Source of the DNA: a virus
IMG/VR virus record: IMGVR_UViG_3300022693_001297
Coordinates: 1-33,968 of that record
Length of the DNA stretch: 33,968 nt
Strand: one strand, 5' to 3'
Shown here: piece after piece, positions 1 to 33,968 of the stretch
Numbering within the stretch: position 1 is the first letter of the stretch
Layout: every line of letters starts with the position of its first letter
Made by a program: the position numbers and the translations under genes
Notes under the pieces: model-generated
Told to the model about the DNA's origin: nothing
Databases searched by the model: none
Seen by the model: only the letters and a program-made list of their open reading frames with translations

Positions 1-1
1 C

Positions 2-1672
2 GCGGAAAGTTTAGGCAAACAGTTTGACCAATTCCAAAAATTTGAAGGTGTAGGGCAGAACAATATTTCCGCGGAGGCGTTTGGACTTAACAACGGGGGA
101 ATTATTGGAACGGGTTTCGACTATGCCGGGAAGTTCTTTAACCTTTCAGGAACCATGCTCAACGCTTCTGACAAATGGTTTAAATATATTGGGTATCGAA
201 TGGAACTGGAAGGGCTGGCCATGCGCCAAGCCATCGGTGAAGGTGTCACCGGCCAGGATGCAATAGCGGCCAGGGTCATTGATCTAGTCCAGAATCCGCC
301 GAAACAAATAAATGCTGATGCTATTGATGCGGCCCATTATCTTACCTTTACCAACCCTTTTGGGCAATTGGGTCAGAAGGGCATGGGGTTTTTACGGGAA
401 GCTGACCGGCGAATACCCGGAGTCAGAACGGTCATTCCATTTATCCGTACCCCTGTAAATATAATGAAATTTTCTTTTGAACGGACACCCCTGGCACTCT
501 TATCCCGGAGCGTGAAAGCGGATATCGCCGCAGGAGGGGCCAGGGCCGCACAAGCCTGGGGCAGGATTTCAATGGGGTCAATGATAATGCTGACTTTTAC
601 CGATATGGCCCTGGAAGGAAGAATTACCGGGAACGGCCCAGAAGACCCGCGACTTAGAAAAAATATGATGCTTTCAGGATGGCGCCCTTATTCGATTCTG
701 ATAGGGGGAAAGTATATTCCCTACAATCGTCTTGACCCTATTGGCAACCTGGTAGCCTATGCCGCATCATTTGGTGAGATTATCCAGAATTCAAATGAGG
801 GGGAAGCTGAGTTCGCGGCGGCGTCCGGAGTCCTGGCATTTAGTCAGAACCTTGCCAGCAAGTCTTATTTGAGTGGCATATTTGATTTCCTGGCCGCGAT
901 CAATCCGACTAACCCAGTAAGCACTCCTGAGAATTGGATGAAAAGATTTGCTACGAGCCTGGTTCCTAAATCGTCTTTACTTAGAAGCATGGCAAAGGCC
1001 ATTGACCCGCGTCTTAAAATCACAGATACGGCCCTGGGCGATCCTGACTTACTCGACCTGCCATTTACCAGTGACGCGACCAACTTATTTTTAACCGATA
1101 CCCTCAACCGAGTTAAAGCCAATTCAGACATATTCGGCTGGGGTAAGGATTTGCCCCTCAGACCCGACTTGTGGGGCGAACCTATTACCAGGGCGTCCGG
1201 GTATGGAATGGCCTATGACCTATTGTCTCCCATTTATGCAAGCGAAGGAAAATATGATGAAACCGAACAATATATTATTGACAATAAAATCCCGATTGAC
1301 CATGCAAAGAGAACTATTCGAGGGGTAAAACTCACAGCACAAGAACAGTTTAATTATGCGGTCCTGACCGGCAAGCCTCTTAAAAAGAATCTGGATTTAT
1401 TGATTAAAAATCCTGCATTCAAACGATTGCCGGGAACTTTAGGAAGCGAACAAGTTTTATCTATGGTTAATACTTTCAGGGAAAATGCTAGAGATCAAAT
1501 GTTTGCGAATAACGCCAGCTTGAGAAACCGGATACTTTTCAAAGAAGCTAAAACAACTGCCAAACGTTTAGGCCTTCCTGTCCCCGATCCAACCCCTGGA
1601 CCAGCCGCATTGCCAGTTATGGAAGGCGAAAGAGATACCTCATCAATTGAATCAATTTTAGGCGGGAGATAA
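2..1672 (+). CDS. Internal virion / large polyvalent protein, C-terminal part (5' truncated)
   Basis: The frame is open from base 2, so the first in-frame ATG (155) is internal and the gene starts outside the window. The visible ~556 residues are mostly helical. They contain a block reading PFIRTPVNIMKFSFERTP, then GRITGNGP, W-RPYS and YNRLDP-G motifs that I associate with the C-terminal region of large phage polyvalent or internal virion proteins (LPD38-like). Such proteins are carried in the capsid and ejected with DNA in podoviruses. The extreme C-terminus is Pro/Gly-rich and looks disordered. It ends 4 bases before the tail fibre start. The family assignment is from memory of motif context; the virion role also fits the neighbouring genes. 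The part carrying any lytic or enzymatic domain is not in view. Confidence 0.65.
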   Translation, partial: AESLGKQFDQFQKFEGVGQNNISAEAFGLNNGGIIGTGFDYAGKFFNLSGTMLNASDKWFKYIGYRMELEGLAMRQAIGEGVTGQDAIAARVIDLVQNPPKQINADAIDAAHYLTFTNPFGQLGQKGMGFLREADRRIPGVRTVIPFIRTPVNIMKFSFERTPLALLSRSVKADIAAGGARAAQAWGRISMGSMIMLTFTDMALEGRITGNGPEDPRLRKNMMLSGWRPYSILIGGKYIPYNRLDPIGNLVAYAASFGEIIQNSNEGEAEFAAASGVLAFSQNLASKSYLSGIFDFLAAINPTNPVSTPENWMKRFATSLVPKSSLLRSMAKAIDPRLKITDTALGDPDLLDLPFTSDATNLFLTDTLNRVKANSDIFGWGKDLPLRPDLWGEPITRASGYGMAYDLLSPIYASEGKYDETEQYIIDNKIPIDHAKRTIRGVKLTAQEQFNYAVLTGKPLKKNLDLLIKNPAFKRLPGTLGSEQVLSMVNTFRENARDQMFANNASLRNRILFKEAKTTAKRLGLPVPDPTPGPAALPVMEGERDTSSIESILGGR

Positions 1673-1676
1673 TACC

Positions 1677-4600
1677 ATGACAGTCGTAGCACAAGACCCG
1701 ATTAATCAAGTTCCAATCAAATCGAATCAAACCGCCATCCCCTGGACTTGGCAACTAAACCAGGAAACTGATTTAACAATATTTAGACTTTCTATAGATA
1801 CGGGACTTATTACTACCCTTGTTTTAGATTTCGATTATACGGTCAATTCTGCTGACTTGGGGAATAAGCTTGGAGGAACGATTACATTTTTATCGAATCA
1901 ACTTCCCACAGTTAATGGAGACATTTTTACTCTTCAAAGAAATACAGCCCTTGCTCGGAAAAAAGACTTTGCAACGTCCGGAGATTTCCAGGCAGTCACA
2001 GTCAATCCTCAACTCGATGATCCCATATTTATGGCTCAGGACGCGGCCAGAGACGCCCAGAACGCGGTAAGAAAGAATCCCGGAGTAGGTGATATCCTCG
2101 ATCCCCTTATTCCTCAGATGGTCGATAGAAGGACAATTGTTTTTGTAGATGCGGGAAGCGGTAATTTTAGCATGGTCATGTCTGATAATGACCCCGATGA
2201 GGCTCAGAATGACGCGGCGGCAAGTGCGGCGGCAGCTTTAGCATCTGAGCAAGCGGCGGAGGCTTCTGAAACTGCGGCGGAACAGTCGGCAGACGAGGCA
2301 GCACAATCAGCATTAGAGGCGGCGCAGGACGTACAAGGGATTCAAAATTTCTACCAGGAAACAAGAATAGCCGGACCTTATATTGGCGATAATTTTAACA
2401 CCTTAAATCAAACTGGTTCCCCGACAGGAATAGCATTCAGTACAACCGGCACAAAAATGTTTGTTCTTGGAACCAGGTTTATTTATGAATATGAACTTAC
2501 TAACCCTTTCAATCTTCACGAAGGAAATGTTTCTTTTACTGGATTCACAATTGATATTTCTGGAGAAATAGCTAATCCCCAGGACATCAAATTCAACAAT
2601 GATGGGACGTCTATCTATGTATTAGATGAGGATTCTCCTGAAAACATTCAGCAATATAGTTTGTCTATTGGATTTGATTTCTCAAGTACGATTACAACTT
2701 TATTGGCGTCTACTGTTTCGGGTAGCAGTTCCAACCCCAATGGATTCGTTTTTAACAATGACGGGACCAAAGTTTTTGTGGTTGATGGCGTTGATAAAAA
2801 GGTTTACGAATTCGATTTGTCCCCGGCTTTTACTATGGGTGGTGGTAACTTAACGACGACTGCTTCTGAACTTGATGTTTCTGCGGAACAAACAAAACCA
2901 ATTAGCATTCTTTTTAATGATGACGGAACAAAACTTTTTGTCCTTGACCGTTCTTCCTCCCGACAAGTCAATTCATACATTTTAGGGGATGCTTATGATT
3001 TAGGAAATGCACCTGTAATATTCACAGGAAACGAATTTGCCACGATAACGATTGACGATTCTGCGCAAGGAATGGCTTTCAGCGCCGATGGTTTAAAGTT
3101 ATTTGTGTCGGGCCAACAAGGACCGTCTGTCTACGAATATTTTTTTCCAGGACCCTTTGAAATTCCGCATGGTGCTACTTTTACCGGAAACGAGTTAAAC
3201 GTTCAAGGTCAAGATAATACTCCCATCGATTGTATATTTGATGATACCGGGAACAACTTCTATATGGTCGGAGAGAACACCAAAACTATTTATAATTATA
3301 GTTTACCTACCGCTTATAGCCTTGCAGGTGCATCCACCACCCCAATAGGCTCTTTTTCTCCTAGCGAATCTGGCAACCTAATAAATATGATATTTAGTCC
3401 AGATGGCTTAACCATGTTTATTTTATATGCAGATTCAGGAAGCATATTCCGACAATATACCTTGGCTACGGCCTTTGATTTTAATGATACCGTCACTTTT
3501 ACCGGGGATAGTTTTGATTTCAGCACTCAAGACGGTGGAGCTTTTGATATAGCATTCAGCGCAGATGGCCTCACATTACTAATGTTAGGAATACTGACGA
3601 CTACTGTTTATCAATATATTTTAGGTACTGCTTTTGATTTAGGGGGGACTGTTACCTTTACAAGTAACACCTTTGATCCTTCCTCAGAAGTGGATGATAT
3701 AGATAGCATGGTGTTGAGTCCCGATGGATTTACCATGATGATACTGGGAAGAGCCGTCGATCATTCAGGGTCAACTATTTATCAATATGATCTTGATGGC
3801 GCTTATAGTTTAGCTTCCCCTGTTTCTTTTAGTGGTAATTTTTACGGAGTCTCCGCACAAGACAATTTTATGGATGGGATCGCCTTTAATCCTGAGGGCA
3901 CCAAACTTATAACAGTTGGTAGGGGTAATGATAGAGCCTATGAATATGACCTGGCGCTAGGATTTAGCCTTAATCAATTTGTGTATCCAGTGGGGGATGA
4001 TGAAAATGGTTTGCTCCTGCAAGTGGCTACCACTCTCGGCACTGTGGATATAGTTCTACCCAATTCCGTTGATCTTGTTTCTAATTTTAGAGTAGGAGTA
4101 GTCAAGGTTTCCAGTGATTTTAACAAGGTTGTCGTATTCAAACAGGGCACCGATGCAATAAATATTACCGAGTCCACTATTGATATTGAGACCCAGGATA
4201 ATATTGTTTTATTTTTCCTAGATATATTGGAGCCAAACTGGCTCGCTGATGTCGGGGAAAGGTCAGCCGCCCTATACAATACCAATCAATTAATAGATAC
4301 TGGCAATTTAGGCCCTTTTGATACAGGATTTAATTTCCCTTCCGTTGACGACAACATACCTAAATCAATATCATTCAATGAAACCGGGTTGAGAATGTTT
4401 CTCCTGGGAGATCAATTTAACGATTTGCGTCAATATAAAATGCCTGTTCCTTTTTCTTTAGAATTTGCGGCTGAGGCACTTGTACATTCATTTGGCCTTG
4501 GATTCGTGATAACGGGTCCAAAAGGATTAGCTTTTTCTAAAAGTGGTCTTAATTTTTACGTATGCGGCACTGGGGGAACTGGGGCTGTATCTTCTCCCAA

Positions 4601-5858
4601 TGTTGTTGTTCAATTTGAACTGACAAAACCTTTTGATATTTCGACAGCGGGTTTCTTTAATTTTCATAATGTTAATACGCAGGAGCCCACGCCGACAGCC
4701 GTAAGATTTAATCCAAGCGGGCGGAAAATGTTTGTTTTGGGGACTACTAACGGAACATTATTTCAATGGACTTTAAGCTCACCAAACCAGGTACAAACTG
4801 CGGGGTCCCCTGATACTTCTATAGACCTCACCAGTGAGGATAGTTCTCCAATTGGATTTGATTTTAGCGACGACGGGTTGACTCTTATTATGGTAGGGGA
4901 TACCGGGAACACAGCTTATGAATATGTTCTAGACACGCCCTTTGATTTAACTGGATCATTTACTTTCACAGGGAAAACATTTTCTTTAACTGGGACTTCT
5001 CCGCGTTCGATTACTTTTAATACAGACCTTCGGGGGGTATTAGAAGCTGGGACCCGATTTTTTGTGGCCGATGCAGGGGGAATTGATATAGATCAATATG
5101 ATTGCCCGACTCCTTACGATCTAGAGGGGTCTTTTAATGTAACGCTAGAACAAAACGGATTTCTTTTTACCGTTGATTCTACAGTCGATATCCTAAAATT
5201 AACTCTTCCCGATTCAAGTTTGCTTCCTGGGGATTTCAGGTTTGGAGTGGTTAAGATTTCCGCAGACGCTAATTCTATTGATGTATTTCCAGCACCCAAT
5301 GGAACAGATACGATTAACGCTGGGTCCTCTATTAGTTTTGACACTCAGAATAAAGTTGTTCTTATTTCGTTAGACCAGGATACGGGGAACTGGACCGCTG
5401 ACCTTCCCATAGCTTTTCGGGGAGCTTTAGTTTATAAATCAGTTAACCAAGGTATACCTCTAGGTATTTTAACAACACTTACTTGGGAGCTAGAGGATTA
5501 TGATATAGGTGGTATACATGACATTGTAACAAATAACAGTCGTTTAACTGTTCCAGCAGGAGTTACAATCGTCCGCTTCACTACTAACATAATTTGGGAC
5601 ATTCTTGGCACTGCTAGTACTTTTATACAAGTACTCTTATATAAGAATGGAGTAAATATTAGAGGAGGTTTTTTCAATGTTCAGGAGGATTCTACTACAA
5701 TCGGTTCCACTCAAGGGCAGAATGGTTCTTCTGCTCCTATTTTTGTGACTGGAGGAGACTTTTTTGAGGTGCGTGTTTTCCAATTAAGCGCAGGGACTCT
5801 TGATGTATTAGATAATTCTGGTTTTGGGACATGGTTTGCAATGGAAATTGTAAAATAA
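1677..5858 (+). CDS. Tail fibre / receptor-binding protein with propeller-like repeats
   Basis: 1393 residues. Residues ~1-150 resemble the virion-attachment domain of T7-type fibres (YTVNSADLGNKL, QRNTALARKKDF). Residues ~165-225 are an Ala/Glu/Gln-rich helical stalk. Residues ~230-768 hold ten ~54-residue repeats with the core pattern F-x-DGTK-hFV...Y-Y-L...FDL, like YVTN/WD-type beta-propeller blades. A small beta domain follows (~768-860), then five more repeats (~868-1148), a second copy of that beta domain (~1150-1245) and a C-terminal jelly-roll-like domain (~1247-1393, resembling C1q/TNF folds). The same repeats occur inside the nozzle protein near the end of the window. The modular order suggests host-receptor binding at the distal end. 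The start follows the upstream stop closely (taataccATG), so translational coupling is likely. The fibre role is well supported; the ligand is unknown. Confidence 0.8.
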   Translation: MTVVAQDPINQVPIKSNQTAIPWTWQLNQETDLTIFRLSIDTGLITTLVLDFDYTVNSADLGNKLGGTITFLSNQLPTVNGDIFTLQRNTALARKKDFATSGDFQAVTVNPQLDDPIFMAQDAARDAQNAVRKNPGVGDILDPLIPQMVDRRTIVFVDAGSGNFSMVMSDNDPDEAQNDAAASAAAALASEQAAEASETAAEQSADEAAQSALEAAQDVQGIQNFYQETRIAGPYIGDNFNTLNQTGSPTGIAFSTTGTKMFVLGTRFIYEYELTNPFNLHEGNVSFTGFTIDISGEIANPQDIKFNNDGTSIYVLDEDSPENIQQYSLSIGFDFSSTITTLLASTVSGSSSNPNGFVFNNDGTKVFVVDGVDKKVYEFDLSPAFTMGGGNLTTTASELDVSAEQTKPISILFNDDGTKLFVLDRSSSRQVNSYILGDAYDLGNAPVIFTGNEFATITIDDSAQGMAFSADGLKLFVSGQQGPSVYEYFFPGPFEIPHGATFTGNELNVQGQDNTPIDCIFDDTGNNFYMVGENTKTIYNYSLPTAYSLAGASTTPIGSFSPSESGNLINMIFSPDGLTMFILYADSGSIFRQYTLATAFDFNDTVTFTGDSFDFSTQDGGAFDIAFSADGLTLLMLGILTTTVYQYILGTAFDLGGTVTFTSNTFDPSSEVDDIDSMVLSPDGFTMMILGRAVDHSGSTIYQYDLDGAYSLASPVSFSGNFYGVSAQDNFMDGIAFNPEGTKLITVGRGNDRAYEYDLALGFSLNQFVYPVGDDENGLLLQVATTLGTVDIVLPNSVDLVSNFRVGVVKVSSDFNKVVVFKQGTDAINITESTIDIETQDNIVLFFLDILEPNWLADVGERSAALYNTNQLIDTGNLGPFDTGFNFPSVDDNIPKSISFNETGLRMFLLGDQFNDLRQYKMPVPFSLEFAAEALVHSFGLGFVITGPKGLAFSKSGLNFYVCGTGGTGAVSSPNVVVQFELTKPFDISTAGFFNFHNVNTQEPTPTAVRFNPSGRKMFVLGTTNGTLFQWTLSSPNQVQTAGSPDTSIDLTSEDSSPIGFDFSDDGLTLIMVGDTGNTAYEYVLDTPFDLTGSFTFTGKTFSLTGTSPRSITFNTDLRGVLEAGTRFFVADAGGIDIDQYDCPTPYDLEGSFNVTLEQNGFLFTVDSTVDILKLTLPDSSLLPGDFRFGVVKISADANSIDVFPAPNGTDTINAGSSISFDTQNKVVLISLDQDTGNWTADLPIAFRGALVYKSVNQGIPLGILTTLTWELEDYDIGGIHDIVTNNSRLTVPAGVTIVRFTTNIIWDILGTASTFIQVLLYKNGVNIRGGFFNVQEDSTTIGSTQGQNGSSAPIFVTGGDFFEVRVFQLSAGTLDVLDNSGFGTWFAMEIVK

Positions 5859-6064
5859 AAACAGGGATGGAAATATTAGAATAAAAATAAGTAACTTATT
5901 TTATTTATGTATTTGCAGAAAGAGCAAGGTTTTGCAAATAGAACATAGAGCATCAATAGGGTAAGACAAACCCATATAATATTTTGTATAGATTGTTTCA
6001 TATTATTATTCATTTCTGACCACTAGGAACCATATTCTTTTTGGGAGTAATTTTCTCCATAATA
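5859..6064. other. AT-rich non-coding gap with weak hairpin
   Basis: About 200 bases after the fibre gene hold no convincing ORF. An AT-only hairpin (AAAATAAG, loop TAA, CTTATTTT at 5884-5902) may be a weak terminator for the late operon. Base composition is clearly more AT-rich than the flanking virion gene, as is common at sites of moron insertion. Confidence 0.4.
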
Positions 6065-6265
6065 TTAATCCTTTTGATATTTTTTTATAATTTCTATGAC
6101 TTTTTTTTCAAAAGTAAAAATCTCGTCAGATGTGTGAAAATGACCCATATTAGCGTAATGATGACTGTGAGAAACGAAACTGCCACCGAATACGCCTATA
6201 ATTATGTAAGCGAAACTAACAATGATACACCAAATAAAAGTTTTTGCGCCCCAGGTCATTTTCAT
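6065..6265 (-). CDS. Small His-rich single-pass membrane protein
   Basis: 66 residues starting from ATG 6265 with a good Shine-Dalgarno (aaagga, 4-5 bases upstream). Residues ~9-31 form a hydrophobic membrane segment. They are followed at once by a histidine-rich stretch (SHSHHYANMGHFHT: five His in 14 residues) and a charged Lys/Glu-rich tail. No family recognised. The His cluster next to the membrane could bind metal or be pH sensitive; that is inference. It lies in the AT-rich region between fibre and lysogeny genes, so it may be a lysogenic conversion gene. An overlapping plus-strand frame has only a TTG start and no Shine-Dalgarno, so the minus strand is preferred. Confidence 0.5.
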   Translation of the reverse strand: MKMTWGAKTFIWCIIVSFAYIIIGVFGGSFVSHSHHYANMGHFHTSDEIFTFEKKVIEIIKKYQKD

Positions 6266-6297
6266 TATTCCTTTATTTAATTAATTAAGAGCAGGCC

Positions 6298-6350
6298 GGG
6301 TCCGTGAAAGACCCGAACCGACGCGAGAGAACGCGCCACTGGATAACCAG
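6298..6350 (+). ncRNA. Three consecutive stem-loops in the 5' leader of the 6375 gene
   Basis: Three short hairpins follow each other directly upstream of a strong Shine-Dalgarno. They are GGGTC/GACCC (6298-6302 with 6310-6314, loop CGTGAAA), CGCG/CGCG (6322-6325 with 6332-6335, loop AGAGAA) and CTGG/CCAG (6339-6342 with 6347-6350, loop ATAA). The segment is much more GC-rich than its surroundings. It may be a structured mRNA leader that stabilises or regulates translation of the next gene, or a protein-binding DNA region. Function is not known. Confidence 0.4.
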
Positions 6351-6374
6351 CTACCCACCTTTAGGAGGCTTACA

Positions 6375-6659
6375 GTGGCCCAAAACAAAGAAGAGGGGTA
6401 TTCAGTGGATCCTGTAACAAGAGAAGGGCTTGACGATGCCTTAGACAAACTTAGCAAAGATATAAAGGAGTATGTAAGCCTTTTGATTGCACCGATCACA
6501 AAAGAACAGGTTGAGGTTAAAACCATTCTAGTGGGCGCCTCAAAAATTAACGGGTTAGTGGGCGGGGTTAGAATACTTTCAACCCACGTTAAATTAATCT
6601 ATGGAGCTATGGTCATTGGCTTTGTCACAAAGCTTACTTTTATGTTTTTTGTGGGCTAA
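6375..6659 (+). CDS. Small membrane protein, unknown (holin/antiholin possible)
   Basis: 94 residues from a GTG start with a strong Shine-Dalgarno (aggagg, 6 bases upstream). The N-terminal half is charged and helical (GLDDALDKLSKDIKEYV). The C-terminal ~25 residues are hydrophobic and end just after MFFVG, so it is probably a C-tail-anchored membrane protein. Its size, charge layout and position after the tail fibre would fit a holin-like or antiholin-like lysis protein, but no endolysin neighbour is visible and no family was recognised, so this is only a suggestion. A three-hairpin leader lies just upstream. Confidence 0.6.
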   Translation: MAQNKEEGYSVDPVTREGLDDALDKLSKDIKEYVSLLIAPITKEQVEVKTILVGASKINGLVGGVRILSTHVKLIYGAMVIGFVTKLTFMFFVG

Positions 6660-6679
6660 AGGGGTTACTTTAAAAGGGC

Positions 6680-6735
6680 GGGGAACCTGTAACAAATCAT
6701 AAAGGATTAGGTTTTTTGACTTGAACAAGTTCCCC
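6680..6735. terminator. Possible terminator hairpin between convergent genes
   Basis: GGGGAAC (6680-6686) is complementary to GTTCCCC (6729-6735). Inside, AACCT (6684-6688) can pair with AGGTT (6709-6713), which is followed by a T run. It sits between the plus-strand membrane gene and the minus-strand barrel gene, where a terminator is expected. Stems are short and the two pairings exclude each other. Confidence 0.3.
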
Positions 6736-6778
6736 CCTGTCTAACTTGGAGGAAAGATAGGCGCCCAAAAATAATAAA

Positions 6779-7423
6779 TTAAAATGAATATTTTAATCCC
6801 ACTTCAAGGTTGTGGGAGTCAATGGTTGCAGAAACCTCATAAGTTTCCCCAAGATATTCTTCGAACGAAATATCTCCCGTTCCAAGGTATCTGTAACCAA
6901 CAAGCAGAGAGAGTCTTTCATTAACTGCCATATCAATTCCAGTTAAAAACTGGTAGGCAAATTCCGTCCCGTCAAAATCTTCCATATCAATCCACGCAAT
7001 ACCCAGGCCAGCGCCAATATAGGGAGTAATTGAAGAATTATTTTTAAAATTATAAATACCATTTGTCATTAATGTTTTAATCTTGATCGTGTCATCCAAG
7101 TCACTATCGGGGGTTGTAATATCAAATCCATTAATATTAAAAGTCTTACCCTCGAATTTGTCAAAATCTGCGTTCTTATAGGCAAACTCCAATTCAACGT
7201 CAAAATTACCAAGACTCTGGCCAGCGGCCACGCTCAATCCAAATCCAGTGTCAAAGGTCATATTTGCTATGTCGACATTAACATCAGCACTCTCAAAATT
7301 AAGAGTAGAGTCTTCCATCATAAATATCCCAACATTTCCTTTTACATACTTATCATTCCCTGCGAATACTATGGAGCTATTGAAAAGTAAAACCAAACTG
7401 ATTAACCCTAAAAACTTTTTCAT
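6779..7423 (-). CDS. Outer-membrane beta-barrel protein (lysogenic conversion candidate)
   Basis: 214 residues. A clear Sec signal peptide (MKKFLGLISLVLLFNSSIVFA, cleavage after VFA) is followed by alternating amphipathic strands rich in Gly and aromatic residues. These include TPYIGAGLGIAWI and LSLLVGYRYLG, and the C-terminus VGLKYSF ends in Phe as in outer-membrane barrels recognised by the BAM machinery. This matches the small eight-stranded OmpA/Opa-like barrel class. The Shine-Dalgarno aaggaga is well placed. It is on the lysogeny strand downstream of the repressor, so expression from the prophage is likely. Changing the lysogen surface (phage exclusion, adhesion or serum resistance) is inferred from known phage-borne barrels such as Lom. 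It shows that the host has an outer membrane. Confidence 0.8.
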   Translation of the reverse strand: MKKFLGLISLVLLFNSSIVFAGNDKYVKGNVGIFMMEDSTLNFESADVNVDIANMTFDTGFGLSVAAGQSLGNFDVELEFAYKNADFDKFEGKTFNINGFDITTPDSDLDDTIKIKTLMTNGIYNFKNNSSITPYIGAGLGIAWIDMEDFDGTEFAYQFLTGIDMAVNERLSLLVGYRYLGTGDISFEEYLGETYEVSATIDSHNLEVGLKYSF

Positions 7424-7565
7424 AATTTTCTCCTTTTAAAAGTTTAAATCATTCGCCTCATTTTACTGATAAACCTATCTTTTTTTGTTTCTAAATTTAT
7501 CGATTTCAATAATCTTATCTTTTTCGGAGATTGGCGGAAAAAGAGATAATTGCCTTTCGTTAACT

Positions 7566-7910
7566 TTAGGATGTTCCCGTTTTTTTTTGTGGATCAAGCT
7601 GGAGTTGCTCCACCAGAATTCTTAACCCCCTATTTTCCTCCAGTAACTGTAATTTTTCGTCAGAAGGGAACGAATCATCATCAAATCCCCTCAACCAACC
7701 TACACTCTTTTTAAAGCGAAAATTTAGAGTTTGAAGCCATCCATCCGGAACCTCACCTCTGCCCTTAGCCCCAGAAACAGCCTGATTCCCTATTTTCAAT
7801 AACTTAGCTAAGTCGCCGTAACTTTTAACGACAGGTTTTTCCTCTTTGTTTCTTAACTCTAGCAATCTATCCCAAAATCTATCAAATGCGGTTCGTTCAA
7901 TATACACCAT
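7566..7910 (-). CDS. CI-type phage repressor (HTH)
   Basis: About 114 residues from the ATG at 7910; an in-frame ATG seven codons upstream (7931) has no Shine-Dalgarno. Residues ~30-65 (GDLAKLLKIGNQAVSGAKGRG, then EVPDGWLQTL) match the HTH of the bacteriophage CI repressor N-terminal family. The C-terminal part is a short Leu/Glu-rich helix that could dimerise; there is no LexA-like peptidase domain, so RecA-driven self-cleavage is not expected. It is divergent from a rightward promoter whose -35/-10 region contains a dyad, a plausible operator. The weak ribosome site before the chosen start suggests low-level or leaderless translation, as for other phage repressors. Confidence 0.7.
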   Translation of the reverse strand: MVYIERTAFDRFWDRLLELRNKEEKPVVKSYGDLAKLLKIGNQAVSGAKGRGEVPDGWLQTLNFRFKKSVGWLRGFDDDSFPSDEKLQLLEENRGLRILVEQLQLDPQKKTGTS

Positions 7911-7940
7911 AAAAAATATCCAAAAAAACATAGAAAAAGC

Positions 7941-7968
7941 TTGATATGCACTTAAAAGAGTGTAATAT
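7941..7968 (+). promoter_or_regulatory. Rightward early promoter with overlapping operator dyad
   Basis: TTGATA (7941-7946) and TAATAT (7963-7968) are 16 bases apart, a good sigma-70 promoter directing transcription away from the repressor gene. An imperfect dyad GATAT-N-CACT...AGTG-NN-ATATC (7943-7952 and 7959-7969) overlaps both elements. Binding by the divergent repressor would block RNA polymerase. Expected start near 7975. Confidence 0.6.
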
Positions 7969-7974
7969 CGTGTA

Positions 7975-8117
7975 TAGTTTTATTGGGAGAAATATAAAAT
8001 GAGATTATTAAATTCAAATAAAAAAGCCGCAGGAACCGGGAAACTGGTTCTCAAAGCTCTAACAAAAGCCAAGCAGTTATTTCTCCCAAAGAAATCTCGA
8101 CTGCTTGGCTTTTTTTT
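7975..8117 (+). ncRNA. Structured early leader RNA ending in a strong terminator
   Basis: A transcript from the rightward promoter would contain a hairpin GAACCGG/CTGGTTC with a GAAA tetraloop (8033-8050). Next comes a boxA-like AAGCTCTAACA (8054-8064), then the terminator hairpin (8064-8113 plus T run). The arrangement resembles nut or put antitermination leaders (lambda, HK022), although here the boxB-like hairpin precedes the boxA-like sequence. It could instead be a stand-alone ~140-nt regulatory RNA. Structure is read by eye. Confidence 0.45.
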
Positions 8118-8151
8118 GTCTCATATTAGGGCCAATTTGTCAATAGAATAA
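7999..8151 (+). CDS. Possible 50-residue basic peptide overlapping the leader RNA
   Basis: An ORF from ATG 7999 with a weak Shine-Dalgarno (gggaga, 8 bases upstream) encodes 50 residues, Lys-rich in the first 33 (KLVLKALTKAKQLFLPKKS) and hydrophobic after that. The terminator hairpin and its T run lie inside the frame (encoding LGFFL), so full-length translation would need readthrough. It may be chance coding in a structured RNA, a leader peptide of an attenuator or a small membrane-active peptide. Confidence 0.3.
   Translation: MRLLNSNKKAAGTGKLVLKALTKAKQLFLPKKSRLLGFFLSHIRANLSIE
8064..8117 (+). terminator. Strong rho-independent terminator
   Basis: A perfect 14-bp stem (8064-8077 with 8100-8113) encloses an inner ATTTC/GAAAT stem (8079-8083 with 8091-8095) and runs into eight T (8110-8117). 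It separates the early promoter from the first early gene, so downstream expression would need antitermination or another promoter. Confidence 0.8.
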
Positions 8152-8167
8152 TGGAGGGGGATAGTTT

Positions 8168-8485
8168 ATGAGTGCATCGGATTACTACGAGAATGTTTTT
8201 GAGTTGCAAGACAGGCTGAGTAAATTAATCAAGACTTTAACTGAGGCCCAAAAGATCATAAGTCCATCACGAAAGGATCCGGAAACCTTTCCTGGGCTCA
8301 TTGATAGGACGCCAAAGGACAAGCAATTGGAGCTTCTAAGGAACGCCTGGATTGTATTGGAGCCGATTGACGATATGCCGGGATTCGGCTCTGATATTGA
8401 TGAATTGATCGAATCACTTGATGACGTAGAAAACTGCCCAATTAAATTAGAGCCCGCATTTCAGGGCTTCGAGGTAGGCGAGTGA
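8168..8485 (+). CDS. Hypothetical acidic early protein
   Basis: 105 residues with a Shine-Dalgarno (ggaggggg) upstream of ATG 8168. The N-terminal half is helical (ELQDRLSKLIKTLTEAQKII); the second half is acidic (DDMPGFGSDIDELIESLDD). No family, HTH or membrane segment recognised. It is the first gene after the early terminator, and its stop overlaps the GTG of a tiny membrane peptide, so the two are translationally coupled. An early regulatory or host-takeover function would fit the position but nothing in the sequence shows it. Confidence 0.65.
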   Translation: MSASDYYENVFELQDRLSKLIKTLTEAQKIISPSRKDPETFPGLIDRTPKDKQLELLRNAWIVLEPIDDMPGFGSDIDELIESLDDVENCPIKLEPAFQGFEVGE

Positions 8486-8583
8486 TTTCAACAATAATTA
8501 TCGGAACAATAGGAGCGGCCTGCATAACCTGGGCTCTGATTTATTTGCTCGATATTTTTAACCTGGACCTTTGGAGGGACTAG
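8482..8583 (+). CDS. 33-residue single-pass membrane peptide
   Basis: GTG 8482 overlaps the previous stop (GTGA), with gagg upstream in the preceding gene. The product is MISTIIIGTIGAACITWALI followed by YLLDIFNLDLWRD: one hydrophobic segment and a short acidic/aromatic tail. It ends just before the RecT-like gene and contains that gene's Shine-Dalgarno. Too short for ordinary gene callers; the coupling and membrane composition support it. Role unknown. Confidence 0.45.
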   Translation: MISTIIIGTIGAACITWALIYLLDIFNLDLWRD

Positions 8584-8585
8584 CG

Positions 8586-9470
8586 ATGGGACAAGAAACA
8601 GAAAGCCAATTACCAGTAAAGTTTGTACGACCTCAAATTATTCCGATCATTCCAAGGAATTATGAGGAAATTTATAAAATGGGGGAAATGCTTGCCAAAA
8701 CTGACATGGTTCCCAAGGATTACAAAGGCAAGCCTGCCAATACGATTGTGGCAATCCAAATGGGATTAGAAATAGGTCTGATGCCGATTCAGGCGGTCCA
8801 GAATATCGCTGTTATCAATGGACGACCTTCGCTGTGGGGTGATGCGCTTCTGGCCTTGTGTCAAGCATCAGGTCTTTTGGAATGGATTGAGGAAACCATT
8901 GAGGATGATTTTGCGGTCTGTGAGGTAAAGCGTAGAGGAGATATAAAGATCGGAAGGCAGAAATATACCGTTGCAGATGCGAAAAGGGCGAATCTGTGGG
9001 GAAAGGCCGGGTCATGGACAACCAACCCAAAAAGAATGCTCCAGATGAGGGCTCGGGGTTTTGGCCTTCGGGATAAGTTTGCAGATATATTGAAAGGTAT
9101 TCAATCGGCGGAAGAACAAAGGGACTTTATTGACGTTGAACCTATCATTGTTACCGAAGTTAAAGAAGAAAAGAAGATAGAGGAAACAAGAAAGGTTCTG
9201 GACGATCAAAAACCTAATCTGGAATTACTCAAAGATGCGGCTAAATCTCCTTCGGACGATATTCCGGTGGATAGCGTTCCACCGGAAACCACAAAAGCCC
9301 TGATTAGTACCGATCAATTCACTGTCTTTTTAGATAAGGTCAGAGAATTGAAAATATCGAATAAAAAATTGGTTGAGTTTGCGAAAAACAACGGGTTTGA
9401 CGATGCCTCGCAAATCACCACAGACAAATATGATGGAATGCTTGAAGGCTTGGAGCATTTAACTAAATAA
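8586..9470 (+). CDS. recT: RecT-like single-strand annealing protein
   Basis: 294 residues from ATG 8586, chosen because ggaggg lies 7 bases upstream; a TTG at 8571 would put the site inside the gene. The N-terminal two-thirds show the pattern of RecT-family phage recombinases: IPRNYEE..KMGEMLAKTDMVP, AIQMGLEIGLMPIQAVQNI, NGRPSLWGDALLAL and MLQMRARGFGLRDKF. These proteins anneal complementary single strands in phage recombination and replication. The C-terminal ~100 residues are charged and variable, perhaps for protein contacts. It is followed 28 bases later by an SMC/RecF-like ATPase, a frequent partner. No exonuclease gene of the usual RecE/Exo type was recognised beside it. Confidence 0.75.
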   Translation: MGQETESQLPVKFVRPQIIPIIPRNYEEIYKMGEMLAKTDMVPKDYKGKPANTIVAIQMGLEIGLMPIQAVQNIAVINGRPSLWGDALLALCQASGLLEWIEETIEDDFAVCEVKRRGDIKIGRQKYTVADAKRANLWGKAGSWTTNPKRMLQMRARGFGLRDKFADILKGIQSAEEQRDFIDVEPIIVTEVKEEKKIEETRKVLDDQKPNLELLKDAAKSPSDDIPVDSVPPETTKALISTDQFTVFLDKVRELKISNKKLVEFAKNNGFDDASQITTDKYDGMLEGLEHLTK

Positions 9471-9498
9471 ACTCACCTTAACTAATACTGGAGGAACC

Positions 9499-10779
9499 AT
9501 GAAAATAAACAAGATTCAAATTCAAAACATTTTAGGAATTGACAGGCTGGAGTTTGAGCCGGGAAAGATAACCACAATTTCCGGGCAGAATGCTTCGGGC
9601 AAGACCTCCGTTCTTGAGGCCATTAAAGGGGCTCTCGGCGGTGGTCATGATGGAACCCTGCTTAAAAATGGGAAAGATGAAGGCCAAGTCGTTCTGATTT
9701 TCGATAACGGTGAAACCCTTACAAAGAAAATGAACCGCGACAAGTCCACTCTTGTCATGGAAGGTTCGGACGGTAAAAAAATGAAACTCGGTCCCTCTTA
9801 TCTAAAGGAGATCATCGATTCTGTGGGTATCAATCCTATTCAGATATTGACTGCCGATCCTAAAACCAGAATAAAACTCCTCCTTGATTCTGTGCCGATG
9901 GAATTGCCGGTTGATGAAATCAAACTCATCACTGGCTTAGACCGGTCGGGTGATACAGGGCATCCTTTGAGGGTTATTGAAGATATCAAAAAAGATATTT
10001 TTGAGGAACGGGCTTATATCAATGCCGAGGTTAAAAAAGGGAAAGCAAGGGCCGAAGAAATGAATAAAACAATCCCCTGGCAAAAGGATAAAAAGGATTG
10101 GGCGGTCGAGGGTAGCGTTTTGAGAACTGAATTAGAAAAAAAGAATGGGGGTAAGCAATCCCGTATAGCTGATCTTGCTACGAAATATGACACTGCCATT
10201 ATTGAGGTAAAAGAAAAGGCACAAAAAGATATTGATGTGATTCAGAAAGACCTTGCTGATTTTCTTGAAAAGTTACGGGTTCAGGACCGTGAAATTATTG
10301 ACCGTATCAATACGGAAACCAACCCGGAAATTGATGAATTAAAGGGGAAGATCACGGAAGCAGATATCAACTCAAAGAATCAAGCGAAAATCTCTACTGC
10401 CATTGAATATGTGGAAAAACACAAACAGGAAATCGAGCTACAGAAAAAGGCCGCGCTTTCTCAGACAGGGATGCTTGAATCATTGGATACCCTCAAGGCT
10501 GAACTTATGGAGAATCTTCCCATTGAAAATTTGGAGGTCCGGAACGGAGATATTTATATAAGCGGGGTTCCTTTCGACACCTTGAACGAAGCCGCGAAAA
10601 TTACTTTTTGTTTGTTTGTGGCTGGTCTGCGAAAGAGCAAACTTCCGCTTGTTTGTGTGGATGGTCTGGAGTCCTTGGACGAAAGCACTTTTCAAAAATT
10701 CGTAGAACTTGCAGAGAAAACCGATATGCAGTTTTTTGTTACGCGGGTAAGTGAAGATAAAAACCTGACTTTAAAATAG
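9499..10779 (+). CDS. SMC/RecF-like AAA ATPase of phage recombination
   Basis: 426 residues. N-terminal Walker A GQNASGKTS (residues 29-37) is preceded by the strand-turn MKINKIQIQNILGIDRLEFE typical of RecF/SbcC/Rad50 heads. The middle (~150-310) is a charged helical region able to form a coiled coil. The C-terminal head half has LNEAAKITFCLFVAG in the signature position and VCVDGLESLD (D388) as Walker B. The usual Glu directly after the Asp is Gly here, so ATP turnover may be slow or use another residue. It is probably a DNA-bound ATPase acting with the upstream RecT-like annealing protein. Shine-Dalgarno ggagg is well placed. ATPase assignment is firm, exact role inferred. Confidence 0.75.
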   Translation: MKINKIQIQNILGIDRLEFEPGKITTISGQNASGKTSVLEAIKGALGGGHDGTLLKNGKDEGQVVLIFDNGETLTKKMNRDKSTLVMEGSDGKKMKLGPSYLKEIIDSVGINPIQILTADPKTRIKLLLDSVPMELPVDEIKLITGLDRSGDTGHPLRVIEDIKKDIFEERAYINAEVKKGKARAEEMNKTIPWQKDKKDWAVEGSVLRTELEKKNGGKQSRIADLATKYDTAIIEVKEKAQKDIDVIQKDLADFLEKLRVQDREIIDRINTETNPEIDELKGKITEADINSKNQAKISTAIEYVEKHKQEIELQKKAALSQTGMLESLDTLKAELMENLPIENLEVRNGDIYISGVPFDTLNEAAKITFCLFVAGLRKSKLPLVCVDGLESLDESTFQKFVELAEKTDMQFFVTRVSEDKNLTLK

Positions 10780-10787
10780 AGCAGATT

Positions 10788-10994
10788 ATGGACAAATACG
10801 AAAAAGATTTCAGAATCGAAGATATGAAGAGCAAGACTGTAGATCAAATGACTTGGAAATTGTTTACTCAAAAGTTTGGGAAAGAAGCATATCTATGGAT
10901 GTGTAAAAACGTAAATGGAGGGAAAATATATGTCCCTGAAATCGACACACAGCTTAAACCGGCAAGATTAAGAATAAATGAGATTGCGGAGTAA
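10788..10994 (+). CDS. Hypothetical 68-residue protein
   Basis: Small soluble protein starting 9 bases after the ATPase gene, with a poor Shine-Dalgarno, so it may depend on coupling. The composition is charged with aromatics (MTWKLFTQKFGKEAYLWMCK). No family recognised. Its last codons form the left arm of a three-way-junction RNA structure that follows the gene. Confidence 0.5.
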   Translation: MDKYEKDFRIEDMKSKTVDQMTWKLFTQKFGKEAYLWMCKNVNGGKIYVPEIDTQLKPARLRINEIAE

Positions 10995-11049
10995 TCCGGC
11001 TGGTACCCGGTGGCCCTGGGAGATACCTCCTAGTCCCAGGGCTCTCCGC
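10986..11049 (+). ncRNA. Three-way-junction RNA structure / terminator-like element
   Basis: An outer stem GCGGAG (10986-10991) / CTCCGC (11044-11049) encloses two hairpins: CCGG/CCGG (10996-10999 with 11007-11010) and a 9-bp GCCCTGGGA/TCCCAGGGC (11013-11021 with 11034-11042). The right side is followed by tttacttttt. The outer left arm overlaps the stop of the preceding gene. It could be an elaborate terminator or attenuator, a processing site, or a structured regulatory RNA upstream of the next gene. All pairings are perfect and nested. Confidence 0.55.
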
Positions 11050-11075
11050 TTTACTTTTTAAAAGGAAAAATAAAA

Positions 11076-11318
11076 ATGCCCAAAGTAAAAATTGTCAAAG
11101 AAAATCCAAATGATGAGGAAATCCCCTTTGAAATTATTCAAGAGAGCATTGTTCGTCTTTCTCAGCTAGGTAAAAATATTAAAAAATCTAGGCTGACTGA
11201 CAGGGCTGTAGTGCTCCTAATTAAAGACATGACAGATGCCCCGATGGTTTGGATTAGAAAAGTTTTAAATGCCATCCCTGAATTAGAAAAAACCTATATT
11301 AAAGAAAGTAAAAAATAA
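11076..11318 (+). CDS. Hypothetical basic protein
   Basis: 80 residues starting 26 bases after the three-way-junction RNA, with a Shine-Dalgarno (aaaagga) at slightly long spacing. It is Lys-rich and mostly helical (ITDRA-like core: LTDRAVVLLIKDMTDAP). The stop overlaps the next start (TAATG). Its position just ahead of integrase would suit an excisionase or directionality factor, but no winged-helix or HTH pattern is evident, so function stays unknown. Confidence 0.6.
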   Translation: MPKVKIVKENPNDEEIPFEIIQESIVRLSQLGKNIKKSRLTDRAVVLLIKDMTDAPMVWIRKVLNAIPELEKTYIKESKK

Positions 11319-11491
11319 TGACCAAATTAATACTTATTAGAGACAAGCCTGTGCCGAAGGTGGATAAGGAAATTTGGAACGATGCCAATAATATGTTCAG
11401 CAGTTCCCCAAATTCTAAACAAGAAAGCCGGGAGTATACAGAGGAAGAGTTAAAAGACAGGCGTTACCGTAGTTCGGGAAAATACAGATGA
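11318..11491 (+). CDS. Hypothetical 57-residue protein upstream of integrase
   Basis: Starts at ATG 11318 overlapping the previous stop (TAATG) and ends overlapping the integrase start (ATGA at 11488), so the three genes are translationally coupled. The product begins MTKLILIRDKPVPKVDKEIW and has a Ser/Glu-rich, probably disordered second half ending in RRYRSSGKYR. No family recognised. The tight coupling to integrase suggests a recombination accessory role, by inference only. Confidence 0.5.
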   Translation: MTKLILIRDKPVPKVDKEIWNDANNMFSSSPNSKQESREYTEEELKDRRYRSSGKYR

Positions 11492-12546
11492 ATCCAGCAA
11501 TAAATTCAAATCGTGATATATATACCTCCAGGTACCAATCACTGGAGAATCATGAAATGATGAGATTAAAACCCCCTAAAAAAGGACCGCGAGGGAAACC
11601 GCGCCGCTATCATTCTAATTTCAGACATGAAGGGAAAAAGATAGAGATTCCATTAGATGCTACGGAATTTGAACAGAAGAAAGCCGTTGCTCGATTAGGA
11701 GAAATATTTAAAGATTTAGAAAACGGCATCCATCCTCAGTCAATCCGACAACGAATCAAAAACCTGAAAATCAAAAAGAAGGTTATCCAGCGCAATCAAG
11801 AGATTCTTGATACCCACCTGTACCCGTTCTTCGGTCTGTTCCGTCCTCGGGATGTGGACTTGGAATTGATTGCAGAATATATCGAATACCGTTATGGATT
11901 GAATGACCAGGGAAAACTGCAGGCCGTTCACAATACCATTGACAAAGAGCTTATTGTTTTGCAAATGCTGGTCCGGACGGTGGACAAGCACTGGATTGTC
12001 CCACGCCCCGATTATGAGCATATTCAGCGCAAAGGTGAACTTCACCCCCTAACCTTTGAACAAATCCAAATTACGGCTCTCTCAGTTCCCGCCAGATACC
12101 TTGTTATCTATTGGGTGATGGCATACACCGGGCTAGATATCTCCGATGTGACCGGGCTCAGGCAATTCGAGGTTAAGGCTGGATGGATCAATAGCAAGCG
12201 CGGAAAAACTAAAATAGATATTCATATTTCTATCTGCAAAGAACTTCAGGAACAATTCAATAAATTGCCAATTAACCTGGACCCGAATGCTTCGCTCTTC
12301 CCGGACATTGAAAACGACAAGGTTTCCAAGGAAATAATCAGGGCATTTAAACACGCTGGCTTTCCTGGCTATGGCTCCAAATATTTGCGCCGGTTCGTAG
12401 CTTCTGACATGGGGAAAAATGGCTACAGCGAAACATTGATCGGCAGAATGCTTTCCCATGCCCCAGGTTCAAAACTAACGGCTGGTTATATCAGGCCATA
12501 CGACAACGATTTAATAGAGGCTTTTGCCTGTGTTGGGAGGATATGA
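11488..12546 (+). CDS. int: Tyrosine integrase
   Basis: 352 residues. The N-terminal basic region (RLKPPKKGPRGKPRRY) and a SAM-like core-binding domain (~85-175) precede the catalytic domain. Catalytic features seen: the beta-hairpin Lys in RGKTKID, box II LRRF (R301), His in MLSHAPG (H324) and the nucleophile Tyr in LTAGYIRP (Y334), with normal R-H (23) and H-Y (10) spacing. Box I reads TGLDISDVTGL, so the usual catalytic Arg is Asp (D217). It directs site-specific recombination between the downstream attP (tRNA 3' end, ~13685-13709) and the bacterial tRNA gene. ATGA overlaps join it to genes on both sides. Confidence 0.9.
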   Translation: MNPAINSNRDIYTSRYQSLENHEMMRLKPPKKGPRGKPRRYHSNFRHEGKKIEIPLDATEFEQKKAVARLGEIFKDLENGIHPQSIRQRIKNLKIKKKVIQRNQEILDTHLYPFFGLFRPRDVDLELIAEYIEYRYGLNDQGKLQAVHNTIDKELIVLQMLVRTVDKHWIVPRPDYEHIQRKGELHPLTFEQIQITALSVPARYLVIYWVMAYTGLDISDVTGLRQFEVKAGWINSKRGKTKIDIHISICKELQEQFNKLPINLDPNASLFPDIENDKVSKEIIRAFKHAGFPGYGSKYLRRFVASDMGKNGYSETLIGRMLSHAPGSKLTAGYIRPYDNDLIEAFACVGRI

Positions 12547-12548
12547 GG

Positions 12549-12791
12549 ATGGATGAATTTATTTTGTTGGCAAAATTTAGTCCTAAAATATTAGATAACA
12601 TTCGTAAAGAAATGGTTCCTTTTATTGGGAAAATTTTAGAATTGAACATATCTTTTTTCCAAGATGAAGGTGTTTATGCAAATCAACAAGTATATGTTTC
12701 AACTCTTAAATCGGAAGTTCCTGGTTTTTGGATTCCAGAAGAAGATTTGATCTTTTTAAAAAGGAGGTATGAGGATGGATTATTGGGCTGA
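12549..12791 (+). CDS. Hypothetical 80-residue protein
   Basis: Start at ATG 12549, eight bases after gggagg; the earlier in-frame ATG at 12543 is only 2 bases from it. It is hydrophobic/aromatic but without a clear membrane segment (LAKFSPKILDNIRKEMVPFI). It ends KRRYEDGLLG, overlapping the next start. No family recognised. It belongs to a run of four small genes opened by near-identical initiation sequences. Confidence 0.5.
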   Translation: MDEFILLAKFSPKILDNIRKEMVPFIGKILELNISFFQDEGVYANQQVYVSTLKSEVPGFWIPEEDLIFLKRRYEDGLLG

Positions 12792-13089
12792 ATGTATAAG
12801 TGAAGCGTTAGACGATGCCAAACTGAAAGCATCTAAGGAACAAATTGAAAATATAGCGGGATGGGTTGAGGGGGCGCATGAAAATTATGGAATGGCGTTT
12901 GGGCATGATTGTATTCCAAATCCGCAAACTCTTGAGATTGAAAAACTAGCCAAGGAATTACAAAAAGAACGGGAAAAAGTTTTGTGTCAAGAATGCAATG
13001 GGGCTGGAAGCATAACTTCCTATGGTCCCGTACACAGTGCCACATCACAATGCAGTAATTGTAGGGGCGAAGGTCGATATAATTTATAG
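12775..13089 (+). CDS. Small protein with DnaJ-like zinc motif
   Basis: 104 residues from ATG 12775, chosen because aaggagg lies 8 bases upstream; ATG 12769 is too close to it. The N-terminal half is helical and acidic. The C-terminus holds two CxxCxGxG units (CQECNGAG and CSNCRGEG), the zinc-binding pattern of DnaJ cysteine-rich domains, here a single pair of half-sites forming one probable zinc site. Such short zinc proteins are common among phage early genes; the partner is unknown. It overlaps the end of the previous gene. Confidence 0.6.
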   Translation: MDYWAECISEALDDAKLKASKEQIENIAGWVEGAHENYGMAFGHDCIPNPQTLEIEKLAKELQKEREKVLCQECNGAGSITSYGPVHSATSQCSNCRGEGRYNL

Positions 13090-13128
13090 GGCCGTGGGCA
13101 AAGTAACCATTAAAAAGGAGGTGTGAGG

Positions 13129-13233
13129 ATGGATAAAGATGAAAAAGATTTTGGATTTTTGAATTTCTTTGACCTTATGGCGATAATTGTGGTGAGTATT
13201 TGTCTTATTGTTTATGGGCTATCCAGTTGTTAG
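13129..13233 (+). CDS. 34-residue single-pass membrane peptide
   Basis: ATG 13129 lies 8 bases after aaaaaggagg, the same initiation cassette as its neighbours. The product MDKDEKDFGFLNFFDLMAII continues VVSICLIVYGLSSC: an acidic N-terminus and one hydrophobic segment ending in a Cys. No family recognised. The strong, repeated ribosome site argues that it is expressed. Confidence 0.5.
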   Translation: MDKDEKDFGFLNFFDLMAIIVVSICLIVYGLSSC

Positions 13234-13257
13234 TTTTTCTAAAAAGGAGGTATGAGG

Positions 13258-13611
13258 GTGCATGAAATTAAGTTTAGAGCTTGGGGGCCAAATTCCAAAC
13301 ATCTGTGGGGATGGGAAGAATTAAAAGGATTGTCCTTTGTTGATCTCACGATCATAGGTGAAAAAATATTAATGCAATTCACCGGCCTTAAAGACAAAAA
13401 CGGCAAAGAGATTTATGAGGGGGATGTTGTTTTGAACAACGGCAGCACATCTCAAATGAAAGATAGAGAAATAGTAAAACTTATAGATGGGGGTTTCTAT
13501 CCCTTTGCAATTATTGCATGGGAAGGCACTATTGATCCTGCTATCTGTGAAGCAATCGGCAACATCTACGAGAACCCGGAATTACTAGCCGTGGACAAAG
13601 CGGGGACATAG
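13258..13611 (+). CDS. YopX-like phage protein
   Basis: 117 residues from GTG 13258, placed 8 bases after aaaaaggagg; an ATG six bases earlier is too near the site. HEIKFRAWGPNSKHLWGWEEL and LMQFTGLKDKNGKEIYEGDVV are hallmark segments of the YopX family, widespread in phages and prophages and of unknown biochemical function (oligomeric beta-rich proteins). The C-terminal IGNIYENPELL also fits. Its final codons overlap the first of three direct repeats around attP, so the gene borders the integration region. Confidence 0.8.
   Translation: MHEIKFRAWGPNSKHLWGWEELKGLSFVDLTIIGEKILMQFTGLKDKNGKEIYEGDVVLNNGSTSQMKDREIVKLIDGGFYPFAIIAWEGTIDPAICEAIGNIYENPELLAVDKAGT
13591..13608 (+). repeat. attP direct repeat 1 (putative integrase arm site)
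   Basis: GTGGACAAAGCGGGGACA, one base different from repeat 2. It lies in the last codons of the YopX-like gene, about 95 bases to the left of the tRNA-like core. Short direct repeats on both sides of an attP core are typical arm-type integrase or Xis binding sites. Confidence 0.55.
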
Positions 13612-13684
13612 TGGTTTTTGGGTGTTCTCAAAATGTCTGTAAAGGTTGATTTAGTAAAGGTTTAGAGTGCGTGCATGAGGGATG

Positions 13685-13709
13685 AGTTCGACTCTCCCCA
13701 TCGGCACCA
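13685..13709 (+). other. attP: attP core: 3' end of a tRNA gene
   Basis: The segment AGTTCGACTCTCCCCATCGG (13685-13704) followed by CACCA reads as the T-loop (TTCGACT), 3' T-stem, 3' acceptor strand (CATCGGC), discriminator A and CCA of a tRNA. The upstream half of the T-stem does not pair, so this is not a functional tRNA but the piece that restores the host tRNA on integration. An acceptor strand CATCGGC predicts a host tRNA starting GCCGATG, most like tRNA-Leu. Confidence 0.75.
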
Positions 13710-13761
13710 TCCTTCCTGTTAAATCAATCAAAACATTTAAACATAACACTTTAGCTTTTTG

Positions 13762-13787
13762 AGAATGCCTATTTTATAGGCTATTCT
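13762..13787 (+). other. Hairpin in the attP region
   Basis: AGAATGCCTAT and ATAGGCTATTCT form an 11-bp stem with a TTT loop and a single bulged T. It lies directly beside direct repeat 2. No clear T run follows, so it may be a protein-binding inverted repeat, not a terminator. Confidence 0.5.
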
Positions 13788-13788
13788 T

Positions 13789-13806
13789 GTGGACAAAGTG
13801 GGGACA
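13789..13806 (+). repeat. attP direct repeat 2 (putative integrase arm site)
   Basis: GTGGACAAAGTGGGGACA, on the replication side of the core, about 80 bases away. It shares 17 of 18 bases with repeat 1 in the same orientation. Confidence 0.6.
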
Positions 13807-13811
13807 GAATT

Positions 13812-13884
13812 GCCGATTGTGGAATGAGAGTCACCATTCGTGGGGTAGCACCCCAAACGAGGGGGTAGTGTCCCTCCGATCGGC
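13812..13884 (+). ncRNA. tRNA-sized four-way-junction element
   Basis: An outer stem GCCGAT (13812-13817) / ATCGGC (13879-13884) encloses three hairpins: GAATG/CATTC (13822-13826 with 13835-13839), TGGGGT/ACCCCA with loop AGC (13841-13846 with 13850-13855) and GAGGG/CCCTC (13859-13863 with 13872-13876). Length is 73 bases, cloverleaf-like, and the outer stem matches the acceptor stem predicted for the attB tRNA. A TTCRA T-loop and a normal anticodon loop are missing, so it is not a standard tRNA. It could be a degenerate tRNA-Leu relic, a tRNA mimic or a cruciform protein-binding site. Confidence 0.45.
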
Positions 13885-13893
13885 TCACTAATT

Positions 13894-13908
13894 GTGGACA
13901 AAGTGGGG
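13894..13908 (+). repeat. attP direct repeat 3 (putative integrase arm site)
   Basis: GTGGACAAAGTGGGG, identical to the first 15 bases of repeat 2 and spaced 105 bases from it. It lies just upstream of the replication gene leader. Confidence 0.6.
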
Positions 13909-13951
13909 TTATACCTGGTGGAAGATGTAAACCTAAGAAAATCTATACCAT

Positions 13952-14734
13952 ATGATCAATAAATCTCCAGCCTTTCAGTTTTATCCAGATGATTGGAATA
14001 ACGATATAAATGTTATTGCTATGTCACCGGAGGAAGAGGGGCATTATATTCGATTGTGTGGTATTTGTTGGAAGGAAGGATTTTTACCGGCAGATATTCC
14101 ATCTCTCCAAAGCCTATTAAAACGCACTTGCAAAACCATCGAAAAAATAGTGAAATGTTTTTATATAAATCCTAAAAATAATACTCAACTTTTACACAAA
14201 AGATTGGAGAAAGAGCGCAAAAAACAGAAGGCTTGGAAAATTAAGTGTGCTAGGGGTGGTCGTAAATCCAGGAAACAAAAGGAGTTAGAGGTAAAAAATA
14301 AAGATAAGGGTACTTCAAGTACCCTTGTAAGTAAAACGCAAGTAAAGGGTAACACTATGGTTTCTGTTTCTAACTCTGTTTCTAACTCTGTTTCTAAACC
14401 ATATACCCCTGGGGATTATTTTGAAGAGGATTGGGAAAGATATCCCCGAAAAGCTGGAAATAAGAAAAAAGCAAAATCCTGTTACTTAAAATCAGTCAAT
14501 AGCCAATCGAAAAGACAAGCTTTCCTAGCCAAGATGGAGGCTTATGTTGCCAGTGTTAACGACCCAGAATATTTACAGCATGGGGAAACCTTTTTCCGCA
14601 ATTGGGAGCCTTTGATTGTTCCGGAAAAAAACATACCACCGGCAAAGCAAACAACTGGAAGTAAAAAGTTAGAACAGATCCAACGGCTGATGAGAGAAGG
14701 ACCTGATAATAAACTTCTGGAGGAGCAATTATGA
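13952..14734 (+). CDS. Phage replication initiation protein (DUF1376-type)
   Basis: 260 residues. The N-terminus SPAFQFYPDDWNND and EEGHYIRLCGICW are diagnostic of DUF1376, a winged-helix-like domain found at the N-terminus of phage replication proteins. A basic linker (RKKQKAWKIKCARGGRKSRKQ) and a Ser/Val repeat (VSNSVSNSVS) follow. The C-terminal part (W..YPRKAGNKKKAKSCY) resembles replication proteins of the lambda O type. It probably recognises the origin and recruits helicase with the next gene product. The start has only a weak ribosome site. It overlaps the following gene by ATGA. No iteron cluster was seen within the gene. Confidence 0.7.
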   Translation: MINKSPAFQFYPDDWNNDINVIAMSPEEEGHYIRLCGICWKEGFLPADIPSLQSLLKRTCKTIEKIVKCFYINPKNNTQLLHKRLEKERKKQKAWKIKCARGGRKSRKQKELEVKNKDKGTSSTLVSKTQVKGNTMVSVSNSVSNSVSKPYTPGDYFEEDWERYPRKAGNKKKAKSCYLKSVNSQSKRQAFLAKMEAYVASVNDPEYLQHGETFFRNWEPLIVPEKNIPPAKQTTGSKKLEQIQRLMREGPDNKLLEEQL

Positions 14735-15111
14735 CCTGGAAAGAATTTATGAAAGGAATAACAATTTTGTATGCTTTTGGTCTGAAAGAAAAAGACGATT
14801 GGGAATTAAAAATCTGGTACAGGGCTCTACAAGACGAAATGAGCGTTGATTCTTATGAGCAAACCTGTATTCATCTTTGCAAAAAAAACACCAAATTCTG
14901 GGAGACAGATAACATACCAGCCCAATTACTCGAGGTGTTCCAAGAAATCAAGCAAGAGATAACCACCAGGCTAATTGCACAGCGAAGCCAGGACGATCAA
15001 GAACGTAGGGACCGAGAACGGCAGGAAGCCATCAATTCCTACGACAGCGAGGAAGACAGACTTAAATGTATTGAGGAATTCAAAGAAATAAATCGGAAAA
15101 CTTTTAGTTGA
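14731..15111 (+). CDS. Possible replicative helicase loader
   Basis: 126 residues, overlapping the replication gene (ATGA) with a strong Shine-Dalgarno (ggagga). The helical N-terminus (ITILYAFGLKEKDDWELKIW, then YRALQDEMSVDSYEQTCIHL) resembles the small loader/inhibitor class typified by SPP1 G39P. The C-terminal ~50 residues are highly charged and probably disordered, as in that class. The location directly after an initiator-like gene supports a loader role. The similarity is by pattern only, so the call is tentative. Confidence 0.45.
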   Translation: MTWKEFMKGITILYAFGLKEKDDWELKIWYRALQDEMSVDSYEQTCIHLCKKNTKFWETDNIPAQLLEVFQEIKQEITTRLIAQRSQDDQERRDRERQEAINSYDSEEDRLKCIEEFKEINRKTFS

Positions 15112-15143
15112 TAATGCCACCTATAGGTAGCATACTTACAGGT

Positions 15144-15314
15144 ATGAAACTCCCAACACTACATTGCCAAAGATGCCCCCATGAATGGCACCCCCGGGTT
15201 CCTAGATTGCCCAAGGTTTGCCCGAAATGTAAAAGCCCTATCTGGGATAAGCCCAGGAAGAATGAAGCACCACTAAATGATGCAGGGACGATTGAGCGAG
15301 CTAGTGAATCATAG
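15144..15314 (+). CDS. Zinc-ribbon protein
   Basis: 56 residues from ATG 15144, chosen because related small phage proteins begin just before the first Cys pair; in-frame starts at 15108 and 15114 are possible but lack ribosome sites. LHCQRCPHEWHPR and KVCPKCKSPIWDKPR form a four-Cys zinc ribbon. Such ribbons bind nucleic acid or protein partners. It sits among replication-region accessory genes. Specific function unknown. Confidence 0.6.
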   Translation: MKLPTLHCQRCPHEWHPRVPRLPKVCPKCKSPIWDKPRKNEAPLNDAGTIERASES

Positions 15315-15338
15315 TTACTAATTGGATTGGAGAGAGTT

Positions 15339-15563
15339 ATGAAACTTGAGGATTGGGCAAATAATAAATATCGCTTAGATGGAGTAGGTGAAAAAGACCT
15401 CCACGTTATCGGCACCTGTGGAGATTGTAAGTATTGGCTAGAAGATACAATTCCAAAGGCAGAAGGTTGGGGAGAATGTCTTTCTCCGAGTGTTAGACGT
15501 ATTAAAGCAAATTTCAATCCACCTGTTGAACATGGCTGCATCCATTGGGAACAAAAGGAGTGA
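15339..15563 (+). CDS. Small Cys-rich protein, probable zinc binding
   Basis: 74 residues from ATG 15339 with ggagag 6-7 bases upstream. Four cysteines occur in CGDCKYW, GECLS and HGCIHWE, a spacing compatible with one zinc site and seen in small phage proteins of unknown function. Neighbours are another zinc ribbon and a second Cys-pair protein, so this segment is a cluster of small metal-binding proteins. Confidence 0.55.
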   Translation: MKLEDWANNKYRLDGVGEKDLHVIGTCGDCKYWLEDTIPKAEGWGECLSPSVRRIKANFNPPVEHGCIHWEQKE

Positions 15564-15895
15564 GTGAAATAACCACTATCAAACTGGCGGGCCATGTACA
15601 CCTGATAGCGTTCAAATGGTTTCAGCTACCCTACGATATACCCAGGAGCAATGAAATAACCACTGGATGCCGCGTTAAAACGAATCGAGGAGATGGAGTG
15701 ACAATCTGCAAAGAAATCAAGCTCAAGCAAGGGGACGACCGGCAGATATCGGTATCCCTCTGCACTGAGAACCCACACACGCCCACAAAATTCCAGTGGA
15801 AAGATGTTATTTGCCCAGAATGCCTGAGGATGAGGGAAGAACTGAAAGAGAAGCGGAGACAACAAACTAGACGATGGAGAAAGGATAATTTATGA
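15560..15895 (+). CDS. Hypothetical protein with C-terminal Cys pair
   Basis: About 111 residues if GTG 15560 is used; the start is uncertain because the purine-rich site abuts it, and a TTG at 15545 is the alternative. Features are a mid-protein CRVKTNRGDGVTICKE segment and a C-terminal ICPECLRMREELKEK that runs into a basic tail. It may bind zinc and nucleic acid. It overlaps the next gene by ATGA. Confidence 0.5.
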   Translation: MSEITTIKLAGHVHLIAFKWFQLPYDIPRSNEITTGCRVKTNRGDGVTICKEIKLKQGDDRQISVSLCTENPHTPTKFQWKDVICPECLRMREELKEKRRQQTRRWRKDNL

Positions 15896-16356
15896 AGAGT
15901 CACGCAGTCAAAGAGCAGATCAACGACAACACGCTTTGCGTTGAGATTGAGCCACAGCCCGCCAAAGATGACATAGATGTTCGCCAAGAAAATAATGTGT
16001 TTTATGCTCAATGGGGGGGCGTGGAATGGGTGCTAGAAAACCCAATCGCCATCGGTGACACTGTTTACCAGGGGGAAGAGTGGAAACATTTTCCAGGTCA
16101 TAGAACGTTGACACGCCGGCAATATGCGGATGGTGATTATACATCCTTTCATAGTTTTAACTGGAATCCCCCCCAAACAATGCCAATTGAACTGGCAGAC
16201 AAGACCTTCAAGGTGGTTGGGATTGAGGTTGATGAGAGGCCAACCATTGAAATGGTGCCGACCTTGACCAACCCAGTCACCGAGAAACCTATTTACAGGG
16301 ATAAATGGTTCTGGACCTACAAACTTGAGGAGATTAATGGGCAAACTGACAGCTAA
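15892..16356 (+). CDS. Hypothetical protein
   Basis: 154 residues, start overlapping the previous stop (ATGA) and end overlapping the small terminase gene by 20 bases. Probably beta-rich, with many Trp (WGGVEWVLENPIAIGD, WNPPQ, DKWFWTYKLEEI). No family recognised. Some phage proteins of this size and Trp content are small ASCH- or YopX-like folds, but no signature is clear enough to call. Confidence 0.55.
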   Translation: MKSHAVKEQINDNTLCVEIEPQPAKDDIDVRQENNVFYAQWGGVEWVLENPIAIGDTVYQGEEWKHFPGHRTLTRRQYADGDYTSFHSFNWNPPQTMPIELADKTFKVVGIEVDERPTIEMVPTLTNPVTEKPIYRDKWFWTYKLEEINGQTDS

Positions 16357-16864
16357 ACATCAATCTGTTTTGGATTTGCTGATTGCTGACCCTGGCAGAA
16401 ATATGCCTCTCGCCTATCAAGCTGTTTATAAATGTACTGATGAGATTGCAAGTGCTAGCGGGTCCCGATTGTTAAAGAATGTTAATTTTGCTACTGCGTT
16501 AGCTAAGGTCCAGGCCAAAGTGGCTGAAAAATTTGAGGTTACGGAGGCTAGGATTATGCAAGAGTTGTCGAGAATTGGCTTCCAGGATATCCGCAAGCTT
16601 TATGATCAGGACGGAAATCTTAAACCGATCCATGAGCTCGACGACGATACGGCGGCCGCTATTGCTGGGGTTGAGGTTATGGAAATTATGGGAAACGAGC
16701 AAACCATTGCTCAAACCAAAAAGGTCAAGTTCTGGCCCAAAGACAAAGCCCTGGTCGACATGGGCAAACATATTGGAATGTTTAAGAAGGACGCGGAGGG
16801 AACAGGAGAACGGCCCATATTTGTGGGCATCAATCTAACCATTAACAATAGAGGTAGCAAATGA
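16337..16864 (+). CDS. terS: Terminase small subunit
   Basis: 175 residues from ATG 16337 with aggag upstream. LTAKHQSVLDLLIADPGRNM and AYQAVYKC followed by ASASGSRLLKNVNFATAL are the helix-turn-helix and coiled segments of the Terminase_2 family, which recognises packaging sites and regulates the large subunit. The C-terminal region (FWPKDKALVDMGKHIGMF) is also typical. The gene for a 72-residue protein separates it from the large subunit. Confidence 0.85.
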   Translation: MGKLTAKHQSVLDLLIADPGRNMPLAYQAVYKCTDEIASASGSRLLKNVNFATALAKVQAKVAEKFEVTEARIMQELSRIGFQDIRKLYDQDGNLKPIHELDDDTAAAIAGVEVMEIMGNEQTIAQTKKVKFWPKDKALVDMGKHIGMFKKDAEGTGERPIFVGINLTINNRGSK

Positions 16865-17079
16865 GTGAAACTTTAGCAGAAGGGTTGCCTAAACAAATCA
16901 ATAGGGTAAGAGAAGTTCAAGAACATTTTAAAGAATTGCGGGGGATGCCTAATGTTATTTGTGAGCCACAAATTGCAATGATGGAGCACTCTATTAAGTT
17001 AGCAATTGAGGCACAAGGAAGCGGGGATGTGATTCAAATGCTTAAATGCTATGAGGATTTGAAAGGTTATGAAGATTGA
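16861..17079 (+). CDS. Hypothetical protein between terminase genes
   Basis: 72 residues, start overlapping the small terminase stop (ATGA) and stop overlapping the large terminase TTG. Helical and acidic, with two probable helices (INRVREVQEHFKELRG and QIAMMEHSIKLAIEAQGSG). No family recognised. The full coupling inside the packaging operon suggests a packaging accessory role. Confidence 0.6.
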   Translation: MSETLAEGLPKQINRVREVQEHFKELRGMPNVICEPQIAMMEHSIKLAIEAQGSGDVIQMLKCYEDLKGYED

Positions 17080-18593
17080 AACCTTTCGTCGCCAACCTGG
17101 ACCTCAAACATTCCCCGACTATGGGCCGGTTTATTCAGGATACCTCACCGGTTAGCATTGCTAAAGGGCCGGTGGGTTCCGGTAAGACCACCACAGCTTG
17201 CTTCAAAATGATGCACCTGGCATTAAAACAGAAGCGATCTCCCAAGGATGGCATCAGGTATTCGAGAGGGTTCATTGTCCGCAATACCTACGTACAGTTA
17301 AAGTCAACTACAATAAAGACTTGGCTAGAATGTTTCCCGGAGGATGCTTGCGGTAAACTCGTATACTCTGCACCGATCACTCAGCGAATCATCATTCCCG
17401 GGGAACTGGATTTCGAGGTGTATTTCCTGGCAATGGATCGGCCCAAGGATATCCGGAACCTTTTATCTCTCAACGTTTCCTTTGGATTCTTTAACGAGGT
17501 CCGGGAAATGATGGAAGAGATTGTGGTCAGAGCATTTGATCGTACCGGTAGGTATCCTAATCGAGCACCCGACAAGCATGGTGTCGAATGCACGAATCCT
17601 ATTCTTATGGCCGATACCAACCCACCTGATGAGGACCACTGGCTTTTCAGGTGGGAAACAGAAGGCGTTGAGTTTGATAACGGTGAGAATGTTGAGTTCT
17701 TCAACCAACCCGCCGCAGTAATTGATGTGACAGACGATGTAAATGGTCACAAGGATATAATCAAGGCCGCGGGGCGTCAATACATTGTCAATCCGGAGGC
17801 TGAAAACATCCCCAACCTCTTAACCAATTACTATCGCCGGAAACTTCCCCTCAATAACCGCAATGATATCCGGGTTTACTATGAATCCAAGTACGGAGTA
17901 GTTGGCCAGGGCTTGCCGGTTATCCCTGAATATGATGATACCAGGATGGCCGTTGATGATTTAACGGTCCTTCCCGATCAACCCCTTATAATTTCAATGG
18001 ATATAGGAGGCGGTACGCTTTCCCCAGCCGCGCACATTGGACAAGTTCATCCTCTGGGCACTAAGCTTATACATGCGGAATTGTCCTGCTTCAATACAGG
18101 GCTTGAGGCGTTCGTTTTACAGCTTAAACAATTAATAGATTTAAGGTTTCCGGGAAGGGTCATTGAAATTGGATGGGGTGACCCCGCAGGACTACAGCGT
18201 GACCCTATTTATGCAACTGTCATATTCGATCATTTAAAGAATCACGGATTTCCCATGCAGGGAGCGCCGACGAATGATATTAAGATCCGGATTGAAGCCA
18301 CTAAAGCACCAATGCTGAGATTAATTGAAGGACGCCCAGGCTTTCTTATAGACAAGCGTTGCAAAGTGACCAGAGCCGCGCTGATGGGTAAATGGGTATT
18401 CAAGCGAGTCCAAGTAGCAGGAGCGGCTAAGTATGCAGATAAGCCAGATAAGGGCAAATACAGCCATCTTGGAGATTCTTTGGGCTATTTCAACTTAGGG
18501 ACCGGAGAATTTCAGACGGTTAGAGGGAAGGAACAAAGGAAAAAGAACCTTAGACCAATTCAGGCAAAGGTGGGGTTTAATGTGTTTCGATGA
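17076..18593 (+). CDS. terL: Terminase large subunit
   Basis: 505 residues from TTG 17076, overlapping the previous stop; an internal ATG (17121, residue 16) also precedes the ATPase motif. Walker A is GPVGSGKTT (31-39), Walker B-like FGFFNEVRE with E141. The RNase H-like nuclease has acidic residues in SMDIGGG (D309), GDPAG (D369) and SHLGDSLGY (D467). This is the full ATPase-nuclease packaging motor that docks on the portal. The downstream gene begins in a shared TGAGGTAGCGA junction. Confidence 0.9.
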   Translation: MKPFVANLDLKHSPTMGRFIQDTSPVSIAKGPVGSGKTTTACFKMMHLALKQKRSPKDGIRYSRGFIVRNTYVQLKSTTIKTWLECFPEDACGKLVYSAPITQRIIIPGELDFEVYFLAMDRPKDIRNLLSLNVSFGFFNEVREMMEEIVVRAFDRTGRYPNRAPDKHGVECTNPILMADTNPPDEDHWLFRWETEGVEFDNGENVEFFNQPAAVIDVTDDVNGHKDIIKAAGRQYIVNPEAENIPNLLTNYYRRKLPLNNRNDIRVYYESKYGVVGQGLPVIPEYDDTRMAVDDLTVLPDQPLIISMDIGGGTLSPAAHIGQVHPLGTKLIHAELSCFNTGLEAFVLQLKQLIDLRFPGRVIEIGWGDPAGLQRDPIYATVIFDHLKNHGFPMQGAPTNDIKIRIEATKAPMLRLIEGRPGFLIDKRCKVTRAALMGKWVFKRVQVAGAAKYADKPDKGKYSHLGDSLGYFNLGTGEFQTVRGKEQRKKNLRPIQAKVGFNVFR

Positions 18594-18602
18594 GGTAGCG
18601 AT

Positions 18603-18779
18603 ATGTATAACCCTTTGGAGGGTGAAATTAATAGAATATATTACGGCTTGCTCAGGGGCAGAGAAGAGGAACATGAACGCCTTGTGAGGCTTACTAAATC
18701 AGATGTTCCTTATCCTGAACCTACGGAGCATGAAAGAACGCGGTATATGATAAAAGCAGCCGCTATTTTTTTAAAATAA
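18603..18779 (+). CDS. Hypothetical 58-residue protein
   Basis: ATG 18603 follows the terminase stop by 9 bases, using gaggtagcgat as ribosome site. The product starts MYNPLEGEINRIYYGLLRG and is strongly charged (REEEHERLVRLTKSD), ending hydrophobic (AAAIFLK). No family recognised. The initiation sequence is shared with two later small genes. Confidence 0.5.
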   Translation: MYNPLEGEINRIYYGLLRGREEEHERLVRLTKSDVPYPEPTEHERTRYMIKAAAIFLK

Positions 18780-18790
18780 ATGAGGTAATC

Positions 18791-19084
18791 ATGGCTAAAC
18801 AAATCATTTCAAAGAAGGTCCTGGAATCCAAGGAAACCAACTGGGTCATTGTCGATCGGCGCAAGATGGAAAGTGAGTTCGGCGTCCATGTAAATGCTAT
18901 CAGCATTCGGGATATTTGTTCATCAAAGTTCCAAGTCTTGAGTAAGTTGTCCAAGATGCCAAAGAAGAAACTGGATTTTATGGTCGTTTCAGAGTTCGAC
19001 ATTATCAATGGGAAGGCGAGGCCGTATAAGGTAGGCGTACCTGGTCCTGAATTCCTAAAGAAAGAATCAATGATATTTAACTAA
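18791..19084 (+). CDS. Hypothetical protein
   Basis: 97 residues with gaggt just upstream. Mixed alpha/beta and basic (VIVDRRKMESEFGVHVNAIS, then SKLSKMPKKKLDFMVV). No family recognised. It lies between packaging and portal genes and is followed by a 9-bp hairpin. Confidence 0.55.
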   Translation: MAKQIISKKVLESKETNWVIVDRRKMESEFGVHVNAISIRDICSSKFQVLSKLSKMPKKKLDFMVVSEFDIINGKARPYKVGVPGPEFLKKESMIFN

Positions 19085-19088
19085 TCTG

Positions 19089-19112
19089 TATCAGAATAAT
19101 GAAATTCTGATA
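19089..19112 (+). other. Intergenic hairpin
   Basis: TATCAGAAT and ATTCTGATA form a perfect 9-bp stem with a six-base loop. No T run follows, so a transcription terminator is doubtful. An mRNA stability or processing element is possible. Confidence 0.4.
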
Positions 19113-19137
19113 GGTTAAAAAGTTAAATGTATAACAG

Positions 19138-19620
19138 ATGAGGCAGCACTTGCCGGTAGCCCTTCAAGCTAAGAACGAGTGGAAGGTTTTCTATATAGTC
19201 TTTCAAAAGAGTTTTTTCAATAGGCCCTGGCAATGTTTCACGTGGAATAATTATGAACATACCTGGGTATTCTTTGAAAAGTATTTAGGTGAGCCGGGAT
19301 TAATGACACCTAGAGGAACCATCAAAGTTGAACCTTTGAGTAATTTTATTGAGGCTGATTACTGGAATGCGGAACCGGAAATCGTCGCAACTGAATTTTT
19401 AACACAGAAACATATTATAGATATTGTCAGAATAGGGTTGCCTTGGAAAAGTAAAGTGACTTATACTTTCAGAGGTTTTATAGGTTGTGTAACTGTAGTG
19501 AAAGCAATTCTAGGTCTAAAGGCGTGGTGGGTAATGACACCTCAACAGTTGCGCCGTTATCTTATTAAACTAGGTGGCAGGAGTTTAAAACATGGGCAAC
19601 GCAGTCGGATCAATCTTTAA
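19138..19620 (+). CDS. Conserved-looking head-region protein, unknown
   Basis: 160 residues. The body is compact and aromatic (FTWNNYEHTWVFFEKYLG, LPWKSKVTYTFRGFIGCVTV, WWVMTPQQLRRYLIKLGGR). The placement of a CV-x-x-VK-x-x-LGL segment and a late TP-x-QL helix reminds me of proteins found between terminase and portal in other podoviruses, but I cannot name the family. The Cys and His residues could suggest a papain-like fold; this is speculation. The start has no clear Shine-Dalgarno. It overlaps the next gene by 29 bases. Confidence 0.55.
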   Translation: MRQHLPVALQAKNEWKVFYIVFQKSFFNRPWQCFTWNNYEHTWVFFEKYLGEPGLMTPRGTIKVEPLSNFIEADYWNAEPEIVATEFLTQKHIIDIVRIGLPWKSKVTYTFRGFIGCVTVVKAILGLKAWWVMTPQQLRRYLIKLGGRSLKHGQRSRINL

Positions 19621-19867
19621 AGGAATATCAGGTATTTTCGGACTCAGTCCGCAACCTCAGGAAAAAGTACAGGGCCCATCCCAGGCAGAAACCGCCGGGC
19701 AAAAAGATACTGAGGAATTGCTGGATGCTCAAGAAAAGCTTGCGGCCAGGGAACGCGCAGCCCGGCAGAAGGTAATCACGGCAAGGTCGGCAGGAGCGCA
19801 AACTTTATTCAAACGTGAGGGGGAAATACCCAGGGCGGTTAAACTGGGCGGCGGACGGAGGGCGTAA
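19592..19867 (+). CDS. Small head-region protein upstream of portal
   Basis: 91 residues, overlapping the preceding gene and ending 3 bases before the portal. It has a Gly-rich N-terminus (GNAVGSIFKGISGIFGL), a Gln/Ala-rich helix (LLDAQEKLAARERAARQK) and a basic Gly-rich end (KLGGGRRA). Proteins of this make-up commonly precede the head-tail connector gene in podoviruses. Function not known. Confidence 0.6.
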   Translation: MGNAVGSIFKGISGIFGLSPQPQEKVQGPSQAETAGQKDTEELLDAQEKLAARERAARQKVITARSAGAQTLFKREGEIPRAVKLGGGRRA

Positions 19868-19870
19868 CGG

Positions 19871-21460
19871 ATGCCAGCCGCAAGCATTGAGGACACCGTA
19901 AAAAGAGCTAACACCGCCAACGATCAAAAGCAAAACTGGGTTGCACAGTATAGGGATGCTTACGAGTTCGGCCTTCCCATGCGTAACCTTTACGAAACCT
20001 TTCAGCCGGGCGCGGATAAAATGACCCGAGTCTTTGATTCCACGGCTATCATATCGACCCAGAAATTTGCTTCCCGTTTACAATCCAATCTCACTCCCCC
20101 ATTTCAGAACTGGCTTGACTTCTTACCCGGAACAGACGTTCCAGAGGATCAGGAGGACCAAGCCACCGAAATGCTTCAAGAGATTCAAAAGAAATTCTTT
20201 GCTGTAATCCAGAATTCAAACTTCGATACCTGTATTTCTGAGTTCTATCTTGATTTAGCCGTAGGAACCGCTGTCATGCTCATAACTGAGGGTGACGACG
20301 ACAACCCCGTAGTGTTTACCTGCGTACCAAATGCCCAGATATCTATGGATGAGGGACCGCTAGGGGCCGTTGACGGTGTATTTCGCCAGCATAATGTAGC
20401 GCCCCGGAACATTCAAGCCACTTGGAAGGATGTAACGGCCGCAGGGATGGCCGCGGTTAACCAATTGCAACGCGACGGGGGCGGCAAGATGCTCAATAAT
20501 GGTCTTACCAACATCCTTGAGGCTACCTATTTCGATCAAAAGGAAAAAGTATTCTGGTATCAGGTCATTCTTATGGGAACGCAGGACAACCAGAACATTT
20601 CCCCGCCCACAGCTACCCAGAATTTAGACAATTCAAGCGCGGTTTTACTGGTTGAACGCAAATTAGAGGAAAGTCCCTGGGTAGTTACCCGCTGGGTCAA
20701 GGTTGCCGGTGAGGTATTTGGCCGTGGTCCGTTGCTCTTTGCTCTCCCAGACATCAAGACTCTGAATAAAACTGTTGAGTTCATGCTACAGAATGCCTCT
20801 ATGTCCATAAATGGGATGTGGGAAACGGTGAACGACTCAATAGCCAACCTGGATATGGTCAACTTGGCTGCGGGAACATTCTTTCCGGTCGATCGCATGG
20901 GTGATATCAAACGCCTTGATACTCCTGGGGACCTTGGAATAGGTGAGGCCATCAGTGAGAAATTGAAAGGGGATATCCGAACAGCCTTGTTTGATAGATC
21001 CCTCCCCGATCCTGCGGGGCCTGTTCGTTCCCCAACTGAAATTATAGAGCGTGTCAAAGAATTGGCGCAGGATATTGGCTCTCCATTCGCCAGGATGATG
21101 TCTGAAATGCTGAAACCTACTGCCAGCCGAACCTTAAACATCATGGCCCGGCGTGGGTTGATTGATTTCCCTATCAAACTTGATGGCCGCGCGGTCAAGA
21201 TTCAGGCAACGTCCCCACTAGCTAAAGAGCAAGCTCTTAACGATCTTGAAAGCGCGGTCAACTGGTTGCAGATTGTCCAGGGCTTAGGTCCGGAGGTTCT
21301 AATCGGTGGCGTCAAGGTTGAGGACTTTCCGGAATGGGCTGGCGAGAAACTAGGGGTAGCTCAAGAACTTATCAGGGATGAGGGGGAAAGGGTTGAATTG
21401 CAGAAACAGGTGGCACAGTTGATTGCTCAGGCTCAACTTGCCCAACAACAACCAGCATAA
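19871..21460 (+). CDS. Portal (head-tail connector) protein
   Basis: 529 residues, close to T7 gp8 length. The N-terminus (NWVAQYRDAYEFGLPMRNLY, TRVFDSTAIISTQKFASRLQ, LTPPFQNWLDF) and the central LVERKLEESPWVVTRWVKV and GRGPLLFALPDIKTLNK segments are typical of the Head-tail_con family of podoviruses. It forms the dodecameric ring through which DNA is packaged and to which the tail adaptor binds. The C-terminus is Gln-rich. Its stop overlaps the start of a chimeric small ORF. Confidence 0.9.
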   Translation: MPAASIEDTVKRANTANDQKQNWVAQYRDAYEFGLPMRNLYETFQPGADKMTRVFDSTAIISTQKFASRLQSNLTPPFQNWLDFLPGTDVPEDQEDQATEMLQEIQKKFFAVIQNSNFDTCISEFYLDLAVGTAVMLITEGDDDNPVVFTCVPNAQISMDEGPLGAVDGVFRQHNVAPRNIQATWKDVTAAGMAAVNQLQRDGGGKMLNNGLTNILEATYFDQKEKVFWYQVILMGTQDNQNISPPTATQNLDNSSAVLLVERKLEESPWVVTRWVKVAGEVFGRGPLLFALPDIKTLNKTVEFMLQNASMSINGMWETVNDSIANLDMVNLAAGTFFPVDRMGDIKRLDTPGDLGIGEAISEKLKGDIRTALFDRSLPDPAGPVRSPTEIIERVKELAQDIGSPFARMMSEMLKPTASRTLNIMARRGLIDFPIKLDGRAVKIQATSPLAKEQALNDLESAVNWLQIVQGLGPEVLIGGVKVEDFPEWAGEKLGVAQELIRDEGERVELQKQVAQLIAQAQLAQQQPA

Positions 21461-21729
21461 TGTATCGTTCTCGTTTCACGAATGGTGAGGTGGATCCTCG
21501 AATAATTACAATGCGCTCCGATTTGGAGTTATTTGTAAATGGTGCATCTAAAATAAGGAATGCTCCGCGCTTCCCTTTTAAACATTTCTTGCAATGTAAT
21601 TATTTTAAAATAAAAAACAAAATAGAAATTAAATTATTAGATACTTTTTTAGGGAAAGTTGTAGATGGATTTTTTTATATTTTATTTTTTATGTTTTATT
21701 TAATAATTGATTATATGAATAAAAATTGA
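21460..21729 (+). pseudogene. Chimeric ORF: duplicated nozzle-gene 5' fragment fused to AT-rich sequence
   Basis: The first ~34 codons (FTNGEVDPRIITMRSDLELF and following VNGASKIRN) copy the N-terminus of the nozzle protein at 30227. A 43-base stretch (21503-21545) is identical to 30282-30324, and one codon is inserted. After about 21560 the similarity decays and ~140 bases of strongly AT-rich sequence encode a Lys-rich and then hydrophobic tail (FFYILFFMFYLIIDY). It looks like an intragenomic duplication joined to foreign DNA. Whether the 89-residue product is made is unknown; the start overlaps the portal stop. Confidence 0.6.
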
Positions 21730-21737
21730 GGTAGCGA

Positions 21738-21992
21738 ATGAATCAAGCACTGGATAAAGCGGCAATGAGTCACACTTCAGTAAAGACCGGAACCGCGCAC
21801 CCTCCTAACCCCGGGCGCATAGTTTTCTATCTGGATGATAATGAGAATTTCCAGGTTCAGGTCACTAATGCCGGGGTAAGTTATTCGCAGGAAGAATTAC
21901 AGGCCTTTGGAGAAATGATCCAGGTATTAAGAGAGGAAGGACAGGTCGGGAACAGCGGGACAATTCCCATTGCAAATCTTTTGAAAATGTGA
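21738..21992 (+). CDS. Hypothetical protein
   Basis: 84 residues starting in the TGAGGTAGCGA-ATG junction. A likely small beta-rich N-terminal half (GRIVFYLDDNENFQVQVTNA) is followed by an amphipathic helix (EELQAFGEMIQVLREEG). No family recognised. It lies in the head operon before the Bbp19-like gene. Confidence 0.55.
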   Translation: MNQALDKAAMSHTSVKTGTAHPPNPGRIVFYLDDNENFQVQVTNAGVSYSQEELQAFGEMIQVLREEGQVGNSGTIPIANLLKM

Positions 21993-22000
21993 GGTAGCGA

Positions 22001-22285
22001 ATGAGTAAAGACATCCATCAACTTCCCGGCGATTTTATGGAAGCCTCCAGGGGAATTCCCGAAGAAGCAAAGAAACAAATCGGGGAAATGGATTTACTGA
22101 TTGCAAAATGTTTTAATTCTCCGAACGGGAAAAAGGTCCTGGCCTGGTTGGTCGAAAGCACAATCAATCAGCCGGTGTTATTGGTAAGTGAAGGATTGGG
22201 CGGCATCGGAACAGGATTTAAACGAGAGGGCCAGAATGATTTGGTTCGCTTAATCCAAAAACGAATGAAGAGGGCGCAAATATGA
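22001..22285 (+). CDS. Bbp19-like head-region protein
   Basis: 94 residues from ATG 22001, again in a TGAGGTAGCGA junction. CFNSPNGKKVLAWLVESTIN and the late EGQNDLVRLIQKRM fit the Bbp19-type small proteins (named for Bordetella phage BPP-1) that lie between portal and scaffold genes in podoviruses. Role not established. It overlaps the scaffold start by ATGA. Confidence 0.6.
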   Translation: MSKDIHQLPGDFMEASRGIPEEAKKQIGEMDLLIAKCFNSPNGKKVLAWLVESTINQPVLLVSEGLGGIGTGFKREGQNDLVRLIQKRMKRAQI

Positions 22286-23220
22286 ATGAACAGGTAGCCA
22301 CCCCAGAAGCACCGCCAGCCGAAACTACTAACCCGGAGGCCACAGGAGTGCCAGACAATGCTACAGCTGATCCGCCACCCGTTGATCCAAGTAAAGGTTT
22401 ACTTGAGAGTGCGGGATCTGAAACTACGCCTAGCTTTACTCCGGACCCGGCACAGGTTGCGGATCCTTCTAAGGCACCGTCTCTCGTTGAACGTCCCGAA
22501 ACAATCGCAGAACAATTCTGGGACCCTGTTAAAGGGGAAGTCCGCGCGGAGAGTTTAGCCAAAGCCTATAACGATAGTCGGGCGCAAAACAATAAACTCC
22601 TGCAGCAATTGGACGGTAAAGGTGAAGCTCCGGAAACTTCTGAGGATTATCTAAAGGATTACAGGCCACCGGTACGAGGTCGCCCAGGCACAGGAGAAAA
22701 AGAAGGTCAACCGCTTGAACGATTCGGCGAGCTGGACGCCCAGGACCCGGTAATAGTTGCCATGTCAAAGGCGGCAAAGAATGCGAATCTCAGTAAAGGT
22801 CAGTTCGATGATTTTATGCAGGACATTATGGAAGGCATTCACCCTCTTTTACCTGAGCCTTTCAACGGTGAAAAGGAACTAGCCTCACTGGGAGAGAATG
22901 GCGCTCAACTGGTAAAACTCAATAAAGCCTGGATTGACCGCCTCGCTTCCAATGGCGTCCTAAACGAAACAGAATACAATCTTATGCTCAAATTTGGCGC
23001 AACGGCTGATGGGGTTATGCTCACAAATAAGTTGAGGATAGATGCCGGTGAGAAACCGATCCCGGTTACAGCCAGCGTTGAAACAGGCAGAAAGACTCCG
23101 GATGAATGTCAGGCTATGGTTGCCGATCCCCGGTATCATAAGGACGGTCCAGAAGGAGACTCTTTCAGGGCCGAAGTCACAAAACAGTTTGCATTAACAT
23201 ACGGCACAGACCCAGCGTAA
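22282..23220 (+). CDS. Capsid scaffolding / assembly protein
   Basis: 312 residues. The long Pro/Ala/Thr-rich acidic N-terminus (to ~70) is followed by IAEQFWDPVKGEVRAESLAK, a motif common to phage scaffolds. A helical middle and C-terminus (LVKLNKAWIDRLASNGVLNE; PDECQAMVADPRYHKD) complete it. Scaffolds template the procapsid and leave before DNA packaging. The position between portal and major capsid gene is standard. Confidence 0.75.
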   Translation: MNEQVATPEAPPAETTNPEATGVPDNATADPPPVDPSKGLLESAGSETTPSFTPDPAQVADPSKAPSLVERPETIAEQFWDPVKGEVRAESLAKAYNDSRAQNNKLLQQLDGKGEAPETSEDYLKDYRPPVRGRPGTGEKEGQPLERFGELDAQDPVIVAMSKAAKNANLSKGQFDDFMQDIMEGIHPLLPEPFNGEKELASLGENGAQLVKLNKAWIDRLASNGVLNETEYNLMLKFGATADGVMLTNKLRIDAGEKPIPVTASVETGRKTPDECQAMVADPRYHKDGPEGDSFRAEVTKQFALTYGTDPA

Positions 23221-23271
23221 ATTAAACAAGGGTTTAGCCGTCCACTAACAATCATAAGGAGGTAGCACTTT

Positions 23272-23820
23272 ATGAAAAAGATTGCCCAGGTTTTATTGTT
23301 GAGTATTTTATTGGTATCTTGTGCATCTGTGGGTATCCAAATGGGTCCTTCCTACAAAGATTGGGACACAGGAGAAAAAACCCGGGATTTTAAATTGTCC
23401 TTTGTTAATAACCATGCTTTTGCACCCAGTACGACTAATACCTTGATGAAAAAATGCAAGAATGGTGAAGAGTCGACAGGTATGAGCGAGGAAGAAATTT
23501 TAGCAGTAAGCTTTTGCAGACCTATGGATGAGGGTAGGCATGATGTAGGGGCTGGCATTCTCCCAGGATTTGGTAGTGCTGTAATTGAATCATCGGCAAT
23601 TGTAGGAGCCGCCTATTTTATTGGGAAAGGTATAGGTAAATCTGGGGATCGAATAACAAATACTCGCACAGATAATAGCCAGGTGCAGGCATGGTCTGAT
23701 GCCGAGGCGGATTCTGAGGCTGACGCTAGTTCAGAGTCTGATATAAATTTCCATCCTCATACTGACAATAGTACCCACATTGATATTGAATCACACAATC
23801 GTCCGCCAACGTTTAACTAA
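23272..23820 (+). CDS. Lipoprotein with glycine-zipper segment in the head operon
   Basis: 182 residues with a strong Shine-Dalgarno (aaggaggt). The signal peptide MKKIAQVLLLSILLVSC ends in a lipobox (LVSC, Cys17), so it is lipid-anchored at the envelope. A Gly-rich hydrophobic stretch (GAGILPGFGSAVIESSAIVG) resembles glycine-zipper membrane segments. The C-terminal ~50 residues are Asp/Ser/Ala/His-rich and probably disordered. Membrane lipoproteins are not structural capsid parts; known phage lipoproteins act in superinfection exclusion (T5 Llp) or as outer spanins. Its presence between scaffold and capsid suggests a late-expressed moron. No spanin partner was seen. Confidence 0.65.
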   Translation: MKKIAQVLLLSILLVSCASVGIQMGPSYKDWDTGEKTRDFKLSFVNNHAFAPSTTNTLMKKCKNGEESTGMSEEEILAVSFCRPMDEGRHDVGAGILPGFGSAVIESSAIVGAAYFIGKGIGKSGDRITNTRTDNSQVQAWSDAEADSEADASSESDINFHPHTDNSTHIDIESHNRPPTFN

Positions 23821-23834
23821 AGGATAAAATAATT

Positions 23835-23924
23835 ATGGCTAAACATCCGGCACAAACGTCCCATAATGTAAAACCAAGGAAAGTTAAAAAACCTAAAATG
23901 ATTAAGAAGCCCAGGAGAAAATAA
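23835..23924 (+). CDS. 29-residue highly basic peptide
   Basis: ATG 23835 with aaagga upstream. The sequence is MAKHPAQTSHNVKPRKVKKP followed by KMIKKPRRK, about 40 percent Lys/Arg. It ends 2 bases before the next gene. It could be a nucleic-acid-binding peptide packaged in the head or a chance ORF; the good ribosome site favours expression. Confidence 0.45.
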   Translation: MAKHPAQTSHNVKPRKVKKPKMIKKPRRK

Positions 23925-23926
23925 TC

Positions 23927-24250
23927 ATGGCATTAAATCCTATTGTAATATTTGGACCCGCAACGGCGCAAGGTGTATCCGAAACCCTTGAACTTGTCGG
24001 GGCTGATGTTCCCGCGACTATTATGGCTGATGGTCTGACCGACACAGCCAATGATGTTATCAATATTTTAAGAGTGGCAGATGGAAACCCACCGGGGAAA
24101 GCTGTTTTTCAGGAGGGATCGGCGGCTACATTAACTTTTGACAATAATACAATAACTATCAATAGCCCCATGACTATACAAGTTTCCGTTACCGACAATG
24201 ATTTAGCGGCCCTAACTACAGTGACCATTGCTAAACAGGGATTCGCATGA
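23927..24250 (+). CDS. Small beta-rich head/decoration candidate
   Basis: 107 residues of probable beta structure, with a hydrophobic and Thr/Asp-rich pattern (SAATLTFDNNTITINSPMTI, then QVSVTDNDLAALTTVTIA). It overlaps the next start by ATGA. No family recognised. Ig-like or decoration-like proteins often occupy this place, between scaffold and capsid genes, but the fold is inferred. Confidence 0.55.
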   Translation: MALNPIVIFGPATAQGVSETLELVGADVPATIMADGLTDTANDVINILRVADGNPPGKAVFQEGSAATLTFDNNTITINSPMTIQVSVTDNDLAALTTVTIAKQGFA

Positions 24251-24993
24251 TACCTGCTTTTTCAAAACCATTTACGGCGCCCCTTGTAAAACCTTTCGGC
24301 CCACCGGTTGCGGAATTTTCTCCTTTGGATATTCCCAACCTTCTGGCTTGGTATGATGCAACCGACCCAGCGTCTATTACTGAGACGTCTGGTGATGTAA
24401 GTAACTGGGCTGATAAATCCGGAAATGGTCTTGATGTTGCCGAAACTATAAACCCTCCAAAAACAGGGACTGCAACTATTAATGGATTAAATGCGATTGA
24501 ATTTAATGGAGGTGGCGATACCCTCACCAGGTCTGCTTATCCCCTTACAGTCGATCTTACTTTAGCTTGTGTGTTTAACGTTTTCGCACCCGTGATCAAT
24601 GCCAGCGAGTCTCTTATATCTTTTGACGCTACCAATGATTTCCAGATTGATGCGGGGGTTATAGGGGGATTTTTTGCGAGATTAAACGAGGCTAATTTAA
24701 CGACGGCTAACCTTCAAGCTTCGCCTGGCGTGTCAGGAGATGTTCTTATCTTGTACCGTTTTTCATCCTCAGAGCCTTCAATAGAATTATATGTAAATAA
24801 TGTTTTGAATGATTCGACCAATAATTATGCTGGGAATATAGACTCTAGCCAGGAATTTAGAATAGCGGCCAATCGACTTTCCTCTGTATTTTTAAGCGTT
24901 AGAATTGGGGAGCTTGTTTTTTATGGCCGGGATATAACAACTGATGAAAGAAATGAACTTTCTAACGGTTTGATTTCAAAATGGGGGATTTAA
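24247..24993 (+). CDS. LamG/concanavalin-like surface protein
   Basis: 248 residues. IPNLLAWYDATDPASITETS, WADKSGNGLDVAE and LNGLNAIEFNGGGD (all before residue ~100) are the recurrent signature of Laminin-G-like/concanavalin jelly-roll domains found in bacterial and phage surface proteins. Later strands (PSIELYVNNVLND, IGELVFYGRDIT) complete the fold. Such domains bind carbohydrate or decorate virions. In this context it is most likely a capsid-exposed adhesion or decoration protein. The Pro-rich N-terminus (first ~25 residues) may anchor it. Confidence 0.6.
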   Translation: MIPAFSKPFTAPLVKPFGPPVAEFSPLDIPNLLAWYDATDPASITETSGDVSNWADKSGNGLDVAETINPPKTGTATINGLNAIEFNGGGDTLTRSAYPLTVDLTLACVFNVFAPVINASESLISFDATNDFQIDAGVIGGFFARLNEANLTTANLQASPGVSGDVLILYRFSSSEPSIELYVNNVLNDSTNNYAGNIDSSQEFRIAANRLSSVFLSVRIGELVFYGRDITTDERNELSNGLISKWGI

Positions 24994-24996
24994 GCA

Positions 24997-26904
24997 ATGG
25001 CATTTAATGGCGATAACATGACGCCGGTAGGAGGTAACGCCAGGTCTGGCGATAATGCTCAAGGCAAAAATTCTCCGATGGCCTGGGCGTATCTGAGTAC
25101 AGTGGATAGCTTGTCTGATATTCAGGCAACCGGATATTTCGATACTTTCAATTCCTACCTTCAAGTTGGCCAGTTCATTTATGTATCTGCTACTGATGCC
25201 GTGTTTTTTGTATTTATTGCCAGCGTTGATACAACTTTAAAGCAGGTTGTCTTAGACCCTGTTCCGCTAGTTCCGATCAAAATTCCTAAAAATGTAGAAG
25301 GCGTTTTGATTCCCGCTGATTTCGGCGAGCCCGATGCCGGAGTAGTAACACTAGCTACTAATAAACTTTTCACTATATTTGATAACGTATCCATGACTGA
25401 CAGGATCGTTCTTCCTGCCGGATTTCCCATTTCAAATATAAACGGAACTAATCTTGGAATTAATAACCTGATGTATGAGGGAGACGATACATTTATTACT
25501 GGTATAGGCATAAGAGCCTTTCTTACAGATCGTCTAGGTTATATATACACAGGAGTAGGAAATGCGACTTGCTTTGATTTAGATGCTGAGGCGTTTATTG
25601 ACAGTTCGGCGCTCTCTTTTGATGCCGGATTTCTTCTTGACTGGCCTGACATAGGAACATTCAAGAATTTTAATTTATTGGATATAGAAACTATAAGTAT
25701 CACAGGTTGCGGACCTGTAACATTTGAAAATATTTTTCGGTTGAATTTAACAGACTTCTTTATTAAACCCACACCTGCACAGACGGGACTGACTCTAATT
25801 AATATTACTGGAGATAATGACGTTTTTGGAAGTTTTGTATCCAGTAAAGTGGTAATTAATTCCGGGCAATCTGTTATTTTCGTTGATCCCAATATAGGGG
25901 TTAATTCCATGGTCACCCTGGGGAATATAAATATAGATAATCAAGGTGGCGAATTTTTTAAAACGGGAGTTACGGGGGATATAAATCTTTGGGCAGATAA
26001 CCCGCAAAGTGGGAACGTTAATTTAATTGAGGATAATGGGGACGGTCAAATTCTAGTAACGCTCACTGCTCCTCACAATCTTTTCCCATTTATGGAGGTT
26101 ACTTTAAATGTTGGGGTTACAAATTATGATGTTCCGGTAAACATAACAAGTACTGGACCGGGGGCGAGTCAATTTGTTTTGCCCATAGCTTTTGAGGGGG
26201 ATGCTTCCGGGACCTTTGATACTAATTCCGTTACTGTAACAACAACGGCACCCCATAATCAAGGTGATGGACAGACTCTTTTAATTGCGACCACGATATC
26301 TTATAACGGTGGCGCAAAAATATACAATGCTTCGGGGACTGCTTTCAGTTTAAATCGGGAATTTGTGGCGGCTGAAATAGTGGGAACCTTTAATACAGGG
26401 TCGCTCACACAAACCGATCCACGATTAATTGTTTCCGCTGTTCAAGGTGTCCCTGATAGCCAAACCAGATTTAATTTACTTACTCTGGGGAATACTGCTC
26501 TTACCACTTTTACGGTGAACGATCAATTTGAACCTGTCAATCTTGATCTGCCTGCGACTATATCGACAGAAGGGACAGAACTTTTTAATTTAGTTAATCC
26601 AACGGCTGGGATATTTGAATATATAGGAACTGAAGAGATAGTTCTTATATTTGGTGGTTCCTCCGTAATAGACTCGGTAACCAACTCAAGCAGAACGTAT
26701 ACATTTATTTTAGCTATTAATGGAGCTGTATCGACTACCAACCTTCCAATTTCTCTTACAATATCGAACAGTCCTGGAGCATTTAATTTTGCCGGATTAG
26801 TTTCATTGGTTCCGGGAGATACGGTGCAAATGTTTGTAAGTGTTAATGATGTTTCTAGTAGTGATTTGGAAATTACAGATTTTTCATTCTACGGAAAAGT
26901 ATAA
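24997..26904 (+). CDS. Large beta-rich protein with paralogous N-terminal module
   Basis: 635 residues. The N-terminus (MAFNGDNMTPVGGNARSG to about residue 75, with TGYFDTFNSYLQVGQFIYVS) is the module also found alone in four genes after the capsid gene. The middle (~100-330) is beta-helix-like, rich in Asn, Ile and Gly. Residues ~340-460 carry two related beta units (TLTAPHN and TTTAPHN). The C-terminus (~500-635) is jelly-roll-like. The protein probably attaches to the capsid through its N-terminal module and projects a binding domain. It was not recognised as a named family; an enzymatic tailspike activity is not evident. Confidence 0.55.
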   Translation: MAFNGDNMTPVGGNARSGDNAQGKNSPMAWAYLSTVDSLSDIQATGYFDTFNSYLQVGQFIYVSATDAVFFVFIASVDTTLKQVVLDPVPLVPIKIPKNVEGVLIPADFGEPDAGVVTLATNKLFTIFDNVSMTDRIVLPAGFPISNINGTNLGINNLMYEGDDTFITGIGIRAFLTDRLGYIYTGVGNATCFDLDAEAFIDSSALSFDAGFLLDWPDIGTFKNFNLLDIETISITGCGPVTFENIFRLNLTDFFIKPTPAQTGLTLINITGDNDVFGSFVSSKVVINSGQSVIFVDPNIGVNSMVTLGNINIDNQGGEFFKTGVTGDINLWADNPQSGNVNLIEDNGDGQILVTLTAPHNLFPFMEVTLNVGVTNYDVPVNITSTGPGASQFVLPIAFEGDASGTFDTNSVTVTTTAPHNQGDGQTLLIATTISYNGGAKIYNASGTAFSLNREFVAAEIVGTFNTGSLTQTDPRLIVSAVQGVPDSQTRFNLLTLGNTALTTFTVNDQFEPVNLDLPATISTEGTELFNLVNPTAGIFEYIGTEEIVLIFGGSSVIDSVTNSSRTYTFILAINGAVSTTNLPISLTISNSPGAFNFAGLVSLVPGDTVQMFVSVNDVSSSDLEITDFSFYGKV

Positions 26905-26938
26905 AATAGTTGCAAGGAAATAATAAGGTGGTATATTA

Positions 26939-26995
26939 ATGTGCAGATGGACTGAGGTTAGAAATACTCCTCACAATCCATTTTATTTAGATTAA
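26939..26995 (+). CDS. Possible 18-residue leader peptide before the capsid gene
   Basis: ATG 26939 after aaggtgg encodes MCRWTEVRNTPHNPFYLD. It lies in the 210-base leader of the capsid gene, upstream of several hairpins. It may be a translated leader peptide or chance. No further support. Confidence 0.2.
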   Translation: MCRWTEVRNTPHNPFYLD

Positions 26996-27010
26996 ATTTT
27001 TGTTGTTTAT

Positions 27011-27111
27011 CGACCCTCCTGGTCGGTGGCAATCCCTTCGGGGACCTACCTCAATACCATTTGGCAATCGGTTAAGTTTAAAGTTTCTTTAACCTTAATT
27101 TCGGAGTTGCC
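27011..27111 (+). promoter_or_regulatory. Structured 5' leader of the major capsid gene
   Basis: Hairpins in order: CGACC/GGTCG (27011-27025), TCCC-TTCG-GGGA with a UUCG tetraloop (27033-27044), and a long arm GGCAA/TTGCC (27063-27067 with 27107-27111) enclosing GGTTAA/TTAACC (27070-27075 with 27089-27094). The capsid Shine-Dalgarno GGAG (27103-27106) lies at the base of the last arm, so folding could control its access or stabilise the mRNA. Confidence 0.5.
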
Positions 27112-27114
27112 CAA

Positions 27115-27948
27115 ATGGCTCGCTCACTAACAAATAATGAAGTTGCAGAGTTTGACGCTCAAGTAAAACAGGCTTATCAGGGCTCAAGCATGATTCGTCC
27201 GTCAATCCGGGTAAAGACCGGCGTTGTCGGTGCTACTCACCAGTTCCCTAAATTCGGTAAAGGTCTGGCTACTCCCAGATTGCCACAGACCGATGTAATC
27301 CCGATGAACGTCCAGCAAACCAATGTAGTTGCCACGTTGGAAGATTGGAACGCTCCTGAATACACAGATATTTTCGATCAACAGAAGGTCAACTACTCCG
27401 AACGCGCAGAACTGGCCACTACGATAGCCGATGCAATTGGCAGACGGTCAGACCAACTTCTGATTGATGCAATGGACGCCGCTACTGGCTTGGCCGGTAC
27501 GATCCCCTCCGCGGTTCTGACCGTGGCTACCCTCCGGGAAGCATCCAAGTTCCTGAATGACCAAGCTGTGCCCTCATCCGATCGGCATATCATTTGGAGT
27601 CCTACGGCACAGGAACAGCTTTTGGGAACCACCGAGGCTACCAGTTCCGATTTTGCGGTGGTCAAAGCATTGGTAAACGGTGATATCAATTCTTTCATGG
27701 GCTTCAAGTTCATAATGATTGAAACCCGAGAAGAAGGCGGCTTACCTCTTTCCGGTAATGACCGGACCTGTTTTGCTTATCACGGCGGAATGCGCGGTTC
27801 TACTGGTTACGCTATCGGTATTGATTTCAGGACTACGGTTGATTGGATTGCTGAGAAAACTTCCTGGTTGTCTAATGGATTGTTTTCTGCCGGAGCCGTT
27901 GTTATTGACCCATTGGGTATTGTTAAATTTATCGTTGACGAAACCTAA
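27115..27948 (+). CDS. Major capsid protein
   Basis: 277 residues. FDAQVKQAYQGSSMIRPSIR, VVATLEDWNAPEYTDIFDQQ, IADAIGRRSDQLLIDAMD and HIIWSPTAQEQLLG are characteristic of HK97-fold major capsid proteins of the Phage_capsid_2 type found in many podoviruses. It forms the icosahedral shell on the scaffold. The 3' end has ordinary coding composition, and the gene has its own long structured leader, consistent with high expression. No N-terminal delta/protease domain is visible; the separate scaffold serves that role. Confidence 0.85.
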   Translation: MARSLTNNEVAEFDAQVKQAYQGSSMIRPSIRVKTGVVGATHQFPKFGKGLATPRLPQTDVIPMNVQQTNVVATLEDWNAPEYTDIFDQQKVNYSERAELATTIADAIGRRSDQLLIDAMDAATGLAGTIPSAVLTVATLREASKFLNDQAVPSSDRHIIWSPTAQEQLLGTTEATSSDFAVVKALVNGDINSFMGFKFIMIETREEGGLPLSGNDRTCFAYHGGMRGSTGYAIGIDFRTTVDWIAEKTSWLSNGLFSAGAVVIDPLGIVKFIVDET

Positions 27949-27966
27949 ACCATAAGGAGTGAAACA

Positions 27967-28269
27967 GTGGCTTTTATAGAAAATAATTTCAGTCCGATTG
28001 GTGGGTTTCACGGTGCCGATCTTTCCAGTAATGGGGATGGTGTCGCGGTGTATTCTTATATCACGGCCGATCCCTTATCTTTGGTTGATGATTCCGGGTA
28101 TTTCGACGAATTGGAGAATAAACTTTTCCAAGGCGATATAATTTTTGTCGGTTCCAGCCAATTGGACGATGATTCAACGGATAATGAATACACTATTCTT
28201 TATGTGGAGGATTCCCCGCCAGGGGACGCCGCTATAACTGTTAATTCTAAACGCATTCTTGCGACCTAG
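27967..28269 (+). CDS. Capsid-adjacent paralogue family protein A
   Basis: 100 residues from GTG 27967 with aaggag upstream. MAFIENNFSPIGG followed by YSYITADPLSLVDDSGYFDE and a GD-hIhV strand define a module shared with the 24997, 28278, 28623 and 29244 proteins. It is probably a virion surface or cement protein, judged from copy number and place beside the capsid gene. Family name unknown. Confidence 0.6.
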   Translation: MAFIENNFSPIGGFHGADLSSNGDGVAVYSYITADPLSLVDDSGYFDELENKLFQGDIIFVGSSQLDDDSTDNEYTILYVEDSPPGDAAITVNSKRILAT

Positions 28270-28277
28270 GAGGAATA

Positions 28278-28604
28278 ATGTCTTTTATACTAAAGAATTT
28301 ACAGCCGGTAGGTGGCTCGTCCCGGTCTGGCTCCCCTAGCCTTGATGGCGACGGGGTTGTGGTTCCGGTTCCCGGAGACAATGCTCAGGCGGCTTGGGTT
28401 TATGGTTCGTCTGATGATCTTGCAACTATAATTGCGGCTGGATATTTTGACGAGGTCCGCGACATAGTAAATCCGTTTGATAATATCTTGATTGCGAATG
28501 ATGGTTCAAATAAGGAATTATCATGGGCGGCTTTTGGGCTTGTTCCAAAATCTCCATCGGAAAATAATGTAACCATTTTAGCTAAAAAGATCGACGCATC
28601 TTAA
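28278..28604 (+). CDS. Capsid-adjacent paralogue family protein B
   Basis: 108 residues with a strong Shine-Dalgarno (aggagg). MSFILKNLQPVGGSSRSG, a Gly/Pro-rich insert, then YGSSDDLATIIAAGYFDEVR and a short beta end. It belongs to the same module family as its neighbours, with the insert after the VGG motif being specific to this copy. Role as for copy A. Confidence 0.6.
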   Translation: MSFILKNLQPVGGSSRSGSPSLDGDGVVVPVPGDNAQAAWVYGSSDDLATIIAAGYFDEVRDIVNPFDNILIANDGSNKELSWAAFGLVPKSPSENNVTILAKKIDAS

Positions 28605-28622
28605 AGAAAGGATAAAAATACT

Positions 28623-29225
28623 ATGGCTTTTATTTCAGAGAATTTTTCTCCTGTCGGCGGGAATGCGCGAGGGGGAAATATAACCCAAGGAAAAGGCGGA
28701 TCTGAGCAATCAGAGAATTCAATTCAGGTTTTTTCCTATAGTACAGAGGATTCGGAAAGCCAGGCTCAGGCGAATAATTATTTTAATGAGCTAAATGAAG
28801 CCGGCCCCGCTAGTTATATACGGCGTGGCGATTGGATTCAAATGGCCGCTAATGTGGATTCTGGTTCCCAGGAACATTCTATTCGGTTTGTTTTAGGTGA
28901 TAGGTCTTTCCCTTGTGGTAAAGGGGAATCGGTAAATGTGGGAGGGGCTAATTACGCTGATGGTGATTTAATCACAGTTATTTTTGTTGACGGGACCATT
29001 GATCAAAAACTGATTTTGGAAGTTAACGGTGTAGCCTCCGGGGTAGTAACCTCACTTAGACAAGTTGATCCTGGATTTTTCAGTGTTGCTCCTACCACTT
29101 TGACAGGATTGGCTACTACAAATGATGGGGCAGGGGATGATAATTTAACCGTAGACATAACTTTGGCTCTTGATTTTGTCGATGCGGATATAACTTTGTC
29201 GACGCTGAGCATTGTTCAAGTTTAA
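28623..29225 (+). CDS. Capsid-adjacent paralogue family protein C with C-terminal beta domain
   Basis: 200 residues. MAFISENFSPVGGNARGG and YSTEDSESQAQANNYFNELN give the shared module (to ~95). A second beta-rich domain follows (DGDLITVIFVDGTIDQKLIL; ADITLSTLSIVQV). The N-terminus is closest to the 24997 protein (both VGGNAR-GG/SG). The extra C-terminal domain makes it a likely exposed decoration protein. Confidence 0.6.
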   Translation: MAFISENFSPVGGNARGGNITQGKGGSEQSENSIQVFSYSTEDSESQAQANNYFNELNEAGPASYIRRGDWIQMAANVDSGSQEHSIRFVLGDRSFPCGKGESVNVGGANYADGDLITVIFVDGTIDQKLILEVNGVASGVVTSLRQVDPGFFSVAPTTLTGLATTNDGAGDDNLTVDITLALDFVDADITLSTLSIVQV

Positions 29226-29243
29226 TTAAAAGAAAGGATTTCT

Positions 29244-29600
29244 ATGTCTTTTGAAAGAGAAAATTTTAGTCCGGCTTTTATCAGCGGAACCAAAACGATT
29301 AGGCTTTTTGTTTATGCCCATGATAAGGATACTCTTAAGGATATGATGGCTCCGGGTTATTTCAATAGCCAGCGAATATTGCTTCAACGTAATTCCCTGA
29401 TTAAAGTAATTGCCAAAGATTGTATTGCGGAATTAGTTGTTGGCGCTCCGAATGGGGTCAATGTCGTTATTCGCCCTGAATATTTCCTGGCCAAAGTTTC
29501 TGAGGAATTTGCGGAAAGTGAATTGACGCCAGCGCAGAAACGAATGGCTAATGCCCGGGCATCGAAACAGAAAAAAGATGAACTAAAAAAAACGGGGTAA
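29244..29600 (+). CDS. Capsid-adjacent paralogue family protein D with basic tail
   Basis: 118 residues with aaagga upstream. MSFERENFSPAF, VYAHDKDTLKDMMAPGYFNS and a beta segment match the shared module in a shortened form. The C-terminal ~35 residues are a charged helix rich in Lys (KRMANARASKQKKDELKKTG), absent from the other copies. It ends 3 bases before the tail adaptor gene. Confidence 0.6.
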   Translation: MSFERENFSPAFISGTKTIRLFVYAHDKDTLKDMMAPGYFNSQRILLQRNSLIKVIAKDCIAELVVGAPNGVNVVIRPEYFLAKVSEEFAESELTPAQKRMANARASKQKKDELKKTG

Positions 29601-29603
29601 ATC

Positions 29604-30227
29604 ATGGCGTCCGATGTTCAAATATGTTCCGCGGCGCTCGTAAGGTTAGGGTCAGACTCGATCAGTTCTTTTGAGGAATTGTCTGTAGGTCCCTTGTGTG
29701 CCGAGATTTTCCCAGATGTTAAATTGAGGGTATTAACAGCCGCACCCTGGCGCGTTATTATCTTCAAATCGTTACAGCTGACTCAAACTCTGACAGAGCC
29801 CCCAACTCAATACGAATTTGAGTACCAGCTGCCCGCTGATATGCTCACCGGTTTGCCCAGGACCGTCTGGGATAGTTCCTTTAATTCCGGCAGAGGCACC
29901 CAATATACCGACTTTGATATTTTTGGACGGTTGCTCTTAACCAATTCCCCGCAAATCTTTGTTGATTACTCAGTTGATATCGACCCGGAATTACTTCCTC
30001 CTCATATCAACCAGCTTATGATCTACGCTATGATGGCGGAACTGGCTTTCCCGGTTACCGATCAACAAAGTGTGGTTGATGCGGCGCAAAAAATAGCCTG
30101 GGGAACGCCGGAACAAGCAGGAAAGGGCGGGTACTTCAAAGAGGCTCAACGCATAGACTCCCAGGGCCATCCCAGCCAGGCCATCAAAAACTATCCCCTT
30201 ACGGCGGTCCGTCACGGTGGTTTATAG
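29604..30227 (+). CDS. Tail tubular protein A-like adaptor
   Basis: 207 residues. MASDVQICSAALVRLGSDSI and the later YEFEYQLPADMLTGLPRTVW, with LMIYAMMAELAFPVTDQQSV, match T7 gp11-type adaptor (gatekeeper) proteins, which join portal and tail nozzle. Length is normal. The stop overlaps the GTG of the nozzle gene, as in related phages. Confidence 0.85.
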   Translation: MASDVQICSAALVRLGSDSISSFEELSVGPLCAEIFPDVKLRVLTAAPWRVIIFKSLQLTQTLTEPPTQYEFEYQLPADMLTGLPRTVWDSSFNSGRGTQYTDFDIFGRLLLTNSPQIFVDYSVDIDPELLPPHINQLMIYAMMAELAFPVTDQQSVVDAAQKIAWGTPEQAGKGGYFKEAQRIDSQGHPSQAIKNYPLTAVRHGGL

Positions 30228-33200
30228 TGGCGAAACTCCGACCGGTAAAAACCAACTTTACGAATGGTGAGGTTGACCCTCTAATTACAATGCGCTCCGA
30301 TTTGGAGTTATTTGTAAATGGTGCCGCTAAAATGCGTAACGTCTTAGCCTTCCCCCAGGGTGGTTTCAGGCGCAGAGATGGCCTGGAAACCATGACCCAA
30401 ATTCCTCCGACAGGGGCAGAACCCATAGGATTGGCTGATATTGAAATAGCCTCAGGTGGTACAGGTTATGTGGTTGATGATATTTTAACTGTTTTGGGTG
30501 GGATATCCTCTCTGGCCGCACAATTCAGAGTGGCTGAGGTAACCGCAGGAGTGATTACAGAAATTGAAATGACAAGGATAGGAGATTATTCGATTGTTCC
30601 TTTAACACCGCCAGCCTCAACCAGTGGAGGAAGCGGAACGGGCGCAACTGTAAATTTTACAGCCAATCCCCAGGATGTTGTTAAATTAATAGATTTCAGT
30701 TTTTCTATCAGCCAGAATTATATAATCGCCTTCACGGTTGGCCGCTACTATGTATTCCGGAAAGAAGATACCGGGTCCGGACCCAACCAATTAGTTTTTG
30801 AAGATATTAACGGGGTCTATGATAACCAGCAGTTAAACGAAATCACCTGGACGCAAAGTCTGGACGTTATGATTATTTTTCATAATGAACTGCCCATGCG
30901 AAAATTTACGCGGGTAGCTGAAACTAACTGGACTTTCGTTGAATTTTTCGTAACCAATCCTCCGACCTTTGCATTTGGTCTTATCCAAACTTCCAGTATA
31001 AGTGTGACCTTTGGCGCTTCTACCTTAGTAGGTTCAATCAGACAGGTTACAGCCGCACCCAATACTTTTGTGAGTTCTGATGTTGGTAAATATATAAGAA
31101 TTTTTGCGGGTATTGATGCGGACGGGCAAAACTTTTCCTCATATTTAAGAATCACTACTTTTACATCTAATGCAATAGTGCAAGCTACTTTCTTGGTTTT
31201 GCCAATAGTAAGCACTATAGCTTCTTATTCTGTAGGAGGCACAGACTGGCTTATAGAGGAAGAAGAATTTAGCCCTGCACATGGTTATCCCAGATGCGGC
31301 CAGTTTTACCAGGGGCGTCTGGTTACAGCGGCCACAACCGATCGACCCCAAACTATGTTTACGTCCAGAGCCGGGGATATCAACGATTTTAACAGCGGTA
31401 CAACGGCGGACGACCTGGGCATAGTTGCAACGGCTGATTCGGGAACGCAAACAATAATTCAGAATATCCATGCCGGGCGCCATCTTCAATTTTTCGGGGA
31501 CAATTCAGAATACTATATTCCCATTTCAGAGTTTGAGCCTATTACTCCTAATAATTTTTCATTCAGGCAAACCAGCACAATAGGATCGATTGCAGGAATC
31601 CCGGTCTTTGACGTTGATGGTATCGTTTATTTTACTCAGCGCGGTGGCGAATCGTTTAGAGAGTTCGCTTTTGTCGATGGCGTTAAGGCTTATGAGGCAA
31701 ATGTGGTTTCTCTTTTTTCCAGTCACTTAATCAGGAATCCTAATGATGCGGCATTTAAGAAATCCTTAAATACAGAAGATGGTAATTATATTTGGGTTGT
31801 GAATGGGGATGATTTTTCTTTAGCCGTTTTCAGTTTATTGAAATCCGAATTGATCAACGCTTGGTCATTGCAGACTACACAAGGAAAATTTAAAGGCGTT
31901 GCGGTATCAGACCAGGATACTTATTTCCATATCAGCCGTAATCCTGGGGGAACCATAGACTTTTCCGGAAACTTTAGGGAATTGTCAGTTAGTCAGGGCG
32001 CAGACTCTAACCCCCAGGGTGTCGCAATGAGTAACGACGGAACCATGATGTTTGTGGTGAGTAATAAGACAGACAAAGTTTACGAATATGCTCTCAATAC
32101 TCCATTCAGTTTGGAGCGAGTGGTTTTCACTGGAAACGAGTTTGACCTGTCCGGGGAAACTTTAGAGCCTAAGGACATCGTTATCAGTCCAGACGGTTTG
32201 AAAATGTTTATTATCGCCTTGGATTCTGATGAAATCATTGAATACGATATGGCCGACCCGAACAGCCTTTTTCTGGGCAATGTAACGGACTCCGGCTTTC
32301 GATTGGATTTAGATGCGGCAGGTATAAACGATCCAACAGGACTGGATTTCAGTGTGAATGGGATTGATATTCTTCTAGTCGATTCTGTTTTAGATAAATG
32401 TTTTCATTTCACCGCTAATACAGCATTTACCTTTGAAGATGGAACCGTAGATACTGGTCAAGAGTTGGATAACTCCGGGCAATCTATAAACCCTCAAGAT
32501 GCTAAATGGAGTGGGGACGGTTTCAGGGTCTTTGTTGTCGATGGAACAGAAGAGAAGATTTTTCAATATGTTTTAACAACAGCTTTTGACCTGGATACGG
32601 CTAACATTATTGATGTTATTTCTTTTTCAGTAGCGAATGAAGACCTCACACCTTTCGGAATGACATTTAGTTCAAATGGATTAAAGATTTTTATTGCAGG
32701 AACAACCACTGATTCTATTTATGAGTATGATCTTTCTAACCCTTTCATGTTCGGTCCTAAAACAGATTGGATTGAGTTTTTCCAGAGGAATTTAAGATTT
32801 GACGCTGCGGTTTGCCAGTTCAGCGGTATCACCACTCCCATAACTGAAATCACAGGACAAACTCAATTAGCCAATGAAACTGTGGGAATCATCATTGACG
32901 ATATTATCTATGAAAATCAGGTCGTGGATGCCGATGGGGATTTAACTTTCCCAATTGAAGCCCATTATAATTTTCAAATCGGTTTACCTTTCCCGAATAT
33001 CATTTTACCTGATGAGAATAATGTAGATGTTGACACTGGTTTTAATGTCCTGGTCCGGACTTTACCGGCTGATGTTTTGCTTCAAACAGGAACGACAATG
33101 GGAAAAAAGAAACGAGTTGTTTCCTGTACCGTTCGCTTTGTCGATACCCAAGGGTTTTATTTGCAATCCAACCTGGTTCCTTTCAGGTTTTTGCCTCAAG

Positions 33201-33352
33201 TCCTGGACCGTCCCATTCCATTACAGACCGGGGAAAAAGAATTAAGGGGTTTGCTGGGTTATAACAATCTGGGTGAAATCACAATAGCACAGAGAGAACC
33301 CCTGGCCATGACCGTCCTGGGCATGGGTTACGATCTTTCTACAGGGACATAA
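30227..33352 (+). CDS. Tail nozzle protein (T7 gp12-like) with inserted propeller-like repeats
   Basis: 1041 residues from GTG 30227. The N-terminus (FTNGEVDPLITMRSDLELFV) and conserved middle (HGYPRCGQFYQGRLVTAATT, GDNSEYYIPIS) and C-terminal parts (IEFFQRNLRFDAAV, LPADVLLQTGTTMGKKKRV) are those of podoviral tail nozzle/stabilisation proteins. Three extra modules are inserted: a GGTGY-VDD-LTVLGG domain (~68-150), a beta segment near 260-340, and ~270 residues (about 573-845) of five propeller-like repeats (DGLKMFI, DGFRVFVVDG) of the same family as in the tail fibre. The last insertion sits between the HISRN strand and the WIEFF segment that are adjacent in ordinary family members. It would be displayed on the outside of the tail tip. 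Stop overlaps the next start (TAATG). Confidence 0.85.
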   Translation: MAKLRPVKTNFTNGEVDPLITMRSDLELFVNGAAKMRNVLAFPQGGFRRRDGLETMTQIPPTGAEPIGLADIEIASGGTGYVVDDILTVLGGISSLAAQFRVAEVTAGVITEIEMTRIGDYSIVPLTPPASTSGGSGTGATVNFTANPQDVVKLIDFSFSISQNYIIAFTVGRYYVFRKEDTGSGPNQLVFEDINGVYDNQQLNEITWTQSLDVMIIFHNELPMRKFTRVAETNWTFVEFFVTNPPTFAFGLIQTSSISVTFGASTLVGSIRQVTAAPNTFVSSDVGKYIRIFAGIDADGQNFSSYLRITTFTSNAIVQATFLVLPIVSTIASYSVGGTDWLIEEEEFSPAHGYPRCGQFYQGRLVTAATTDRPQTMFTSRAGDINDFNSGTTADDLGIVATADSGTQTIIQNIHAGRHLQFFGDNSEYYIPISEFEPITPNNFSFRQTSTIGSIAGIPVFDVDGIVYFTQRGGESFREFAFVDGVKAYEANVVSLFSSHLIRNPNDAAFKKSLNTEDGNYIWVVNGDDFSLAVFSLLKSELINAWSLQTTQGKFKGVAVSDQDTYFHISRNPGGTIDFSGNFRELSVSQGADSNPQGVAMSNDGTMMFVVSNKTDKVYEYALNTPFSLERVVFTGNEFDLSGETLEPKDIVISPDGLKMFIIALDSDEIIEYDMADPNSLFLGNVTDSGFRLDLDAAGINDPTGLDFSVNGIDILLVDSVLDKCFHFTANTAFTFEDGTVDTGQELDNSGQSINPQDAKWSGDGFRVFVVDGTEEKIFQYVLTTAFDLDTANIIDVISFSVANEDLTPFGMTFSSNGLKIFIAGTTTDSIYEYDLSNPFMFGPKTDWIEFFQRNLRFDAAVCQFSGITTPITEITGQTQLANETVGIIIDDIIYENQVVDADGDLTFPIEAHYNFQIGLPFPNIILPDENNVDVDTGFNVLVRTLPADVLLQTGTTMGKKKRVVSCTVRFVDTQGFYLQSNLVPFRFLPQVLDRPIPLQTGEKELRGLLGYNNLGEITIAQREPLAMTVLGMGYDLSTGT

Positions 33353-33906
33353 TGTCAGATAGTTTAAGTAATATATTTACGCAGACCCGGACCACCACAA
33401 CAGGTAATAGAAGGTCCACGGTAACAGGGCCTAAACTTCCCACAAGCGAGCAAGCCGCAGTTATTTTTTCCGGAGGCAAGACTTCAAACCTGTTCCTGTC
33501 CGGTCTTGATAGGGTTAATCAGGGTCTTGCAGGTCTTGACGTTGCCAAGTCCCAAAAGAACCAGGCCCGGCTTATTGACTTTGAGGCTACTCAGGAAAGT
33601 TTAAAGGGAAAAGAGCAAGCGAATCTGGCATTACAGACCTTGAATGAGGTCCAGGCCGCTAATTTGGTCGCGGCATTTGCCAGTGGTATCACGGCCACAG
33701 GATCGGCGGCCAGAGCTCAAACTGATGTAGCGAAACAAGCTGCTTTTGTTGTCCAATTAGGGAAGGCTCAAACCCGCATAAGGTCCGGAGCTCTGAAACG
33801 TAGGGCTAGACAGGTTGATGATTTATCGAGGAGAACAAAAAGTAGAGCGAAAACGGATATTATTTTCGGCAGTATCACCGCCGCCGCTTCTTTATTTCTA
33901 GGGTAA
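33352..33906 (+). CDS. Internal virion protein (gp14-like)
   Basis: 184 residues, Ala/Gln/Arg-rich and helical (ALQTLNEVQAANLVAAFASG, then ITATGSAARAQTDVAKQAAF), with a Thr/Arg-rich N-terminus and a hydrophobic C-terminus (IIFGSITAAASLFLG). Size, composition and place after the nozzle gene match T7 gp14-type internal proteins, which leave the capsid to form the ejection channel. Sequence identity to gp14 was not seen, so the call rests on context. Confidence 0.6.
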   Translation: MSDSLSNIFTQTRTTTTGNRRSTVTGPKLPTSEQAAVIFSGGKTSNLFLSGLDRVNQGLAGLDVAKSQKNQARLIDFEATQESLKGKEQANLALQTLNEVQAANLVAAFASGITATGSAARAQTDVAKQAAFVVQLGKAQTRIRSGALKRRARQVDDLSRRTKSRAKTDIIFGSITAAASLFLG

Positions 33907-33908
33907 TC

Positions 33909-33968
33909 ATGGCTGAAAGACAAGCAAAAATAAATTTCGGGGGTCAGGTCACTGGCGGGTCAACGGCT
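33909..33968 (+). CDS. Start of next internal virion protein (3' truncated)
   Basis: ATG 33909, two bases after the preceding stop, opens MAERQAKINFGGQVTGGSTA and runs off the window end. By position it should be the next internal virion protein, which would lead toward the large protein whose end is at base 2. Confidence 0.5.
   Translation, partial: MAERQAKINFGGQVTGGSTA

Follow-up and report, generated by a model that had tools for sequence, protein, structure and literature searches.

How does a phage tail nozzle come to contain repeats of the kind found in a tail fibre, and what might such repeats do there? The question is raised by a window of 33,968 bases, which is an entire viral record and encodes a podovirus gene set comprising the portal, the major capsid protein, tail tubular protein A and the nozzle (tail tubular protein B). 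The genes that matter for the analysis are as follows.

1677..5858, + strand: tail fibre of 1393 aa, carrying 10 + 5 repeats that belong to the family seen in the nozzle (2358-3980 and 4278-5135)
19871-21460: portal
27115-27948: major capsid protein
29604-30227: tail tubular A homologue (phrog_394)
30227..33352, + strand: gene for the nozzle / tail tubular protein B, 1041 aa from a GTG start (phrog_376, E 4e-94)

The open reading frame at 30227-33352 encodes a podovirus nozzle. By sequence, it belongs to the T7 gp12 / phrog_376 family, with profile matches to 8ck1_A and 9efk_M; the adaptor (tail tubular A) frame lies directly upstream and overlaps the nozzle start; and the body of the AF2 model, with pLDDT mostly between 80 and 92, has the nozzle fold. 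A Foldseek search with this model retrieved the solved nozzles of LME-1 (9efk_M, E 2e-45), Carin1 (8ck1_A, E 2e-38) and T7 (6r21, E 2e-17), as well as those of HRP29 and P-SCSP1u. The closest of the solved nozzles by fold is that of LME-1 (9efk chain M, orf18, 818 aa; TMt 0.73), which a sequence profile also picks up (E 1e-91). Among isolated phages, those whose nozzle sequences come nearest are Methylophilales phage MEP301 and Pelagibacter phages, e.g. HTVC203P. The platform, the seven-bladed propeller, the fibre dock and the tip are shared with T7 gp12 and its relatives (6r21, HRP29, P-SCSP1u, Kp9, PhiM1). All nozzles of this kind already carry a propeller of their own, namely the seven-bladed nozzle body, which is unrelated to the domain described below.

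When an HMM trained solely on the 15 tail-fibre repeats (ORF 1677-5858) was run against the nozzle, exactly five repeats were detected with a total score of 151.9 bits, compared to 9.0 bits for the best of 1000 shuffled nozzle sequences scored with the same HMM. Similarly, in a tblastn comparison of the nozzle with its own genome, the insert paired with the tail fibre (E 1e-33, 34% identity). The initial annotation, which had described five repeats of about 53 residues in the nozzle and considered them akin to those of the tail fibre, is upheld on both counts. The repeats and their scores against the tail-fibre HMM are listed below.

32006..32158, + strand: repeat 1, residues 594-644 (53.0 bits)
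32168..32311, + strand: repeat 2, residues 648-695 (27.9 bits)
32327..32479, + strand: repeat 3, the most diverged, residues 701-751 (8.3 bits)
32489..32611, + strand: repeat 4, residues 755-795 (35.3 bits)
32648..32755, + strand: repeat 5, residues 808-843 (38.7 bits)

The same annotation had residues ~573-845 interrupting the normal nozzle sequence, and relatives with an empty site bear out the interruption and set its limits at 578-845. The insert sits at the turn of a conserved host hairpin, which in most of the family reads VYxxVKRTINGxT, followed by the return strand RYVE. In the insert-free nozzles L010, L011, L012 and L014 (58-60% identical to that of the window), ...TYFHVQRTIDGQL runs directly into VDYIEFFN...; the nozzle of L009, likewise from IMG/VR and 76% identical, keeps the propeller domain at the same position, and that of L013 (50% identical) has a different insert, of 72 residues, at the same hairpin. 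In a tree built from the insert-free columns of the nozzle alignment, the window and L009 are paired with a support of 100, the four empty-site nozzles form the neighbouring clade, and L013 falls outside this entire group (support 94), with two changes needed at the site. The parts of the insertion locus are the following.

31916..31957, + strand: host hairpin, first strand and half-turn, residues 564-577 (TYFHISRNPGGTI); family alignment and AF2 strand 564-571
31958..32761, + strand: inserted domain, a predicted five-bladed beta-propeller, residues 578-845; empty site in relatives and AF2
31976..31987, + strand: residues 584-587, the strand at the N-terminus of the insert, expected to supply the strand that the last blade lacks (velcro); repeat register and DSSP on the AF2 model
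32762..32785, + strand: host hairpin, return strand, residues 846-853 (TDWIEFFQ); family alignment and AF2 strand 846-853

The insert and the full-length protein were folded separately with AF2, the alignment for the insert consisting of 60 rows of five-repeat blocks. The model of the insert alone (mean pLDDT 91.3, pTM 0.91) contains 20 strands, i.e. 5 x 4, and the first of these takes, in register, the place of the fourth strand that the last blade lacks, which is the usual velcro closure. In this prediction, the insert is a closed five-bladed beta-propeller and a separate domain, as had been anticipated for the repeats. The full-length model retains both hairpin strands that flank the insert (564-571 and 846-853) and shows much the same strand pattern within it, with pLDDT values of about 40-74 that are low because only two alignment rows cover the insert. 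Among 163 interior repeat arrays from 79 IMG/VR loci, 154 were multiples of five (150 arrays of five repeats, 2 of ten and 2 of twenty), none of them within a nozzle ORF, although these counts take in near-identical contigs and are not independent. Given the prevalence of multiples of five, the five-blade reading stands beyond the AF2 model alone.

In BFVD, the insert is matched best by proteins of marine phages (TM 0.87, rmsd 1.6-1.7 A). The same repeat and the same five-blade unit are found in Lentibacter phage ICBM2 gp51, in Roseobacter phage CRP-13 gp43 and in many IMG/VR contigs; these marine phage units sit in fibre-like or uncharacterised ORFs, and none was found in a nozzle. The IMG/VR relatives were identified with a three-sequence alignment as the query, and the insert alone as an IMG/VR query gave no confirmed relative. 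The PDB fold search returned no close solved five-bladed relative (best TM 0.4-0.6), and Pfam, NCBIfam and PHROGs returned no specific family for the insert. With its five blades, the insert does not belong to the seven-bladed (or six-bladed) YVTN/SGL/lactonase propellers; the SGL Pfam score of the window nozzle is 20.6 bits against a gathering cut-off of 26.3, and L009 narrowly passes Pfam SGL and Lactonase. By sequence, the closest PDB chain is the Methanosarcina S-layer YVTN propeller 1l0q (E 1.6e-6), which has a YVTN-type blade; however, its TM to the insert is only 0.45, and its blades are shorter and more numerous than those of the insert, presumably seven. The five-repeat rule marks a widespread and apparently unnamed family of five-bladed propellers among marine phages, in which one face is hypervariable and for which no solved structure comes close. 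Separately, in L011, the nozzle of which has no insert, exactly five repeats end a different ORF located upstream of the capsid gene.

How unusual this arrangement is was assessed in an alignment of 189 nozzle homologues, 20 of them belonging to named phages and the remainder drawn from IMG/VR scans, where an insert was counted at the hairpin if it comprised at least 25 residues. Three of the 189 nozzles (window, L009 and L013) have an insert at this hairpin, and in two (window and L009) it is a propeller; the IMG/VR sets being the best 80 matches to insert-free queries, insert-bearing nozzles may be under-counted. The tail-fibre HMM likewise found propeller repeats in the window and L009 only, out of 109 nozzles scanned, and the 80 nozzles added later to the alignment have nothing inserted at the hairpin site. 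This search of the family for insertions at the same point shows that nozzles of this family do not normally contain the propeller, and the architecture is unusual, as first suspected. Inserts elsewhere in the 189 nozzles are common, with sites 184-189 occupied in 54, 867-873 in dozens, 274-298 in many and 555 in 2, and a further site at 349. The LME-1 nozzle, which is outside the set of 189, carries ~145 extra residues at exactly the same hairpin (VIVEREIN...RIYLERQS), but this insert is shorter than that of the window, is of other sequence, has no PHROG match and shows no propeller repeats by eye. Because the LME-1 nozzle holds another insert there, the turn of the hairpin is a plug-in site, rare but reusable, its occupants being the five-bladed propeller in the window, a ~72-residue domain in L013 and a ~145-residue domain in LME-1.

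Where on the virion the propeller would be displayed can be approached by comparison with T7. A profile alignment (hhalign) of the nozzle family with T7-like gp12 (probability 99%, E 9.5e-18, 15% identity) places the insertion hairpin at T7 gp12 residues ~560-578, immediately after C554. The T7 nozzle is a hexamer at the tail end, in which C554 belongs to the velcro blade (blade 1) at the head-proximal 'upper' opening, a loop of blade 3 gives rise to the tip domain, and the fibre dock comes after the propeller end on the outer surface (PMC6702177). Given that the hairpin maps to T7 blade 1 and that the tip leaves blade 3, the propeller should, to the extent that an alignment at 15% identity can be relied upon, be located on the outer nozzle flank near the fibre dock, and not on the nozzle tip, to which the initial annotation had assigned it. 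As T7-type nozzles are hexamers, there would probably be six propeller copies per virion. The T7-type profile has no domain of the insert's size at the blade-1 hairpin, unlike the nozzle of the window. The SU10 nozzle resembles that of the window in that blade 1 carries an extension; there, however, the extension is a loop serving as the dock for the phage's own short fibre, in contrast to the folded propeller predicted for the window nozzle, and the Ig-like domains of the SU10 nozzle are inserted elsewhere in its propeller, between blades 2 and 3 (PMC9509320).

In the comparison of the window with L009, dN of the insert is 0.205 and synonymous sites are saturated (pS 0.77), which indicates purifying selection that keeps the five-blade unit of the insert intact in both lineages. 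This conservation is unevenly distributed over the predicted propeller. Over 58 rows, the mean entropy of the BC and DA loops was 2.24 bits compared to 0.97 bits for AB and CD (p = 3e-12), a hypervariability that comes mostly from family members outside nozzles; between the window and L009, 25 of the 56 BC and DA loop positions were changed compared to 10 of the 53 AB and CD positions (p = 0.004). The chain enters and leaves the insert on the conserved face, via the gap between C and D in the last blade; therefore, judging by the strand order, the variable BC/DA face should be turned outwards from the nozzle.

The reading that we favour, with a probability of roughly 0.6, is that the nozzle-inserted propeller, in six copies on the flank, has adhesion as its most likely role. 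Under this scheme, in which the location in the virion, the copy number and the binding function of the propeller are what we infer, a complete propeller of the tail-fibre type would have been inserted, with its ends together, in the hairpin turn of the last (velcro) blade of the nozzle. The seven-bladed nozzle fold would stay intact and gain an independent globular domain, six copies of which would ring the outer nozzle flank near the site of fibre docking rather than the tip. The variable BC/DA face would bind a host surface structure, such as a glycan or an outer-membrane component, and the propeller would add to what the tail fibres do when the virion adsorbs or the nozzle is positioned. 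Host-receptor binding by the insert is plausible given the sequence evidence, i.e. membership in a tail-fibre family, purifying selection and a single hypervariable face; it is suggested by the combination of a conserved scaffold, a variable outward face and the occurrence of the family otherwise in fibre-like proteins. A contribution of the nozzle would fit scattered reports in which tail tubular protein B binds a host receptor (PMC7241545) or alters host range (PMC10904470). A five-bladed propeller is also part of another phage adsorption protein, the receptor-binding protein gp45 of phi11, where it is proposed to bind GlcNAc of wall teichoic acid; gp45 differs in being a trimeric receptor-binding protein of a siphophage, and it is likened to the insert by blade number and role (PMC4901313). 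It is absent among the 50 best PDB fold matches of the insert.

The main rival to host binding is a docking role, whereby the propeller would dock or brace the phage's own tail fibre, or a second fibre type. The insertion site maps to blade 1, which in SU10 bears the extension that docks the short tail fibre (PMC9509320), and lies close to the T7 fibre dock (PMC6702177), and the propeller family is common to the fibre and the insert. However, four close relatives have no domain at the site, and a BC/DA face that is hypervariable across the family is less suited to a conserved partner than to an external ligand that changes; we consider docking to be unlikely. The insert could also have no specific partner, being a neutral or generally sticky decoration that was acquired by recombination and is tolerated at a permissive turn. 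Small domains are indeed inserted at several points of the nozzle surface (~62, 184-189, 274-298, 349, 555 and 867-873), and presence or absence varies among close relatives, but the persistence of an intact five-blade unit in two lineages, at the dN and synonymous saturation given above, indicates selection to keep the domain, and we regard mere decoration as improbable. Five-bladed propellers include glycoside hydrolases, and SGL/lactonase-type propellers include hydrolases, such that the weak Pfam matches to SGL and Lactonase might be taken to suggest an enzyme cleaving a host surface polymer. These matches, however, cover generic blade motifs only, and the conserved columns of the propeller family (mainly F, G, DG, K, Y and L) look like scaffold residues, making an enzyme a distinctly remote prospect. 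Finally, an assembly chimera, in which a tail-fibre fragment became joined into the nozzle gene of a metagenome-derived contig, as the resemblance of the repeats to the tail fibre might suggest, has a negligible chance of being correct: the insert is just 34% identical to the fibre, the reading frame is open throughout, and L009, an independent contig, bears the same insert at the same position, which rules out an assembly artefact.

With regard to origin, recent copying from the virus's own fibre was rejected, as the first block of that fibre ranks merely 31st among ~120 blocks as a relative of the insert, at 34% identity. The branching in the tree of five-repeat blocks was not resolved, and the GC content (40.7% in the insert, 43% in the rest of the nozzle and 39.4% in the fibre propellers) is uninformative on foreign origin. 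The simplest reading is that the domain was acquired from a common pool of fibre domains before the window and L009 diverged; alternatively, it may have been lost in the four empty-site relatives.

Nozzles are regarded mainly as channel and gate, with host recognition attributed to fibres and spikes. That adhesin-like domains are inserted as modules in phage virion proteins is known; here, the protein that hosts the domain is the DNA-gating nozzle. Conceivably, the velcro-blade turn lets podoviruses swap host-recognition domains, the nozzle serving as a second, six-copy receptor-binding organ, a tentative generalisation to which we give slightly less than even odds. Close relatives with and without the insert provide a natural comparison for the role of the nozzle in adsorption or triggering.

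The window nozzle carries a second, separate accessory domain near its N-terminus.

30413..30676, + strand: accessory domain of the GSGY..GD type, residues ~63-150, variable in the family

At the corresponding site 62 of the nozzle family, 11 of the 189 nozzles have an insert of 79-270 residues.

L011 is a close relative whose nozzle lacks the insert; there a different ORF, of 540 aa, carries the same five-repeat propeller fused at its end, so the module moves between virion proteins. The propeller belongs to a five-bladed YVTN-like family, apparently without a name, that is widespread among marine viral fibre-like proteins; its repeat arrays nearly always come in multiples of five (5, 10, 20), and one face is hypervariable.

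Propeller in another ORF, and family members:
L011, 2-1621: 540-aa ORF upstream of the capsid gene, ending in the five-repeat propeller
L129-L207: IMG/VR loci, family members
L126: Lentibacter phage ICBM2 gp51, family member
L127: Roseobacter phage CRP-13 gp43, family member

Small accessory domains are also frequent at other surface points of nozzles in the family to which that of the window belongs. The L020 nozzle carries an E1_FCCH-like domain (PF16190, E = 7.5e-15), and other such domains are annotated as 'FCCH domain' or, in Vibrio phage PS25B.1, as 'chitin-binding type-3'. The window's nozzle itself has a second accessory domain, of the GSGYxVGD type, which most nozzles lack; in the nozzle of L013, a more distant relative, an expanded version of this domain spans ~270 residues and contains several copies resembling the GSGY motif.

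Nozzles with accessory domains elsewhere, and GSGYxVGD-type domains:
L020; L035 (Vibrio phage 1.021.C); L036 (Vibrio phage PS25B.1); L026 (Microcystis phage Mel-JY33): accessory domains elsewhere
Window 30413-30676: second accessory domain, GSGYxVGD type
L013 nozzle, residues ~65-334: expanded GSGYxVGD-type domain

Two further stretches repeat part of a nozzle gene, the first at the start of a small ORF.

Window 21460-21729: 89-aa ORF directly behind the portal gene

The N-terminal ~40 residues of this ORF are a partial copy of the nozzle N-terminus (70% identical; at the DNA level, 80 bp with 90% identity). No second copy of the nozzle N-terminus was found in six related contigs, some of them short fragments. 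The copy in the window resembles a scar left by a small duplication or by recombination. The last ~57 bases of the L009 contig, whose nozzle has the same propeller insert, form on the reverse strand an inverted repeat of a piece of the L009 nozzle gene, probably an assembly or amplification artefact, which does not touch the insert.
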